From: Providencia vermicola
Lineage (GTDB): Bacteria; Pseudomonadota; Gammaproteobacteria; Enterobacterales; Enterobacteriaceae
Direction: 5' to 3'
Assembly (NCBI RefSeq): GCF_020381325.1
Contig: NZ_JAGSPI010000009.1
Location: 62,001 to 126,000 of the forward strand
DNA length: 64,000 nt
Below the pieces are notes generated by a model. The model searched no databases and was not told the DNA's origin. It saw only the letters and a list, made by a program, of their open reading frames with translations. Positions 1 to 64,000 of this stretch are shown in pieces. The position numbers and the translations under genes were made by a program. Positions within the stretch are counted from its first letter, which is position 1; each line of letters starts with the position of its first letter.

Positions 1-39
1 TCATTAGTTCAACAGTTACTGATGTTGGACGAACTATAA
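1..39 (+). CDS. 3' end of a gene, possibly nadR
   Basis: The window opens inside an open frame whose last twelve codons read SLVQQLLMLDEL before TAA. An intrinsic terminator follows 11 bases later, so this is very likely a real gene end. In E. coli the gene that converges on ettA at this place is nadR (NAD regulator and NMN adenylyltransferase), and a short leucine- and glutamine-rich helix would fit its C-terminus. Only position supports that identity; twelve residues are too few to identify a family. Confidence 0.45.
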   Translation, partial: SLVQQLLMLDEL

Positions 40-50
40 ATCCCCCAATA

Positions 51-80
51 AAAACGGTGCTATTTGGGCACCGTTTTATT
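51..80 (+). terminator. intrinsic terminator of the upstream gene
   Basis: AAAACGGTGC (51-60) pairs perfectly with GCACCGTTTT (68-77) around a 7-base loop, and a T-rich end follows. It lies 11 bases after the stop at 39. The A-run on the left arm means it may also work on the minus strand. Confidence 0.8.
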
Positions 81-138
81 ACCTCTATCCCTTAAAAGCG
101 CAGACGTTAGAAGAATTAAGCGGCAATTCATTATATTC

Positions 139-250
139 AAAATAATTCGGCTTGCAGGTAGGCGGCGAGTGAAACTAAGCCCTAGGAGCATACATCAGTA
201 TGTGACTAGGGTTAGTAAACGAAGCCAACATCGCTGCAAGCCGAAGAATA
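139..250. repeat. ERIC-type intergenic repeat, copy 1
   Basis: The element is an imperfect palindrome of about 110 bases. Its ends (ATTCGGCTTGCAG and CTGCAAGCCGAAGAAT) are inverted repeats. The centre has the ERIC core, CCTAGGAGCATACAT followed by AGTATGTGACTAGGG, which resembles the classical ERIC1R and ERIC2 primer cores. It ends 8 bases before the stop codon of ettA, so it would lie in the 3' end of the ettA transcript. Confidence 0.85.
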
Positions 251-257
251 AAGAAGA

Positions 258-1925
258 TTACTTCGTCATTCTTTTGTATTTCATCCGATGCGGCTGCAAC
301 GCTTCTGCACCTAACGTCCGCTTCTTGTAATCTTCATACTCAGAGAAGTTACCTTCGAAGAACGTAATATTACCTTCATCTTGATAATCAATGATATGCG
401 TAGCGATACGGTCAAGGAACCAACGGTCATGGGAAATAACCATTGCACAACCTGGGAACTCTAACAGCGCATTTTCTAATGCACGTAAAGTTTCTACGTC
501 GAGGTCGTTGGTTGGTTCATCGAGTAACAGCACGTTACCGCCCACTTGCAGCAGTTTTGCTAAGTGTAAACGACCACGCTCACCACCAGATAGCTCGCCA
601 ACACGTTTACCTTGGTCAACGCCTTTAAAGTTAAAGCGGCCAACGTAAGCACGGCTTGGGATCTCGAAATTGCCGATGCGCATGATGTCTTGTCCGTTAG
701 AAATTTCTTCCCATACGGTTTTGCTGTCATCCATTGAGTCACGGAATTGGTCAACAGACGCAATTTTTACTGTCTCACCCAAGGTGACTGTGCCTGAGTC
801 AGGTTGCTCTTGGCCTGAAATCATACGGAACAGAGTGGACTTACCCGCACCGTTTGGACCGATAATCCCAACAATGGCCCCTTTAGGAATGGAAAAATTC
901 AGGTTATCGATTAATACGCGGTCGCCATAAGATTTGCTGAGGTTTTCAACTTCGATCACTTTGTCACCTAAACGTGGTCCAGGTGGAATAAAGAGTTCGC
1001 TTGTTTCATTACGTTTTTGATATTCAACGTTATTAAGTTCTTCAAAACGAGCCAGACGCGCCTTACCTTTCGATTGACGGCCTTTTGGATTTTGGCGGAT
1101 CCATTCAAGTTCTTTCTCGATAGACTTACGGCGAGCGGCTTCAGTTGATGCTTCTTGCGCCAAACGTTCATCTTTTTGCTCAAGCCATGAAGAATAGTTG
1201 CCTTCCCATGGAATACCTTCGCCACGGTCAAGTTCGAGGATCCAACCGGCAACGTTATCTAAGAAGTAACGGTCATGCGTGATGGCCACAACGGTGCCTT
1301 CGTAGTCATGTAAGAAGCGCTCTAACCACGCAACGGATTCGGCATCCAAGTGGTTGGTTGGCTCATCGAGCAGCAGCATGTCTGGTTTTTCCAGCAGCAG
1401 GCGGCAAATTGCCACACGGCGGCGTTCACCCCCAGAGAGGTTTTCGATTTTTGCATCCCAAGCGGGTAAACGCAGCGCATCAGCGGCACGTTCCAGTTGG
1501 TTATCTAAATTGTGGCCATCTTGCGCGGAAATAATCGCTTCTAACTCACCTTGTTCTTTGGCCAGTTTATCGAAATCTGCACCTTCCTCAGCGTAAGCTG
1601 CGTAAACTTCATCTAAACGTGTTAATGCACGTTTAACTTCGCCAACAGCCTCTTCCACTGCTTCACGCACTGTGTGCTCAAGGTTTAGTTTAGGTTCCTG
1701 TGGTAAGTAGCCAATTTTTAAACCAGGTTGTGGGCGTGCTTCACCTTCGATATCGGTATCAATACCCGCCATGATGCGCAGTAATGTTGATTTACCCGCA
1801 CCGTTGAGACCTAAAACACCGATCTTAGCCCCTGGGAAGAAGCTCAGAGAGATATTTTTTAAAATATGACGTTTCGGTGGAACAATCTTTCCAACTCGAT
1901 ACATACTATAAACGAATTGAGCCAA
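258..1925 (-). CDS. ettA: energy-dependent translational throttle protein EttA (ABC-F ATPase)
   Basis: A cytoplasmic ABC-F protein with two ATPase domains and no membrane segment. In E. coli it binds the ribosomal E site and gates the first elongation steps according to the ADP/ATP ratio. Both domains are complete: Walker A GLNGAGKST and GPNGAGKST, signatures LSGGERRR and LSGGERGR, and Walker B LLLDEPTNHLD and LLLDEPTNDLD. The longest frame starts further upstream, but the family N-terminus AQFVY follows directly after a TTG at 1923-1925, which has AAAGGTAA upstream. That start gives 555 residues, the E. coli length. The C-terminal KRTLGAEAL...KYKR also matches. The gene stands alone, and ERIC copy 1 abuts its stop. 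Confidence 0.96.
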   Translation of the reverse strand: MAQFVYSMYRVGKIVPPKRHILKNISLSFFPGAKIGVLGLNGAGKSTLLRIMAGIDTDIEGEARPQPGLKIGYLPQEPKLNLEHTVREAVEEAVGEVKRALTRLDEVYAAYAEEGADFDKLAKEQGELEAIISAQDGHNLDNQLERAADALRLPAWDAKIENLSGGERRRVAICRLLLEKPDMLLLDEPTNHLDAESVAWLERFLHDYEGTVVAITHDRYFLDNVAGWILELDRGEGIPWEGNYSSWLEQKDERLAQEASTEAARRKSIEKELEWIRQNPKGRQSKGKARLARFEELNNVEYQKRNETSELFIPPGPRLGDKVIEVENLSKSYGDRVLIDNLNFSIPKGAIVGIIGPNGAGKSTLFRMISGQEQPDSGTVTLGETVKIASVDQFRDSMDDSKTVWEEISNGQDIMRIGNFEIPSRAYVGRFNFKGVDQGKRVGELSGGERGRLHLAKLLQVGGNVLLLDEPTNDLDVETLRALENALLEFPGCAMVISHDRWFLDRIATHIIDYQDEGNITFFEGNFSEYEDYKKRTLGAEALQPHRMKYKRMTK

Positions 1926-2146
1926 GTTATTTACCTTTTGTTTTATAAAGGGAATTTTAATTTTATGCAGCTTTATGTACTTCAAGGGGAAATACCCTAA
2001 AGAGCAGAGAAAAACCGCGATAAATTGTTTGTCCTGAACTATACCTGAACATCAGAGGATCATCCATCCCTCCCCGTTATCAGATGAGAGAGATAGACAG
2101 ATAACAGCGGTGTTTTATTTTTAAACATTTACTTTTCTAGTGCTGA

Positions 2147-2174
2147 CTGTATAGTGAATCGATACGCTATACAG
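2147..2174. promoter_or_regulatory. palindromic operator upstream of higBA
   Basis: CTGTATAG (2147-2154) and CTATACAG (2167-2174) form a perfect 8-base inverted repeat with a 12-base spacer. It ends 10 bases before the higB start codon. Antitoxins of the HigA type usually repress their own promoter through such a site. The binding is inferred from this position. Confidence 0.6.
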
Positions 2175-2184
2175 GGAGTGAATT

Positions 2185-2466
2185 GTGATAAAAAGTTTTA
2201 AGCACAAAGGAATAGAGCGTTTTTTTAGGATGGGAATGACCTCAGGTATTCAAGCGAAACATATTACAAAATTACGGATACAGCTTACTGCGTTAAATAC
2301 GGCCAAAAGACCACAAGATATGTCTGCACCAAGTTGGAAACTCCATCAGCTAAAAGGTGCAGATTTGCAAAGCCATTGGTCAATATCCGTCAATGGAAAT
2401 TGGCGGTTAACGTTTAAATTTGAGGGTGAAGATGCCATCCTCGTTGATTATCAAGATTATCATTAA
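2185..2466 (+). CDS. higB: HigB-type toxin (RelE superfamily mRNA interferase)
   Basis: A 93-residue protein that opens MIKSFKHKG and closes VDYQDYH, very like HigB of plasmid Rts1 from Proteus vulgaris. Family members cut mRNA on the ribosome during translation. The motifs [20 protein letters not shown] and DYQDYH cover the expected beta-sheet core and the basic and aromatic active-site surface. The start is GTG, with GGGAG 6-10 bases upstream. It comes first in a two-gene operon, toxin before antitoxin, which is the normal higBA order. The pair sits between ettA and slt, which are neighbours in E. coli, so it is probably an insertion. The frame is intact. Confidence 0.93.
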
Positions 2467-2476
2467 GGTGAAAATC

Positions 2477-2779
2477 ATGAATAAAATGCATAACCCTGTA
2501 CACCCTGGTATGGTGCTGCGTGAGTATTTAGAGGGAATTTCAGTGACAGACGCTGCGAAAGGGCTGGGTGTCACACGTGCAACATTATCACGTATTCTTA
2601 ATGGTAGCAGTGGCGTTTCGGCAGATATGGCGATCCGCTTGGAAATGGCATTAGGAACCAGTGCAAAGATGTGGGTAGAAATGCAGGCTCAATATGAGCT
2701 GTGGCAAGCCTCTTTAGCAGAGCGGCCAGCAATCAAACCTTTATTTCCGACTCAAGTGGATACGGAACTGCATAAATGA
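2477..2779 (+). CDS. higA: HigA-type antitoxin (Xre-family HTH)
   Basis: A 100-residue partner of the upstream toxin. It opens with [12 protein letters not shown], typical of the HigA/VapI family. A helix-turn-helix follows at about residues 25-60 ([21 protein letters not shown]), then the conserved stretch [15 protein letters not shown]. The antitoxin is expected to neutralise HigB by direct binding and to repress the operon through the palindrome at 2147-2174. The ATG at 2477 is preferred because AAGGTG lies 7 bases upstream; a longer in-frame extension overlaps higB and lacks family similarity. The gap to higB is 10 bases, so the two are co-transcribed. Confidence 0.93.
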
Positions 2780-2875
2780 TACGTAAAAGACTGTAAAACA
2801 GGTCAATTCAGGAACTCTCCGCTGTTGCTCGATAAAAACTTTCGGTAGCATTAACATTATTGATATATGTTTAAT

Positions 2876-3018
2876 ATACCCGTAATCCTTCAAGTTGCAG
2901 CGCTTTTCGTTTAAGTATAAGTGACTGCGCTCAGCTAGCCGAGTCACATAGTTTATCTATGCTTCCCGTCTATCTTCGCTTGTCGCTTACATGCAACTCG
3001 AATTATTTGGGGTATATA
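2876..3018. repeat. ERIC-type intergenic repeat, copy 2 (divergent)
   Basis: It starts ATACCCGTAATCCTTCAAG and ends AACTCGAATTATTTGGGGTAT, which are the usual ERIC ends in this window. The centre (GTGACTGCGCTCAGCTAGCCGAGTCACATAG region) has diverged from the other copies. It fills most of the space between higA and slt and ends about 55 bases before the slt start codon. Confidence 0.75.
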
Positions 3019-3073
3019 TAGGTTATGGGTTCTCCTGTATTTTGACTTTAGTTTAGCGATGGAGCGAGTGGAT

Positions 3074-4987
3074 ATGAAACGTTGGTTAGCGGCAGTTCCA
3101 GTGACAATGATGCTGGTTTCTAGCACCGTATGGGCAGATTCCCTACAGTCACAGCGGGATCGGTATCAAGCGATTAAAATTGCTTGGGATGCAAATAAAA
3201 TGGATGAAGTGGAGCGGTTATTGCCGACGTTGCATGACTATCCTCTTTATCCCTATTTGGCTTACCGTGAGCTGACGCAAGATCTTGATATTGTTTCACC
3301 TCGTCAGGTTCAAGAGTTTATTAACGCCTACCCAACGTTACCTGTTGCTAAGAATTTAAAAACACGTTTTGTCAACGAACTTGCTCGTCGCCAAGAATGG
3401 AAATCACTGCTTGAATTTAGCCCTGAAGCGCCAAAACCCGCTGAAGCACAGTGTAATTTCTACTTCGCAAACTGGGCGGTAGGAAATAAGCAAGTGGCTT
3501 GGCAAGGCGCTGAAAAAGCGTGGCTAAATGGTCATTCCATGCCTGCGGCCTGCGATAAGCTGTTTAATGAATGGGAAAAAGCGGGCTATTTAAGTGCTGA
3601 AATGGTGCTTGAACGTATTAACCTTGCGATTAAAGAAGGTAATCCGTCGATTGCTAGCTATTTAGCAAAACGCCTACCTCCGAGTTATAAAACCATCGGT
3701 GATGCATTGATTAAACTGCAAAACGAGCCAGCTTCGGTGGTTTCGTTTGCCAAAACAGTGACACCAACAGACTTTACACGCCAAGCGACTATTGCGGCAT
3801 TCAACCGCTATGCTAGGCAATCACCAGACGCAGCTCGTACGGCATTAAGCAGTGTCAGTTCTGCGCAAAAAATGAATATGGCGGAGAGCCAACAGTTAAA
3901 AGACAGCATTGCATGGCAATACATGGGGGATGTGACGCCTGAACAAGCACAGTGGCGTGATGAGACGATTCAGGAAAGTCATTCAGCTTCTTTGAAAGAA
4001 CGTCGTGTTCGCCTTGCGTTAGGCCAAGGGGATAAAACAGGTGTAGCTTCATGGTTAAGACAGCTTCCAGCTGAAGTGAAGAACAAGGAAGAGTGGCAAT
4101 ACTGGCAAGCTATCACGCTAATTGATGCAGGGAAAAAAGCGGAAGGCGAGACACTACTTCGTCAGCTAACTGAAAAACGCGGGTTTTACCCAATGGTCGC
4201 CGCGCAAGTGTTAGGGATTGATTACCCTATTTTAGTCAAAAGTGCAGTAAAACCAGATGAAAGTATCAGCCAGTTACCTGAAGTCCAACGCGTGAGAGAG
4301 CTGATGTATTGGGAAATGGATAATTTAGCGCGTTCAGAATGGGCAAGCTTGGTGGCATCCCGCCCAGCAAACCAACAAGAACAACTGGCACGTTATGCGT
4401 TCGATAATAAATGGGCGGATCTCAGCGTGCAAGCGACGATCACGGCAAAACTGTGGGATCACCTTGAAGAGCGCTTCCCATTGGCGTGGGATAAAGAATT
4501 TAATCTGTATACCAAGTCAAAAGATATACAAAAAAGTTATGCAATGGCAATCGCCCGCCAAGAAAGTGCTTGGAACCCGCAGGCACGTTCACCTGTTGGT
4601 GCGACAGGTTTGATGCAGTTAATGCCAGCAACCGCAAAACATACTGCGCAGAAGCAGGGGATTGATTATGTGAATACGAGCCAGCTAACTAACCCAACGA
4701 TGAATATCGAGCTAGGGACGGCTTATCTGGAAGATGTGTATCAGCAATTTGGTAACAACCGTATCTTAGCCAGCGCAGCCTATAACGCAGGCCCATCACG
4801 AGTGACACGTTGGTTAGGAAACAGCGGTGGTCGCATCGATGCCGTGGCATTTGTTGAAAGTATTCCATTCTCGGAAACTCGCGGGTACGTGAAAAATGTG
4901 CTGTCGTATGATTTATTTTATCGTCATTTTATGGGGCAAAAGGGGAGTAAGGTTTTACTTCCCCACGAATGGAATATGAAATACTAA
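3074..4987 (+). CDS. slt: soluble lytic murein transglycosylase Slt70
   Basis: A periplasmic enzyme that cleaves the MurNAc-GlcNAc bond of peptidoglycan to give 1,6-anhydromuropeptides. A signal peptide (MKRWLAAVPVTMMLVSSTVWA) is followed by an alpha-helical superhelix of about 450 residues (U and L domains) and a C-terminal lysozyme-like domain. The domain has the catalytic glutamate in ARQESAWNP, the family motifs GATGLMQLMPATA and AAYNAGPSRV, and the conserved end SIPFSETRGYVKNVL. The ATG at 3074 is preferred because GGAG lies 9 bases upstream and the signal peptide begins there; an ATG at 3059 is in frame and gives five more residues. The product is 637 residues, close to E. coli Slt70. 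Confidence 0.95.
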   Translation: MKRWLAAVPVTMMLVSSTVWADSLQSQRDRYQAIKIAWDANKMDEVERLLPTLHDYPLYPYLAYRELTQDLDIVSPRQVQEFINAYPTLPVAKNLKTRFVNELARRQEWKSLLEFSPEAPKPAEAQCNFYFANWAVGNKQVAWQGAEKAWLNGHSMPAACDKLFNEWEKAGYLSAEMVLERINLAIKEGNPSIASYLAKRLPPSYKTIGDALIKLQNEPASVVSFAKTVTPTDFTRQATIAAFNRYARQSPDAARTALSSVSSAQKMNMAESQQLKDSIAWQYMGDVTPEQAQWRDETIQESHSASLKERRVRLALGQGDKTGVASWLRQLPAEVKNKEEWQYWQAITLIDAGKKAEGETLLRQLTEKRGFYPMVAAQVLGIDYPILVKSAVKPDESISQLPEVQRVRELMYWEMDNLARSEWASLVASRPANQQEQLARYAFDNKWADLSVQATITAKLWDHLEERFPLAWDKEFNLYTKSKDIQKSYAMAIARQESAWNPQARSPVGATGLMQLMPATAKHTAQKQGIDYVNTSQLTNPTMNIELGTAYLEDVYQQFGNNRILASAAYNAGPSRVTRWLGNSGGRIDAVAFVESIPFSETRGYVKNVLSYDLFYRHFMGQKGSKVLLPHEWNMKY

Positions 4988-5117
4988 AAATACTCTTCAT
5001 ATTTCGAATAATAGGGGTGTTGGCTTCATGTGTTAGCCCTAGTCACATACTTGTGTATGCTCCTAGGGCTTAGCGTCACTCGCCGCCTACCTACAATCCG
5101 AACTATTTTGAGTATTA
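4988..5117. repeat. ERIC-type intergenic repeat, copy 3
   Basis: It begins at the base after the slt stop codon. The core GTCACATACTTGTGTATGC with flanking GCCCTA and TAGGGC is well preserved. It forms a tandem pair with the next copy; the two share TGTTGGCTTCATGTGTTAGC exactly. Confidence 0.85.
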
Positions 5118-5243
5118 AGATTTGTCATATTGCGAATTGTAGGAGTGTTGGCTTCATGTGTTAGCCCTACTCACATACTTGTGTATGCTCCTAGGGCTAT
5201 CCTCGCTGGTCGGCTAGTCACAACTCAAACTATTTAGCGTATT
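5118..5243. repeat. ERIC-type intergenic repeat, copy 4
   Basis: The second member of the tandem pair between slt and trpR, in the same orientation as copy 3. It keeps the core CACATACTTGTGTATGCTCC and the right end AACTCAAACTATTTAGCGTATT. With copy 3 it fills about two thirds of the 382-base slt-trpR gap; the remainder holds the trpR promoter. Confidence 0.85.
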
Positions 5244-5305
5244 AATGCAGTAACTAAATGAAATCTGGTTATTTTTTGTATTATTGAAGCTTGAAAAGCG
5301 TTTGG

Positions 5306-5356
5306 TTGATGATTTCTAATTAGAGTGTGTTATTATTTGTACTAGTTAAATAGTAT
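5306..5356 (+). promoter_or_regulatory. trpR promoter with autogenous TrpR operator
   Basis: GTACTAGTTAAATAGTAT (5339-5356) matches the trp operator consensus GTACTAGTTAACTAGTAC except near the right end. It overlaps the region just downstream of a plausible -10 (TATTAT, 5331-5336), with TTGATG (5306-5311) as a -35 at 19 bases. This arrangement predicts autorepression by TrpR-tryptophan, as known in E. coli. Confidence 0.8.
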
Positions 5357-5369
5357 GGATGGATAAACG

Positions 5370-5687
5370 ATGACAGCAAATCAACACCATGATCCGGCGC
5401 TAACAGCCGATGAGAACGCTGACTGGCTGCGCTTTGTGAATTTACTTCAATTGGCCTTTGAACAAGATATTCAATTGCCAGTTCTGCAATTATTACTCAC
5501 CCCTGATGAACGAACGGCACTAGCGACTCGAGTCAGAATCGTACAAGAGCTGATGCGCGGTGAAATGAGCCAACGAGAACTAAAAAATGAGCTCGGTGTT
5601 GGGATCGCAACAATTACACGTGGGTCTAATAGCCTAAAATCAGCGCCTATTCCTGTGAAGGTGTGGCTGGAGCAACAACTCCTCTGA
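5370..5687 (+). CDS. trpR: Trp operon repressor TrpR
   Basis: A 105-residue all-helical dimeric repressor. With L-tryptophan bound it represses trp and aro operons and its own gene. The helix-turn-helix is visible as [25 protein letters not shown] at about residues 66-90, in which [12 protein letters not shown] is almost invariant in the family. The first part ([15 protein letters not shown]) gives the interlocked dimer core. The start ATG lies 14 bases after an operator-like palindrome. As in E. coli the gene follows slt and precedes yjjX, which reads the other way. An ERIC element begins right at the stop codon. Confidence 0.97.
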
Positions 5688-5812
5688 TATTCGTCATACT
5701 TCGCACGATGACGTTGTTGACTGCTCTCGGCTACTTGGGTCACATACTTGTGTATGCTCCCCAAGCTATCCTCGCTGGTCGCCTAGTCACCGCACGAATT
5801 ATCTAGAATATC
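5688..5812. repeat. ERIC-type intergenic repeat, copy 5
   Basis: It starts at the base after the trpR stop, with ATTCGTCATACTTCGCACG. The core GGGTCACATACTTGTGTATGC is flanked by the matching TACTTG and CCAAGC arms. The right end CGCACGAATTATCTAGAATAT pairs with the left end. No separate trpR terminator is seen, so this hairpin may form the 3' end of the trpR mRNA. Confidence 0.85.
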
Positions 5813-5848
5813 TTTATTTGTTATACTTTGAATTAGTGCATATAAAAA

Positions 5849-5868
5849 AAGTATGGTTTCCCATACTT
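5849..5868 (-). terminator. intrinsic terminator of yjjX
   Basis: AAGTATGG, a 4-base loop, and CCATACTT form a perfect stem. Read on the minus strand it is followed by a run of T residues (the A-run at 5844-5850). It lies about 58 bases beyond the yjjX stop. Confidence 0.75.
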
Positions 5869-5926
5869 TGGTGTGTATAAAAGTGGTGCTTTTGCCGACA
5901 TGCAATTTTAATTATTTTGAGTATAA

Positions 5927-6463
5927 TTAGTCTTCGACTTGGTTTAGCTCTTTATAAATTTCATGCTTAATGGGAACCAAAGCCAATATCAAGGCTTGTT
6001 GGTAAACACTGGTGCGGGTTAATACACCGTCAGTGAAAAAACCGATGGCACCACCTTGTTGTTTGATATTATCGATACCCGTCAAAAAGGCCATTTCATC
6101 GCCGAGTTCACGACCTTCGCGAATACCTGCCAGAATTTTTTCTGGGATCATAATACTTGCAGAGCGAGACTCACCGCGAATTTGTTTGTGTTCAATGACA
6201 ATCCAAGCGAAAGTCATGTCATCATCAATACCTGCTTCAATACCGACCCAAAAGTCGGCTTCAGGGCGAACTTGTCTTGAAGCCATCACGCGTTGCCTAG
6301 CACCTGTACGGGTTTCATTATTACCGATAGGTTGCTGTGGAACACTGCTATCGACATTAATATCTTCAATTTGATAACTGCCTGGCCCAAATACAGCATC
6401 GAAAGCTAGATTGATCGCTTTAATTTTGGCAGGGTTAGTCGTTGCAGCTATAACTTGGTACAT
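5927..6463 (-). CDS. yjjX: inosine/xanthosine triphosphatase YjjX
   Basis: A house-cleaning NTPase of the YjjX/NTPase-1 family that hydrolyses ITP and XTP, keeping deaminated purines out of nucleic acids. The N-terminal [14 protein letters not shown] is the characteristic nucleotide-binding start. [10 protein letters not shown] and [10 protein letters not shown] are further family blocks, and [14 protein letters not shown] lies near the C-terminus. The length of 178 residues is usual. It diverges from gpmB with only 52 bases between the start codons, so their promoters must overlap or face each other closely. Confidence 0.93.
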
Positions 6464-6515
6464 TCATTATTTTCCTTTGAACACATACTTCGAAAAGTAA
6501 TAACGGAACACATCT

Positions 6516-7163
6516 ATGTTACAGGTTTATCTTGTTCGCCATGGCGAAACTGAATGGAATTTGGCTCGTCGCATCCAGGGACAATCTGATAGCCCTCTGA
6601 CAGCCACAGGACGATTGCAAGCAAAGCAGGTGGCTGAAAGGATAAAATCAGAAGGCATTACCCATATTATCACTAGTGATATGGGGCGCACACTAGAAAC
6701 TGCACAAATCATTGCAAGTGTATGCGGATGTGAAATTATCACAGAACCGCGTCTACGTGAACTAAATATGGGCGTGTTAGAGCAAAGAGCGATTGAATCA
6801 TTGACGGAAGAAGAAGAACAGTGGCGCAAAAGTTTGATTGATGGCACTCGCGGTGGGCGTATCCCGAATGGTGAATCCATGGAGGAGCTCTACACTCGTA
6901 TGTTTGCCGCGTTAAATAGCTGCTTAGACTTGCCTGAAGGTAGCCGACCATTATTAGTGAGTCACGGTATTGCATTGAGTTCATTAATTAGCCGTATCAT
7001 GGGGGTTCCTGCATACTCAGAGCGTCGTTTACGTTTACGTAATTGCTCGTTATCTCGCGTGGATTACCAAAACAGCCCTTGGTTAGCGAGTGGTTGGATT
7101 GTTGAAACGGCAGGGGAAGTTACTCATCTTACGCAACCCGCGTTGGATGAACAGCAGGGATAG
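6516..7163 (+). CDS. gpmB: histidine phosphatase family protein GpmB (YtjC)
   Basis: A 215-residue member of the phosphoglycerate mutase-like histidine phosphatases. The RHG motif with the phospho-accepting histidine is in VYLVRHGETEWN near the N-terminus. The second catalytic histidine is in LLVSHGIALSSL at about residue 150. R and E of the phosphate pocket are in SDMGRTLETAQ and LRELNMGVLE. Despite the name gpmB, close relatives act as phosphatases rather than mutases, so the substrate is uncertain. It keeps its E. coli place between yjjX and rob. Confidence 0.92.
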   Translation: MLQVYLVRHGETEWNLARRIQGQSDSPLTATGRLQAKQVAERIKSEGITHIITSDMGRTLETAQIIASVCGCEIITEPRLRELNMGVLEQRAIESLTEEEEQWRKSLIDGTRGGRIPNGESMEELYTRMFAALNSCLDLPEGSRPLLVSHGIALSSLISRIMGVPAYSERRLRLRNCSLSRVDYQNSPWLASGWIVETAGEVTHLTQPALDEQQG

Positions 7164-7176
7164 TAGTGATAGGAAA

Positions 7177-7202
7177 AAGGCGTTTCAACGGTGAAACGCC
7201 TT
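7177..7202. terminator. bidirectional terminator between gpmB and rob
   Basis: AAGGCGTTTCA (7177-7187) and TGAAACGCCTT (7192-7202) form an 11-base perfect stem with loop ACGG. It sits between two convergent genes and has A-rich and T-rich flanks. Confidence 0.8.
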
Positions 7203-7206
7203 CCAA

Positions 7207-8121
7207 TTAAGCTGCTGCAGCAACATCCGTTTTGATAGGGACATAATAGTCAAACGTATCGATGTGCGTTTTGGGGTCATCACTGTCAGGTTTTATGTTA
7301 TGTAACTCTATGTTTTTTAATCGATAGTGTTCGATATCATAACCTGGTCGACGGGTTAAATTGAGTTTTGGTAAATAAACACCGTAGATTTGATACAAAA
7401 ACTCTTGCAGTGCATCACGAGTTGGCACGCCACTAAATGAAAATTTGACGTAATTTCCACTCGGTAGGGTGATATTCGAGTATTGATCCGTATTGAAACT
7501 CGCATCTTCTGGTTTTACAGCCGTGGTATAAAACACTGTCTGCTCATCCTCTTTTTCGGGATTATGGATCGCATGATGCAAGCCAAAAACCTCAGAGGCA
7601 ATAGTTGTCGTGTTATCCAAATAGTAGTGCCAGAACGATTGGCGCATTTTCGAACACGCAGTTGACCATTCTTCGAGAGCATATGAACAGCTTTGTTCTA
7701 AGCCAACCAGTGACAGCTCAGGCATTTGCATAAACTCATGATCAATATTGACGTGGTTATCTAAAATAATTGGCGGGCAAATACCCGCGGCGCACCATTC
7801 TTCACTGCGGCGATAAAAAGCGGGCGTTAGGTTAAACTGCTTTTTAAAGGCGCGCGTAAATGTTTGTTGCGAGTCAAAGCGATATTGCAGAGCAATATCT
7901 AAAATTGGTCGGCTGGTTAAACGTAGTGCTACAGCCGCACGAGAAAGCCTTCTGGCTCGAATATAAGCGCCAATCGCTTGGTCAGTGACCTCTTTAAACA
8001 TACGTTGCAAGTGCCACTTAGAGTAGCCTGCTTTTGCGGCGACATTATCCAGCGAAAGCGGTTTATCGAGGTTATCATCTATCCAGCGAAGCAAGTCGCG
8101 AATAATATTAGTTTGATCCAT
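7207..8121 (-). CDS. rob: AraC-family transcriptional regulator Rob
   Basis: A 304-residue activator of the MarA/SoxS/Rob regulon, which controls efflux and stress genes. The DNA-binding part is N-terminal, unlike most AraC proteins: two helix-turn-helix units in residues 1-105, with SLDNVAAKAGYSKWHLQRMF and the second unit ending FDSQQTFTRAFKKQF. The C-terminal 180 residues form the GyrI-like ligand domain that in E. coli binds bile salts and fatty acids. The length is about 15 residues above E. coli Rob, mainly at an alanine-rich C-terminus. It converges on gpmB, as in E. coli. Confidence 0.95.
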   Translation of the reverse strand: MDQTNIIRDLLRWIDDNLDKPLSLDNVAAKAGYSKWHLQRMFKEVTDQAIGAYIRARRLSRAAVALRLTSRPILDIALQYRFDSQQTFTRAFKKQFNLTPAFYRRSEEWCAAGICPPIILDNHVNIDHEFMQMPELSLVGLEQSCSYALEEWSTACSKMRQSFWHYYLDNTTTIASEVFGLHHAIHNPEKEDEQTVFYTTAVKPEDASFNTDQYSNITLPSGNYVKFSFSGVPTRDALQEFLYQIYGVYLPKLNLTRRPGYDIEHYRLKNIELHNIKPDSDDPKTHIDTFDYYVPIKTDVAAAA

Positions 8122-8300
8122 GTATATCCCCAGCCAATGCGACTTATAGAACAGATATAATCTATCAATGAATTGCTATTCTATATCAAGTTATCTTTTT
8201 CGTTTATAGTAAATGAGTTGTATTTGAGAATTAGTTAGAAAAGTGAATAATTAACTCTGTAACGGTGTTTTATTGGTTTAAATTAAATAGGAAACCCAGT

Positions 8301-8777
8301 ATGCGTTTTTCCACATTAAAAAAGGTTGTATTTGCGTCATTATTAGCGGTGACGTCTGGTTCAGCGCTCGCTGAAGAAGTTGGTTCAGTGGATACTGTGT
8401 TTAAAATTTTTGGGCCAGACCATAAAATTGTTGTTGAAGCCTTTGATGATCCCGATGTTGAAAATGTCACATGCTATTTGAGTCGTTCAAAAACGGGCGG
8501 GATCAAGGGCGGGTTGGGGTTAGCGGAAGATACTTCAGATGCAGCAATTTCCTGCCAACAAGTTGGCCCTATTGAATTGAGCGACCGCGTAAAACGCAAG
8601 CCAACAAAAGGTCAGGTTGTTTTCCAAAAAAGAACGTCGTTAGTTTTCAAAAAGCTGCAAGTGGTGCGTTTTTATGACCCAAAACGGAATGCACTAATTT
8701 ATTTAACTTACTCAGATAAAATGATCGACGGTTCCCCGAAAAATGCTTTAAGTGCTGTGCCGATTATGCCTTGGTGA
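8301..8777 (+). CDS. creA: CreA family periplasmic protein
   Basis: A 158-residue exported protein of unknown biochemical role. A signal peptide (about 1-23, ending GSALA) precedes the mature start [19 protein letters not shown]. Long blocks are near-identical to E. coli CreA, such as [16 protein letters not shown] and [16 protein letters not shown]. The ATG at 8301 is chosen over 8265 because TAGGAAAC lies about 9 bases upstream and the signal peptide then has normal length. In E. coli creA leads the creABCD operon; here creBCD are absent and arcA follows convergently. Confidence 0.92.
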
Positions 8778-8801
8778 TGCTGAGAGAGTGATAAACACAA
8801 A

Positions 8802-8827
8802 AAAAGCACCTGAAAAGGTGCTTTTTT
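8802..8827. terminator. bidirectional terminator between creA and arcA
   Basis: AAAAGCACC (8802-8810) pairs with GGTGCTTTT (8817-8825). There is a T-run on the plus strand and an equal A-run for the minus strand. It lies between two convergent genes. Confidence 0.9.
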
Positions 8828-8850
8828 ACGTCGAAAAATTAGAGTGCTAA

Positions 8851-9567
8851 TTATTCGTCTAAATCACCACAGAAACGATAGCCTTCACCGTGAATAGTCG
8901 CGATGATTTCTGGCGTGTCTGGTGTCGATTCAAAGTGTTTACGGATACGACGGATAGTTACGTCAACCGTTCTGTCGTGTGGTTTTAATTCACGACCAGT
9001 CATTTTCTTCAGTAAATCCGCACGGGTTTGAATTTTGCCCGGATTCTCACAGAAATGCAGCATCGCACGGAATTCACTACGTGGTAATTTGTAGTGTTCA
9101 CCAGCAGGGCTGACTAATGAACGGCTGTTAATGTCCAATTCCCAACCATTGAATTTATAGCTTTCAACGAGGCGGCGTTCTTCAGAACCCCCTGCTAAAT
9201 TCATGGTACGAGATAACAAGTTACGCGCACGAATGGTCAGTTCGCGTGGGTTAAATGGTTTGGTGATATAATCATCAGCGCCGATTTCGAGGCCAAGGAT
9301 TTTATCAACTTCGTTATCACGGCCTGTTAGGAACATTAAAGCGATGCTTTCTTGTTCGCGTAACTCACGCGCCAATAATAAACCGTTTTTACCTGGTAAG
9401 TTAATATCCATGATGACTAAATTGATATCATGTTCAGAGAGAATGTTATTCATCTCCTCGCCATCAGTTGCCTCATGAACCACATAGCCTTCCGCTTCAA
9501 AGATACTTTTCAGCGTATTGCGTGTGACAATCTCATCTTCAACAATCAAAATGTGTGGGGTCTGCAT
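8851..9567 (-). CDS. arcA: two-component response regulator ArcA
   Basis: The response regulator of the Arc system, which represses respiratory genes under oxygen limitation after phosphorylation by ArcB. It has 238 residues. The receiver domain (1-120) has the acidic pair in VEDE, the phospho-acceptor aspartate in [13 protein letters not shown] and the lysine in [10 protein letters not shown]. The OmpR/PhoB-type winged helix (about 135-235) carries [16 protein letters not shown] and [11 protein letters not shown]. The upstream 1 kb contains a perfect FNR box, consistent with the known anaerobic activation of arcA by FNR. Confidence 0.97.
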
Positions 9568-10551
9568 AGTTGCTACCTAAGTATTAAAATAAAAATACTG
9601 AACTCACAAGCCGTTTCCAGTTAGGTGGTTATTGATATTGTTCTCTGGAAAAACACGTTTATGAGTATAAATTTGTTTTGAAATTCAACAGTGACTTTAT
9701 GTTGCCGTTTCTAGCAATTGACTCTAAAAGTGAATCAAAATATAAGCACTCTCCCAATATTGGGCTGTTAACAGCAATATAACAGCTAATACTGCATTTA
9801 CCACCTAAAAAACTAACTTTTGTTGATACATATCAAAATCAATTGTAGCACGTTAACAAAAATTGTTAGGGAGATAATTATATAAATTAACTTGTGGTTT
9901 AGATATCAGATAGGAGCTTAAAATTGCAGGAGCTAATGAGAAGGATTCCTGTTGGGGGTTGATATTAAAGCATTAAGTTTTTAGCGCGCTAAATATACCA
10001 TAATTAATAATGCTCAATTTGTGACCGGGTTCGAATTCTAGAGGGTTATTTGCATTGCCAGAAAACGGCTTTGGAGAATCAGTGATAGCGGGAAAATAAA
10101 ATAAAAACACCTATCTTAGGTTTTTATGGTGTTTAGTTTGGAAAGCCTTTTATTTTATTTTAGTTAATTGGCTTTTTTTACAATTAAGAAACATATTACT
10201 CAGTATTTTTGTTGGATAGATACCAATAAAATCATATTGATAGGTAAAAATACTTAGTTCTGGGTAGGTGATTTTACTTGGGAAGACAAAATCAAAACAA
10301 CAATGAATTTTTTGTTTTTAGAGATGTACATCGCTCACAGTAAAGTCAGGGTACGTGTTATTTTTGGTTATTTAATGACCTGTTTTGAATTAAAATTTTC
10401 AAAAAGATATTAAGCTGGTAATTTTGTATTTTATGGTGCTAAAAACTGTATTTTTTACATTTGCTCTGTTTTTATTCAAGGTTTGGCTCTTTTTATAGAT
10501 AATTTTTAATCAAAAAAAAGCAATTTTAGCCATGTGTTTTTACAAATAAAT
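9568..10551. other. 1-kb non-coding stretch between arcA and thr
   Basis: I see no convincing gene here; the only open frames are short and lack ribosome sites. It holds the FNR box at 9823-9836, a perfect 14-base palindrome TTTAGCGCGCTAAA at 9980-9993, two GTTA half-sites (9852, 9865) of the kind ArcA can bind, and a weak hairpin with a T-run (AAAGCC...GGCTTTTTTT, about 10142-10178). The small genes found between arcA and thrL in E. coli were not recognised. arcA transcripts probably start within its left half. Confidence 0.6.
9823..9836. promoter_or_regulatory. FNR box upstream of arcA
   Basis: TTGATACATATCAA is an exact match to the FNR consensus TTGAT-N4-ATCAA. It lies about 255 bases upstream of the arcA start codon, a distance compatible with the far-upstream arcA promoters known in E. 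coli. Anaerobic activation of arcA is the expected effect. Confidence 0.75.
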
Positions 10552-10586
10552 TTGACAATTTATAGCAATTGCTTTAACCGTATAGG
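10552..10586 (+). promoter_or_regulatory. thr operon promoter region
   Basis: TTGACA (10552-10557) is followed by CTTTAACCGTATAGG (10572-10586). The same blocks, with nearly the same spacing, occur in the E. coli thr promoter (TTGACT ... CTTTAACCAATATAGG). By alignment transcription should start near 10588. The exact -10 hexamer is not obvious. Confidence 0.7.
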
Positions 10587-10623
10587 AAGAAACCTAATGG
10601 ATTTAATGAGACAGACAGAATTT

Positions 10624-10692
10624 ATGCGTAATATCAGCCTGACTATTATTATTACCACCACCACCGTAACCACAGGAAACGGGGCGGGCTGA
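10624..10692 (+). CDS. thrL: thr operon leader peptide ThrL
   Basis: A 22-residue leader peptide rich in the regulatory amino acids: after MRNISL come eleven codons, seven for threonine and three for isoleucine, then GNGAG and TGA. The ending TTGNGAG is the same as in E. coli ThrL. Ribosome stalling at these codons, when Thr-tRNA or Ile-tRNA is scarce, prevents formation of the terminator at 10719-10751. Two ATGs upstream (10597 and 10606) are in the same frame. The first has AGGAAG seven bases before it, but the predicted transcript starts at about that point, so the shorter form is preferred. Confidence 0.9.
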   Translation: MRNISLTIIITTTTVTTGNGAG

Positions 10693-10718
10693 CGCATCCA
10701 AAAAATAAAAATGAAAAA

Positions 10719-10751
10719 GCCCGCATCCCTACCAGATGCGGGCTTTTTTTT
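10719..10751 (+). terminator. thr attenuator terminator
   Basis: GCCCGCATC (10719-10727) pairs with GATGCGGGC (10735-10743) around a 7-base loop, followed by eight T residues. It lies between thrL and thrA. The upstream GGGGCGGGCTGACGCATCC at the end of thrL can pair alternatively and serve as antiterminator. Confidence 0.92.
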
Positions 10752-10776
10752 GGTGTTAATTCAGGAGAGAAATACC

Positions 10777-13236
10777 ATGCGTGTGCTTAAATTTGGCGGT
10801 ACTTCGGTTGCGAATGATGAACGAGTACTGAATGTTGCTGACATTGCTGAAAGTAAATTAGCAGATGGGCAAGTGGCTCTGGTGTTGTCAGCACCAGCAA
10901 AAATCACAAACCATCTCGTTGCAATGATTGATAAAACGGTTGCAGGTCAGGATGTCATCACGCATGTGAATGATGCCGAAATGATTTTTGCTAGCTTGTT
11001 AAAAGGATTGAAAGAAAAACAGCCTGGTTTTGAATATGACAGGTTGAAAAAACTCACTGAACAAGAATTCGCGCAAATCAAACAAGTACTGCATGGTATT
11101 ACTCTTCTCGGTCAATGTCCTGATAGCATTAACGCATCAATTATTTGTCGTGGTGAAAAACTGTCAATTGCCATTATGGAGTCCGTTTTAAAAGCTCGGG
11201 GTCATAACGTCACGGTAATCAACCCTGTCGAAAGTTTATTAGCCAAGGGGCACTACCTCGAGTCTACAGTTGATATTAATGAGTCAACAAAGCGTATTGC
11301 TGATCTGAATATCCCCAAAGACCACTTTGTGTTAATGGCAGGGTTCACTGCAGGTAATGAGAAAGGGGAGTTAGTCGTTTTAGGGCGTAACGGTTCTGAC
11401 TATTCAGCAGCCGTATTAGCAGCCTGTCTACGCGCAGATTGTTGTGAAATCTGGACTGATGTTGATGGTGTTTATACCTGTGACCCACGTCTTGTACCAG
11501 ATGCCCGTTTATTGAAAGGGATGTCGTACCAAGAAGCCATGGAGCTTTCTTATTTCGGTGCTAAAGTTCTTCATCCTCGAACAATTGCCCCAATTGCCCA
11601 GTTCCAAATCCCTTGCCTAATCAAAAACACCACTAACTTAAGCGCTCCTGGCACCCTAATTGGTGACGGTCAAACAGATGACAGCACACCAGTAAAAGGC
11701 ATTACTAACCTGAACAATATGGCGATGATCAACGTTTCAGGGCCTGGAATGAAAGGGATGGTAGGGATGGCCGCACGTATTTTCTCAGTGATGTCTCGCA
11801 AGGGGATCTCTGTCGTGCTAATCACTCAATCGTCGTCTGAATACAGTATTAGCTTCTGTGTGCCCCAAGGTGAATTACAGCGTGCACGTGCAGCTCTTGA
11901 AGAAGAGTTCTATCTAGAACTTAAAGATGGCGTATTAGACCCACTGGATGTGATGGAGCAACTGGCGATCATCTCCGTTGTTGGTGATGGCATGCGCACA
12001 TTAAAAGGTATCTCAGCGCGTTTCTTCTCGGCATTGACCCGCGGTAATATCAACATAGTAGCAATCGCTCAAGGTTCGTCTGAACGCTCTATTTCTGCGG
12101 TGATTGCAAATGAGTCAGCGACAACAGCGGTTCGTCTCTGTCACCAAATGCTGTTTAATGCAGAACAAGTGATTGAAGCATTCATCGTTGGTGTTGGCGG
12201 TGTGGGTAACGCATTGATTGAACAAATTCATCGCCAACAGCAATGGTTGAAGCAAAAACACATCGATCTGCGTGTTTGCGGTATTGCTAACTCGCGCGCG
12301 ATGTTGACCAATATGCAAGGCATTGATCTTGATAATTGGAAAGACGAATTAGCGCAAGCGAAAGAACCGTTTAGTTTAAGCCGTTTGATCCGTTTAGAAC
12401 GTGAATATCATTTCTTAAACCCAGTGATCATCGATTGTACGTCTAACCAAGAAATTGCTGAACAATATGTGAACTTCTTAAAAGATGGCTTTAACGTGGT
12501 GACACCAAATAAGAAAGCAAACACGTTATCAATGGATTATTACCATCAATTACGTGCAGCAAGTGAAACGTCAAAGCGTAAGTTTTTATATGATACAAAC
12601 GTGGGAGCGGGTCTGCCAGTTATCGAAAACCTGCAAAATTTATTGAATGCAGGTGACGAACTGGTGCACTTTAGCGGTATCTTATCAGGTTCATTATCCT
12701 TTATTTTCGGTAAGTTAGATGAAGGTATGTCATTATCTGAAGCAACAACCTTGGCGAAAGAAAAAGGTTTTACTGAGCCAGATCCTCGTGATGATTTATC
12801 AGGGATGGATGTTGCGCGTAAATTATTAATTTTAGCCCGTGAAGCAGGTTATAAATTAGAGTTACAAGATATTGAAATTGAAGCCGTTCTCCCAGCTGAT
12901 TTTGACAGCTCAGGCCCAGTTCCTGAGTTTATGGCGCGTTTACCGCAACTCGATGCGCAATTTGCTGAACGCATAAAAGCCGCAGAAGCGGAACAAAAAG
13001 TGTTACGCTATGTTGGATTGATAGAAGAAGGGCGCTGCCAAGTTAAGATTGTTGCAGTGGATGGTAATGACCCGCTCTTTAAAGTCAAAAATGGCGAAAA
13101 CGCATTGGCTTTCTATACACGCTATTACCAACCAATTCCTTTAGTATTAAGAGGTTATGGTGCGGGTAATGATGTTACAGCAGCGGGTGTATTTGCAGAT
13201 ATGTTACGTACTCTGTCATGGAAATTGGGAGTTTAA
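10777..13236 (+). CDS. thrA: bifunctional aspartate kinase I / homoserine dehydrogenase I
   Basis: Catalyses the first and third steps from aspartate to threonine and is normally feedback-inhibited by threonine. The kinase domain opens [13 protein letters not shown] and has [21 protein letters not shown]. Two ACT-type regulatory segments follow at about 315-460 ([25 protein letters not shown] and the later [21 protein letters not shown]). The homoserine dehydrogenase domain starts near residue 463 with [15 protein letters not shown] (NAD(P) binding). The product is 819 residues; E. coli ThrA has 820. The ATG at 10777, with AGGAGAG upstream, is the start; an open frame from 10711 runs through the attenuator and is not the gene. 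Confidence 0.98.
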
Positions 13237-13239
13237 TAA

Positions 13240-14169
13240 GTGATTAAAGTTTATGCACCTGCTTCAATTGGTAATGTTAGTGTTGGGTTTGATGTCCTTG
13301 GTGCGGCAGTATCACCCGCTGACGGCTCATTATTAGGCGATTGTGTGACTGTCGAAGCGGCAGAGACGTTTTCGTTAACAAATAAAGGCAAATTTGTTTC
13401 TAAGCTACCAAAGAAAAACGAGCACAATATCGTTTACCAATGTTGGCAGCTGTTTTGTGAGCGTTTGGGGAAAACCTTGAATGTGGCAATGACGCTGGAG
13501 AAAAACATGCCAATTGGCTCTGGCTTAGGTTCGAGCGCATGTTCTGTTGTTGCTGCACTGATGGCGCTGAATGAATTTGCGCAAAAGCCATTCGATGACA
13601 CTCAGCTGCTTGGCATGATGGGAGAATTGGAAGGGCGTATTTCAGGTAGTGTGCATTACGATAACGTCGCACCGTGTTTCCTTGGTGGATTACAGCTGAT
13701 TATCGAGCAAAATGGTATTATTTCCCAACCTGTACCAGCATTTGAAAATTGGTATTGGGTAATGGCGTACCCAGGAATTAAAGTCTCGACAGCTGAAGCG
13801 CGTGCTATCTTACCAAACAGCTATCCGCGTCATGATATTGTTAATCATGGGCGTTATCTTTCGGGCTTTATTCACGCTTGTCATACTCAACAGCCATTAT
13901 TGGCGGCGACGATGATCCAAGACGTTGTCGCAGAGCCATACCGTACACAATTGCTGCCTGGCTTTGCTGAGGCTCGTCAAAATGCTAAAGAAATTGGCGC
14001 ATTAGCTTGTGGGATCTCTGGCTCAGGGCCAACATTATTTGCCATTTGCGATGACAAACTCATCGCTGAAAAAATGGCTGCGTATTTGCAACAACATTAT
14101 ATTCAGAATGATGAAGGCTTTGTGCATATCTGCCGTTTAGATCTCGCCGGGGCAAGGACAATAGGGTAA
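13240..14169 (+). CDS. thrB: homoserine kinase
   Basis: Phosphorylates homoserine to O-phosphohomoserine. It is a GHMP-family kinase of 309 residues with the ATP loop [18 protein letters not shown] at about residues 88-105 and the C-terminal glycine motif [12 protein letters not shown]. The N-terminal [18 protein letters not shown] is diagnostic. The start is GTG, three bases after the thrA stop, so translation is probably coupled to thrA. Confidence 0.98.
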
Positions 14170-14172
14170 ACA

Positions 14173-15468
14173 ATGAAACTGTATAATTTAAAAGATAACA
14201 ACGAACAAGTCAGCTTTGCGCAAGCCGTCAAGCAAGGTTTAGGCAAGCAACAAGGTCTGTTTTTCCCACAAGATTTGCCAGAATTTAGCACTGCAGAAAT
14301 CGACGAATTATTAAAATTAGATTTCGTTACGCGCAGTAGCAAAATTCTGAGCGCATTTATTGGTGATGAAATTCCAGAAACAGAGCTTGCGGCGCGTGTC
14401 AAAACGGCATTTGCTTTCCCTGCACCAGTTTCTAAAGTAGAAGATGACGTAGCAACCCTAGAGCTATACCACGGGCCAACATTGGCATTTAAGGACTTTG
14501 GTGGACGCTTTATGGCGCAGGCTCTGGGACAAGTTGCAGGTGAGCAACCTGTGACTATTTTAACCGCAACGTCTGGTGATACAGGTGCGGCAGTGGCGCA
14601 TGCTTTCTATCGTTTAAATAACGTTCAAGTGGTCATCCTCTATCCAGAAGGTAAAATTAGCCCGCTGCAAGAAAAACTGTTCTGTACGCTGGGTGAAAAT
14701 ATTCATACGGTGGCAATTAAAGACGATTTCGATGCATGCCAAGCATTAGTTAAACAATCGTTTGATGATGAAGAGTTGAAAAAAGCGTTATTTTTAAACT
14801 CTGCGAACTCGATCAATATCAGCCGCTTATTAGCGCAGATCTGTTATTATTTTGAAGCGGTTGCACAGATCCCAGCGGAAAAACGCGATCATTTAGTGAT
14901 CTCTGTTCCGAGCGGTAACTTTGGTGATTTAACCGCAGGTTTATTGGCAAAGTCCATGGGGTTACCTGTTAAACGTTTTATTGCGGCAACCAACGTGAAT
15001 GACACTGTTCCACGTTATTTAGTCGAAGGTGAGTGGAAACCGCATCAAACTGTGGCAACCTTGTCTAATGCGATGGATGTGAGCCAGCCAAATAACTGGC
15101 CACGTATTGAAGAACTCTTCCGCCGCAAAGGTTGGTCTTTGAAAGAACTTGGATTTGGTGCGGTTGATGATGAAGTGACAAAAGATACCGTTCGTGAATT
15201 GGATAAAAAAGGCTATCTGTCAGAACCTCATGCAGCGGTTGCTTACCGTGTGTTACGTGATCAACTCCAAGCGGGTGAATATGGCCTATTTTTAGGTACC
15301 GCACACCCAGCTAAATTCAAAGAAAGCGTTGAGGAGATCTTAAATAAACAGATCCCTTTACCAAAAGAATTAGCAGAGCGAGCCGATTTACCGCTGTTAT
15401 CTCATTTCTTACCATCTGATTTTGCAAAACTACGTGAATTTCTAATGAAATTAGCGCCTAAGCAATAA
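14173..15468 (+). CDS. thrC: threonine synthase
   Basis: A PLP enzyme (fold type II) that converts O-phosphohomoserine to threonine. It has 431 residues. The PLP lysine lies in GPTLAFKDFGGRFMAQ at about residue 107. The phosphate-binding glycine loop of the cofactor is SVPSGNFGDLTAG, and TATSGDTGAAVAHAF binds substrate. It starts three bases after thrB and completes the operon. A long hairpin at 15488-15526 follows. In E. coli yaaA comes soon after; here about 11.5 kb of accessory DNA intervenes. Confidence 0.98.
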   Translation: MKLYNLKDNNEQVSFAQAVKQGLGKQQGLFFPQDLPEFSTAEIDELLKLDFVTRSSKILSAFIGDEIPETELAARVKTAFAFPAPVSKVEDDVATLELYHGPTLAFKDFGGRFMAQALGQVAGEQPVTILTATSGDTGAAVAHAFYRLNNVQVVILYPEGKISPLQEKLFCTLGENIHTVAIKDDFDACQALVKQSFDDEELKKALFLNSANSINISRLLAQICYYFEAVAQIPAEKRDHLVISVPSGNFGDLTAGLLAKSMGLPVKRFIAATNVNDTVPRYLVEGEWKPHQTVATLSNAMDVSQPNNWPRIEELFRRKGWSLKELGFGAVDDEVTKDTVRELDKKGYLSEPHAAVAYRVLRDQLQAGEYGLFLGTAHPAKFKESVEEILNKQIPLPKELAERADLPLLSHFLPSDFAKLREFLMKLAPKQ

Positions 15469-15487
15469 TTTGATTTTCAAAACCTAT

Positions 15488-15526
15488 CAGAGTGGTGACA
15501 AACTTAATCGGTTTGTCATCACTCTG
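15488..15526. terminator. 16-bp hairpin after thrC
   Basis: CAGAGTGGTGACAAAC and GTTTGTCATCACTCTG pair with a single G-T wobble around a 7-base loop, 20 bases after the thrC stop. There is no T-run, so it may end or stabilise the transcript by another route. It lies between two converging units. Confidence 0.55.
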
Positions 15527-15567
15527 AAAGGAAGCCTAATTAGTTGATATTACAATAATATTATCAA

Positions 15568-16062
15568 TTAAATTGAGCTCCACCTATCATCACCATCTCG
15601 CCCATCTTTTCCATCTTTACCGCTATTTGGCCCTGAATCATCGCCTTTACCACTGTCACCACTTCCTGAGCCATCTCCACCATTCCCTCCATAGATACCA
15701 CCACTACCGCCATTGCCCCCGTTACCATTGCTTCCTGGTGCTGCATGCCCACCATGGTTCCCGTGACCTTGAACAGTATGGTTTCCACCGTCCTGTCCGT
15801 TATCTCCAGCCTCACGATGACTGCCGTTTGTACCATTTTGTCCACTATTCGAGGTATTTTCTTGATTAATCAATTGAAAAGCATTTTTTTTCTCGAGTAT
15901 TAGCCCACAATTGAATTGTGAGTGCGGATTAGTCATGGTGGTGGTAGTGGCTTCTTGAGATAAGCAATTAATCAATAGATTAAAGGAGTTAGTGGCGTGA
16001 CTAGTAATAGAGATACTCATTAATAATAGAGAGCAGAGCGATAGAGTTGATTGGTTATTCAT
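15568..16062 (-). CDS. exported Gly/Asn-rich protein with collagen-like end, function unknown
   Basis: I do not recognise a family. The frame gives 164 residues from ATG 16062, which has GGAGG five bases upstream; an ATG 12 bases earlier lacks such a site. A signal peptide (1-23, ending ITSHA) is followed by a short N-domain with two cysteines (C33, C52) that could form a disulfide. From about residue 72 the chain is low-complexity Gly/Asn/Asp/Ser. It holds a histidine cluster (H95, H100, H103, H106) and a collagen-like Gly-X-Y run near the end (GKDGKDGRDGDD). It has no membrane anchor or sorting signal. It lies 54 bases downstream of another small exported peptide, probably in one transcript. 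The metal-efflux context and the histidines suggest metal binding, but that is a guess. Confidence 0.7.
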   Translation of the reverse strand: MNNQSTLSLCSLLLMSISITSHATNSFNLLINCLSQEATTTTMTNPHSQFNCGLILEKKNAFQLINQENTSNSGQNGTNGSHREAGDNGQDGGNHTVQGHGNHGGHAAPGSNGNGGNGGSGGIYGGNGGDGSGSGDSGKGDDSGPNSGKDGKDGRDGDDRWSSI

Positions 16063-16116
16063 AAGCGCCTCCATTTCCCCCTTTAGACAAGGGGGAATTA
16101 TTGATTGGTATATTAA

Positions 16117-16266
16117 TTAATGGCTATTACCACCATTTCCACTATGATTCAGCCAGAGTTCAGATGTGACTAACGGCGGAGTCTCTAATAATGAGAGTAA
16201 AGATGATGTTGCAAAAGAGGAAATGGGGAAGAATAAAGATATAATTAAAATAGATATTTTATGCAT
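16117..16266 (-). CDS. 49-residue exported peptide, function unknown
   Basis: A short gene easily missed. It starts at ATG 16266, with AAGGA six bases upstream, and ends TAA at 16117. The first 18 or so residues (MHKISILIISLFFPISSFA) form a clear signal peptide. The mature part of about 30 residues is SSLLSLLETPPLVTSELW followed by LNHSGNGGNSH. This Asn/Gly/His tail resembles the low-complexity part of the protein encoded 54 bases downstream. Signal peptide, good ribosome site and co-directional neighbour make a real gene likely. It might also be a decayed relative of that neighbour. Confidence 0.6.
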   Translation of the reverse strand: MHKISILIISLFFPISSFATSSLLSLLETPPLVTSELWLNHSGNGGNSH

Positions 16267-16424
16267 ATAAAATCCTTGATTAAAATGAATTAAATAAACT
16301 GCATAAAAAAGTCTAATTTATTATTTGTAATGTTCAATAAAGTAATGAGTTAAATGGTCTATTAAATTTATTTACAGTAAATATAAAATGATAGTGTAAT
16401 GACTTCGGTGGGAATTAGATTTTT

Positions 16425-16454
16425 GCCATATTATTAAAGGGCATATAATATGGC
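16425..16454. other. 10-bp perfect hairpin after the repeat-protein gene
   Basis: GCCATATTAT (16425-16434) pairs with ATAATATGGC (16445-16454) around a 10-base loop. It lies 11 bases beyond the stop of the gene ending at 16466. The T-rich tail is on the plus strand, not the minus strand, so it is not a standard terminator for that gene. It may allow partial read-through to the two small genes further left. Confidence 0.5.
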
Positions 16455-16465
16455 TTTTATAAAAA

Positions 16466-16933
16466 TCAATTAATCGTTTTTAAGTGCTTTTTTATTTCAT
16501 TTTGAATATATTCAGATGAGCTATTTTTATTTAAATTCAGCATGACAATAGCTTTTTCATGTTCATTCATATCTGCAAACAAAGTTGCTGGCTTAGTTTG
16601 AATTTTTTTGAATTTTTTTGATTTTTCAACGTGGGATTGCATACTGTTTAGTATTGTAGGAGCCGTATTATTTTGGGTGAAACTTAAGGCAATGGCCGCT
16701 TTTTCATGGCTATCTAATTGGGAAAATGCCGTACTCATATGCGTATTTTTTTCAGTAGAAATACCCGCCAGGTTTAAATGTTGTTGGATTGCACGTTGGT
16801 TAGCCGCCGAACTATTATTTTCAACGAATGTTAATGCTGTTGCTGCATTTTTATGAGTATTTACGTCTGATTGTGCATTCGCTATATTATTGGTAGCAAC
16901 AATAAAACCTAATGCAATAATAATTTTTTTCAT
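16466..16933 (-). CDS. exported protein of three 49-residue repeats, probable CusR target
   Basis: I do not recognise a family. It has 155 residues with a signal peptide (1-20, ending NIANA). The mature part is three copies of one unit. The invariant histidines are H27/H52, H76/H101 and H125/H150: 25 residues apart within each unit and exactly 49 from unit to unit. The core pattern is D-x(3)-H-x-K-A-x(3)-L followed by an Asn/Ser-rich turn and, at the unit end, H-[LV] (for example DSHEKAAIALSFTQNN). The sequence looks alpha-helical and soluble. There are no cysteines. A near-perfect CusR box lies 83 bases upstream of its start, between it and cusS, so it should respond to copper or silver. A periplasmic metal-binding or stress role is inferred only. 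Confidence 0.8.
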   Translation of the reverse strand: MKKIIIALGFIVATNNIANAQSDVNTHKNAATALTFVENNSSAANQRAIQQHLNLAGISTEKNTHMSTAFSQLDSHEKAAIALSFTQNNTAPTILNSMQSHVEKSKKFKKIQTKPATLFADMNEHEKAIVMLNLNKNSSSEYIQNEIKKHLKTIN

Positions 16934-17015
16934 TATCTATCCTTATTTAATTAAACGAATCTCGAATTTCAATAAGGGCATAATAATAGATGCATGCTGT
17001 CTTAAGACTGACAGT

Positions 17016-17037
17016 AAAATGACAATATTGCCATTTT
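17016..17037. promoter_or_regulatory. CusR box upstream of the repeat-protein gene
   Basis: AAAATGACAA-TA-TTGCCATTTT differs at one base from the known CusR operator AAAATGACAA-N2-TTGTCATTTT. It lies between the cusS stop (17051) and the start of the exported repeat protein (16933). It therefore probably drives that gene, separately from the cusRS transcript. Confidence 0.8.
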
Positions 17038-17050
17038 ATCTTTTAACTGT

Positions 17051-18436
17051 TTAGTTATTGGGTAAAAAAAGAGTAAATTGTGTTGAGTATTCATCAGATG
17101 CTACGTTAATAGTTCCTTTATGGGTCAATATAATGGACTTCACAATGGCGAGGCCGATACCACTTCCTTCATTTTTTCGCTGGCGTGATTTATCGACGCG
17201 GTAAAAACGGTCAAATAACTTTGGTAAATGTTCATCTGGTATTTTTTTTCCGGGGTTACTGACAATAATTTTAATGCCATTTTGGACATTTGCTAGGTTT
17301 ATACTGACAGCGTTACCTTTAGGTGTATAGCGAATTGCATTAGAAATTAAGTTTGTTAGTGCCCTTCTTAGCATGTCTTTATCAGCTAAAATAATGTTAG
17401 CTTCACCAGTCATTGTAAGTTGAATTTCATTGTCTTCAGCTAAGAATTCAAAATAATCGAAAATAAGTGTAATTTCGGATTGGACATCCACTTGCGTTTT
17501 TTCTGGAATAAGTCGGTTATCATCGGCTTGAGCAAGAAATAACATGTCTGAAATCATTCGTGAAAGTCGGTTATATTCTTCTAGGTTTGAATAAAGGACT
17601 TCAACAAGCTCCTCTTTTGTCCGATTTTTATTTAGCGAAATTTGAGTTTCTGTCATTAAGTTTGTAATCGGCGTTCTCATCTCGTGAGCGATATCGGCAG
17701 AAAAATTAGTCTGCCGAACAAAAACATCCTCAATTTTTACTATCATTTGGTTAAATGATTCAGTGAGCTGCTTTAATTCTTTTGGTACGGATGTGGGGTC
17801 TAACCGAATGCTCAAATTTTCCGACGTGACATTTTTAATTTCGTCACTGACTTCTTTAAGGGGCTTAAGCCCTTTAATGACTAAAAAATAGACAATAATA
17901 ATTGTTAGTAAACAGAGTAAAACAGCACTAATAATTAAGTTATTGATTAAGGAGCTCAGGTAATCATGATGAAAGTTAAGAGAAAGTGCGGTGACTAATC
18001 GATATTTTTTTGTGTCATCCGGCACGCTAACCTGAATATGGCTTTCTGCAATACGGTAATTTTCAAGATATTGGTCGTGATTATCTTTTTCAACATTATA
18101 GTTTTTTAATGCTTCAATAATATCTTTATTCGTATTGGGGGAAATTAACGTATTACCCTGATTATCTGAAAGGTAAACAGCAATATCTTGGTGCTCATTT
18201 AAAATGGTTTTTATACGCGAAAATTGTTCATTTTGTGAATCTGAGTTTTCACTTAATAAACTACTAATGGTTAAATTTATTTGGCTTAAGGTGTATTCGT
18301 CCTGTTGCTTAAAATGTAACACAACGGAGTTGATCATGATCCAACTAAATAATAATAAAGCCAGTGAGAGCGTTGCACCGATCAAAACGACGAGTCGAGT
18401 TAAGATAGAAACAGGCGCATTAAATAATTTAATCAT
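17051..18436 (-). CDS. cusS: heavy-metal sensor histidine kinase (CusS type)
   Basis: An inner-membrane sensor of 461 residues that should detect periplasmic Cu(I)/Ag(I) and phosphorylate CusR. A transmembrane helix at about 12-35 is followed by a periplasmic sensor domain of some 130 residues and a second helix at about 170-190 ([21 protein letters not shown] region). A HAMP segment and the kinase core come next. The phosphorylated histidine is in [16 protein letters not shown]; the N box is [15 protein letters not shown] and the G box [13 protein letters not shown]. It overlaps the end of cusR by 8 bases, indicating coupled translation. Metal specificity is inferred from the operator and the neighbouring cusCFBA. 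Confidence 0.9.
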
Positions 18437-19118
18437 TTTCTGGGATCTCTAATAAATATCCCATTCCTCTGATGGTATGGATCAATTTGGGCTCGTAATT
18501 GAGATCTATTTTTGATCTTAAACGCTTAATCGCCACATCAATGACATTGGTATCACTGTCAAAATTCATGTCCCACACTTTTGAGGCAATCAAAGAGCGA
18601 GATAAAACCTCACCTTGGTGTAAAACAAAAAATTCAAGTAGCGCGAATTCTTTACTGGTTAAATTGATTTTATCGTTGGCACGGGTAACGCGTCGTTTTA
18701 TTAAATCGACATGAAGGTCTGCAATATGAAATTGAGTTTTTTGGATATTATTATTGCCACGGCGCAGTAATGTTCGAACACGTGCCAGTAATTCAGAAAA
18801 ATCGAAAGGTTTGATTAAATAATCATCGGCTCCCAATTCGAGCCCTTTTACTCGATGCTCAACATTACCTAATGCTGTTAGCATTAATATGGGCGTATTT
18901 TTTCCCATCGCTCGCAAGTTTTTGGCAATTTCCCAACCATTAATATCGGGTAGCATCACATCAAGAATAATTAAATCATACGCTTCGGTTGTCGCCATAT
19001 GCAGGCCTGTGATCCCATTCTCTATTGCATCAACCACAAAGCCAGATTCTGTTAATCCTTTGGATAAATATTCTCTAGTTTTATGTTCATCTTCCACAAT
19101 AAGTAATTTCACAGTCAC
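18429..19118 (-). CDS. cusR: copper/silver response regulator (CusR type)
   Basis: An OmpR/PhoB-family response regulator of 229 residues. The receiver domain has the acidic site [11 protein letters not shown], the phospho-acceptor aspartate in [16 protein letters not shown] and the lysine in [14 protein letters not shown]. The C-terminal winged helix carries [32 protein letters not shown] and IRGMGYLLE. It is transcribed away from cusC, and the 22-base palindrome between them matches the CusR operator. It should therefore activate cusCFBA, probably its own operon, and the repeat-protein gene to the left. Confidence 0.92.
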
Positions 19119-19171
19119 CTCAACGACAATATTTGTACGACTTCATTCTAAGCATTGAAATCCACAAATGT

Positions 19172-19193
19172 AAAATGACAAATTTGTCATTTT
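19172..19193. promoter_or_regulatory. perfect CusR box between cusR and cusC
   Basis: AAAATGACAA-AT-TTGTCATTTT is a perfect 22-base palindrome and an exact match to the CusR operator defined in E. coli. It lies 54 bases before the cusR start and 73 before cusC, so one site can serve both directions. Confidence 0.93.
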
Positions 19194-19265
19194 CATGTCA
19201 TGAATCTAACAGAGGGTTTTTTTTACGATAACGCTAATTTAAATCACTAGAGGCATGGCTATACC

Positions 19266-20657
19266 ATGTATTTTCTCAAAATATTATTGATAGCGAATGC
19301 CCTGCTTTTAAGTGGCTGTGTTTCATTAGCGCCTGAATACCAACGCCCAAATCTAAATATTCCGAACCAATTAAGCAGCAGTGCACCCACCTCAAGTGAA
19401 GAATCAACATTTTCAGTACCAAGCTGGCAAGCATTTATTCAAGACTCGCAACTGAAAGCAGTTATTCAGCGTGCGCTTGAAAAAAACAGTGATCTTTATT
19501 TAGCGGTATTAGATGTCGAAGAAGCTCGAGCCCGTTTTGGGTTAGCCAGTGCAGAAAGATATCCACAAATTAATGCGTCAATGGGAAGTGAGTATAGCCA
19601 AGGGTTACAGCAAGGCGCTGTATTCGATAAAAAATATAATGCAGGCGTAGATATTCGCTATGAATTGGACTTTTTTGGGCGAATAAAGAACTTAACTGAA
19701 GCGGATAGAGCTAAATTTATTGCCTCAGAAGAGATGCTCAGAGCGACTCAAATTTTAACCATTAAAACAGTTGCAGAAGCGTATTTAGATGTGGCGTATA
19801 ACCAGCAACTCTTATTGATTGCACAAGAGACGAAAACCAGTTACCTCAATAGCCAGTCGATTGTGGCACAAAAAGTGGCAGCGGGAAAAGCGACATTGGC
19901 TGATTTAGAACAAGCGAGAGGGCAAGTCCAGTCAATTGAGATCAATATCGAAAACATTCACCGCGAAATTGCTAGAAATGAAAACTTAGTGAATTTTTTA
20001 ACGAATGACTATATTCAACAAGTCAAAATGCCAGAAGGTGGTTTTGAGCTTAATTACCCGTTGATTACAGCCCCCTCAGTCTTATCGTCTGACATTCTAT
20101 TAAGCCGTCCAGATATTATAGCAGCAGAGCAAAATATTATTTCTGAAAATGCCAATATTGGCGTAGCAAGAGCAGCCTTTTTCCCGTCGATTTCCTTCAA
20201 TACTGGTGTTGCTAATAGTAACGACTCGTTATCTGGCTTATTTGACTCTTCTAATGGTGTTTGGAATTTTATTCCTAAAATCACCTTACCTATTTTTACT
20301 GGGGGAACAAATAGCCGAAATCTAGAGCTCGCAAATATTCGTAAAAATAAAGCGATAGTGAACTACGAAAAAAGTATTCAAGTAGCATTTCGTGAAGTGA
20401 AAGATGCGTTTGTTATTAAGTCGAGTTTGGAGAGGCAATTAAGTGAACAGGTACTGTACGTCAATACATTGCAGAGTGTCTTAACACAGAAACAATCAAG
20501 TTACCGCTATGGGGGTGCCACCAGCTACCTTGATGTACTTGAAGCACAGAGAAGCTTATTTACTGAGCAGCAAAATTTACTGAAGTTAAAAATCGAACAG
20601 CAGAAGAATGAGGTGACTTTGTTCTCTGCACTAGGTGGTGGGTTTATTAAATCATAA
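19266..20657 (+). CDS. cusC: Cu(I)/Ag(I) efflux outer-membrane channel CusC
   Basis: A TolC-like outer-membrane factor of 463 residues. The N-terminus is a lipoprotein signal with lipobox LLLSGC, so the mature protein should be acylated at Cys18. Two repeats of the OEP family follow, each with long helices and short strands (SDLYLAVLDVEEARARFGLASAERYPQ and PDIIAAEQNIISENANIGVARAAFFPS). It forms the outer channel of the CusCBA pump. It leads the cusCFBA operon and lies behind a perfect CusR box. Confidence 0.92.
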   Translation: MYFLKILLIANALLLSGCVSLAPEYQRPNLNIPNQLSSSAPTSSEESTFSVPSWQAFIQDSQLKAVIQRALEKNSDLYLAVLDVEEARARFGLASAERYPQINASMGSEYSQGLQQGAVFDKKYNAGVDIRYELDFFGRIKNLTEADRAKFIASEEMLRATQILTIKTVAEAYLDVAYNQQLLLIAQETKTSYLNSQSIVAQKVAAGKATLADLEQARGQVQSIEINIENIHREIARNENLVNFLTNDYIQQVKMPEGGFELNYPLITAPSVLSSDILLSRPDIIAAEQNIISENANIGVARAAFFPSISFNTGVANSNDSLSGLFDSSNGVWNFIPKITLPIFTGGTNSRNLELANIRKNKAIVNYEKSIQVAFREVKDAFVIKSSLERQLSEQVLYVNTLQSVLTQKQSSYRYGGATSYLDVLEAQRSLFTEQQNLLKLKIEQQKNEVTLFSALGGGFIKS

Positions 20658-20665
20658 GGATAAGT

Positions 20666-21007
20666 ATGAAAAAGTTAAACGGTATTATTTTTGTCCTTTC
20701 AATCGGCATATTCACTGCGACAGGTTACGCAAATGCAGCGGATCATAATCACTCTGTGTACCCTGAAAAAGTTGCAGAACCTGTTATTAATACGGAGGGG
20801 AAATTAATTTCTATTGATAAAGAAAATAAGAAATTAACGATTAATCACAAAGAGATTGAAAGTATTGGTTGGCCACCAATGACGATGCGCTTCACTTATG
20901 AAGATGAAAATATGATTAAAGGCTTACAAGACAATGACGAATTAAAATTTTCCTTTGAGCAAAAAGGCAATCTTTCAATATTGAAATCCGTCGAAAAAAT
21001 AAACTAA
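20666..21007 (+). CDS. cusF: periplasmic Cu(I)/Ag(I) chaperone CusF
   Basis: A 113-residue exported metallochaperone that hands Cu(I)/Ag(I) to CusB. A signal peptide (about 1-25) is followed by a small OB-fold. The metal site is complete: H61, W69, M72 and M74 in INHKEIESIGWPPMTM reproduce the spacing of H36, W44, M47 and M49 in E. coli CusF. The tryptophan caps the metal by a cation-pi contact. It is translated 8 bases after cusC. Confidence 0.95.
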   Translation: MKKLNGIIFVLSIGIFTATGYANAADHNHSVYPEKVAEPVINTEGKLISIDKENKKLTINHKEIESIGWPPMTMRFTYEDENMIKGLQDNDELKFSFEQKGNLSILKSVEKIN

Positions 21008-21024
21008 TTAGATAGAGAGATGTT

Positions 21025-22293
21025 ATGTCATTAGTTAACCTCACTAAATTGCTGTTGGTTATTATTGTATCGAGCGTTATTTCAATCTTGTTTTATCGCT
21101 ATTTTTTTGTTGAAGAAAATAATAGTCAACTGATGGAAAAACAAGAACGAACGGTATTGTATTGGTATGACCCTATGTATCCAAATACCAAGTTTGATCA
21201 ACCAGGTAAGTCGCCATTTATGGACATGGATCTTGTGCCTAAATATGCCGATGAAAACCAAGGATCAGCAAAGAGTAAAGGAGTCACTATTAACCCAACT
21301 CAAACCCAAAATTTAGGGCTAAAAACGGTTGAGGTAAAATGGGGGCAACTAAGCTATGACCTAACATTTCCTGCCGAAATTACGTTTAATGATCACCAAT
21401 TTGCGATTATACAAGCAAGGGAAAGCGGCTTTGTGGAAAAAGTATATCCATTTACCGTTGGTGAACGAATTCAAAAAGGCGTTCCAATTGCTGATCTAAC
21501 GATCCCTGCGTGGGTTGAAGCGCAAAGTGAATATTTAGCGTTAAAACAAATGGGTGCTAACCAATCTGATCTTAATAGCGTGATCGAGCGCCTACGATTA
21601 AATGGAATGCCTGAAGGATCGCTCTCCCAATTTATTAAAACGGGAAAAGTGCAAACACGCTTTACCATTCAAGCGCCGATATCCGGTGTTATTACTGCAT
21701 TAAATCTACGTTTAGGAATGAATATTTCTAAAGAAGTGATTATCGCCCAAATACAGGGAACTAACCCTCTGTGGGTGAATGCATCCGTCTCCCAATTAGC
21801 GGCGGAATTACTGACTAAACAAGCGCAGTTTTCTGTTTCTATTCCCGCTTATTCAACTCAGCAATTTATAGTGAAAAACTGGTTAATATTACCAAGTGCG
21901 GATCAAACAAGTCGCACCATCAATATCCGTGCAGAAATTGAAGATAACGCCAATGTATTAAAACCAGGAATGACCGCCTATTTAAATGTATTGGCGAAAG
22001 GCCAAGAAAGTTTATTAGTTCCCTCTCAAGCTATTGTGGATTCAGGGAAAGAACAACACGTTATTGTGGTGGGGGAGCAAGGGGAGTTTATCCCTAAGAA
22101 CGTGCGTATTATGGCCGAATCCCAGCAAACAACGGCTATTTCACAAGGGTTGCAAGTTGGCGAAAAGGTTGTGACGCAAGGTATTTTCCTGATTGATTCA
22201 GAAGCAAGTATTGCGGGTGCATTAGCTCGAATGGAGGCGCTTCCCGTGCAATCCACGTCATTAAATCATTCATCGCATAAATCTAAGGAGTAG
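21025..22293 (+). CDS. cusB: Cu(I)/Ag(I) efflux membrane-fusion protein CusB
   Basis: A periplasmic adaptor of 422 residues linking CusA and CusC. An N-terminal membrane anchor (about 7-27) is followed by a heavy-metal binding segment, YWYDPMYPNTKFDQPGKSPF plus MDMDLVP, which carries the methionines that receive metal from CusF. Next come the barrel-sandwich, the helical hairpin (WVEAQSEYLALKQMGANQ region) and the membrane-proximal domain. It ends four bases before cusA. Confidence 0.93.
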   Translation: MSLVNLTKLLLVIIVSSVISILFYRYFFVEENNSQLMEKQERTVLYWYDPMYPNTKFDQPGKSPFMDMDLVPKYADENQGSAKSKGVTINPTQTQNLGLKTVEVKWGQLSYDLTFPAEITFNDHQFAIIQARESGFVEKVYPFTVGERIQKGVPIADLTIPAWVEAQSEYLALKQMGANQSDLNSVIERLRLNGMPEGSLSQFIKTGKVQTRFTIQAPISGVITALNLRLGMNISKEVIIAQIQGTNPLWVNASVSQLAAELLTKQAQFSVSIPAYSTQQFIVKNWLILPSADQTSRTINIRAEIEDNANVLKPGMTAYLNVLAKGQESLLVPSQAIVDSGKEQHVIVVGEQGEFIPKNVRIMAESQQTTAISQGLQVGEKVVTQGIFLIDSEASIAGALARMEALPVQSTSLNHSSHKSKE

Positions 22294-22296
22294 ACT

Positions 22297-25200
22297 ATGT
22301 TGGAATGGGTTATAAGACGCTCGGTTGCGAATCGCTTTTTAGTCTTAATGGGGGTGGTATTTTTAGTCATAGCAGGAATATGGAGTATTCGTAGTACGCC
22401 AGTGGATGCACTGCCTGACTTATCTGATGTGCAGGTGATCATCAAAACCACTTATCCAGGACAAGCTCCCCAACTGGTTGAAAACCAAGTTACTTACCCA
22501 ATTACGACCACAATGTTATCCGTGCCAGGGGCGAAAACAGTTCGCGGCTTTTCTGCCTTCGGTGATTCTTATGTGTATGTGATTTTTGAGGATAATACGG
22601 ATTTATATTGGGCTCGTTCACGGGTTTTGGAATATTTAAACCAAGTTCAGGCAAAACTGCCAAAAGGTGCAGTCGCCTCAATTGGCCCGGATGCAACAGG
22701 TGTAGGTTGGGTGTTTGAATATGCCTTGGTTGATAAAAACGGTAAACATAACTTAGCTGAGTTACGATCGCTGCAAGATTGGTTTTTGAAATATGAATTA
22801 AAAGCGCTGCCAAATGTTTCTGAAGTTGCAACAGTTGGTGGTGTAGTGAAGTCTTATCAAATTATTGTTGACCCACTTAAATTAACGCAGTTTTCAGTGA
22901 CGTTACCTGAAATAAAACAAGCCGTTGAAATGGCGAATCAAGAGGCTGGTGGGTCTTCCATCGAAATTGCTGAAGCTGAGTTTATGGTTAGAGCCAATGG
23001 TTATCTGCAATCTATGGATGACTTTAATAAAATCTACCTGAAAATGGCAGAAAATAACGTCCCAATCTACCTGAAAGATGTTGCTCGTATTCAAGAAGGC
23101 CCAGAAATGCGCCGTGGTGTTGCTGAGCTTAACGGGGAAGGTGAAGTTGTCGGTGGGATCATTTTATTACGTTCAGGTGAAAATGCGCGAAATGTTATTA
23201 ATGATGTAAAACAAAAGCTTGAAGATTTAAGTGCGAGTTTGCCTGACGGTATTGAAATCATCACAACCTATGATAGAAGCATTCTGATTGATAATGCGAT
23301 TGATAACCTCAGCGATAAATTGTTAGAAGAGTTTATTGTTGTTGCTTTAGTTTGTGCAGTTTTCTTATGGCATTTCCGCTCTGCTTTAGTCGCGATTATT
23401 TCTTTACCTCTAGGGCTATTTATTGCGTTTATTGTTATGCGTTACCAAGGAATAAATGCAAACATTATGTCGCTTGGGGGAATTGCGATTGCGATTGGCG
23501 CAATGGTTGATGCGGCTATTGTGATGATTGAAAATGCCCACAAGAAATTAGAAAAATGGCAACATCAACATGAAGGGCAAGTTCTTGATAATACACAGCG
23601 TTGGAAATTAATTACTGACTCAGCAGTTGAAGTCGGGCCTGCATTATTTATCAGCTTACTTATTATCACGTTGTCTTTTATTCCCATCTTTACGTTGGAA
23701 GGCCAAGAAGGGCGTTTATTTGGCCCTCTGGCCTTTACCAAAACCTATGCGATGGCTGGGGCTGCTGCACTAGCATTAATCGTAATTCCGATATTAATGG
23801 GGTATTGGATCCGCGGTAATATCCCAAATGAAAATAAAAACCCACTAAACCGCTGGCTAATTGCAATATATAGCCCAATGTTATTAAAAGTGTTGGCATG
23901 GCCGAAAACGACATTGCTGATTGGCATTTTGTCATTGTTTACCGTGATATGGCCATTAAAGCATTTAGGGGGTGAATTTCTCCCGTCAATTAATGAAGGT
24001 GATTTGCTGTATATGCCCTCAACACTACCGGGGGTATCTCCTGCTCAAGCGGCGTTTTTACTACAAAATACCGATAAGCTAATCAAAACTATTCCTGAAG
24101 TTGATACCGTTTTTGGCAAGGTGGGGAAAGCAGAAACCGCTACTGACTCGGCACCGATGGAAATGATCGAAACCACCATTCGTTTAAAGCCACAGTCTGA
24201 GTGGCGTGAAGGGATGACACTGGAAAAAATTATCGATGAGTTAGATGAAACTGTGCGTTTGCCAGGGGTTGCTAATTTATGGGTTCCACCGATTCGTAAT
24301 CGAATCGATATGCTTTCCACAGGGGTTAAAAGCCCGATAGGCATTAAAGTTTCAGGGAAAGACCTCGAAGAAATCGATGCATTTGCACAACAGATTGAAA
24401 AAGTGACGAAAACAGTCCCAGGGGTCGTCTCTGTGTTAGCCGAACGGCTGGTGGGCGGTCGGTATGTTGATGTCAAAATCGATAGGGAAAAAGCCGCTCG
24501 TTTTGGTATGAGTATCAGTGATGTACAGGTTTATATCTCTATGGCGACAGGGGGGGAGATGATAGGAGAAACCGTTGAAGGGATTGAGCGTTACCCCATT
24601 AGCCTAAGGTACCCACAGGATTACCGAAACAGTGTTTCTGCATTGAAACTATTACCGATTTTAACACCAAATAAGCAACAAATCGTTCTCAGTGATGTGG
24701 CTGATGTGGTAGTGCAAATGGGGCCACCGATGCTAAAAACAGAAAATGCACGGCCCACCAGTTGGATTTATATCGATGCGCGGGATAGGGATATGGTCTC
24801 TGTCATTAATGATATCGATATGGCAATAAAAAATAATATTCAAATGAAATCAGGGGTCAGTTACTCCTTCACAGGACAATTTGAATTACTTGAAAGAGCC
24901 AACCAAAAATTAATGTTAATGGTACCTGCTACCATCATGATTATTTTTGTCTTGCTCTATTTAGCCTTCAGGCGCTTTAGTGAGGCTCTGTTGATTTTAT
25001 TAAGTTTGCCTTTTGCATTAGTGGGCGCTATTTGGTTCCTATATGGGATGAATTTTAATTTATCCGTTGCAACAGGGACTGGCTTTATTGCATTAGCTGG
25101 GGTCGCTGCTGAATTTGGTGTGGTGATGTTGATTTATTTAAGGCATGCCATTGAAGATAGAGAAAAACTGCAAGGAATAAACACATTATCCAATCAGGAT

Positions 25201-25434
25201 TTAGATAGTGCGTTATATGAAGGGGCAGTATTGCGTGTCCGACCTAAAGCGATGACAGTTGCTGTTATTTTAGCAGGATTATTGCCAATTTTATTAGGAA
25301 CAGGAGTTGGGTCAGAGGTGATGAGCCGAATTGCTGCCCCAATGATTGGCGGGATGATAACGGCACCATTGTTATCGTTATTTATCATTCCTGCTGCATA
25401 TAAATTAATTTGCCAAATGCGCCATAAAAAATAG
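22297..25434 (+). CDS. cusA: Cu(I)/Ag(I) RND efflux transporter CusA
   Basis: A heavy-metal RND pump of 1045 residues with about 12 transmembrane helices, driven by proton import. The proton-relay aspartate is in the helix [19 protein letters not shown]. The three metal-binding methionines of the periplasmic cleft are present in [22 protein letters not shown] and [14 protein letters not shown]. The N-terminus [17 protein letters not shown] is typical of the CzcA/CusA family. It forms the inner-membrane trimer of the CusCBA complex, and all methionine sites favour Cu/Ag over Zn/Co/Ni. Confidence 0.96.
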
Positions 25435-25479
25435 AAATTTTACAGGTATTAATCATTATTATTGATAAGGTAAATAGCA

Positions 25480-25902
25480 ATGAAAAAGATAATTTTAGGT
25501 GGAATGTTTTTACTGTCATTTTCTGCATTTTCTCAAAACCAGAGCGTGCAACTGTATAAAGATGCCAACTGCGGTTGCTGCCAGTTATGGGGAGAAGGCG
25601 TAAAAAAAGCAGGGTATGACGTTGTGGTCAATGAAATTAGTTATGATGAATTGAACAAATTGAATGATGAGCTGAATGTGCCATACAACTTACGCAGCTG
25701 CCATATCGCAAAATACAAAGGTAAAGTGATTGTTGGGCATGTGCCTGTGAGCAGCTTAGACACGATTGATACGTTGCCTACGGATGTGGTTGGAATTTCA
25801 GTACCAGGCATGCCAATTGGCAGCTTAGGTATGGAGCAACCAGATGGGAGAACGCAGCCGTATTCCGTGGTTCAATTTAAAGCCAATGGCGAATACCGTT
25901 AG
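25480..25902 (+). CDS. CopG-family (DUF411) exported metal-binding protein
   Basis: A 140-residue exported protein with a signal peptide (about 1-18) and a DUF411 domain. The metal-binding cysteines are C31, C33 and C34 in KDANCGCCQLWG, and a fourth cysteine is in NLRSCHIAKYKGKVIVGHVP. The end has VPGMPIGSLGMEQPDGRTQPYSV, typical of the family. DUF411 proteins often accompany copper and silver resistance operons as periplasmic copper-binding or redox factors. The gene is 45 bases after cusA and likely the last of the operon; a hairpin follows at 25921-25944. It is unrelated to the plasmid repressor also called CopG. Confidence 0.88.
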   Translation: MKKIILGGMFLLSFSAFSQNQSVQLYKDANCGCCQLWGEGVKKAGYDVVVNEISYDELNKLNDELNVPYNLRSCHIAKYKGKVIVGHVPVSSLDTIDTLPTDVVGISVPGMPIGSLGMEQPDGRTQPYSVVQFKANGEYR

Positions 25903-25920
25903 TTCAGAAAAAACTTCATT

Positions 25921-25944
25921 AAGTTGCAGGGGAACCTGCAACTT
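25921..25944. terminator. hairpin between the cus operon and yghZ
   Basis: AAGTTGCAGG and CCTGCAACTT form a perfect 10-base stem with loop GGAA between two convergent genes. There is no T-run on either side, so termination efficiency is uncertain. Confidence 0.6.
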
Positions 25945-25956
25945 GTGCGAATAGCA

Positions 25957-26946
25957 TTAACTTTCTAATATCAGCTCAATGGATTTCAGCTCTTCTTGGC
26001 TGAAATCGCGGTTTTTTAAGATCCCTATCGCGTCATCAATTTGGCTAATACGGCTTGCCCCAATTAAAACGGAAGTGATCCTATCATGGCGTAATAACCA
26101 CGCTAATGCCATTTGGCTCAGCTTTTGATCGCGTTTTGCCGCAATTTCATTCAATTGTTTAACTTTTGCTAAGATAGCAGAAGTCAGTCGCTCAGGAGGC
26201 AGTGACGGATTACCTGCAGCTCGTGAGTCAGCAGGGATACCATTTAAATAGCGATCCGTTAAGATCCCGCCAGCAAGTGGAGAATATGCGATTGAACCTA
26301 CGCCTTCTTCTTCAAGAACATCAAGCAAACCTTCTTCGGGCGTGCGTTCAAGCATGGAATATTTTGGTTGGTGGATAAGGCAGGGCGTTCCTAATTCAGT
26401 CAGAATGCCAATGGCCTCTTTCGCTAAATCGGCGGGATAGTTTGAAATCCCAACGTACAGTGCTTTTCCTTGGCGAACAATTAAGTCAAGGGCAGCCATA
26501 GTTTCTTCTAATGGCGTATCAGGGTCTGGACGATGGTGGTAAAAAATATCCACATAATCAAGTCCCATACGCTTTAAACTTTGATTAAGACTGGCAACCA
26601 AATATTTTTTGCTTCCCCAATCGCCATAGGGCCCATCCCACATGGTAAACCCCGCTTTTGATGAAATGATCATTTCATCGCGATAAGGTAGAAAATCTCG
26701 ATGTAAGATCTGGCCAAATTTTGTTTCGGCAGATCCTGGTGGAGGGCCATAGTTATTGGCAAGATCAAAATGCGTAATACCAAGGTCAAAAGCATGGCGC
26801 AGCATAGCTTGGCAGTTATCAAACGATTTGTTATCGCCAAAATTATGCCATAAGCCTAAGGAAATCAGTGGTAAACGCAGCCCACTGCGGCCACATAAAC
26901 GGTATTCCATTTCAGTATAGCGCTTTGATGATGCGACATAAGGCAT
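25957..26946 (-). CDS. yghZ: L-glyceraldehyde 3-phosphate reductase (aldo/keto reductase YghZ)
   Basis: A cytoplasmic NADPH-dependent aldo/keto reductase of 329 residues, matching E. coli YghZ, which detoxifies L-glyceraldehyde 3-phosphate and can act on methylglyoxal. Family blocks include MEYRLCGRSGLRLPLISLG, the catalytic tyrosine in THFDLANNYGPPPGSAE, the lysine in IISSKAGF, the histidine in VDIFYHHRPD, and the C-terminal cofactor site VLIGASRISQ. The start ATG has GGAGG upstream. In E. coli the gene is elsewhere, so its place next to yaaA belongs to the accessory block. Confidence 0.88.
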   Translation of the reverse strand: MPYVASSKRYTEMEYRLCGRSGLRLPLISLGLWHNFGDNKSFDNCQAMLRHAFDLGITHFDLANNYGPPPGSAETKFGQILHRDFLPYRDEMIISSKAGFTMWDGPYGDWGSKKYLVASLNQSLKRMGLDYVDIFYHHRPDPDTPLEETMAALDLIVRQGKALYVGISNYPADLAKEAIGILTELGTPCLIHQPKYSMLERTPEEGLLDVLEEEGVGSIAYSPLAGGILTDRYLNGIPADSRAAGNPSLPPERLTSAILAKVKQLNEIAAKRDQKLSQMALAWLLRHDRITSVLIGASRISQIDDAIGILKNRDFSQEELKSIELILES

Positions 26947-27098
26947 ACTTCACCTCCAAAATAGTAAGCAAAAATCACTCTGATATTGTCATAAACCCCA
27001 AATGTGAGCTGAGGAATCAATGCTAATTTAATTTAGTATGGTCGTTTTATCGTGAAATTGTGATGGTGTACGAAGAATTTTAGGATGTATTGAAAGCG

Positions 27099-27127
27099 AC
27101 GGGTACTAATTGTGAGTCAATACCCGT
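27099..27127. terminator. hairpin downstream of yaaA
   Basis: ACGGGTA (27099-27105) pairs with TACCCGT (27121-27127) around a 15-base loop, 11 bases beyond the yaaA stop on the minus strand. No strong T-run follows, so it is only a candidate. Confidence 0.4.
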
Positions 27128-27137
27128 TATTAGAGGA

Positions 27138-27914
27138 TTAGATTTGTTCTGGGCGAGTAAAAATGAGCTCATTACCTTTAGATTGGCTTTCATCAAATTG
27201 ATAACCTTCTAAATTAAAGTCAGGCAATTGCTCGGTTTTTGTCAGTTTATTTTGAATAATAAATCTGCTCATTAAACCGCGTGCTTTCTTTGCATAAAAG
27301 CTGATGACTTTATATTTGCCGTTTTTCTCATCAAGGAAAACAGGCTTAATAATCTGCCCATCTAATTTTTTGGTATTTACAGATTTAAAATATTCATCGG
27401 AAGCAAGGTTAACTAAAACTTTGTCGTTCTGCTGAGCAAGTGCCAGGTTCAATTGTTTGGTAATGATATCGCCCCAGAATTCATAGAGGTTTTTACCACG
27501 GGTATTCTTTAGTGGAATTCCCATTTCAAGGCGATAAGGTTGCATTAAATCTAATGGGCGCAAAATACCATAAAGGCCAGATAAAATACGTAAATGAGAC
27601 TGGGCAAACTCGAAATCTGCTGGAGAAAAAGTCTCTGCTTTCATCCCGGTATAAACATCACCTTTAAACGCTAAAATGGCTTGGCGTGCATTTTCAGGGG
27701 TAAAGTCTGCGTGCCATTCTGCAAAACGAGCGGCGTTGAGGCCTGCCAATTTATCACTAATTTTCATTAAACTGGCGATATCCACAGGGGTTAACTTACG
27801 ACATTCTTTGATGAGTTTTTGCGATTCTGCTAATAACTCAGGTTGCGTAAATTGCACTGTCGCAAGTGGGCTTTCGTAGTCTAATGTTTTTGCAGGTGAA
27901 ATAGTAATAAGCAT
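27138..27914 (-). CDS. yaaA: peroxide stress protein YaaA
   Basis: A 258-residue member of the YaaA/DUF328 family. In E. coli it is induced by OxyR and limits free iron and DNA damage during H2O2 stress. It opens [16 protein letters not shown] and carries the family blocks [22 protein letters not shown] and [12 protein letters not shown], and [14 protein letters not shown] near the end, which include the conserved positively charged cleft. Its position before talB is the same as in E. coli. No OxyR site could be assigned by eye. Confidence 0.95.
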
Positions 27915-28187
27915 GACTTGACCCTTTATAAAAGAATAATAACGCTTACTTTAGCAAAAATTCATCCTAAATAGCTAATTGATGCAATAAGCCAAATCAA
28001 TATTATTCTTTGTTATTGTTAGCTAACGAAATATTTCGCTAAAAGGATTCAGCTTGATATCAAGTTGCGAAACCGTTTGCCAATCAAATAGTTGCTTTTG
28101 ACTAGATTTCCTTGCTTGCAGCAATATGGATGCATGATATTATCTGTAGACGGTGCGGCGATAGCCACAATTCCTTTATAATACGCA

Positions 28188-28247
28188 AAGTAATTCAAGT
28201 TGCAGCCTGTTAGCCAACACCGCTACAGCTTGGAGCATGACGGGTTA
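28188..28247. repeat. ERIC-type repeat fragment with internal deletion
   Basis: A left-end segment (GTAATTCAAGTTGCAG) is joined directly to a right-end segment (TTAGCCAACACCGCTACAGC). The central palindromic core is missing. It lies immediately before two complete copies. Confidence 0.7.
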
Positions 28248-28369
28248 CCCTAAATACTTCAAGTTGTAGGTAGGCGGCAAGTAAACGAGTTTCTAGGAGC
28301 ATATATTAGCATGTGACTAGAGCGAGAGAGCGTAGCCAACACCGCTACAGCTTGGAGCATGACGGGTTA
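28248..28369. repeat. ERIC-type intergenic repeat, copy 6 (tandem unit 1)
   Basis: A full unit from TACCCTAAATACTTCAAG to GAGCATGACGGGTT, with core TCTAGGAGCATATATTAGC and ATGTGACTAGA. It is repeated directly by the next unit with a period of 122 bases and only a few differences. Confidence 0.88.
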
Positions 28370-28492
28370 CCCTAAATACTTCAAGTTGTAGGTAGGCGGC
28401 AAGTAAACGAGTCTCTAGGAGCATACATTAGTATGTGACTAGAGCGAGAGAGCGTAGCCAACACCGCTACAACTTGAAATATGACGGGTATA
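28370..28492. repeat. ERIC-type intergenic repeat, copy 7 (tandem unit 2)
   Basis: The second full unit of the tandem array, ending with the canonical ERIC terminus ATATGACGGGTATAA. It stops 18 bases before the talB start codon, so the talB ribosome-binding region is directly adjacent to ERIC DNA. No clear promoter is seen between array and gene. Confidence 0.88.
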
Positions 28493-28509
28493 ACAACGAG
28501 ACTAAAGAA

Positions 28510-29463
28510 ATGACCGATAAACTGACCTCCTTACGTAGTCTGACAACTGTTGTTGCTGATACTGGCGACATCGAAGCAATGAAGCTTTACAAACCACAAG
28601 ATGCGACCACCAACCCGTCGCTAATCTTAAATGCTGCACAAATTCCTGAGTACCGTAAATTAATTGATGAAGCGGTTGAATGGGCACGTAAGCAAAGCAG
28701 CAATCGTGAGCAACAAATTATTGATGCTTGTGACAAACTGGCTGTGAATATCGGTCTGGAAATTCTGAAATTAGTTCCGGGTCGTATTTCTACCGAAGTT
28801 GATGCACGTCTTTCTTATGACGAAGAAGCCTGTATTGCTAAAGCACGTCATTTAATCAAAATGTACAACGATGCGGGTATCAGCAATGATCGCATCTTGA
28901 TTAAATTAGCGTCTACTTGGCAGGGTATCCGTGCAGCGGAAAAACTAGAAAAAGAAGGCATCAACTGTAACCTGACTTTATTATTCTCTTTTGCTCAAGC
29001 ACGCGCTTGTGCAGAAGCAGGTGTTTACCTGATCTCTCCATTCGTGGGCCGTATCCTTGACTGGTACAAAGCAAATACTGACAAAAAAGAGTTTGCACCA
29101 CAAGAAGATCCAGGTGTGGTTTCTGTAACTGAAATCTATAACTACTATAAAGCACACGGCTATAAAACAGTTGTTATGGGTGCAAGTTTCCGTAATGTGG
29201 GCGAAATCATTGAATTAGCAGGTTGCGATCGCTTAACAATCTCCCCAGGCTTACTGAAAGAGCTGTCTGAGTCTGAAGGCACATTAGTACGTAAACTGAC
29301 TGATGCGGGTAAAACGCAAGAGCCAGGTGCTAAACTGACCGAAGCTGAATTCTACTGGCAGCATAACCAAGATCCAATGGCAGTTGATAAACTGTCTGAC
29401 GGTATCCGTAAGTTTGCTATAGACCAAGAAAAACTGGAAAAAATGATTGCAGATTTACTGTAA
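28510..29463 (+). CDS. talB: transaldolase B
   Basis: The pentose-phosphate enzyme that transfers a dihydroxyacetone unit from sedoheptulose 7-phosphate to glyceraldehyde 3-phosphate. It has 317 residues, as in E. coli. It opens [20 protein letters not shown] and has [18 protein letters not shown]. The Schiff-base lysine is in [18 protein letters not shown] at about residue 132. The frame stays open further upstream, but that part is ERIC sequence; the ATG at 28510 matches the family N-terminus. The ribosome site (GAGACTAAAGAA) is weak. A strong terminator follows. Confidence 0.97.
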
Positions 29464-29481
29464 TTTTTCTAGCGTCGTCAA

Positions 29482-29507
29482 AACCCAGCCAATTGGCTGG
29501 GTTTTTT
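29482..29507 (+). terminator. intrinsic terminator of talB
   Basis: AACCCAGCC and GGCTGGGTT form a 9-base stem with loop AATT, followed by a run of T residues, 18 bases after the talB stop. Confidence 0.93.
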
Positions 29508-29649
29508 TATGGCTATTTTTCATTGATTTATATCTCAATTTAAATATAAAAAAACCACAACGCTGCATGAAAATATGCTTCATGGTATGATATCGCACCT
29601 GTTTATGGGCAAATAAACAGTTTCTGATAAGTCAATTTTTGAGGTTTGT

Positions 29650-30231
29650 ATGAATGAATTGCGCATAGGTCTGGTTTCTGTTTCTGATCGTGCTTCGAGT
29701 GGTATTTATGAAGATAAAGGCATTCCTGCATTAGAAGAGTGGTTAGCAAAAACGCTAACAACGCCTTTTCGTATTGAAACGCGGTTAATTCCAGATGAGC
29801 AAGTCATGATTGAACAAACTTTGTGTGAGCTGGTGGACGAGTTTGCATGCCATTTAGTGCTTACAACTGGTGGTACAGGGCCTGCTCGTCGTGATGTGAC
29901 ACCTGATGCAACGTTAGCCATCGCTGATCGTGAAATGCCAGGGTTTGGTGAGCAAATGCGCCAAATTAGCTTGAAATTCGTTCCCACGGCTATTTTATCG
30001 CGTCAAGTCGGCGTGATCCGCAATCAGGCCTTAATTTTAAACTTACCAGGGCAGCCAAAAGCCATTGCTGAAACATTGGAAGGGTTGAAAGATAAAGAAG
30101 GAAATGTACTAGTATCGGGGATTTTTGCCAGTGTTCCTTATTGCATTCAATTGCTCGATGGCCCGTATGTGGAAACTGATCCTGCAATCGTTAAGGCGTT
30201 TAGGCCGAAATCGGCGATTCGTACTGAATAA
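29650..30231 (+). CDS. mog: molybdopterin adenylyltransferase Mog
   Basis: Activates molybdopterin by adenylylation before molybdenum insertion, in molybdenum cofactor biosynthesis. It has 193 residues. The MoCF-fold motifs are visible: GLVSVSDRASSGIYEDKGIP at the start, LVLTTGGTGPARRDVTPDAT with the substrate-binding glycines, and LILNLPGQPKAIAETLEG. It keeps its E. coli location after talB. A T-rich 5' region contains the probable promoter. Confidence 0.96.
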   Translation: MNELRIGLVSVSDRASSGIYEDKGIPALEEWLAKTLTTPFRIETRLIPDEQVMIEQTLCELVDEFACHLVLTTGGTGPARRDVTPDATLAIADREMPGFGEQMRQISLKFVPTAILSRQVGVIRNQALILNLPGQPKAIAETLEGLKDKEGNVLVSGIFASVPYCIQLLDGPYVETDPAIVKAFRPKSAIRTE

Positions 30232-30242
30232 GTTTTGAATAC

Positions 30243-30270
30243 AATCAGGTGAGCATTCACTCACCTGATT
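30243..30270. terminator. hairpin between mog and satP
   Basis: AATCAGGTGAG (30243-30253) pairs perfectly with CTCACCTGATT (30260-30270) around a 6-base loop, between two convergent genes. The flanks are AT-rich but lack a clean T-run. Confidence 0.6.
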
Positions 30271-30288
30271 AAATACCATTATCAATAA

Positions 30289-30855
30289 TTAGCCACGTTG
30301 TCCAATAGGTAGCACAGTTCTGCCGTATTGCTCATTTAACACTTCTGCGACCGCTAAATAGAACGCACTCGCGCCACAGATAATTCCTTCAAAACCTGCA
30401 AATTTTAGTAGCGCAGCGTTGCCCGTCAGATTGCCAATAGCAAGTAAAGCAAATAAGACCGTTAAGCTACCAAAAACAAATTGCAGTACAACGTTAGCTT
30501 TAAATGTGCCAAGAAACATGAAAAAGGTAAAAATACCCCAAATAGCAAGAAAAACGCCTAAAAATTCAGGCGAGGTGGCTTCGGCTAACCCCATAGTTGG
30601 TAAAAATAATAAACCAACTAATGCAATCCAAAACATCCCATAAGAGGTAAATGCGGTTGCGCCAAATGTATTGCCCTTTTTATATTCAATCAGCCCTGCG
30701 ATAAATTGGGCAATCCCACCATAAAAAATACCCATGCTCAAAATAACGGATGAAAGCGGAAAAAATCCTGCGTTATGAATATTCAACAGGATGGTTGTCA
30801 TACCAAAGCCTAGTAAACCAAGTGGGCCTGGATTTGCAAGAGAGCTAGACTGCAT
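30289..30855 (-). CDS. satP: acetate/succinate:proton symporter SatP
   Basis: An inner-membrane protein of the GPR1/FUN34/YaaH family, 188 residues with six transmembrane helices, that imports acetate and succinate with protons. The family signature is at the N-terminus ([18 protein letters not shown]), and [15 protein letters not shown] and [20 protein letters not shown] follow. The ATG at 30855 is chosen over a longer frame because AGAGG lies upstream and the length then equals E. coli SatP. Confidence 0.95.
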
Positions 30856-31012
30856 ATAACCTCTGGTAAAATATATAAAATTCAAATAGATAAAAAGAAA
30901 TAAACACCGCTAAAATGGCAGTGGCGGCGAATCATACGCAGTTTTAGTTGCCTAAACAATGATCACAAGACAGGTTTTTTTGCAATAAATGCAAATTTTT
31001 TTTAATTCCCCC

Positions 31013-31040
31013 CTTGATGAATGGATTTACGACCCCATCT
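31013..31040 (+). promoter_or_regulatory. sigma-32 heat-shock promoter of dnaKJ
   Basis: CTTGAT (31013-31018) and CCCCATCT (31033-31040), 14 bases apart, match the sigma-32 consensus CTTGAA-N13-15-CCCCAT-T. It sits about 150 bases before dnaK. The rest of the satP-dnaK gap (30856-31191) is AT-rich, and I see no gene in it. Confidence 0.85.
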
Positions 31041-31191
31041 TTAAAGCATCAACCGATATCTCTGTGAATTATTGCGTATTGAAAAATAATTTAGGCTCAG
31101 GGTGAAAAATACCCTTGAAAAAGAAATATTGAGCCGCATATAGATTGATATCGAAATCATAGTGAAAAGAATTCCTTTGGAGGCGTTTTAG

Positions 31192-33102
31192 ATGGGTAAA
31201 ATTATTGGTATCGACTTGGGTACAACTAACTCATGCGTTGCAATTATGGATGGTACTACCGCTCGTGTTCTGGAGAACAGCGAGGGTGACAGAACTACTC
31301 CTTCCATCATTGCGTACACTCAAGATGGTGAAATTTTAGTTGGTCAGCCAGCAAAACGTCAGGCTGTTACTAACCCAGAAAATACTTTATTTGCAATCAA
31401 ACGTTTGATTGGTCGTCGTTTCCAAGACGAAGAAGTTCAGCGCGATGTCGCTATCATGCCATACAAAATCATTGCTGCAGATAACGGCGATGCTTGGTTA
31501 GATGTGAAAGGCCAAAAAATGGCTCCACCACAAGTTTCAGCTGAAGTTCTGAAAAAAATGAAGAAAACAGCGGAAGATTACTTGGGTGAGCCGGTTACAG
31601 AAGCGGTTATCACTGTTCCTGCTTACTTTAACGATGCTCAGCGTCAAGCAACTAAAGATGCGGGTCGTATCGCTGGTTTAGAAGTAAAACGTATTATCAA
31701 CGAACCAACAGCAGCAGCATTAGCTTATGGTTTAGATAGAGAAGTCGGTAACCGTACAATTGCTGTTTACGACTTAGGTGGTGGTACATTCGACTTATCA
31801 ATCATCGAAATCGATGAAGTTGATGGCGAAAAAACCTATGAAGTGTTAGCAACCAATGGTGATACTCACTTAGGTGGTGAAGACTTCGATACACGTTTAA
31901 TCAACTACTTAGTTGAAGAATTCAAAAAAGAACAAGGTGTTGACCTGCGTAACGATCCGTTAGCAATGCAACGTCTGAAAGAATCTGCAGAAAAAGCGAA
32001 AATTGAGCTGTCTTCTGCACAACAAACTGATGTGAACCTGCCATATATCACTGCTGATGCAACAGGTCCAAAACACATGAACATCAAAGTGACTCGTGCA
32101 AAATTAGAGTCACTGGTAGAAGATTTAGTTAAACGTTCAATGGAGCCAGTGAAAGTTGCATTGCAAGATGCAGGCTTAAGCGTGAGCGAAATCAACGACG
32201 TTATTTTAGTCGGTGGCCAAACACGTATGCCAATGGTTCAAAAAGTTGTTGCTGACTTCTTTGGTAAAGAACCACGTAAAGACGTGAACCCAGACGAAGC
32301 GGTTGCAATGGGTGCGGCAGTACAAGGTGGTGTTTTAGCTGGTGATGTTAAAGACGTTCTGTTACTTGACGTAACGCCTCTGTCTTTAGGTATCGAAACC
32401 ATGGGTGGCGTGATGACTTCGTTAATTTCGAAGAATACCACTATCCCAACAAAACACAGCCAAGTGTTCTCAACTGCGGAAGATAACCAAGCAGCTGTGA
32501 CGATCCATGTTCTGCAAGGTGAACGTAAACGTGCGGGTGATAACAAATCACTGGGTCAATTTAACTTAGACGGTATCCAAGCAGCACCACGTGGTATGCC
32601 ACAAATCGAAGTGACTTTCGACATCGATGCTGATGGTATCTTGCATGTGTCTGCGAAAGACAAAAACAGCGGTCGTGAGCAAAACATCACCATTAAGGCT
32701 TCTTCAGGCCTGAACGACGAAGAAATCGAAAAAATGGTACGTGACGCAGAAGCGAACGCAGAAGCTGACCGTAAATTTGAAGAGTTAGTGCAGGTTCGTA
32801 ACCAAGCTGACCAACTGGTTCACGGTACACGCAAACAAATCGAAGAAGCAGGTGACAAATTACCAGCGGACGATAAAGCAAACATCGAAAAAGCAACATC
32901 TGAGTTAGAAGCTGCAGCGAAAGGCGAAGATAAAGCAGATATCGAAGCGAAAATCCAAGCTTTAGTCACTGCATCTGCAAAACTTCTGGAAATCGCACAG
33001 CAACAAGCTCAAGCAGGCGGTGCAGCTGGCGCAGAAGCTAAGAAAGATGATGATGTTGTTGACGCTGAGTTTGAAGAAGTTAACGACAAAGACAAAAAAT
33101 AA
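31192..33102 (+). CDS. dnaK: molecular chaperone DnaK (Hsp70)
   Basis: The ATP-dependent chaperone, 636 residues. The nucleotide-binding domain (1-380) opens [21 protein letters not shown] and has [18 protein letters not shown] and [14 protein letters not shown]. The linker [13 protein letters not shown] leads to the substrate domain (about 393-505). The helical lid and the disordered tail end [13 protein letters not shown], with the conserved EEV motif. It acts with DnaJ and GrpE in folding and in control of sigma-32. The start ATG has GGAGGCG upstream. Codon usage is that of a highly expressed gene. Confidence 0.99.
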
Positions 33103-33170
33103 TGCCCTTAGCGGGCGCAGTAGCTGTAGCGAAGATGGTTAATAGTTACTGATACCGGATACGGGCGTTG

Positions 33171-33188
33171 AGGGAACTCTGCGCCCGT
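33171..33188 (+). other. hairpin in the dnaK-dnaJ gap
   Basis: ACGGGCG (33171-33177) pairs with CGCCCGT (33182-33188 on the outer arms), with a small GAG/CTC inner stem between. The dnaK-dnaJ gap is 109 bases. It may shield the dnaK 3' end or reduce dnaJ expression. E. coli is known to make a small RNA from this gap; nothing here proves one. Confidence 0.45.
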
Positions 33189-33211
33189 TCCGCATGTTAA
33201 GGGTAAATTAA

Positions 33212-34351
33212 ATGGCAAAAAGAGACTTTTATCAGGTTTTAGAACTTGAAAAGAATGCTTCAGAAAAAGACATTAAAAGAGCGTATAAGCGCTTAGCAAT
33301 GAAATACCATCCTGACCGTAATCAGGGCAATAAAGACGAATCTGAAGAAAAATTTAAAGAAATTAAAGAAGCTTACGAAGTTCTTTCCGATGAGCAAAAA
33401 CGTGCCGCTTATGACCAATATGGTCATGCCGCGTTTGAACAAGGCGGAATGGGCGGTGGTGGCGGGTTTGGCGGTGGCGCTGACTTTAGCGATATCTTTG
33501 GTGACGTCTTCGGTGATATTTTCGGAGGCGGTCGCAGACAACAACGCCCAAGCCGTGGCTCTGATCTGCAGTACAACATGGAATTGACTCTTGAAGAGGC
33601 TGTCCGTGGAGTGACCAAAGAAATTCGTATTCCGACGCTAGAAACCTGTGATGTGTGCCATGGTAATGGTGCGAAACCAGGAACCAGTGCTGATACTTGT
33701 TCTACTTGTCATGGTATGGGCCAAGTGCACATGCGCCAAGGCTTTTTCTCGGTACAACAACCTTGCCCAACTTGTCACGGTCGCGGAAAAGTGATCAAAG
33801 ACCCATGCAATAAATGTCATGGTCATGGTCGTGTTGAAAGATATAAAACACTATCAGTTAAAATTCCAGCGGGTGTTGATACGGGCGACCGCGTTCGCTT
33901 ATCGGGTGAAGGTGAAGCGGGTGAGAACGGAGCTCCAGCAGGCGATTTATTTGTTCAAGTTCATGTATTACCTCATAATATTTTTGAACGTGATGGTAAT
34001 AACCTGCATTGTGAAGTACCAATTAACTTTGCCGATGCAGCTTTGGGTGGTGAAATTGAAGTTCCAACCCTTGATGGTCGTGTAAAACTGAAAATTCCAG
34101 CAGAGACACAAACAGGTAAAATTTTCCGTATGAAAGGAAAAGGCGTGAAATCTGTGCGTGGAGGTCTGCAAGGTGATTTGATGTGCCACATTGTTGTTGA
34201 AACTCCCGTAAAACTGAATGAGAAACAAAAAGCGTTACTCAAAGAGTTTGGCGAGTCTTTAGGTGGCAAAAGCGGAGAAAAAAATAGTCCGCGTTCCAAA
34301 AGCTTCCTAGATGGCGTGAAAAAATTCTTTGATGATTTAACGAACAAATAA
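33212..34351 (+). CDS. dnaJ: co-chaperone DnaJ (Hsp40)
   Basis: Stimulates DnaK ATP hydrolysis and delivers unfolded substrates. It has 379 residues. The J domain (1-70) has the HPD motif in [10 protein letters not shown] glycine/phenylalanine-rich linker ([12 protein letters not shown]) is followed by four CxxCxGxG zinc repeats ([32 protein letters not shown]) and the two beta-barrel substrate domains. All zinc cysteines are present. It is co-transcribed with dnaK. Confidence 0.98.
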
Positions 34352-34375
34352 TGTGTTAGTTATTTTATAAATTAG

Positions 34376-34413
34376 AATGGCTGGCCTGTGAAATACAGAA
34401 CCAGCCATTTTTT
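34376..34413. terminator. terminator after dnaJ
   Basis: AATGGCTGG (34376-34384) pairs with CCAGCCATT (34401-34409), with an inner CTGT/ACAG stem, followed by a T-run. It is also the end region of the convergent gene at 34418. Confidence 0.9.
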
Positions 34414-34417
34414 TATG

Positions 34418-35818
34418 TTATTTAACCACTTCCCCGCTAGCAATAACGGTTTCGCGTACTTTATTTGCAAAGTCTTGTGCTTCTTGGATAATCACTTTTT
34501 CATCAGCGGTGAGTAATTGGCGGTCTTGCATCAAAACTTTACCGTCTACTATCGTATGGCGAACATTAGCCCCATTCGCACCATAAACAAGTGCGGCATA
34601 TGGACTATACATTGGAACCATATTAGGTGATTTAGTATCAATAACAATAATATCTGCAAGTTTACCCGCTTCAAGTGAGCCTAATTTATCTTCCATATGC
34701 AAAACTTTAGCTGAGCCTTTGGTGGCTAGCTCGATAACAGTGAGCGGAGGCATTGCAGCTCGGTCTTTGTTCTCTAGTTTATGAATTTTGCCGACCAAAT
34801 TAAGCTCATTTAATGTTGTTAGAGTATTACTCGACATTGGGCCATCGGTTCCTAACCCTACTCGAATACCTTTTTCTAACATAGTCGTGACAGGCGCAAC
34901 GCCTTTTGCTGATTTGGTGTTGGCACTGATATTATGTGCGACACCGACATCGTATTTTTTCAGCAAATCCATATCTTGCTCATTCACCATAATAGCGTGT
35001 GCAGCAATGACTTTATTATTCAGTGCACCAATATCAGCCATGTATTGAACGGGGCTTTTACCACCTGTTCGCTTAGCAATTTCTTCTTGCTCGCGATCAG
35101 TTTCGGCTAAGTGGATCATGACTGGAACATTTAATTCTTGAGATAATGTTGAAATTTGCTGTAAATGTTCAGTTGAGTTGGTATATGGAGCATGGGGTGC
35201 AAAAGCTGGAGTTATGCGTGGATGGTCTTTGTATTGATTAATAAAATTCACTGCATATTGAATACCTTCATCTGCATTTTGTGCATCAGCAACAGGAAAC
35301 TGGATCACTGTCTCACCTAAAACAGCTCTTAAGCCAATTTTATCAACCGTTTTTGCCACTTCGTCTTCAAAATAATACATATCGACATATGTTGTGACGC
35401 CCCCCTTAATCATTTCAATATTGGCAAGATTCGCACCCACGCGTACCATTTCACGGCTTACCATCTTGTTTTCTAGGGGAAATATATAACGATGCAAGCG
35501 GTCTGGAACATCATCCGCCAATGAACGAAAAACAGTCATTGATGCATGAGTATGGGTATTAATTAGACCAGGCATGACAATATCGCCTTCAACATTTAAT
35601 ACCTTTGGAGCTTGGTAATCTTTAGTCAGTTCAGGGCCACCGACAGCAATGATTTTATTTTCTTTAATAACCACAGTGCCGTTTTCGATAATCCGATTTT
35701 TAGCATCCATCGTTAAGACTGTACCATCAACAATCATCATATCCGCAGGTGTGGCTGAAAAACTGGCAAAAGAAGCCGTCATTGTTGCGAGGGCTAATAA
35801 GGATTTTGTAAAAGACAT
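34418..35818 (-). CDS. exported metal-dependent amidohydrolase (MtaD/SAH-deaminase-like)
   Basis: A 466-residue TIM-barrel amidohydrolase. The N-terminus (MSFTKSLLALATMTASFASFSA) is a signal peptide, so the enzyme is probably periplasmic, which is unusual for this family. Metal ligands are visible: H89 and H91 in NTHTHASMTVF, the histidine in MIHLAETDRE and the aspartate in GTDGPMSSNTL; APHAPYTN is the usual substrate-side block. Cytoplasmic relatives deaminate S-adenosylhomocysteine, methylthioadenosine or guanine. The segment HNISANTKSAKG differs from the common HNPxSNxxLxxG, so the substrate may differ. It is not in the E. coli dnaJ-nhaA interval. The substrate is unknown. Confidence 0.85.
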   Translation of the reverse strand: MSFTKSLLALATMTASFASFSATPADMMIVDGTVLTMDAKNRIIENGTVVIKENKIIAVGGPELTKDYQAPKVLNVEGDIVMPGLINTHTHASMTVFRSLADDVPDRLHRYIFPLENKMVSREMVRVGANLANIEMIKGGVTTYVDMYYFEDEVAKTVDKIGLRAVLGETVIQFPVADAQNADEGIQYAVNFINQYKDHPRITPAFAPHAPYTNSTEHLQQISTLSQELNVPVMIHLAETDREQEEIAKRTGGKSPVQYMADIGALNNKVIAAHAIMVNEQDMDLLKKYDVGVAHNISANTKSAKGVAPVTTMLEKGIRVGLGTDGPMSSNTLTTLNELNLVGKIHKLENKDRAAMPPLTVIELATKGSAKVLHMEDKLGSLEAGKLADIIVIDTKSPNMVPMYSPYAALVYGANGANVRHTIVDGKVLMQDRQLLTADEKVIIQEAQDFANKVRETVIASGEVVK

Positions 35819-35949
35819 TGTTACCTCATATCTAAATGAAAAATCAGTTTTTATTCTTTATAAAAGGCTCAAGTGGATTTATTAAAAACCACACACTCTA
35901 ATACCTAAATATAAGGGATTAATATTTATGTTTAGTCCCTTATTGCGGG

Positions 35950-36798
35950 CTAACTGCCAAGTTTGGCAAGTAAAACCCCCGATAAAATAACTATGCAGGC
36001 AAGAACTCGCATTAAGTTGAATTTTTCTTTTAAAAAGACAATCGAAAGGAACATTGCAAAGAGTACGCTGGTTTCTCTGATGGCTGCTACCATAACGATA
36101 GGTGCTTGGCTCATTGCCCAAATGGCAATGCCATAGCTCACTAATTGCATTAACCCACCTAATAACCCAGAACGCCAATATTGCTGAATACCGAGCACAA
36201 GTGTTGTGCGATATTTAATAATACCTGAAACAGTTAAGACGATACCATTTAATAAAAAGAGCCAAAGCGTGTAGACGACAGGGTCTTCACTGGCTCGTGC
36301 TCCGTGGCCATCTGAAAGTGTGTAGCAGGCAGTGAAAAAGGCTGTACATAAGGCAAAAGATAACGCTTTTCCTTTGATATTTAATTGAAATTTTCTTCCA
36401 GCAAAGGCGATGAGTAAAACACCACTAATAATGAGCAGTATGCCAATAAAACCTATTAATGGAATAAACTCATTGAATAATACAGCGCCAAGTAATGCCG
36501 TAATCAGTGGCGCGGAACCTCGTGAAATAGGGTAAATCTGGCTCAAATCACCGTGAGTATAGGCCTGGCTTAAAAAGTAGGTATAGCCAATATGGAACAA
36601 TACCGATAAGGCCAACCAGTACATTGCTTGGGGAGAAGGTAGTCCTAACCAGAATATAGCTGGAATGGCGAGCACTCCCGAAAAAAAAGAGATCATGACG
36701 AGACCAAAAAAACGGTCATTACCAAATTTAACTAAAGCGTTCCAAGTTGCATGGCAAAAAGCAGCAAAAAGGACGGCGAGTAATACGTAAGTTGTCAT
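35950..36798 (-). CDS. EamA/DMT-family transporter
   Basis: An inner-membrane protein of 282 residues with about ten predicted helices in two EamA repeats (roughly 5-132 and 145-280), each ending in the usual last helix (FIGILLIISGVLLIAFAGRK and LACIVILSGVLLAKLG). DMT proteins export or import small metabolites. IYPISRGSAPLITALLGAVLFNE is typical of the first repeat. The substrate cannot be told from sequence. It reads in the same direction as the amidohydrolase but is 131 bases upstream of it, so a shared transcript is possible but not shown. Confidence 0.85.
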   Translation of the reverse strand: MTTYVLLAVLFAAFCHATWNALVKFGNDRFFGLVMISFFSGVLAIPAIFWLGLPSPQAMYWLALSVLFHIGYTYFLSQAYTHGDLSQIYPISRGSAPLITALLGAVLFNEFIPLIGFIGILLIISGVLLIAFAGRKFQLNIKGKALSFALCTAFFTACYTLSDGHGARASEDPVVYTLWLFLLNGIVLTVSGIIKYRTTLVLGIQQYWRSGLLGGLMQLVSYGIAIWAMSQAPIVMVAAIRETSVLFAMFLSIVFLKEKFNLMRVLACIVILSGVLLAKLGS

Positions 36799-37191
36799 AA
36801 TTAACGTGTAAAAGTGAGTTTTTTGTCTGAAAAATAAAGTTATTTATTTTTGCTAAGCGTTTCGCAAAATTATTGTAATCCAGTCTCCCACATTAAAAAT
36901 TATTGGGAAAGCCTTCGGACATAAAAAATCGATGATTGCCTCAAGATCGTCAAAAAAAGTAAATTATAAAAAACGAGAAAAAATTGAATTTATAAAGTTA
37001 CTTTTTTAAAAAATTTATTATTTGTTTTTATAAAAGTTGTCTATAGTGAAATTAACGTTTCATTATCATTTTTAGTGATCTCTAACCTAAATATATCGTA
37101 AATTCCGATGATTAATGGATGAATAAACGATTTTTTACGAATTAATAATTAGCATAATATTAACATTCAAAAAATATTGAGGTTAAAAAAA
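36799..37191. other. 393-base AT-rich gap upstream of nhaA
   Basis: No gene is seen. It must hold the promoters of the divergent EamA gene and nhaA. A-runs and T-runs dominate (about 36940-37030). NhaR sites are expected here from knowledge of E. coli nhaA but could not be assigned by eye. Confidence 0.5.
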
Positions 37192-38367
37192 ATGACAGCA
37201 ATTATTCGTAAATTTTTAAGGTTAGAAGCAGCAGGGGGCTTACTCCTGATTATTGCTGCCATAGTTGCTTTGATCATGGCTAATACGCCATTACAAGGGG
37301 CTTATCAGCAATTTTTAGAGATTCCGGTCTCGATTAAAATTTCAGACTTCAGCTTAGATAAACCATTAATTTTATGGATTAATGACTTCTTTATGGCTAT
37401 TTTTTTCTTAGTCGTAGGTCTTGAGGTTAAACGTGAATTATTGGAGGGATCCCTTGCAAGTCGTGATAAAGCAATATTTCCAGCAATTGCAGCATTAGGT
37501 GGGATGATTGCTCCTGCTCTCGTTTATCTGCTTTTTAACGGTGGAAATGAAATTACTCAACAAGGTTGGGCAATACCTGCGGCAACAGATATTGCATTTG
37601 CTTTGGGAGTGATGGCGTTATTAGGTAAGCGAGTACCCACTGAGTTAAAGGTCTTTTTATTGGCGCTAGCTATTATCGATGATCTTGGTGTTATTGTGAT
37701 TATTGCCTTTTTCTATACAAGTTCTGTGTCAATGATTGCGCTCGGCTTAGCTGCCTTATGTATTGCAATATTGGTCACAATGAATTGGCGCCAAGTGGAA
37801 AATACAGCAGCTTATTTAGTTATAGGGCTGATATTGTGGGTATGTATATTAAAGTCAGGTGTTCATGCAACATTAGCGGGAGTGATCGTTGGTTTCTTAA
37901 TTCCATTAAGGGGCACAAACCAAACAAAACCTTCTGAAGAGCTTGAGCATGTCTTACATCCGTGGGTTGTCTATTTAATCTTACCTATTTTTGCATTTGC
38001 AAATTCAGGTGTGCAGTTGCAAGGTGTGACTTTTGATGGCTTGTTGAGTCCATTGCCACTAGGAGTTGCAGCAGGGCTGATATTGGGTAAGCCAATTGGG
38101 ATTTTCTTATTTAGTTGGATTTCGGTAAAACTTGGCTTTGCGAAATTACCTGAGTCGATTAATTTGAAGCAAGTTTTTGCCGTTTCCGTGTTATGTGGGA
38201 TCGGTTTTACTATGTCTATTTTTATAACTGGACTCGCATTCGATGGTATTGATGAGGTATATAGTACTTACTCACGCCTAGGTATTTTAATTGGCTCCAC
38301 AGTGGCAGCCGTGCTCGGTTATTTTATGTTAAGAGTAGTCTTACCGAAACAAAAACAGTTAGCGTGA
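37192..38367 (+). CDS. nhaA: Na+/H+ antiporter NhaA
   Basis: An inner-membrane antiporter exchanging about two H+ for one Na+ or Li+, essential for salt and alkaline tolerance. It has 391 residues and twelve helices. The ion-binding aspartates are in [16 protein letters not shown] (the D163-D164 pair of E. coli), and [23 protein letters not shown] carries the helix IV crossing and D133. [19 protein letters not shown] follows, with the helix X block near [13 protein letters not shown] frame from TTG 37177 is open, but the ATG at 37192 has GAGG nine bases upstream and fits the family. Confidence 0.96.
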
Positions 38368-38433
38368 ACTAGAATTATAAAGTAATTTAGTTAATTATTA
38401 GTAAGAATTTCCGAACTAATATTCTATGATATG

Positions 38434-38464
38434 CCGTAGTGTATCTTTTGTAGATACACTACGG
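38434..38464. terminator. 12-bp perfect hairpin between nhaA and nhaR
   Basis: CCGTAGTGTATC (38434-38445) and GATACACTACGG (38453-38464) form a perfect stem with a 7-base loop. The T-run is weak. It could terminate nhaA or separate it from nhaR, which has its own ribosome site about 95 bases later. Confidence 0.6.
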
Positions 38465-38559
38465 TTATACATAATAAAAGCCCCTGATTCATGGGGACAG
38501 GTAGATATGTATGGTGAATAGCACCAAGTGTGGTTATTGACGATACAAAAGGAATCGAT

Positions 38560-39477
38560 ATGCGGGTTTCACATTTAAATTTTAACCATCTTTACTACTT
38601 TTGGCATGTATGTAAAGAGGGCTCTGTCGTCGGAGCGGCTGAAGCACTTTACCTGACTCCTCAGACCATAACGGGCCAAATAAAGGCGTTAGAAGAGCGT
38701 TTAGGTGGTAAATTATTTAAGCGGCAGGGGCGTGGTTTAGTGCCTTCCGAACTCGGGCAACTGATTTTTCGCTATGCAGATAAAATGTTTATGCTTAGCC
38801 AAGAAATGCTCGATATAGTTAATTACAGCAGAGAGTCCAACTTACTATTTGATGTTGGTGTTGCTGATACATTGTCAAAACAGTTAGTTAGCCGAATATT
38901 GGAAACGACAGTTGTTGAGCATGAACAGATTCACTTGCGTTGTTTTGAATCAACTCACGAGCTGTTATTAGAGCAACTTAGCCAACATAAGTTGGATATG
39001 ATTTTATCTGACTGCCCAGTTGATTCATCACAGCAGGAAGGCCTGTTTTCCGTTAAATTGGGTGAATGCAGTATGAGCTTTTTTTGCCGTCAGCCAATAC
39101 CGAAAAAGCCATTTCCTGAATGTTTAGAAGAGCGTCGCTTACTGATTCCTGGAAGACGTTATCTTTTAGGTCGGCATATTTTAGCTTGGATACGGAATAA
39201 AAATTTACAAGTTGAAGTATTAGGCGAGTTCGATGATGCTGCATTAATGAAAGCGTTTGGCATGCATTATAATGCTATTTTTGTTGCTCCTTCGCAGTAC
39301 ACACCTGACCTTTTAGGCGGAGAAGATATTGTAGAGTTAGGGCGACTAGAAAATGTAAAAGAAGAATATTACGTTATTTTTGCAGAAAGAATGATTCAGC
39401 ATCCAGCAGTACAGCGAGTTTGCAATAAAGATTTTTCAGAATTATTTTCGGTGCCATTTGACAGGTTAGAGCGGTAA
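38560..39477 (+). CDS. nhaR: LysR-type transcriptional activator NhaR
   Basis: A Na+-responsive LysR-family activator of nhaA, 305 residues. The N-terminal winged helix-turn-helix carries [21 protein letters not shown] and [19 protein letters not shown]. The co-inducer domain keeps [36 protein letters not shown] and [14 protein letters not shown], nearly identical to E. coli. The ATG at 38560 (AAGGA six bases upstream) is chosen over an upstream in-frame start at 38530, because the family begins at that point. Confidence 0.95.
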
Positions 39478-39489
39478 ATTAAGCAAATA

Positions 39490-39516
39490 AAAAAACCGGC
39501 CTAGGCCGGTTTTTTT
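39490..39516. terminator. bidirectional terminator between nhaR and rpsT
   Basis: AAAAACCGGCC-TA-GGCCGGTTTTT is a perfect palindrome, with T-runs in both directions, between two convergent genes. Confidence 0.95.
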
Positions 39517-39535
39517 AGCTAATCAAGAAGCAAAA

Positions 39536-39796
39536 TTACATTGCTTTAATTTGAGCAACTAAGTTAGCTTTATGACGTGCTGCTTTATTTTTGTGGATCA
39601 GGCCTTTAGCGGCGTGACGATCAACAATAGGTTGCATGTCATTGAATGCTTTCTGAGCAGCTTCTTTATCGCCTGCAGCGATAGCAAGGTAAACTTTCTT
39701 GATAAAAGTACGTACCATAGAGCGACGGCTAGCGTTGTGCTGGCGACGTTTCTCTGACTGAACGGCACGTTTCTTAGCTGATTTGATATTAGCCAA
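39536..39796 (-). CDS. rpsT: 30S ribosomal protein S20
   Basis: An 86-residue basic helical protein that binds 16S rRNA early in 30S assembly. It starts [20 protein letters not shown] and ends [17 protein letters not shown], as expected. The start codon is TTG (39794-39796), with GGAG about 7 bases upstream. E. coli rpsT also uses UUG, and this weak start takes part in S20 autoregulation, so the feature is probably conserved for regulation. Confidence 0.98.
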
Positions 39797-40385
39797 GGTC
39801 CAACTCCCAAATGTATTCTATTGAGGACAATTCAAAGGTCGAGGAATATGCCCTTTCGCCCTGCATTTGTCAATGGATTTGTGCAAATAAACATCGTGTA
39901 CTTCGATGTCCATGCGCTGTGAATGGTGCAAGATTCTATCAGCAAATATGAGAAGAATACAGATCTCAGCGTGAAAAAATGCGTAATTGATGTCAGAAAA
40001 TTAAAAACAATCACGATAGAAAAAAATTTTAGCCCATCAATAAGAGGGGAGTATGATATTTGCTCGCTTATTGATTGCTTATTAATCGCGAAATGTGTTT
40101 AGCTATAGGCATTGATGAGAAAACGATAAAAATTGAATATTTTTAGAGACCTCGGAACAAATTTGTTGTATTGATAATCCATTGGTTATCCCAACATTTT
40201 TTGATATCTATGCCTAATTGCTCATATTGGGTAGCATTGTGGCTTGTTGTTCACGTAAAATAGATGGCTATTAGGTCGTGTTAGAATCAAAAAAATAGGG
40301 TTTAATGTAACCTTTTGCGAACTAAGGTTAACCTTATGCGTCGTACAAGGTATAATCCTGCAATTTCCTCGGTATTGAGCCTGTT
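39797..40385. other. 589-base gap between divergent rpsT and ribF
   Basis: No gene is seen. The left part should hold the rpsT promoters on the minus strand. A likely ribF promoter is at 40328-40356 (TTAACC, 17 bases, TATAAT) in plus orientation, 30 bases before the start codon. The middle is AT-rich without clear structure. Confidence 0.55.
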
Positions 40386-41324
40386 ATGGAGCTAATTCGC
40401 GGTATACAGAATATCCGGGCGTGCCATCATGGTTGCGTGCTGACTATTGGTAATTTTGACGGTGTTCATCGTGGGCACCAAGTATTACTTCAAAATTTGA
40501 AACTCAAGGGTAAGGAACTTGGCTTACCTACGGTTGTGATGATTTTTGAGCCACAACCTCTTGAATTTTTTATTGGTGACAAAGCGCCTGCGCGTTTGAC
40601 ACGTTTAAGAGATAAAGTGAAATACCTCGCAGACAGTGGTATTGACTACCTTCTTTGTGTCGAATTTAACCAGCACTTTGCCTCTTTAACACCCACTGAG
40701 TTTGTCTCAGATTTACTGGTTGACAAATTAGGGGTGAAATATCTCGCTATTGGTGATGATTTCCGTTTTGGGAAAAATCGCATGGGGGATTTTGCCTTTT
40801 TGCAGCAAGCAGGTGAAGAGTTTGGGTTTGAGGTTGCTGATACAGAAAGCTTTTGTGATTCCGGTCTTCGCATCAGCAGCACGGCCATTCGTAAGGCAAT
40901 TCAGGTTAACGACCTTGAATTGGCGGAAAACCTGTTAGGACATGCCTATCGTATTAGTGGGCGAGTGGTTCATGGTAACCAGCTTGGCAGAACAATAGGT
41001 TTTCCGACGGCAAACCTACCATTAAAACGTTTAGTCACACCAGTGACGGGTGTGTATGCTGTAGAAGTTTATGGTTTAGGTGATAAGCCTTTGCCTGGTG
41101 TGGCGAATATCGGCACACGACCGACTGTATCTGGAAAAGGAACGCAGTTAGAAGTTCATCTGATTGATGCCACTATGGATTTATATGGGCGTCATATCGA
41201 TGTAGTGTTACGTAAGAAATTACGTGATGAGCAGCGGTTTGCTTCGTTGGAAGCGCTTAAGGAGCAAATTGCTAATGATGTAATTGCAGCAAGAGAATAT
41301 CTCACTGCAATAGGAATCAGATAA
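40386..41324 (+). CDS. ribF: bifunctional riboflavin kinase / FAD synthetase
   Basis: Makes FMN and FAD from riboflavin. It has 312 residues. The N-terminal FAD synthetase domain has LTIGNFDGVHRGHQVLL and LRISSTAIRKAIQ (nucleotidyl-transferase motifs). The C-terminal kinase domain carries GRTIGFPTANLPL and GVANIGTRPTV. It leads the ribF-ileS-lspA-fkpB-ispH cluster, with 28 bases to ileS. A TATAAT -10 box lies 30 bases upstream. The upstream E. coli neighbour is also the rpsT region. Confidence 0.97.
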   Translation: MELIRGIQNIRACHHGCVLTIGNFDGVHRGHQVLLQNLKLKGKELGLPTVVMIFEPQPLEFFIGDKAPARLTRLRDKVKYLADSGIDYLLCVEFNQHFASLTPTEFVSDLLVDKLGVKYLAIGDDFRFGKNRMGDFAFLQQAGEEFGFEVADTESFCDSGLRISSTAIRKAIQVNDLELAENLLGHAYRISGRVVHGNQLGRTIGFPTANLPLKRLVTPVTGVYAVEVYGLGDKPLPGVANIGTRPTVSGKGTQLEVHLIDATMDLYGRHIDVVLRKKLRDEQRFASLEALKEQIANDVIAAREYLTAIGIR

Positions 41325-41352
41325 TTTAGCGGAAAATTGGAACTGAGAATCG

Positions 41353-44163
41353 ATGAGTGACTATAAAAATACCCTGAATCTACCAGAAACAGGGTTCCCA
41401 ATGCGTGGCGATCTCGCTAAACGCGAACCACAGATGTTAGAGCGCTGGTACAAAGAAGGTTTGTATCAGGCAATCCGTAAAGCAAAATCGGGCAAGAAAA
41501 CTTTTATTCTGCACGATGGCCCTCCATATGCTAACGGCAGTATTCATATTGGTCACTCAGTTAACAAAATTCTCAAAGATATTATTATTAAATCCAAAGG
41601 GTTAGCGGGTTATGATTCCCCGTATATTCCTGGTTGGGATTGCCATGGCTTACCGATTGAACACAAAGTTGAACAAATCGTGGGTAAACCAGGTGAAAAA
41701 GTTTCCGCCGCTGAATTTCGTGCACAATGCCGTCAATATGCAAAAGAGCAAATTGAAGGCCAAAAAGCTGACTTTATGCGTCTCGGTGTGTTAGGTGAGT
41801 GGGATAAACCTTACTTAACCATGGACTTCAAAACCGAAGCCCACATCATCAGAGCGTTAGCAAAAACCATTGCAAACGGCCATTTAGTGAAAGGCGCTAA
41901 GCCTGTTCATTGGTGTACAGCATGTGGTTCTTCATTAGCTGAAGCTGAAGTTGAGTATTATGACAAAACTTCCCCATCTATCTACGTTCGTTTCCCAGCA
42001 GTAGATAGCAAAGCGGTGTGTGAAAAATTCGGGGTTACGAGTGATAAAACGCCATCACTGGTTATCTGGACAACAACACCGTGGACATTGCCTGCTAACC
42101 GCGCAATCTCGTTGAATCCTGAATTTAAATACAATTTGGTACAAGCGAATGGCGAATTAGTCATTTTAGCGGCTGACCTTGTTGAAGATGTAATGAAAAC
42201 TGTTGGTATCGACGAATGGGCAGTTTTAGGCGAATGTGAAGGCGCTGCGCTTGAACTGTTGCGCTTTGAGCACCCATTTATGGGCTTTGATGTTCCTGCA
42301 ATCTTAGGTGACCATGTTACATTAGATGCAGGTACAGGTGCTGTTCATACTGCGCCAGGCCATGGTCCCGAGGACTATGTGGTTGGCCAAAAATACGGTT
42401 TAGAGACAGCAAACCCTGTTGGGCCAGACGGTTGTTTCTTAGCCAATACCTATCCAACATTGGATGGTGTGTTCATTTTTAAAGCTAACGATTTGATTGT
42501 TGAGCTGTTAAATGAAAAAGACGCGTTGCTGTATAAAAAAGCAATCACCCACAGCTATCCATGTTGCTGGCGTCATAAAACCCCCGTTATTTTCCGTGCA
42601 ACACCACAATGGTTTATTGGCATGGATAAAAATGGCTTACGCGAACAATCATTGAAAGAAATTGATATCGTTCAGTGGATCCCTGGTTGGGGGCGTGCAC
42701 GTATTGAATCAATGGTTGAAAACCGCCCTGACTGGTGTATCTCTCGCCAGCGTACTTGGGGGACGCCGATGTCTTTGTTTGTTCATAAAGATACCGAAGA
42801 GCTGCATCCTCGTACATTAGAATTAATGGAAGAAGTCGCTAAACGCGTTGAAGTTGACGGTATTCAAGCATGGTGGGATCTCGATCCAGCTGAATTACTG
42901 GGTGATGAAGCTGAAACCTACCGTAAAGTGCCAGATACACTAGACGTCTGGTTTGACTCAGGGTCTACACACTTTGCCGTGGTTGATGCACGTCCTGAAT
43001 TCCATGGTAATTCAGCTGACATGTACTTGGAAGGCTCTGATCAACACCGTGGCTGGTTCATGTCCTCATTGATGTTATCAACAGCAATGAAAGGTAAAGC
43101 GCCATACCGCCAAGTATTAACGCATGGTTTCACCGTTGATGGCCAAGGCCGTAAAATGTCTAAATCATTAGGCAATACGGTAAGTCCACAAGATGTCATG
43201 AATAAACTGGGTGCAGATATTCTGCGTCTATGGGTTGCTTCTACGGATTATACTGGCGAAATCGCGGTTTCTGATGAAATCTTAAAACGTGCAGCGGATT
43301 CATATCGCCGTATTCGTAATACTGCCCGCTTCTTATTGGCGAACCTTAACGGTTTCAATCCAGAAACAGACATGGTGAAACCTGAAGATATGGTGGTGTT
43401 AGACCGTTGGGCGGTTAGCCGTGCGCTTGAAGCACAACAAGAAATCACCAAAGCGTATGATGAATATGATTTCCTTTCCGTTATTCAGCGTTTAATGCAT
43501 TTCTGCTCTATCGAAATGGGTTCGTTTTATCTGGATATCATTAAAGACCGTCAGTACACAGCGAAAGGCGATAGCTTAGCGCGTCGTAGCTGCCAAACAG
43601 CTCTGTTCCATATCGTTGAAGCATTAGTACGTTGGATAGCCCCAGTGCTTTCTTTCACTTCAGACGAAATCTGGAATGAATTGCCAGGAAAACGTGCTCA
43701 GTTCGTTCTAACCGAAGAATGGTATAACGGCTTATTTGGCTTAGATGAGTCAAATGAAATGAATAACAGCTTCTGGTCTGAACTGCTGGCGGTTCGTGGT
43801 GAAGTGAATAAAGTGTTAGAGCAAGCGCGTACAGATAAACACATTGGTGGCTCACTAGAGGCTGCGGTGACGTTATATGCAGATAAAGACTTAGCAAACA
43901 AACTGCAAAGTTTAGGTGATGAACTGCGTTTCGTTCTGCTGACTTCTCAAGCGACTGTCGCGGATATTGCAACGGCGTCTGCTGATGCGCAAGAGAGCGA
44001 GCTAAAAGGCCTTAAAATTGCCTTTAGTAAAGCGGAAGGCGAAAAATGCCCACGTTGCTGGCATTATGCGAGCGATATCGGCTCATCAAGCGAGCAACCA
44101 GAAATTTGTGGTCGCTGTGTGACGAACGTAGCCGGTGACGGCGAATTGCGTAAGTTTGCTTAA
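41353..44163 (+). CDS. ileS: isoleucyl-tRNA synthetase
   Basis: A class I synthetase of 936 residues. The ATP-binding motif HIGH is in [14 protein letters not shown], and the KMSKS loop in [14 protein letters not shown] at about residue 602. The CP1 editing domain includes [15 protein letters not shown]. The C-terminal zinc knuckle is intact ([12 protein letters not shown] ... [11 protein letters not shown]). Its stop overlaps the start of lspA by one base (TAATG), so the two are translationally coupled. Confidence 0.98.
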
Positions 44164-44666
44164 TGAAGACGCCTATTTGTTCTACTGGCCTGCGTTGGTT
44201 ATGGCTAACCATCGTGATTATCGTGGCAGATTTAGGAATAAAGCAGTTGGTGCTAAAAGACCTGAATCTGTATGAACCACATGCTGTAATGCCATTTTTC
44301 AACATAATGTACGCCCAAAATTTTGGTGCGGCATTTAGTTTCTTGGCTGATGAAGGCGGCTGGCAGCGTTGGTTCTTTGCGGGTATTGCTGTGGGAATTT
44401 CCATTATTTTAATGGTGATGATGTACCGCCAAAGTGCGCAAAAACGCCTCTCCAATATTGCTTACGCACTCATTATTGGCGGGGCAATTGGTAACCTTAG
44501 CGATCGTCTGGTTCATGGGTTTGTCGTTGATTACCTTGATATTTATGTCGGTAATTGGCACTGGCCAACATTCAACCTAGCTGATATGGCAATTTGTATT
44601 GGTGCTGCTTTAGTTATTTTGGAAGGTTTTTTACCAGAAAAGCCAAAGCAGGAAAAAGCCAAATAA
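44163..44666 (+). CDS. lspA: lipoprotein signal peptidase (signal peptidase II)
   Basis: An inner-membrane aspartyl protease of 167 residues and four helices that removes signal peptides from acylated prolipoproteins. The catalytic aspartates lie in [21 protein letters not shown] and [30 protein letters not shown] is a further family block. Its ATG overlaps the ileS stop by one base. Confidence 0.97.
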
Positions 44667-44701
44667 ATTGGTAGCACAATAGGTTACAATGTAATAACAC
44701 A

Positions 44702-44726
44702 CAGCCCAGATTTTCTGGGCTGAATT
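44702..44726 (+). terminator. hairpin between lspA and fkpB
   Basis: CAGCCCAGA and TCTGGGCTG form a perfect 9-base stem with a 3-base loop, followed by AATTTTAT. The T-run is short, so it may only reduce read-through into fkpB. Confidence 0.65.
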
Positions 44727-44749
44727 TTATGACAAAATAGGTTTGGTTT

Positions 44750-45220
44750 ATGTCTACTCAAATACAGGCTCAGAGCGCAGTTTTACTGCATTTCACATTG
44801 AAATTGGAAGATGGCTCTACAGCAGACTCTTCACACGCACAAGGAAAGCCTGCGTTGTTTGTGTTAGGGAATGATTCGTTATCACCTGAACTTGAGGCTA
44901 AATTAATTGGGCTTAACGAAGGTGAAAAGAAAAATTTTTCATTACCTGGTGATGCTATTTTTGGTAAACATAACCCTGATTTAGTGCAGTATTTTTCATT
45001 GCGTGATTTTATGGATACAGGTATTCCTGAAATTGGGACTATCATGTTATTTACCGCAATGAATGGCAGCGAAATGCCTGGTGTAGTAAAATCGATCGAA
45101 GGTGAATCGATCACGGTTGATTTTAATCATCCACTCGCTGAGCAACAAATTAGCTTTGAAATTGAAGTGCTTGAAGTAGACCCGCAATTGGAGAATCACA
45201 ATGCAAATATTAATGGCTAA
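44750..45220 (+). CDS. fkpB: FKBP-type peptidyl-prolyl isomerase FkpB (SlpA)
   Basis: A small SlyD-like FKBP of 156 residues with prolyl isomerase and chaperone activity. The FKBP barrel begins [18 protein letters not shown]. The inserted-in-flap domain (about 70-120) includes [19 protein letters not shown]. It lacks the C-terminal metal-binding tail of SlyD. Its last 20 bases overlap the start of ispH. Confidence 0.94.
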
Positions 45221-46154
45221 CCCTCGTGGTTTTTGTGCTGGTGTTGACCGCGCAATTAGCATTGTAGAAAGGGCATTAGAACTATACGGCGCACCTATCT
45301 ATGTTCGTCATGAAGTGGTTCATAACCGTTATGTAGTTGATGATTTGCGTCAGCGTGGTGCTATTTTTATTGAAGAAATTTCTGAAGTACCAGATGGTTC
45401 AATCTTAATTTTTTCTGCGCATGGTGTGTCACAAGCTATCCGTCAAGAAGCACGTTCTCGTGACTTGACCATGCTATTTGACGCCACATGCCCACTAGTG
45501 ACTAAAGTACATATGGAAGTCGCTCGTGCAAGCCGTAAAGGCAAAGAAGCGATTTTGATTGGGCATGCAGGGCATCCAGAAGTCGAAGGGACGATGGGGC
45601 AATATAGCAACCCTGAAGGTGGTATGTATCTTGTTGAAAGCCCAGAAGATGTTTGGAAATTAAAAGTCAAAGACGAAAATAATTTATCGTTTATGACACA
45701 AACGACACTTTCTGTGGATGACACTTCCGATGTCATTGATGCACTAACCGCACGTTTCCCAAGTATTGTTGGGCCTCGTAAAGATGATATTTGTTATGCA
45801 ACAACCAATAGGCAGGAAGCGGCAAGAGAGCTGGCTGAGCGTGCAGATATTGTGCTAGTTGTAGGCTCCAAAAATTCTTCAAACTCAAACCGTCTTGCTG
45901 AACTTGCATCAAGAATGCAAAAACCTGCATTTTTGATTGATGGTGCAGAAGACATCCAAACTGAGTGGCTAACGGATAAAAATATTATTGGTTTAACCGC
46001 TGGGGCATCAGCGCCTGATATTTTAGTCCGCCAAGTTATTGATAGATTAAAAGAGCTTGGTGCAGACTCCGTTGTTGAACTGCAAGGCCGTGAAGAAAAT
46101 ATTGTTTTTGAAGTGCCAAAAGAATTACGAGTCGAAGTTAAAGAAATTAACTAA
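45201..46154 (+). CDS. ispH: 4-hydroxy-3-methylbut-2-enyl diphosphate reductase
   Basis: The last enzyme of the MEP isoprenoid pathway; it reduces HMBPP to IPP and DMAPP with a [4Fe-4S] cluster. It has 317 residues. The three cluster cysteines are in [24 protein letters not shown] and [12 protein letters not shown]. The catalytic glutamate lies in [11 protein letters not shown]. Translation begins inside the last 20 bases of fkpB, implying tight coupling. Confidence 0.97.
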
Positions 46155-46442
46155 TACATAGCAGCATATTATTCAAAGAGTCATTTTGTATCATCAAAGT
46201 GGCTCAGTCTTTTTTTATTCTGAGTTTTTCTTTCCTACTTTTCTTATCACCAACACTTTTTCTGATAATAAGCCCGCGTTCTACGTTTTTGTTAATAACT
46301 GTCGATTAATACTGGCAGAATCTCATCATGATGGTTAATCTGTAACGCAATAATAAATTAAATTGTTTGTGAAAAATATTGATATTCACGTGGGATATAC
46401 AGTTTAAATTTAGTCATTTGCATCAATAATGAAAAAGGATGA

Positions 46443-47267
<825 letters not shown>

Positions 47268-47711
47268 TTTTTAATTTGAAATTACCATTATAAATCAATA
47301 GATTATTAATTATTTATTGGTTTATGATGGTTTTTATTATTATTTTATTTTAAATCACTATTTTCTTTTTAATTCATCTGTAAAACTGACTTTTGTTCAA
47401 GTTAATTTCCCTTTAATCTCAACTCAAGCTGCGTTATTATCAATTATGCAGTTATCTTACTTAGCAACCGTTTACTTATTCATATTGGCTATCATTTTCA
47501 GTGCTCACGTTAAGTAAACTGGGGGTGCTGTCTATAAAAGTAAGATAAAAGTGTAAAAAATGCATTTTTTTCTAGACAAGACCCTATCTCATCATTAGAA
47601 TGCGCGCAATTTGCCAAAAATTTGCTTAAAAACTCATTTTGGCATTGATTTAGATCGCAAAATCTGAATTAATATGCAAAAAACGTGATTTATTATTCTC
47701 CGGAGGGTGTT
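47268..47711. other. 444-base regulatory gap upstream of carA
   Basis: A 66-codon open frame at 47317 is AT-rich and hydrophobic, without a ribosome site, and is not called. The right half should carry the two car promoters. ARG boxes are given separately. PurR, IHF and PepA sites known upstream of E. coli carA could not be assigned with confidence. Confidence 0.5.
47665..47700 (+). promoter_or_regulatory. pair of ARG boxes at the carAB P2 promoter
   Basis: TGAATTAATATGCA (47665-47678) matches an ARG-box half pair (consensus TGAAT-N4-ATTCA), and TGATTTATTATTCTC (47686-47700) is a weaker second box about 21 bases on. The same arrangement (TGAATTAATATGCA, then TGAATATTCTC) stands before E. coli carA. 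Repression by ArgR-arginine is expected. Confidence 0.75.
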
Positions 47712-48875
47712 TTGATTAAGTCAGCTATATTGGTTCTGGAAGACGGAACCCAATTCCACGGGCGTGCCATCGGTGCTGAAGGGGCCGCAGTTGGAGAAGT
47801 CGTTTTCAATACGTCAATGACCGGATATCAAGAAATAATTACAGACCCTTCCTATTCCCGCCAAATTGTTACTCTCACTTATCCCCATATTGGTAATGTC
47901 GGCACTAATGCTGATGATGAAGAATCCCCAAATGTTCATGCTCAAGGCTTAATCATTCGTGACTTACCATTGGTTTACAGTAACTTTCGTGGGCAAGAAG
48001 GGCTATCCGAGTATCTGAAACGCCACAATGTTGTGGCAATTGCAGATATCGATACACGTAAACTGACCCGTTTATTGAGAGAGAAAGGGGCGCAGAATGG
48101 GTGCATTATTGCAGGAGACAACCCTGATGTGGCGCTTGCGCTAGAAAAAGCACGTAACTTTTCTGGGCTCAATGGGTTAGATTTAGCAAAAGAAGTGTGT
48201 ACTAAAGAAGCTTATCGTTGGAACCAAGGCTCATGGACGCTAGAAAACGGCCAACAAGGTGCTAAATCAGTTGAAGAGTTACCATTGCATGTTGTTGCTT
48301 ACGACTTCGGTGCAAAACGCAACATTCTACGCATGCTAGTTGACCGTGGTTGTCGTTTAACGGTTGTGCCTGCGACAACATCAGCAGAAACAGTACTTGC
48401 AATGAATCCAGATGGAATTTTCTTGTCGAATGGCCCTGGCGACCCAGCGCCATGTGATTATGCAATCAAGGCGATTAAAACATTTTTAACAACGGATATT
48501 CCTGTTTTTGGTATTTGCTTAGGGCACCAATTATTAGCTTTAGCTAGCGGTGCAAATACCCTAAAAATGAAATTTGGCCATCACGGAGCAAATCATCCAG
48601 TGAAAGATTTGGATCGAGATGTTGTGATGATCACAGCACAAAATCATGGTTTCGCAGTCGATGAATCTACACTTCCCGATACATTGCGTGTGACTCACAA
48701 GTCACTATTTGATGGAACACTACAAGGTATTCACCGTACAGATAAACCTGCATTTAGTTTCCAAGGCCATCCTGAAGCAAGTTCAGGGCCGCATGATGCA
48801 GCAAATTTATTCGATCACTTCATTGATTTGATTAACGAATATCGTCAAACCACACCACGTCAAAACGCACAATAA
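47712..48875 (+). CDS. carA: carbamoyl phosphate synthetase small subunit
   Basis: The glutamine amidotransferase subunit that supplies ammonia to CarB for arginine and pyrimidine synthesis. It has 387 residues. The class I amidotransferase domain has the catalytic cysteine in [16 protein letters not shown], and histidine and glutamate in [12 protein letters not shown]. The family N-terminus [18 protein letters not shown] follows a TTG at 47712, which has GGAGG five bases upstream. TTG is also the start of E. coli carA; the longer frame from 47685 overlaps the ARG boxes. Confidence 0.96.
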
Positions 48876-48888
48876 TCGGGAGCAAATC

Positions 48889-51800
48889 ATGGCAAAGCGT
48901 ACAGACATAAAAAGCATTCTGATTTTAGGTGCGGGCCCAATTGTTATCGGTCAAGCATGCGAGTTTGATTACTCTGGGGCTCAAGCATGCAAAGCCTTAC
49001 GTGAAGAAGGTTATCGTGTCATTTTAGTTAACTCTAACCCTGCGACGATTATGACCGATCCAGAGATGGCCGATGCGACGTATATCGAGCCGATTCACTG
49101 GGAAGTGGTTCGTAAAATTATCGAAAAAGAACGTCCTGATGCAGTTTTACCAACAATGGGTGGGCAAACAGCGCTTAACTGTGCGCTTGAACTTGAGCGT
49201 AAAGGGGTTCTTGCCGAGTTTGGCGTGACGATGATTGGTGCAACAGCAGACGCCATTGATAAAGCCGAAGATCGTCAACGCTTTGATAAAGCGATGAAAA
49301 AAATTGGTTTAGGTACTGCACGCTCAGGTATTGCTCACAACATGGAAGAGGCGTATGCCGTTGCAGACGATGTGGGTTTCCCTTGTATTATTCGCCCATC
49401 ATTTACAATGGGCGGAACGGGGGGCGGTATCGCTTACAACCGTGAAGAATTTGAAGAGATTTGTACGCGCGGTTTAGATTTATCGCCAACCAATGAATTA
49501 TTAATTGATGAGTCATTGATTGGTTGGAAAGAGTATGAAATGGAAGTTGTTCGCGATAAAAATGACAACTGCATTATTGTCTGCTCAATCGAAAACTTTG
49601 ACGCAATGGGCATCCACACTGGTGACTCAATCACCGTTGCACCCGCTCAAACCTTAACAGATAAAGAATACCAAATCATGCGCGACGCCTCGATGGCAGT
49701 TTTGCGCGAAATTGGTGTTGAAACGGGCGGTTCAAACGTTCAGTTTTCGGTTAATCCAAAAGATGGGCGCTTAATTGTTATCGAAATGAACCCGCGGGTT
49801 TCTCGCTCGTCAGCGCTAGCTTCTAAAGCGACGGGCTTTCCAATCGCGAAAATTGCAGCGAAACTGGCGGTTGGCTATACCCTCGATGAACTGATGAATG
49901 ATATTACTGGTGGCCGTACACCTGCTTCGTTTGAGCCCTCCATCGACTACGTTGTGACTAAAATTCCACGCTTTAACTTTGAGAAATTTGCGGGTACCAA
50001 TGACCGTTTAACCACGCAGATGAAATCAGTGGGTGAAGTGATGGCGATTGGCCGCACTTTCCAAGAATCGATGCAAAAAGCGTTACGCGGCTTAGAAGTG
50101 GGCGCAACAGGTTTTGATCCGAAAGTTGAACAGGATGATCCTGAAGCACTGACGCGCATTCGTCGTGAATTAAAAGATGCAGGTGCAGAACGTATCTGGT
50201 TTATTGCGGACGCATTCCGTGCGGGCTTGTCCGTTGATGGTGTCTTCAACTTAACCAATATTGACCGCTGGTTCTTAGTGCAAATTGAAGAGCTGGTACG
50301 TCTAGAGGAAGAAGTTGCAGAGTTAGGTATCAACGGCTTAACCAAAGAGTTTTTACGCGTATTAAAACGCAAAGGGTTCGCGGATGCACGCCTAGCAAGT
50401 TTAGTTGGTGTCTCAGAAGCTGAGCTACGTAAATTACGCCAAAGTTATGATTTGCATCCCGTTTATAAGCGTGTTGACACCTGCGCTGCTGAGTTTGCAA
50501 CCGATACTGCCTATATGTATTCCACGTATGAAGATGAGTGTGAATCCAACCCCAACCATAGCAAGCCAAAAGTGATGGTTCTGGGGGGAGGGCCTAACCG
50601 TATTGGTCAAGGTATTGAGTTTGACTATTGTTGTGTGCACGCTTCACTCGCGCTACGTGAAGATGGCTATGAAACTATCATGGTTAACTGTAACCCAGAA
50701 ACAGTTTCAACTGACTATGATACGTCTGACCGTCTCTATTTCGAACCTGTTACACTCGAAGATGTGTTAGAAATTGTGCGTATTGAGCAGCCAAAAGGTG
50801 TGATCGTGCAGTATGGTGGTCAAACGCCACTGAAATTGGCACGTGCACTTGAGGCCGCAGGTGTTCCTGTTATTGGAACTAGCCCTGATGCGATTGACCG
50901 TGCAGAAGACCGCGAACGTTTCCAACAAGCGGTTAATCGTTTGAATTTAAAACAACCGCAAAATGCGACGGTGACAGCGATTGAACAAGCTGTTGAAAAA
51001 GCCGCTGGAATTGGTTATCCACTGGTTGTACGCCCATCATATGTTCTCGGCGGTCGTGCGATGGAAATCGTGTATGATGAAATCGACCTGCGCCGTTATT
51101 TCCAAACCGCAGTCAGTGTCTCAAATGATGCACCAGTACTACTTGACCGTTTCTTAGATGACGCTGTAGAGGTGGATGTTGACGCGATTTGTGATGGTGA
51201 AATGGTGCTGATTGGCGGGATCATGGAGCACATTGAACAAGCGGGCGTTCACTCTGGTGATTCTGCTTGTTCATTGCCTGCTTATACACTGAGCCAAGAA
51301 ATTCAGGATGTGATGCGTGAGCAAGTTCGCAACTTAGCATTCGAATTACGTGTACGCGGCTTAATGAATGTTCAATTCGCAGTCAAAAATAACGAAGTGT
51401 ATTTGATTGAAGTGAACCCTCGTGCTGCGCGAACTGTCCCATTTGTTTCAAAAGCAACGGGCGTACCGCTGGCAAAAGTGGCTGCCCGTGTTATGGTTGG
51501 CCAGACATTGACTCAGCAAGGTGTGACGAAAGAAGTTATACCTCCTTATTATTCAGTCAAAGAAGTGGTTCTGCCATTTAACAAATTCCAAGGTGTTGAC
51601 CCAATTCTTGGCCCTGAAATGCGTTCAACAGGGGAAGTCATGGGAGTTGGTCGTACTTTTGCAGAAGCGTTTGCTAAGGCGATGTTAGGTAGCAGCTCAA
51701 CCATGAAAAAATCAGGTCGAGCATTGTTGTCCGTGCGTGAAGGCGATAAAACTCGCGTTGTTGATTTAGCGGCTAAATTGCTAAAACATGGCTTCGAGCT

Positions 51801-52110
51801 AGATGCAACGCACGGTACGGCGATTGTTCTTGGTGAAGCAGGGATTAACCCGCGCTTAGTTAACAAAGTACATGAAGGTCGCCCACACATTCAGGATAGA
51901 ATTAAGAATGGTGAGTACGATTACATCGTGAATACAACTGCAGGGCGTCAAGCGATTGAAGACTCAAAACTAATCCGTCGCAGCGCATTGCAGTATAAGG
52001 TTCACTATGACACGACGTTGAATGGTGGTTTTGCAACTACAATGTCACTGAGTGCAGATCCAACTGAGAAAGTGATTTCAGTCCAAGAGATGCACGCATT
52101 GATTAAGTAA
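48889..52110 (+). CDS. carB: carbamoyl phosphate synthetase large subunit
   Basis: The synthetase subunit, 1073 residues, formed by two homologous ATP-grasp halves: carboxyphosphate (1-400) and carbamoyl phosphate (about 553-935). They are joined by an oligomerisation domain and followed by an allosteric MGS-like domain that binds UMP, IMP and ornithine. Each half has a paired [15 protein letters not shown]-type loop ([20 protein letters not shown] and [19 protein letters not shown]). It starts 13 bases after carA. A strong terminator follows. Confidence 0.98.
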
Positions 52111-52128
52111 TAAACGTGTATTGAATTG

Positions 52129-52162
52129 AGCCCCAGCGGTAGCCTGCCGACTGGGGCTTTTT
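52129..52162 (+). terminator. intrinsic terminator of carAB
   Basis: AGCCCCAG (52129-52136) pairs with CTGGGGCT (52151-52158), with an inner CGG/CCG pairing, followed by six T residues. Confidence 0.9.
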
Positions 52163-52218
52163 TATATATTGCTTGAAGGGGAAAGGTGCAAAAAAAATAA
52201 AAAAAGGCAAAATGGTCA

Positions 52219-52249
52219 TTGACTCTCACGTAACGTGAGGCCGTAACCT
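52219..52249 (+). promoter_or_regulatory. MerR-type promoter with 19-bp spacer
   Basis: TTGACT (52219-52224) and TAACCT (52244-52249) are exactly 19 bases apart. The spacer holds the perfect inverted repeat CTCACGT-A-ACGTGAG (52225-52239). The overlong spacer with a dyad inside is the hallmark of promoters activated by MerR-family proteins through DNA untwisting. The MerR gene starts 25 bases further on, so autoregulation is expected. Confidence 0.85.
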
Positions 52250-52273
52250 CAGTCTCACTTACAGGAGGAACGT

Positions 52274-53299
52274 ATGCTATTTCAAGTGGGTGAAATCGCG
52301 GAAAAAACAGGGTTAACCATCCGAACACTTCATCATTATGAAGAAATTGGCTTATTGCTTCCAACTGCAAGAACCGATGCAGGTTACAGACTCTATAACA
52401 TGCAATGTATTGAGCGATTAACGCAAATTCAATTACTGCGCCAAGTTGGAGTCAAACTCAAAAACATCGGTGAAATACTGGATGGCCAGAGTGGAGATAT
52501 GGCAAACCTTCTGCAGGAACGAATTGCTTTATTAACTGAACAAATGCAGCAAATGGCAACATTGCGTTTTCGGTTGGAGCAACTTCAAAAACAGATGCAA
52601 ATGGGCGATACCTTAACTCAGGTCGATTGGTTCTCTGTATTGGAGATGATGACGATGTTTGATAAATATTTTACACCGCAAGAGTTAGAACAATTACCGC
52701 TTTATACCGCACATACGCTGAAAAACCAAGAGTGGCAGCAACGAGTGGCGGCGGTGAATGCATTAATGCAACAAGGTATGACACCTCAATCAATTGAAGT
52801 GCAACAACTGGGTCATGAATGGATGGTTGCGCTGGAAAGAGATACGGGCGGAAACCCGGATTTTTTTGCAAGGTTGAATAAGATTCACTTAACAGACAAC
52901 GCGTTAGCTTATTCATCAGGTATTTCTGAGTCAATGATCCAATTTGTTGCACAAGGGTTTAGTGAATATCAATTAGCGCTGTTTAAGCCCCATTTAACAG
53001 AAGCGCAGTTTGCGCTTGTTCGGCAACATTATTTTACTGCGGGACAAGTTTGGCCTGAGCTGATCGCTGGGCTGCATAATGCATTGAAAGCACATAAATC
53101 CCCAGACTCACCAGAAGTACAAGTACTGGCTCGTACATGGTTAGACATGTTTATTCAATTCACTGGGGGTGACCCAATCATTCAGGAAAAGATCCGCACA
53201 GTTTACCGTGAAGAGCCTAAAGTTTCTCAAGGTACTTGGATGACGCCAGAAATTGGGCAATATTTATTTTCAGCGGTGAATATTTTGATGGGGAAATAA
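52274..53299 (+). CDS. MerR-family regulator with two TipAS-like repeats
   Basis: A 341-residue regulator. The MerR winged helix (about 3-72) has QVGEIAEKTGLTIRTLHHYEEIGL and DAGYRLY. A coiled-coil dimer helix follows (about 78-110). The C-terminal part is two copies of a TipAS-like helical unit, offset by exactly 106 residues: W154/W260, EVQ 175/281, W183/W289 and TGG 191/297. TipA-type regulators bind thiopeptides or other drugs in this domain, normally with one copy. The start has AGGAGG upstream and lies behind a classical MerR promoter. No drug exporter is next to it; the neighbour yghB converges from the other side. The ligand is unknown. Confidence 0.88.
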   Translation: MLFQVGEIAEKTGLTIRTLHHYEEIGLLLPTARTDAGYRLYNMQCIERLTQIQLLRQVGVKLKNIGEILDGQSGDMANLLQERIALLTEQMQQMATLRFRLEQLQKQMQMGDTLTQVDWFSVLEMMTMFDKYFTPQELEQLPLYTAHTLKNQEWQQRVAAVNALMQQGMTPQSIEVQQLGHEWMVALERDTGGNPDFFARLNKIHLTDNALAYSSGISESMIQFVAQGFSEYQLALFKPHLTEAQFALVRQHYFTAGQVWPELIAGLHNALKAHKSPDSPEVQVLARTWLDMFIQFTGGDPIIQEKIRTVYREEPKVSQGTWMTPEIGQYLFSAVNILMGK

Positions 53300-53305
53300 T
53301 GCAAG

Positions 53306-53325
53306 TGGCCGCAATATTGCGGCCA
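53306..53325. terminator. palindrome between the MerR gene and yghB
   Basis: TGGCCGCAAT-ATTGCGGCCA is a perfect 20-base palindrome between two convergent genes. As a hairpin it would have a 3-4-base loop. There is no T-run. Confidence 0.5.
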
Positions 53326-53337
53326 TAGATATTTGTG

Positions 53338-54006
53338 TTATTTATTGCTACTTAATGCCTTGCGGTGTTTCCAATACATCACAATGGAGCCAATTAATCC
53401 ACTGATTAATAAGATAACAGGGATGATCATTAATGCGCTAATAACCACTTGCTCGTGCTCTTTTACAAATGGAATTTGGTTAAGGGCATAGCCTAAAGAA
53501 ACGATAATACCTACCCACAAAAGCCCGCTTAGCCAATTGAAAAACTGAAAACGGCGATGGCTTAATTCAGAGAGCCCCGCAAGTAAAGGCAATAAAGTAC
53601 GAACAAAAGCTAAAAAACGACCAATAAGTAAGGCGTATAAACCTTGTTTATTAAACATATTATTTGCTTTTGCATGATACTCATCAGGAATTTGGGCTAG
53701 CCAACGCTTGACCGTTTTGGTTTCACTGAGCCATCTACCTTGCATAAACCCTAACCAACAACCCAAACTCGCAGCTGTGGCGAGCAATAAAATGGTTGGG
53801 ATAAAGTGCAAAACCCCTTTGGCGATTAATGCGCCAGAAAGGATTAACAAAGTATCTCCAGGCAGAAAAGCGGCGGGAAGAACCCCATTTTCCAAAACAA
53901 TAACAACAAAAAGTACGGTATAAATAACCCAAAGTACTTCGGGGTTGGAGAGTTTTAGGAAATCGTGATCCCAAAGCGCTAGTACGATTTCGCGTAGGAC
54001 TTCCAT
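53338..54006 (-). CDS. yghB: DedA-family membrane protein YghB
   Basis: An inner-membrane protein of 222 residues, close to E. coli YghB. DedA proteins are proton-driven and are needed for membrane homeostasis and drug and pH tolerance; some flip lipid carriers. Family features are present: [36 protein letters not shown] and [18 protein letters not shown], with the conserved arginines. The second of two ATGs (54006) is chosen because AGGA is six bases before it and zero before the first. It is followed by metC in the same order as E. coli. Confidence 0.93.
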
Positions 54007-54108
54007 AATCATTCCTGTATTTGTCTAAAAGCGAATTTCCTTATTTATATTACAGGAAAAAATAACATTGGGTTTGATTTGTTTGGGGTATTCATTCATT
54101 AGTCGATG

Positions 54109-54141
54109 AATTGCAGAAAGCATTTTGTGTCTTCTGCAATT
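54109..54141. terminator. hairpin downstream of metC
   Basis: AATTGCAGAA (54109-54118) pairs with TTCTGCAATT (54132-54141) around a 13-base loop, 14 bases past the metC stop on the minus strand. The T-rich tail is on the plus strand, so its role for metC is uncertain. Confidence 0.5.
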
Positions 54142-54154
54142 TTGATTTTTCATT

Positions 54155-55339
54155 TTAAATACGTTTAAAAGCCAATTGCAGGTCATCAATTAAATCTTGT
54201 GGATGTTCAAGCCCAATGTGAACACGGAAAAAGGTACCTTCATTTGGGTGAAAATCATATTGCCTCATACTGATTAAATCTTCTTTTTGGTAACCCAAAA
54301 TCAGTGATTCAAATCCGCCCCAGGAATACCCCATTTTGAAATGCGCTAAGTTTTCAATAAAAGCAGTGAATTGTTCAGTGGATAGACGTGACTTAAGTTG
54401 AAAAGAAAATAAGCCATTGCAGCCTGAAAAATCACGAATAAAAAACGCATGGCCAGGAGAGGATGGTAGTGCAGGATGAAAAACCTGTTCGACTTCAGGG
54501 CGTTCTTGTAGCCAGGTTGCCACTTGTATACTATTTTCTTGGTGTTGTTTTAGCCGTGTTGCAAGGGTGTGTAGCCCTCTATTCGCCATATAAACAGTAT
54601 CAGGATCAGCTGTTTGCCCAAGCAGGTATGAATTTTCACGTAAAGTTTCGATGCAGCGCTTATTTGCTACTGCGACTCCTAACATGCCATCAGAATGTCC
54701 ATTAATGTATTTTGTCGCGGATTGTATTGAAATATCCACATCGAACAATAGAGGTTTGAGCAGGACACCCGCAGCCCATGTATTGTCAATCATAATGATG
54801 ATTTCAGGTGCTTTGTTACGTATAGCTTGAACGAGAGCAGGTAAATCGTGGACTTCCATGGTAATTGAACCTGGCGATTCTAAAAAGACAATGCGCGTAT
54901 TCGGCTGAATCAAATCTGCAATCTTTTCGCCAATGAGCGGGTCAAAGTAGGTCGTTTTAACCTGTAATTTGGTTAAAATATGGTCGCAAAAATTCTGTGT
55001 TGGGTCATAAGCGGAGCCTGTGACTAAAATGTGCTCTCCTGCAGAAATAAAGGATAAGATCGCATTGGTGATGGCAGCAGCACCCGATGGGTAAAGTACA
55101 GAACCTGCTCCACCTTCTAATTCAGCCATGGCTTCTTGGAAAGCAAAATGGGTTTGTGTGCCTCGGCGGCCATAAAAAAGCACACCATCTGCACGATGCC
55201 GAGTTGCATGACGTTTTTCTTCAAGCGTGTCAAAGATAATCGAAGATGCTCGTTGAATGACGGGGTTTACACCTTTTTGTGTAAATTTAGGGTTCCGACC
55301 AATGTGCACTAATTGGGTTTCTGGTTTGGTGTTTGCCAT
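54155..55339 (-). CDS. metC: cystathionine beta-lyase
   Basis: A PLP enzyme of methionine synthesis that splits cystathionine to homocysteine, pyruvate and ammonia. It has 394 residues, fold type I, Cys/Met metabolism family. The PLP lysine is in SIQSATKYINGHSDGML; GGAGSVLYPSGAAAI and SYDP-type substrate motifs (TGSAYDPTQNFC) precede it, and YSWGGFESLI near the end is typical of MetC rather than MetB. It diverges from exbB. MetJ boxes are expected upstream, but none was clear. Confidence 0.96.
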   Translation of the reverse strand: MANTKPETQLVHIGRNPKFTQKGVNPVIQRASSIIFDTLEEKRHATRHRADGVLFYGRRGTQTHFAFQEAMAELEGGAGSVLYPSGAAAITNAILSFISAGEHILVTGSAYDPTQNFCDHILTKLQVKTTYFDPLIGEKIADLIQPNTRIVFLESPGSITMEVHDLPALVQAIRNKAPEIIIMIDNTWAAGVLLKPLLFDVDISIQSATKYINGHSDGMLGVAVANKRCIETLRENSYLLGQTADPDTVYMANRGLHTLATRLKQHQENSIQVATWLQERPEVEQVFHPALPSSPGHAFFIRDFSGCNGLFSFQLKSRLSTEQFTAFIENLAHFKMGYSWGGFESLILGYQKEDLISMRQYDFHPNEGTFFRVHIGLEHPQDLIDDLQLAFKRI

Positions 55340-55596
55340 GATCTTTCCTTTATAGTTTTAAATTTAGCCTATCCAGAGGCATGGATACTATGACGTTAAT
55401 GCATTCGCGGGGAAATGTAACTTGAGTTTTCTTCAGTATTACAAAGTTCAATAAATCGTATTGGTATAGAAGAAGGGGTGAACACATTTGCCCATTGAAT
55501 GTCTTTACTGCATTAATAAGAATAAACAAGCAATACCCGTGTAATAGGCGTGGACTTCATTGTTTGAGAACAAAAAATATAAAAAAAATCGTGAAT

Positions 55597-55615
55597 ACTA
55601 ATGATAATTACTATC
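55597..55615. promoter_or_regulatory. Fur box upstream of exbB
   Basis: ACTAATGATAATTACTATC resembles the 19-base Fur consensus GATAATGATAATCATTATC at most positions. It lies about 155 bases upstream of exbB. Iron-dependent repression of exbBD would fit their role. The rest of the 430-base metC-exbB gap holds a CGTCT...AGACG hairpin (about 55650-55668) and no gene. Confidence 0.75.
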
Positions 55616-55769
55616 AATTCGTGCTGTCTTTGATATCATCAGCACCGTCTTTTTGAAAAGAGACGAACAGCGCGAGTTAAATTTCGCTTTTAAAGGTTAG
55701 TCGATGAATGGCACAATCATCGATATGAATTTTTTTATACAACACTAAAAAGAGAGTAAAGGCCAACTG

Positions 55770-56696
55770 ATGCGTAAACTAACAGCTTCTATTCTATTGG
55801 CGTTCGGCTTGATGGGGACGGCAGTTGCTGAAACCACACCTGCAACAACACCAGCTGCGTCTCAAAATACATCATCGACACCCGCTGCAAATCCTGCGGC
55901 GCCAATGACAGCACCAAATGGTGAAGTTGCTCCCGTATCTTCTGAGCCTGCAGTCAATACTGCTGTTGTGAATGAAAATATCGAAATTGCGACAGAGGCG
56001 CCAACAGGGGGTTTTGATCAGGATTTATCTGTTTGGGGCATGTACCAAAATGCGGATAATGTCGTGAAAACGGTGATGATAGGTTTGGTTATTGCATCAG
56101 TCATTACATGGGCACTCTTCTTCTCTAAAGGCCTAGAAATTTTAGTTGCTCGTCGTCGTTTAAAAGACGAAGCGAAAGCGATCGCAGAAGTGAAATCCCT
56201 TGATGAAGCCGTGAAAATTGCTGAAGGTTTCAAAGGAAATAGTATTACACGAATGCTGCTTAATGAAGCGGTAACAGAAAGAGCATTATCGGCAAATAGT
56301 ACCGACCTGTCTGGTACGAAGGAGCGGACGTCATTCCGCCTTGAAAGAGCCGTTGCTGCAATCAGCCGATATATGGGCCGTGGTAATGGTTACTTAGCGA
56401 CTATTGGTGCTATCTCTCCTTTTGTTGGTTTGTTTGGAACGGTATGGGGTATCATGAATAGCTTTATCGGGATCGCTCATTCACAAACCACTAACTTAGC
56501 AGTGGTTGCGCCTGGTATCGCAGAGGCACTTCTTGCAACGGCAATTGGTCTTATCGCTGCGATCCCTGCAGTGGTAATTTATAACATTTTCGCCAGAATG
56601 ATTAATAACTACCGTGGTCAGGTCGGGGATGTGGCTGCACAGTCTGCATTATTATTAGGGCGTGATCTTGATCTGGCAAATAGCAAAGCAAGGTAA
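55770..56696 (+). CDS. exbB: TonB-system energy transducer ExbB, long form
   Basis: An inner-membrane proton-channel subunit that energises TonB for siderophore, heme and B12 uptake. It has 308 residues, against 244 in E. coli. The extra N-terminus is a signal peptide (1-20, ending GTAVA) plus an Ala/Thr/Pro-rich periplasmic segment to about residue 80. The conserved core begins FDQDLSVWGMYQNAD and has three membrane helices. GYLATIGAISPFVGLFGTVWGIMNSF and GIAEALLATAIGLIAAIPAVV carry the channel residues. Long ExbB forms are known in Serratia and Pseudomonas. exbD follows after 5 bases. Confidence 0.96.
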   Translation: MRKLTASILLAFGLMGTAVAETTPATTPAASQNTSSTPAANPAAPMTAPNGEVAPVSSEPAVNTAVVNENIEIATEAPTGGFDQDLSVWGMYQNADNVVKTVMIGLVIASVITWALFFSKGLEILVARRRLKDEAKAIAEVKSLDEAVKIAEGFKGNSITRMLLNEAVTERALSANSTDLSGTKERTSFRLERAVAAISRYMGRGNGYLATIGAISPFVGLFGTVWGIMNSFIGIAHSQTTNLAVVAPGIAEALLATAIGLIAAIPAVVIYNIFARMINNYRGQVGDVAAQSALLLGRDLDLANSKAR

Positions 56697-56701
56697 TTAT
56701 T

Positions 56702-57127
56702 ATGGCAATGCGTTTAGGTGACGAACAAGATGATAGCGGTGAAATGCATGAAATTAACGTAACACCGTTTATCGATGTGATGTTGGTTTTATTAATTATC
56801 TTCATGGTCGCGGCCCCCTTGGCAACTGTAGATATTAAAGTTGACTTACCTGCTTCAACCGCGAAGCCGCAGCCACGGCCAGAAAAACCAGTGTTCTTAA
56901 CAGTTAAAGCGGATAGCCAGTTATTTATTGGCGATCAAGCTGTATCAAAAGAACAGCTTTCTTCAACACTTGACCAAGCAACAAATGCAAATAAAGAAAC
57001 AACGATCTTCTTCCAAGCAGATAAAAGTGTTGATTATGAAACGATGATGGATGTGATGAATGCATTACGCCAGTCGGGTTATCTAAAAATTGGCTTAGTT
57101 GGAATGGAAGCGACTTCGTCTAAATAG
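56702..57127 (+). CDS. exbD: TonB-system energy transducer ExbD
   Basis: A partner of ExbB, 141 residues. One N-terminal membrane helix carries the essential aspartate in NVTPFIDVMLVLLIIFMVAA (the D25 equivalent), followed by a periplasmic domain that ends SGYLKIGLVGMEATS. A short gap and one terminator show co-transcription with exbB. Confidence 0.97.
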   Translation: MAMRLGDEQDDSGEMHEINVTPFIDVMLVLLIIFMVAAPLATVDIKVDLPASTAKPQPRPEKPVFLTVKADSQLFIGDQAVSKEQLSSTLDQATNANKETTIFFQADKSVDYETMMDVMNALRQSGYLKIGLVGMEATSSK

Positions 57128-57154
57128 TTAATATCAACGATACCAGCTGTTATT

Positions 57155-57189
57155 ACGCGCTTTATCTTTAAGGGTAAAGCGCGTTTTTT
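57155..57189 (+). terminator. intrinsic terminator of exbBD
   Basis: ACGCGCTTTA (57155-57164) pairs with TAAAGCGCGT (57175-57184) around a 10-base loop, followed by T residues. Confidence 0.9.
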
Positions 57190-58452
57190 ATGAATCAAAC
57201 AAAAGTGCATCAAAGCGAGTGTATAGCTGCCTGATTTTTCTATCGTATGCTAATTATTCTGTGTAATGTCATATTTATTTGTATGATTAAATCATGATTA
57301 AAAGATTTTTATCCTATTTTTACCAATTTTATTGGTTTTTGTTTGAGATGATAGGCCCTAATCTATACGCCAGCTACTCGTAATAAGAGTAACTGGCGCT
57401 CGAATAAAGTGATAAACCCAAATTTATATTAAAATAATTGATGTGTATTCGAAAATTTTTATCTGTTCTAAGGTAAGGTAATTGAATGAAAGCGTATTTC
57501 AACGTGATATTTTTGACTCAATTATAAGCTGAGCTTCTTTTTTTTATGCGTTTTCTTATTGAAAATGTAGCTTAGTGTAGTCTGAAATAGGGGATATTTG
57601 CCTACTTTCAATGTAATTAAACCGACAAAACATAACGAAAAATAAACCATTATATTTGAATGGTTTTATTAATCATGACTATTTTGTCAATATAATAATA
57701 AAACCATAGAAATTACATGGATAAATTAAAAAATTAAAATTTAGATAAAATGATTGTTTTTTATGGAAAAATTTAGGTTTGATAGAATGGATATAAGGAT
57801 ATAAATAAAAAAATGATTATTTTTATTTTATAGAAAGATAATGATTATGTAAGTATTTTTTATGAAATTAGAATTGAGTATTTATTTTAAATATATTTAC
57901 ATCAATGCAGCATATTTAAAACAATATAAATATATTTAATTTAAATATAAAGCAAATAGCGAATGAATAATAAATATGTATATATGTAAATAGATTGTAA
58001 TATCTTAACAATAGGCTTTTTATGTTGCCTGGTTTCTTTAATTAATTGATATTATTGTATTTAATGGATTTTTGGTGACTTCTTAAGCTAAACAAAAAAA
58101 CACTTGCGCAACCTAAGTGTTGGGCTATAATACAATCAATAACATTTAGAAACACTTTTAAATATTTTATTATACCAAGTTATTTATTTTTGAAATTTAC
58201 TCGTGCTAGGGAAATAATAAAGCCATGCTAATTTTAAAAAATAATTTAGATTAGCAAGATGTTTAAGCTTTATATTAAAAATAGATATAACTACTTAATT
58301 GAGTAACTCAGGTAGAACATTATATTTTTGAGTCAACATGAATGTTATTACTGGAGTCAAATGGGCTGACTACAGACTACGCATAGCAAGCGAAGCCAGA
58401 AATGGCAATTTCATATTATACTCCTCTATAGATAAAATAAGACTACATTTCC
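57190..58452. other. 1.26-kb very AT-rich stretch without a recognised gene
   Basis: No open frame above 60 codons is present on either strand and no homology is recognised. Structures seen: a hairpin of CGCCAG and CTGGCG with inner ACTC/GAGT (57369-57399); a nine-T run after a weak hairpin (57527-57546); a stretch of mostly A and T from about 57600 to 58060; and an AACACTT/AAGTGTT hairpin (about 58097-58120). A 42-codon frame (58338-58466) ends inside the terminator at 58453 and has no good ribosome site. Small RNAs are possible. Confidence 0.5.
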
Positions 58453-58482
58453 AGCGTTACCTTTAAGGTAACGCTTTTTTTT
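58453..58482 (+). terminator. strong orphan intrinsic terminator
   Basis: AGCGTTACC (58453-58461) pairs perfectly with GGTAACGCT (58467-58475) around a 5-base loop, followed by eight T residues. No recognised gene precedes it within 1.3 kb on this strand, so it probably ends a small RNA or an unrecognised short transcript. Confidence 0.85.
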
Positions 58483-58753
58483 ACTTAATATTTTATCGAA
58501 TACTAAATGCGCATTTGTTTCGCACCAACAACATAATCAGAATGGTATAACCGCCAATCTAGCACCAAATAGCCCTTATAATGCAGAAAATCAATCTTTT
58601 CTCTATTTTTTGACAAAAGAACTTCACGAAAAGAAATATCCGCGTATGATATTTTCACTTCGCTGTGGGGTATCGATATAACAGACTATAAAGATAATTA
58701 TACAACGGCGAACTTCTCTGCCAGGATCTGGCGTGAATAAATTGGATGTAATA

Positions 58754-59968
58754 ATGACTTGGTCTGATTTCAAATCTCACTATCTCATCGGTTTTTGGAA
58801 ACCTTTGCCCGCAGTGATTGCCGCAGGTATTTTATCAACCTACTATTTTGGTTTAACGGGTACATTTTGGGCTGTTACGGGGGAGTTCACTCGCTGGGGT
58901 GGACACATTATGCAGCTCTTTGGCGCTCATCCAGAAACGTGGGGTTATTTCAAAGTCATTGGCTTTGAAGGATCACCACTTGATCGTATCGATGGCGTCA
59001 TGATTATTGGTATGTTTGCGGGGTGTTTTGCCGCAGCGCTTTGGGCCAATAATATTAAATTACGTATGCCACAGCATCGTATTCGCATTTTCCAAGCTAT
59101 TCTTGGTGGTATTATTGCTGGATTTGGTGCGCGTTTAGCGATGGGATGTAATTTGGCAGCATTCTTTACTGGGATCCCACAGTTTTCTCTACACGCATGG
59201 TATTTCGCTGTCGCGACTGCGGCAGGTTCATATTTTGGTGCTAAGTTTACATTGATGCCGATGTTTAGGATCCCAGTCAAACTGAAAAAAGTCAGTGCGG
59301 CATCGCCATTAACGCAAAATCATGATGTGGCGAAACGACGCTTTAAGTTAGGGATGATTATTTTTACCTTAGCATTGGCGTGGGGTTTTTATACCTTGCT
59401 TGACTCCCCAGTGATGGGTTTTGCTATCCTTTGTGGAATTGGCTTCGGCTTATTAATTGAACGAGCTCAAATTTGTTTTACTTCTGCTTTTCGTGATTTA
59501 TGGATCACAGGTCGAACCCATATGGCTAAAGCCATTATTATTGGGATGGCTGTCAGTGCGATTGGTATCTTTAGCTATGTTCAATTGGGGGCTACACCTA
59601 AAATTTTATGGGCAGGCCCAAATGCCGTGATTGGCGGCTTACTCTTTGGTTTTGGTATTGTCCTAGCAGGTGGCTGTGAAACAGGTTGGATGTACCGCGC
59701 AGTGGAAGGCCAGGTTCACTATTGGTGGGTTGGTTTTGGTAATATTATTGGTGCCACTATCCTTGCTTATTATTGGGATGATTTAGGCCCTTGGTTAGCG
59801 ACCGATTTTGACAAAGTGAATTTATTAGAGACCTTTGGGCCACAAGGTGGTCTGTTGGTGACGTATGCATTATTGGCAGTGGCTTTTGTGCTGATGTTAG
59901 TCTGGGAAAAGCACTTTTTCCGTAAGCGTACACAAAAATCACAGCAAACATCAGCGGAGGCAATATGA
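58754..59968 (+). CDS. tsuA: thiosulfate transporter TsuA (YedE)
   Basis: An inner-membrane YeeE/YedE-family transporter of 404 residues with about nine or more helices, near-identical in long blocks to E. coli YedE (GTFWAVTGEFTRWGG, AGFGARLAMGCNLAAFFTG, ERAQICFTSAFRDLWITG, AGGCETGWMYRAVEGQ). The cysteines in MGCNLA, ICFTSA and GGCETG relay the thiosulfate sulfur. The ATG at 58754 matches the E. coli N-terminus; a GTG at 58733 with AGGA six bases upstream would add seven residues and is also plausible. It overlaps tsuB by four bases. Confidence 0.92.
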   Translation: MTWSDFKSHYLIGFWKPLPAVIAAGILSTYYFGLTGTFWAVTGEFTRWGGHIMQLFGAHPETWGYFKVIGFEGSPLDRIDGVMIIGMFAGCFAAALWANNIKLRMPQHRIRIFQAILGGIIAGFGARLAMGCNLAAFFTGIPQFSLHAWYFAVATAAGSYFGAKFTLMPMFRIPVKLKKVSAASPLTQNHDVAKRRFKLGMIIFTLALAWGFYTLLDSPVMGFAILCGIGFGLLIERAQICFTSAFRDLWITGRTHMAKAIIIGMAVSAIGIFSYVQLGATPKILWAGPNAVIGGLLFGFGIVLAGGCETGWMYRAVEGQVHYWWVGFGNIIGATILAYYWDDLGPWLATDFDKVNLLETFGPQGGLLVTYALLAVAFVLMLVWEKHFFRKRTQKSQQTSAEAI

Positions 59969-60204
59969 GTAAGAAAGAAATTATTCCTGATTATCGTTTA
60001 GATATGGTCGGGGAACCTTGCCCATACCCTGCGGTTGCAACATTAGAAGCGATGCCATCACTAAAAAGCGGCGAAATATTAGAAGTGGTAAGCGATTGCC
60101 CACAATCCATTAATAATATTCCATTAGATGCAAAAAACTACGGCTATACGGTTTTGGATATCCAGCAAGATGGGCCGACGATACGCTATCTCATCCAAAA
60201 ATAA
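59965..60204 (+). CDS. tsuB: TusA-family sulfurtransferase TsuB (YedF)
   Basis: A 79-residue TusA-like protein. The conserved cysteine is in LDMVGEPCPYPAVATLEAM, and the fold ends with a beta strand (TVLDIQQDGPTIRYLIQK). It is the cytoplasmic partner of TsuA and handles imported thiosulfate sulfur. Its ATG overlaps the tsuA stop (ATGA), which implies coupled translation. Confidence 0.93.
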   Translation: MSKKEIIPDYRLDMVGEPCPYPAVATLEAMPSLKSGEILEVVSDCPQSINNIPLDAKNYGYTVLDIQQDGPTIRYLIQK

Positions 60205-60212
60205 CGGATACC

Positions 60213-60350
60213 CGAGATACCCGTCATACTTTGCGCCGCAGCGTTGTTGACTGCACTTATAGGCTTACGCCTATTCTCTAGTCACACGGTATGCTCTTAG
60301 AGCCTATTCGATTGTCGCCTAGCTGCAACACAAATTATTTAGGGTATCTT
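60213..60350. repeat. ERIC-type intergenic repeat, copy 8
   Basis: It runs from GATACCCGTCATACTTTGCG to AATTATTTAGGGTATC, nine bases after the tsuB stop. The core is a variant: CTCTAGTCACACGGTATGCTC with a second small stem TAGGCTTACGCCTA. A short GGGTATC/GATACCC hairpin follows at its right end (60342-60360). Confidence 0.8.
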
Positions 60351-60422
60351 AGTGATACCCTAAATATTAAAGCGATTTAGGGGGCGTGGAATTATAAATG
60401 CCATATATAGGTGAAAGTTTAA

Positions 60423-60932
60423 TTATTCGTCTTGCCAGCTAGCAATATCTAACACCAGTTCACATTCATCATCGATATATCCTCCAGTTGGAATAAACCC
60501 CAATTTTTTATAAAACTCAAATGGGCTTTCTTCCCCTTCTCCGCAGCTGTTATAAAGGCGCGGATAACCTTTCTTTTTTAGATAACGTATTACTTGGATT
60601 AATGCTTCGCGGCCAAAGCCTAATTTTTGATAAGGCTCTGCTATCATGAAGCGCCAGAGCATGATGCCATCATATTCGAGCTCGTCATCATCTAAACCAG
60701 AGTGCAGCATGATAAATCCAACGGGGGTATCATCCGCATAAATTCCTCTGTACCAGGCACAGTCTGAAAATTGCGCTTCTACCATAGAGTAAGCGTTGTC
60801 AGCGACCATATTACGTTGTGCCTCACTTAACGTGTGGCTAAGTAGGCAAATTTCAGAGAAGTTATCCGCAGTGACTTTTTGTAAGGTAACTAATGAATTT
60901 TCATCCACTTCAGGTTCGATAAGCTCTTTCAT
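60423..60932 (-). CDS. GNAT-family N-acetyltransferase
   Basis: A 169-residue GNAT enzyme. The acetyl-CoA loop is in MIAEPYQKLGFGREALIQVIRYLKKKG (the Q/R-x-x-G-x-G/A variant), with the strand DTPVGFIMLHSG before it and SPFEFYKKLGFIPTGGYIDDECELVLDI after it. The last part resembles diamine/spermidine N-acetyltransferases of the BltD/PaiA type, but the substrate cannot be stated. It stands alone, upstream of the ERIC element and in the same direction as rdgC. Confidence 0.85.
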   Translation of the reverse strand: MKELIEPEVDENSLVTLQKVTADNFSEICLLSHTLSEAQRNMVADNAYSMVEAQFSDCAWYRGIYADDTPVGFIMLHSGLDDDELEYDGIMLWRFMIAEPYQKLGFGREALIQVIRYLKKKGYPRLYNSCGEGEESPFEFYKKLGFIPTGGYIDDECELVLDIASWQDE

Positions 60933-61112
60933 GACTATTCCTTCGATAGAATATTGACCATAATTCCAATAATGGAGGCTGATATTTATTATTTTTATTT
61001 AACAAATTTGAAACTAAAGTAAATTTGTTACAGGGTTGTAATTTAATCAACCAGAGATTTCACAACCAGTCAATGACTTAATTGTGGCTATGCAAGCGGA
61101 GTCTAAAAAGAA

Positions 61113-61142
61113 ATGGCAACTTACTTTTTAGTGCGTTGCCAT
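61113..61142 (-). terminator. intrinsic terminator of rdgC
   Basis: ATGGCAAC (61113-61120) pairs with GTTGCCAT (61135-61142). On the minus strand the stem is followed by TTTCTTTTTA. It lies 31 bases beyond the rdgC stop. Confidence 0.8.
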
Positions 61143-61172
61143 CGTGAGATAAGAAAGAAAATTTAAGAAGGG

Positions 61173-62078
61173 TTAGTGTTCTGCTTCACCGCCCAGAACA
61201 TCAATCAAGCGAGCGATTAAGGCGCTCAGCTCGCTTGTCATTAGAACATAATCCGCATCAAATTTTTGTGCGTAATCTTCTTTGCCGATATCGTCATTTT
61301 GGTCTTTCAATGTATCACTGAATTTAAGTCTTTTTAGCGAACCATCATCAGATAACATAAATTGGATGCGTTCTTCCCAATCTAAAGCGAGTTTCGTGAC
61401 GAGTTTACCCGCTTCAATATGGGTAGCAATTTCATCGGAGATCAAATCTTGCTTCTTACAGCGAATAATTCCGCCTTCTTCTAAGATAGCTTTTAGTTCA
61501 GCTTCATCCATTACAGCAAAGCCCTGAGGGAGTGAGCCAGAACGGATCCATTCGGTGAGTGTGAGTTCAATCGGATCTTTAAATGTAAGAGGAACGACAG
61601 GTAGTGAGCCTAAACTTTTACGTAATAAGGCTAAGTTATCTTCAGCGCGTTTCGCACTTGCCGCATCGACAATAATGAGTTGATTGACGGTATCAATCCA
61701 AATATAGGTTTTGCTAAATTTACTGAATGCGCGAGGTAGTAAGGTGTGAACGACTTCGTCTTTTAAGGCATCTTTTTCAGTTTTTTTGAGTTTTCGGCCT
61801 TGGTCTGCTTCGAGTTTCTCTATTTTATCCTGTACTTCCTGCTTAATGACAGGAGATGGAAGCATTTTCTCTTCTTTTTTCGCACAAATCAGAATTTGGT
61901 TACCTGCTGCGTGGGTTAAGGCATCCGCACCGTTCATCGGAGCAACCCAACCTGTTTGCATCATGTCTTGGCTGCCACAAGGGTGATAGGCAAGTGCGGC
62001 AAGTTGTTTTTCCAGATCGTCTGCGGAGAGTGCCAAATCTCGATTCAGGCGATAGACCAATATATTCTTGAACCACAT
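61173..62078 (-). CDS. rdgC: recombination-associated protein RdgC
   Basis: A ring-shaped dimeric DNA-binding protein of 301 residues that inhibits RecA-promoted strand exchange. It starts [15 protein letters not shown] and has the family blocks [35 protein letters not shown] and [24 protein letters not shown]. The length is that of E. coli RdgC (303). It diverges from mak, as in E. coli. Confidence 0.96.
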
Positions 62079-62289
62079 GAAAAACCTACCTTTGTTGATA
62101 AATAGCCAGTTAGAGCAGGGGCCTATGATAACGAATTGTCAGTTATTAAGCGAAAAAAATATATTTGGCCTAAGGTGCTTATTAAGGAAGTTAAGCAATC
62201 CCTCAGTTTTTATCTCTTATACTTGAAAAAAGTATCCTAGGCAGGTCATGATGGTGAAGATAAACAAGAAAATCAAAGAGAGCTGCGCA

Positions 62290-63195
62290 ATGAGAATAGG
62301 AATTGACCTAGGTGGCACGAAAATTGAAGTGATTGCATTAGATGATGATGGTGAAACCTTATTTCGTAAGCGTGTTTCAACACCAAAAGGTGACTATCCC
62401 GCAACACTCAACGCTATTGTCGGGTTGGTAAATGATGCGGAAACGGCAACTGGGCAGACAGGAAGTGTGGGGGTTGGAATTCCAGGAACCTTATCTCCTG
62501 TGACTGGAAAAGTGAAAAATGCCAATTCAACATGGCTGAATGGCCAGTTTTTTGATGCCGATTTAGGAAAATTATTAGGGCGTGAAGTTAAAGTCGCGAA
62601 TGATGCGAATTGTTTAGCGGTATCCGAAGCGGTTGATGGCGCAGGTGCGGGGGCAAAAGTGGTCTTTGCCGTGATCATTGGAACGGGGTGTGGCGCAGGT
62701 ATTGCACTTGATGGGCAAGTACACTCAGGGGGCAATGGCGTAGCAGGGGAGTGGGGACACAACCCATTACCCTGGCAAGATGATAGTGATAGGCAGTTCT
62801 TATCAAATGAAAACTGCTATTGCGGCTTAACAGGTTGCACAGAGTTGTTTGTCTCTGGGACAGGCTTTATGGCCGATTATGCTAAATTATCGGGTGAGAC
62901 AAAAATAGGCTTAGACATTGTTAAGTTAGCTCAAGAAGGGGATAAATTTGCTAAAATTGCGATGGATAATTATTTGAATCGACTAGCAAAAGCATTAGGA
63001 CAGGCGATCAATATGCTTGACCCTGATGTCATCGTGTTAGGGGGTGGAATGAGTAACGTGGATAGCCTCTATGAAGAGCTACCCAAACGAATTCGCTCAT
63101 GGGTATTTGGGCGTGAGTGTGATACACCCATTCGTAAAGCGGTGCATGGCGATTCGAGTGGGGTACGTGGCGCGGCTTGGCTATTTTCGTCCTAA
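62290..63195 (+). CDS. mak: fructokinase Mak (ROK family)
   Basis: A sugar kinase of 301 residues phosphorylating fructose and, in E. coli, mannose. The ATP phosphate motif is [17 protein letters not shown]. The catalytic aspartate is in [13 protein letters not shown]. The ROK zinc site is [10 protein letters not shown] ... [15 protein letters not shown], with the histidine and three cysteines in place. The start at 62290 matches the family; a start at 62248 is in frame but adds a charged stretch that is not conserved. The gene is divergent from rdgC. Confidence 0.94.
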
Positions 63196-63305
63196 TTTAC
63201 GTTGTGGCGGTGTTGGCTGCACTCGGCTACTCAGGTCACATACTTGTGTATGCTCCCTGAGCTAGCCTCCTTTGCCGCCTAGCCACACCGAAAATTAGTT
63301 AGAAA
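63192..63305. repeat. ERIC-type intergenic repeat, copy 9
   Basis: It begins within the mak stop codon region and has core CAGGTCACATACTTGTGTATG with flanking GCTACT and CTGAGC arms. Ends: CTAATTTACGTTGTGGCGG and its partner GCCACACCGAAAATTAG. Confidence 0.85.
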
Positions 63306-63329
63306 ATAATAGGGTTCTCCATTTGTTCT

Positions 63330-63370
63330 TATTTACGTTGTGGTGGTGTTAGCTGCACTTGGCTACTCAT
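63330..63370. repeat. ERIC-type left-end fragment
   Basis: ATTTACGTTGTGGTGGTGTT plus AGCTGCACTTGGCTACTCA repeats the left third of copy 9 with three substitutions. It then breaks off where copy 10 starts, as expected if a second element was inserted into it. Confidence 0.75.
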
Positions 63371-63492
63371 TTTTTCGTTATACTTCAAGCTGTGACTGCG
63401 TTGGCTTCATTCAGCCACTCTAGTCACATACTCGTGTATGCTCCTAGGGATATCTTCATTTTGCCGCCTAGCCACAACTCGAACTATTTAGA
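63371..63492. repeat. ERIC-type intergenic repeat, copy 10
   Basis: It runs from TTTTTCGTTATACTTCAAGC to ACAACTCGAACTATTTAGAA. The core CTAGTCACATACTCGTGTATG is flanked by CTCCTAGGG. It has the same orientation as copy 9. Confidence 0.85.
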
Positions 63493-63980
63493 AAAAAGCG
63501 TGGATGTGATAAAAATCAACAAGAAATAGAGTGTTAGTTTTAATGTTTAAATAATCATCTTTTATTGCTTAAATTAAATTAATATTAATTAAAAATTAAA
63601 TAATACGTATATTTATAAAACATAAAATTTAAGTTAAATAAGCTTCTCAATACTAAGTGATATCAATCACAATTCTTTTTTTCCTTCGAAAATTATTCAC
63701 AAAACACCAGAAAAATAATTTTAGTTATTTGGCGTGAATTTGTCATGAATAATTCATTTTTGTGACAGATATAAAAATCAGGCTCGATAAAAAGATGAAA
63801 ACCGTGATTTAGTCACAAAAAATGGTTACTGTTTGCAGTGTATTATCATTAAAAATTGATGTTATGCACATTGTGTAAAATTTTAATGCCATTTTTGTTG
63901 GTTATTTGCTCAATGGCATAAGGTGTGTATACGGATTCGAGAGGCAATTTTCTCTCAATAAAGGCAACTAAGGGGATCAA
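63493..63980. other. 488-base promoter region of the last gene
   Basis: Strongly AT-rich, with no gene. It contains the CRP-like site at 63656-63671, several partial GTGA/TCAC dyads (about 63766 and 63804-63816), and a GAGAG/CTCTC hairpin in the presumed leader (63939-63956). The length and AT content suggest a highly regulated gene to the right. Confidence 0.5.
63656..63671. promoter_or_regulatory. candidate CRP site
   Basis: AGTGA-TATCAA-TCACA matches the CRP consensus TGTGA-N6-TCACA except for the first base. It lies about 310 bases upstream of the gene starting at 63981, which is far for class I or II activation unless the promoter is also distant. Confidence 0.5.
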
Positions 63981-64000
63981 ATGAATAAAGTATTGAAGCT
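63981..64000 (+). CDS. start of an unidentified gene
   Basis: ATG with AGGGG five bases upstream, reading MNKVLK up to the window edge. The ribosome site and long regulatory leader make a real gene likely. Six codons cannot identify it; a lysine and hydrophobic start would be compatible with a signal peptide. Confidence 0.55.

What the first reader, a model, noticed from the sequence alone, without database searches (positions are those of the whole stretch)
16466..17037. Unrecognised secreted protein with an exact 49-residue, three-fold histidine repeat under a CusR box
The 155-residue exported protein has three units with invariant histidines at 27/52, 76/101 and 125/150: 25 apart inside each unit and 49 between units. 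Upstream (17016-17037) is a CusR operator with one mismatch, distinct from the perfect one between cusR and cusC. The E. coli cus system has no such gene. A metal-induced, His-bearing periplasmic repeat protein would be a new accessory part of copper/silver defence.
Basis: partly seen in the sequence, partly recalled or inferred. Interest (0 to 1): 0.75.

Follow-up and report, generated by a model that had tools for sequence, protein, structure and literature searches.

The report
Chromosomal SilE/PcoE-like copper/silver-binding protein
Beside the copper/silver export genes of a Providencia chromosome lies a distant, stripped-down cousin of the known silver- and copper-soaking proteins SilE and PcoE, probably switched on by the same copper sensor; the protein kind is known, but this version has lost most of the residues that bind metal in its cousins.

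Summary
Window 16466-16933(-) encodes a divergent SilE/PcoE-type protein: NCBIfam SilE E 3e-13 (50 bits, cut-off 200), profile-profile probability 98.5%. The 49-residue repeat is the family's own. SilE/PcoE units carry His at 0, 7, 18 and 25 plus Met; the window protein keeps only His 0 and 25, with Leu at 7. Gene order from the SilE-like gene to DUF411 is that of plasmid sil. After the CusR box come TGTCA, ACAG and a -10 at the same distances as in cusC, silE and pcoE-type promoters. Of 24 Providencia genomes, 14 have CusA and the same 14 have the gene. pcoE is already reported as CusRS-controlled (PMC5008109, passage). Best reading: a CusR-induced periplasmic Cu(I)/Ag(I)-binding accessory with few ligands. 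A paralog group without a CusR box lies elsewhere. What seems new, within a few limited paper searches, is the ligand-poor subfamily and its promoter layout.

The parts
16466..16933 (-). SilE/PcoE-like 155-aa exported three-unit repeat protein
16874..16933 (-). residues 1-20, Sec-type signal peptide ending ANA
   Evidence: read directly from sequence; no signal-peptide predictor run
16763..16864 (-). repeat unit 1 (residues 24-57, His27/His52)
16616..16717 (-). repeat unit 2 (residues 73-106, His76/His101)
16469..16570 (-). repeat unit 3 (residues 122-155, Met122-His125/His150; aligns with SilE M108/H111 and H136)
17016..17037 (-). CusR-type box, 1 mismatch, 83 nt upstream of the ATG
17009..17013 (-). 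TGTCA element 2 nt after the box (14 of 14 orthologous promoters, also cusC and silE)
16997..17000 (-). ACAG element (exact in 12 of 14 orthologous promoters)
16980..16985 (-). -10-like TATTAT, 30 nt after the box (14 of 14)
   Evidence: the generic sigma-70 scan did not list it
17051..18436 (-). CusS/SilS sensor kinase
   Evidence: NF007345, 548 bits, cut-off 423
18429..19118 (-). CusR/SilR response regulator
   Evidence: TIGR01387 333 bits above cut-off 279; NF007346 388 bits below cut-off 420
19172..19193 (+). perfect CusR box between cusR and cusC
19266..20657 (+). CusC/SilC-like outer-membrane channel
   Evidence: ORF; 44% to the region annotated silC
20666..21007 (+). CusF/SilF-like metallochaperone
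   Evidence: Pfam PF11604
21025..22293 (+). CusB/SilB-like adaptor
   Evidence: 53% to the region annotated silB
22297..25434 (+). CusA/SilA-like RND pump, 77% to the region annotated silA
25480..25902 (+). DUF411 protein, same place as in plasmid sil

Best explanation
The gene encodes a divergent, ligand-poor homologue of SilE/PcoE. When periplasmic Cu(I)/Ag(I) rises, CusS phosphorylates CusR; CusR binds the box at 17016-17037 and drives a promoter laid out like those of cusC, silE and pcoE. The product is exported and binds Cu(I)/Ag(I) weakly to moderately through the paired His 0/His 25 of each 49-residue unit and the Met122-His125 site of unit 3, buffering the metal before CusF/CusB and CusCBA remove it. 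Shown here by sequence: homology, repeat register, gene order, promoter layout, co-occurrence and purifying selection. Inferred: induction by metal, CusR binding, metal binding, and hand-over to the pump.
For: Homology: NCBIfam SilE E 3.2e-13, hit by 12 of 12 members of a mixed alignment; profile-profile probability 98.5%, E 2.5e-15; 30% over full length to plasmid SilE, E 8e-3. Repeat: SilE His 62/69/80/87 and 111/118/129/136 repeat every 49 residues; window H76/H101/H125/H150 align with SilE H62/H87/H111/H136 and M122 with M108. PMC5008109 names H80, H87, H111 and M108 as most important for Ag-driven folding (Discussion); three of these four are kept. Synteny with sil. Promoter: TGTCA 14/14, ACAG 12/14, TATTAT 14/14 in orthologues; cusC boxes TGTCA 13/13, ACAG 11/13; boxes read the other way 0 of 13 TGTCA (5 cus boxes, 8 of these genes' boxes). 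Co-occurrence: CusA (E <= 1e-200) in 14 of 24 Providencia genomes, the gene in the same 14. dN/dS 0.18-0.31 for the window against 11 of 12 orthologues (dS above 1 in most).
Against: The NCBIfam equivalog cut-off is missed (50 against 200 bits) and no Pfam model hits better than E 0.12. Position 7 is His in 10 of 10 SilE/PcoE-type units but in 0 of 39 cus-linked units. The mature protein has 7 His and 4 Met against 10 and 10 in SilE. In five of 13 proteins unit 3 has lost both His, and in three unit 2 has lost His 0. H80, one of the four key SilE residues, is missing. The generic promoter scan did not list the -10, and the -10 of cusC matches only 3-4 of 6. No structure could be predicted.
Confidence: 0.72

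Rival explanations
1. The protein is related to SilE/PcoE but is not a sponge: hydrophobic residues stand where inner His are in SilE, giving a pre-folded helical repeat that acts as a partner, chaperone or signal modulator of CusS or CusB with few or no bound metal ions.
For: Position 7 is Leu in 38 and Phe in 1 of 39 units; positions 10 and 28 hold no Met in 39 of 39; the invariant residues include scaffold positions (L34, F36, E38, N39, N88, N137) as well as H27, H52, H101. Paralogs show the same substitution (Leu in 17, Met in 1 of 18 units) without a CusR box. PMC5008109 itself raises signalling to SilS as a possibility.
Against: His 0 and His 25 are kept in 31 and 34 of 39 cus-linked units and 16 and 18 of 18 paralog units; the CusR promoter layout is conserved.
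Confidence: 0.2
2. A decaying relic of a sil-type locus.
For: One orthologue (G009) ends at 138 aa inside unit 3; unit 3 His are lost in five others.
Against: dN/dS 0.18-0.31 against the window and 0.18-0.35 in six chosen pairs; 13 of 14 full-length; promoter elements conserved.
Confidence: 0.05
3. A new, unrelated family of metal-induced His-repeat proteins.
For: No significant Pfam match; low pairwise identity to SilE (30%).
Against: same 49-residue register and same locus position as SilE.
Confidence: 0.02

Closest known systems
SilE (plasmid sil operon; silver-binding 'molecular sponge', PMC5008109)
   Same: Exported small protein, 49-residue unit, His at unit positions 0 and 25, MNEHE motif of the last unit, gene next to silS, CusR-type box (4 mismatches) and the same downstream promoter elements.
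   Different: Three full-length units instead of two plus a remnant; inner His 7/18 and most Met missing; 30% identity; below the NCBIfam SilE cut-off.
PcoE (plasmid pco operon; Cu-binding, CusRS-regulated)
   Same: Same repeat; CusRS control is reported for pcoE (PMC5008109, PMC7558416, passages); the gene next to a predicted pcoS (L039), which I take for pcoE, shows the same promoter layout with AGTCA for TGTCA.
   Different: That relative carries 10 His and 15 Met in the mature part; plasmid-borne; about 28% identity.
E. coli chromosomal cusRS-cusCFBA
   Same: The sensor and regulator match models named for the Cu/Ag two-component system and the box fits the recalled E. coli CusR consensus; the two loci were not aligned directly.
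   Different: PMC4356207 (passage) says E. coli cus has no SilE counterpart and no ORF105; the window locus has both a SilE-like gene and a DUF411 gene in the ORF105 position.

Membership tests
SilE/PcoE homologous group | Significant profile similarity over the whole chain | tested here: met
   hhalign 98.5%, E 2.5e-15, 140 columns; NF047789 E 3.2e-13
SilE/PcoE homologous group | 49-residue repeat with His at unit positions 0 and 25 | tested here: met
SilE/PcoE homologous group | Gene adjacent to the cus/sil/pco-type sensor gene, CusR-type promoter | tested here: met
SilE sensu stricto (NCBIfam equivalog) | Curated score cut-off 200 bits | tested here: not met
   50.2 bits; hence SilE/PcoE-like, not SilE
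SilE / PcoE proper | Ten conserved His incl. unit positions 7 and 18, and the Met of motifs MxxHxxxxxxHxxMxx and HxxMxxxHxxMxx (PMC5008109) | tested here: not met
   position 7 His 0 of 39 units, position 18 His 0 of 39
SilE / PcoE proper | Binds Ag(I)/Cu(I) and folds on binding | not testable with these tools
CusR regulon | CusR box in activating position (sequence only) | tested here: met
   consensus recalled, binding and induction not tested

The most novel reading that the evidence does not exclude
Providencia has a ligand-stripped SilE/PcoE subfamily. Six of the eight SilE ligands per unit pair symmetrically about unit position 12.5 (His 0/25, His 7/18, Met -3/28), as rungs of an antiparallel helical hairpin would; Met 10 and 21 do not fit this symmetry. 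Providencia keeps only the outer His rung, with Leu at position 7 of the inner one. This would make a stably folded repeat protein rather than a disordered metal-folded sponge, serving CusS or CusB as a low-capacity chaperone or signal partner, with a second copy outside cus control.
Probability: 0.25. Interest if true: 0.55.

Novelty: new variant of a known kind. Interest (0 to 1): 0.33.

Why it matters
PMC4356207 (passages) reports that SilE is needed for sil-based silver resistance and that adding it to an E. coli strain with a derepressed cus system gives resistance. Providencia is a natural case of a chromosomal cus locus that carries a SilE-type gene with most metal ligands absent and the CusR promoter kept. 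That makes it possible to ask which part of SilE's role needs the many His/Met ligands. The promoter layout also gives a way to look for further CusR-driven genes.

Tried and rejected
Rejected: unrelated new family; chance repeat; chance box. No help: Pfam, PDB sequences (two hits, E 1.2 and 1.4), generic promoter/terminator scan (the promoter-like sites found are no more than in shuffles), alignment of paralog upstream regions (no clear shared element beyond the gene start). The six full-length paralogs have no CusR box within 400 nt upstream (best 6-8 mismatches). Cus loci of two relatives with CusA about 75% identical (G024, G034) gave no SilE-like ORF in the fetched stretch. In the order-wide sample 5 of 394 genomes have the family, own genome included. 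The paper searches that joined Providencia with SilE (3 papers), PcoE (7), cusCFBA (5) or SilE homolog/CusR (8) list no title on this gene; of those papers only PMC3119697 and PMC5008109 were opened. One search on CusR box, TGTCA and cusC (16 papers, 10 listed, none opened) was all I did on the promoter layout, and the original CusR papers were not read, so its novelty is uncertain. PMC5008109 was read as passages and its Discussion; PMC4356207, PMC7558416, PMC8686694 and PMC3119697 as passages only. I did not look at how public records annotate the Providencia gene.

Two corrections to my notebook: the G010 copy, which I noted as broken by stops, is an open 112-aa two-unit ORF; and the extra TGTCA, noted as 3-4 nt after the box, lies 2 nt after it.

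Full report
Observation. The 155-aa ORF at 16466-16933(-) and its His pattern are as described. Comparing the mature protein with itself, offset 49 is by far the best; 0 of 20000 shuffles reach that score. The two CusR boxes are the only sites with at most 3 mismatches in the window; the whole genome has only two others, at 3 mismatches each, which is about what the reversed control pattern gives.

What it is. NCBIfam's SilE model hits it at E 3.2e-13, 50 bits, under its 200-bit equivalog cut-off. 12 of 12 members of a mixed alignment hit that model; three further families hit one member each, E 0.002 or worse. tblastn against 72,556 plasmids (E up to 1) gave 2480 records; all 20 rows listed are SilE genes, 30% identity, E about 0.01. 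Profile-profile comparison of A2 (13 cus-linked proteins and the own-genome paralog) with A3 (5 SilE/PcoE-type sequences) gives 98.5% probability and E 2.5e-15 (one of the five, L078, was given with a shifted range, so its leader was extended and its end cut). It is therefore a divergent SilE/PcoE homologue, not an unknown family, and also not SilE in the strict sense.

The repeat. Over 39 units of 13 full-length cus-linked proteins (the fourteenth, G009, was left out because it ends at 138 aa), His or Met is found at position 0 in 31, 25 in 34, -3 in 14, 21 in 9, 18 in 7 (all Met), 10 in 5 (all His), and at 7 and 28 in none. Over 10 units of five SilE/PcoE-type proteins the numbers, in the same order, are 10, 8, 9, 7, 8, 7, 10 and 6 (the second unit of the two PcoE-type proteins has a one-residue insertion that I did not correct for, which lowers the counts beyond it). 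The window's M122-H125 aligns with SilE M108-H111, residues that PMC5008109 reports as important in Ag-driven folding.

The locus. Gene order is thrC / SilE-like - cusS - cusR / cusC - F - B - A - DUF411. L079 has it whole; L080 has it with CusA in pieces; six named Providencia loci (L083-L088) match as far as their stretches reach, into cusA. In the other five genomes with the gene (G006, G008, G009, G011, G015) I judged linkage by distance alone: CusA lies about 5.3-5.4 kb away. Plasmid sil has the same order from silE to DUF411. G046, another genus of the same family, carries a ligand-rich SilE-like gene after cusS on a 4.7-Mb contig.

Genus. Contigs of same-genus genomes have the lengths of named Providencia records, so the window is from Providencia. 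Of 24 Providencia genomes, CusA is found at E <= 1e-200 in 14 (in pieces in G012), and the cus-linked gene in the same 14. Of the other 10, nine have no family member and G010 has only a two-unit copy. These are not independent events, since the locus may come and go as a block. Among 119 relatives (own genome included) 17 have a match, 15 of them Providencia; in a sample of 394 genomes of the order 5, own genome included.

Promoter. In all 14 orthologous promoters the box is followed by TGTCA at exactly +3 to +7 and TATTAT at +31 to +36; ACAG at +16 to +19 is exact in 12 and TCAG in 2. The cusC promoters of 13 loci (9 Providencia, 4 others) show TGTCA in 13 and ACAG in 11, with a poorer -10 at that place (4 of 6 letters in 12, 3 of 6 in 1). 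Plasmid silE (2 of 2 records) shows TGTCA, ACAG and TATAAT, and two PcoE-type genes AGTCA, ACAG and TATAAT. Controls: five cus boxes and eight boxes of the SilE-like genes read in the opposite direction, and four readings of the two other genome sites, show TGTCA there in 0 of 17. The box itself is weak in some: two Providencia orthologues and all four SilE/PcoE-type genes have 4 mismatches (all). This supports CusR-driven transcription of the gene; binding was not tested.

Selection. dN/dS for the mature part is 0.18-0.31 for the window against 11 of 12 orthologues; for L012 dS could not be computed, and dS exceeds 1 in most, so these values are rough. Six chosen pairs, one of them already in that set, give 0.18-0.35, the two closest 0.33 and 0.35. 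The gene looks maintained.

Paralog. Full-length three-unit paralogs occur in 6 of 24 Providencia genomes (own: L005 9533-10000 -), in the same register; one (L030) has Asn for His 0 in units 2 and 3. None has a CusR box. In 6 of 6 a PACE-type (PF05232) and a LysR-type gene lie within about 7 kb. G005 has a 66-aa fragment, G010 a two-unit 112-aa copy.

Mechanism. PcoE and SilE are described as periplasmic metal sponges (PMC5008109, PMC7558416); PMC4356207 reports that silE deletion abolishes sil-based silver resistance; PMC8686694 describes SilE and SilB peptides competing for silver (passages). I carry this over by homology: CusR induces the protein, it holds Cu(I)/Ag(I) through the outer His pair and the Met-His site, and the pump clears the metal. 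With so few ligands the capacity should be lower, and a structural or signalling role is a real alternative.

Noticed in passing
L005:9533-10000 (-), own genome contig C7: Paralog in the same 25/49 His register, no CusR box, near a PACE/chlorhexidine-type transporter gene and a LysR gene; both neighbours are found near 6 of 6 full-length paralogs.
   Followed up: partly
window 15568-16074 (-): Exported 168-aa protein with a Gly/Asn/Asp-rich low-complexity half; a match in only 1 (L079) of the 8 Providencia cus loci tested.
   Followed up: partly
window 16117-16266 (-): Small exported ORF of 49 aa ending GNGGNSH, between the Gly-rich ORF and the SilE-like gene.
   Followed up: no
window 17037-16980 (-) and 19172-19229 (+): CusR-type promoters share TGTCA, ACAG and a -10 at fixed distances after the box, in one direction only; a possible pattern for finding CusR targets.
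   Followed up: yes
window 25480-25902 (+): DUF411 protein gene after cusA, in the place of ORF105 of plasmid sil.
   Followed up: partly
L001:1154-1606, L038:6229-6681: A further family member, annotated 'copper resistance protein' (WP_001023257.1), between pcoA and silP on two plasmids; found by the family profile, E 2.8e-23.
   Followed up: no
L080:10048-11130 and beyond (G012): CusA of this Providencia genome is found only in pieces.
   Followed up: no
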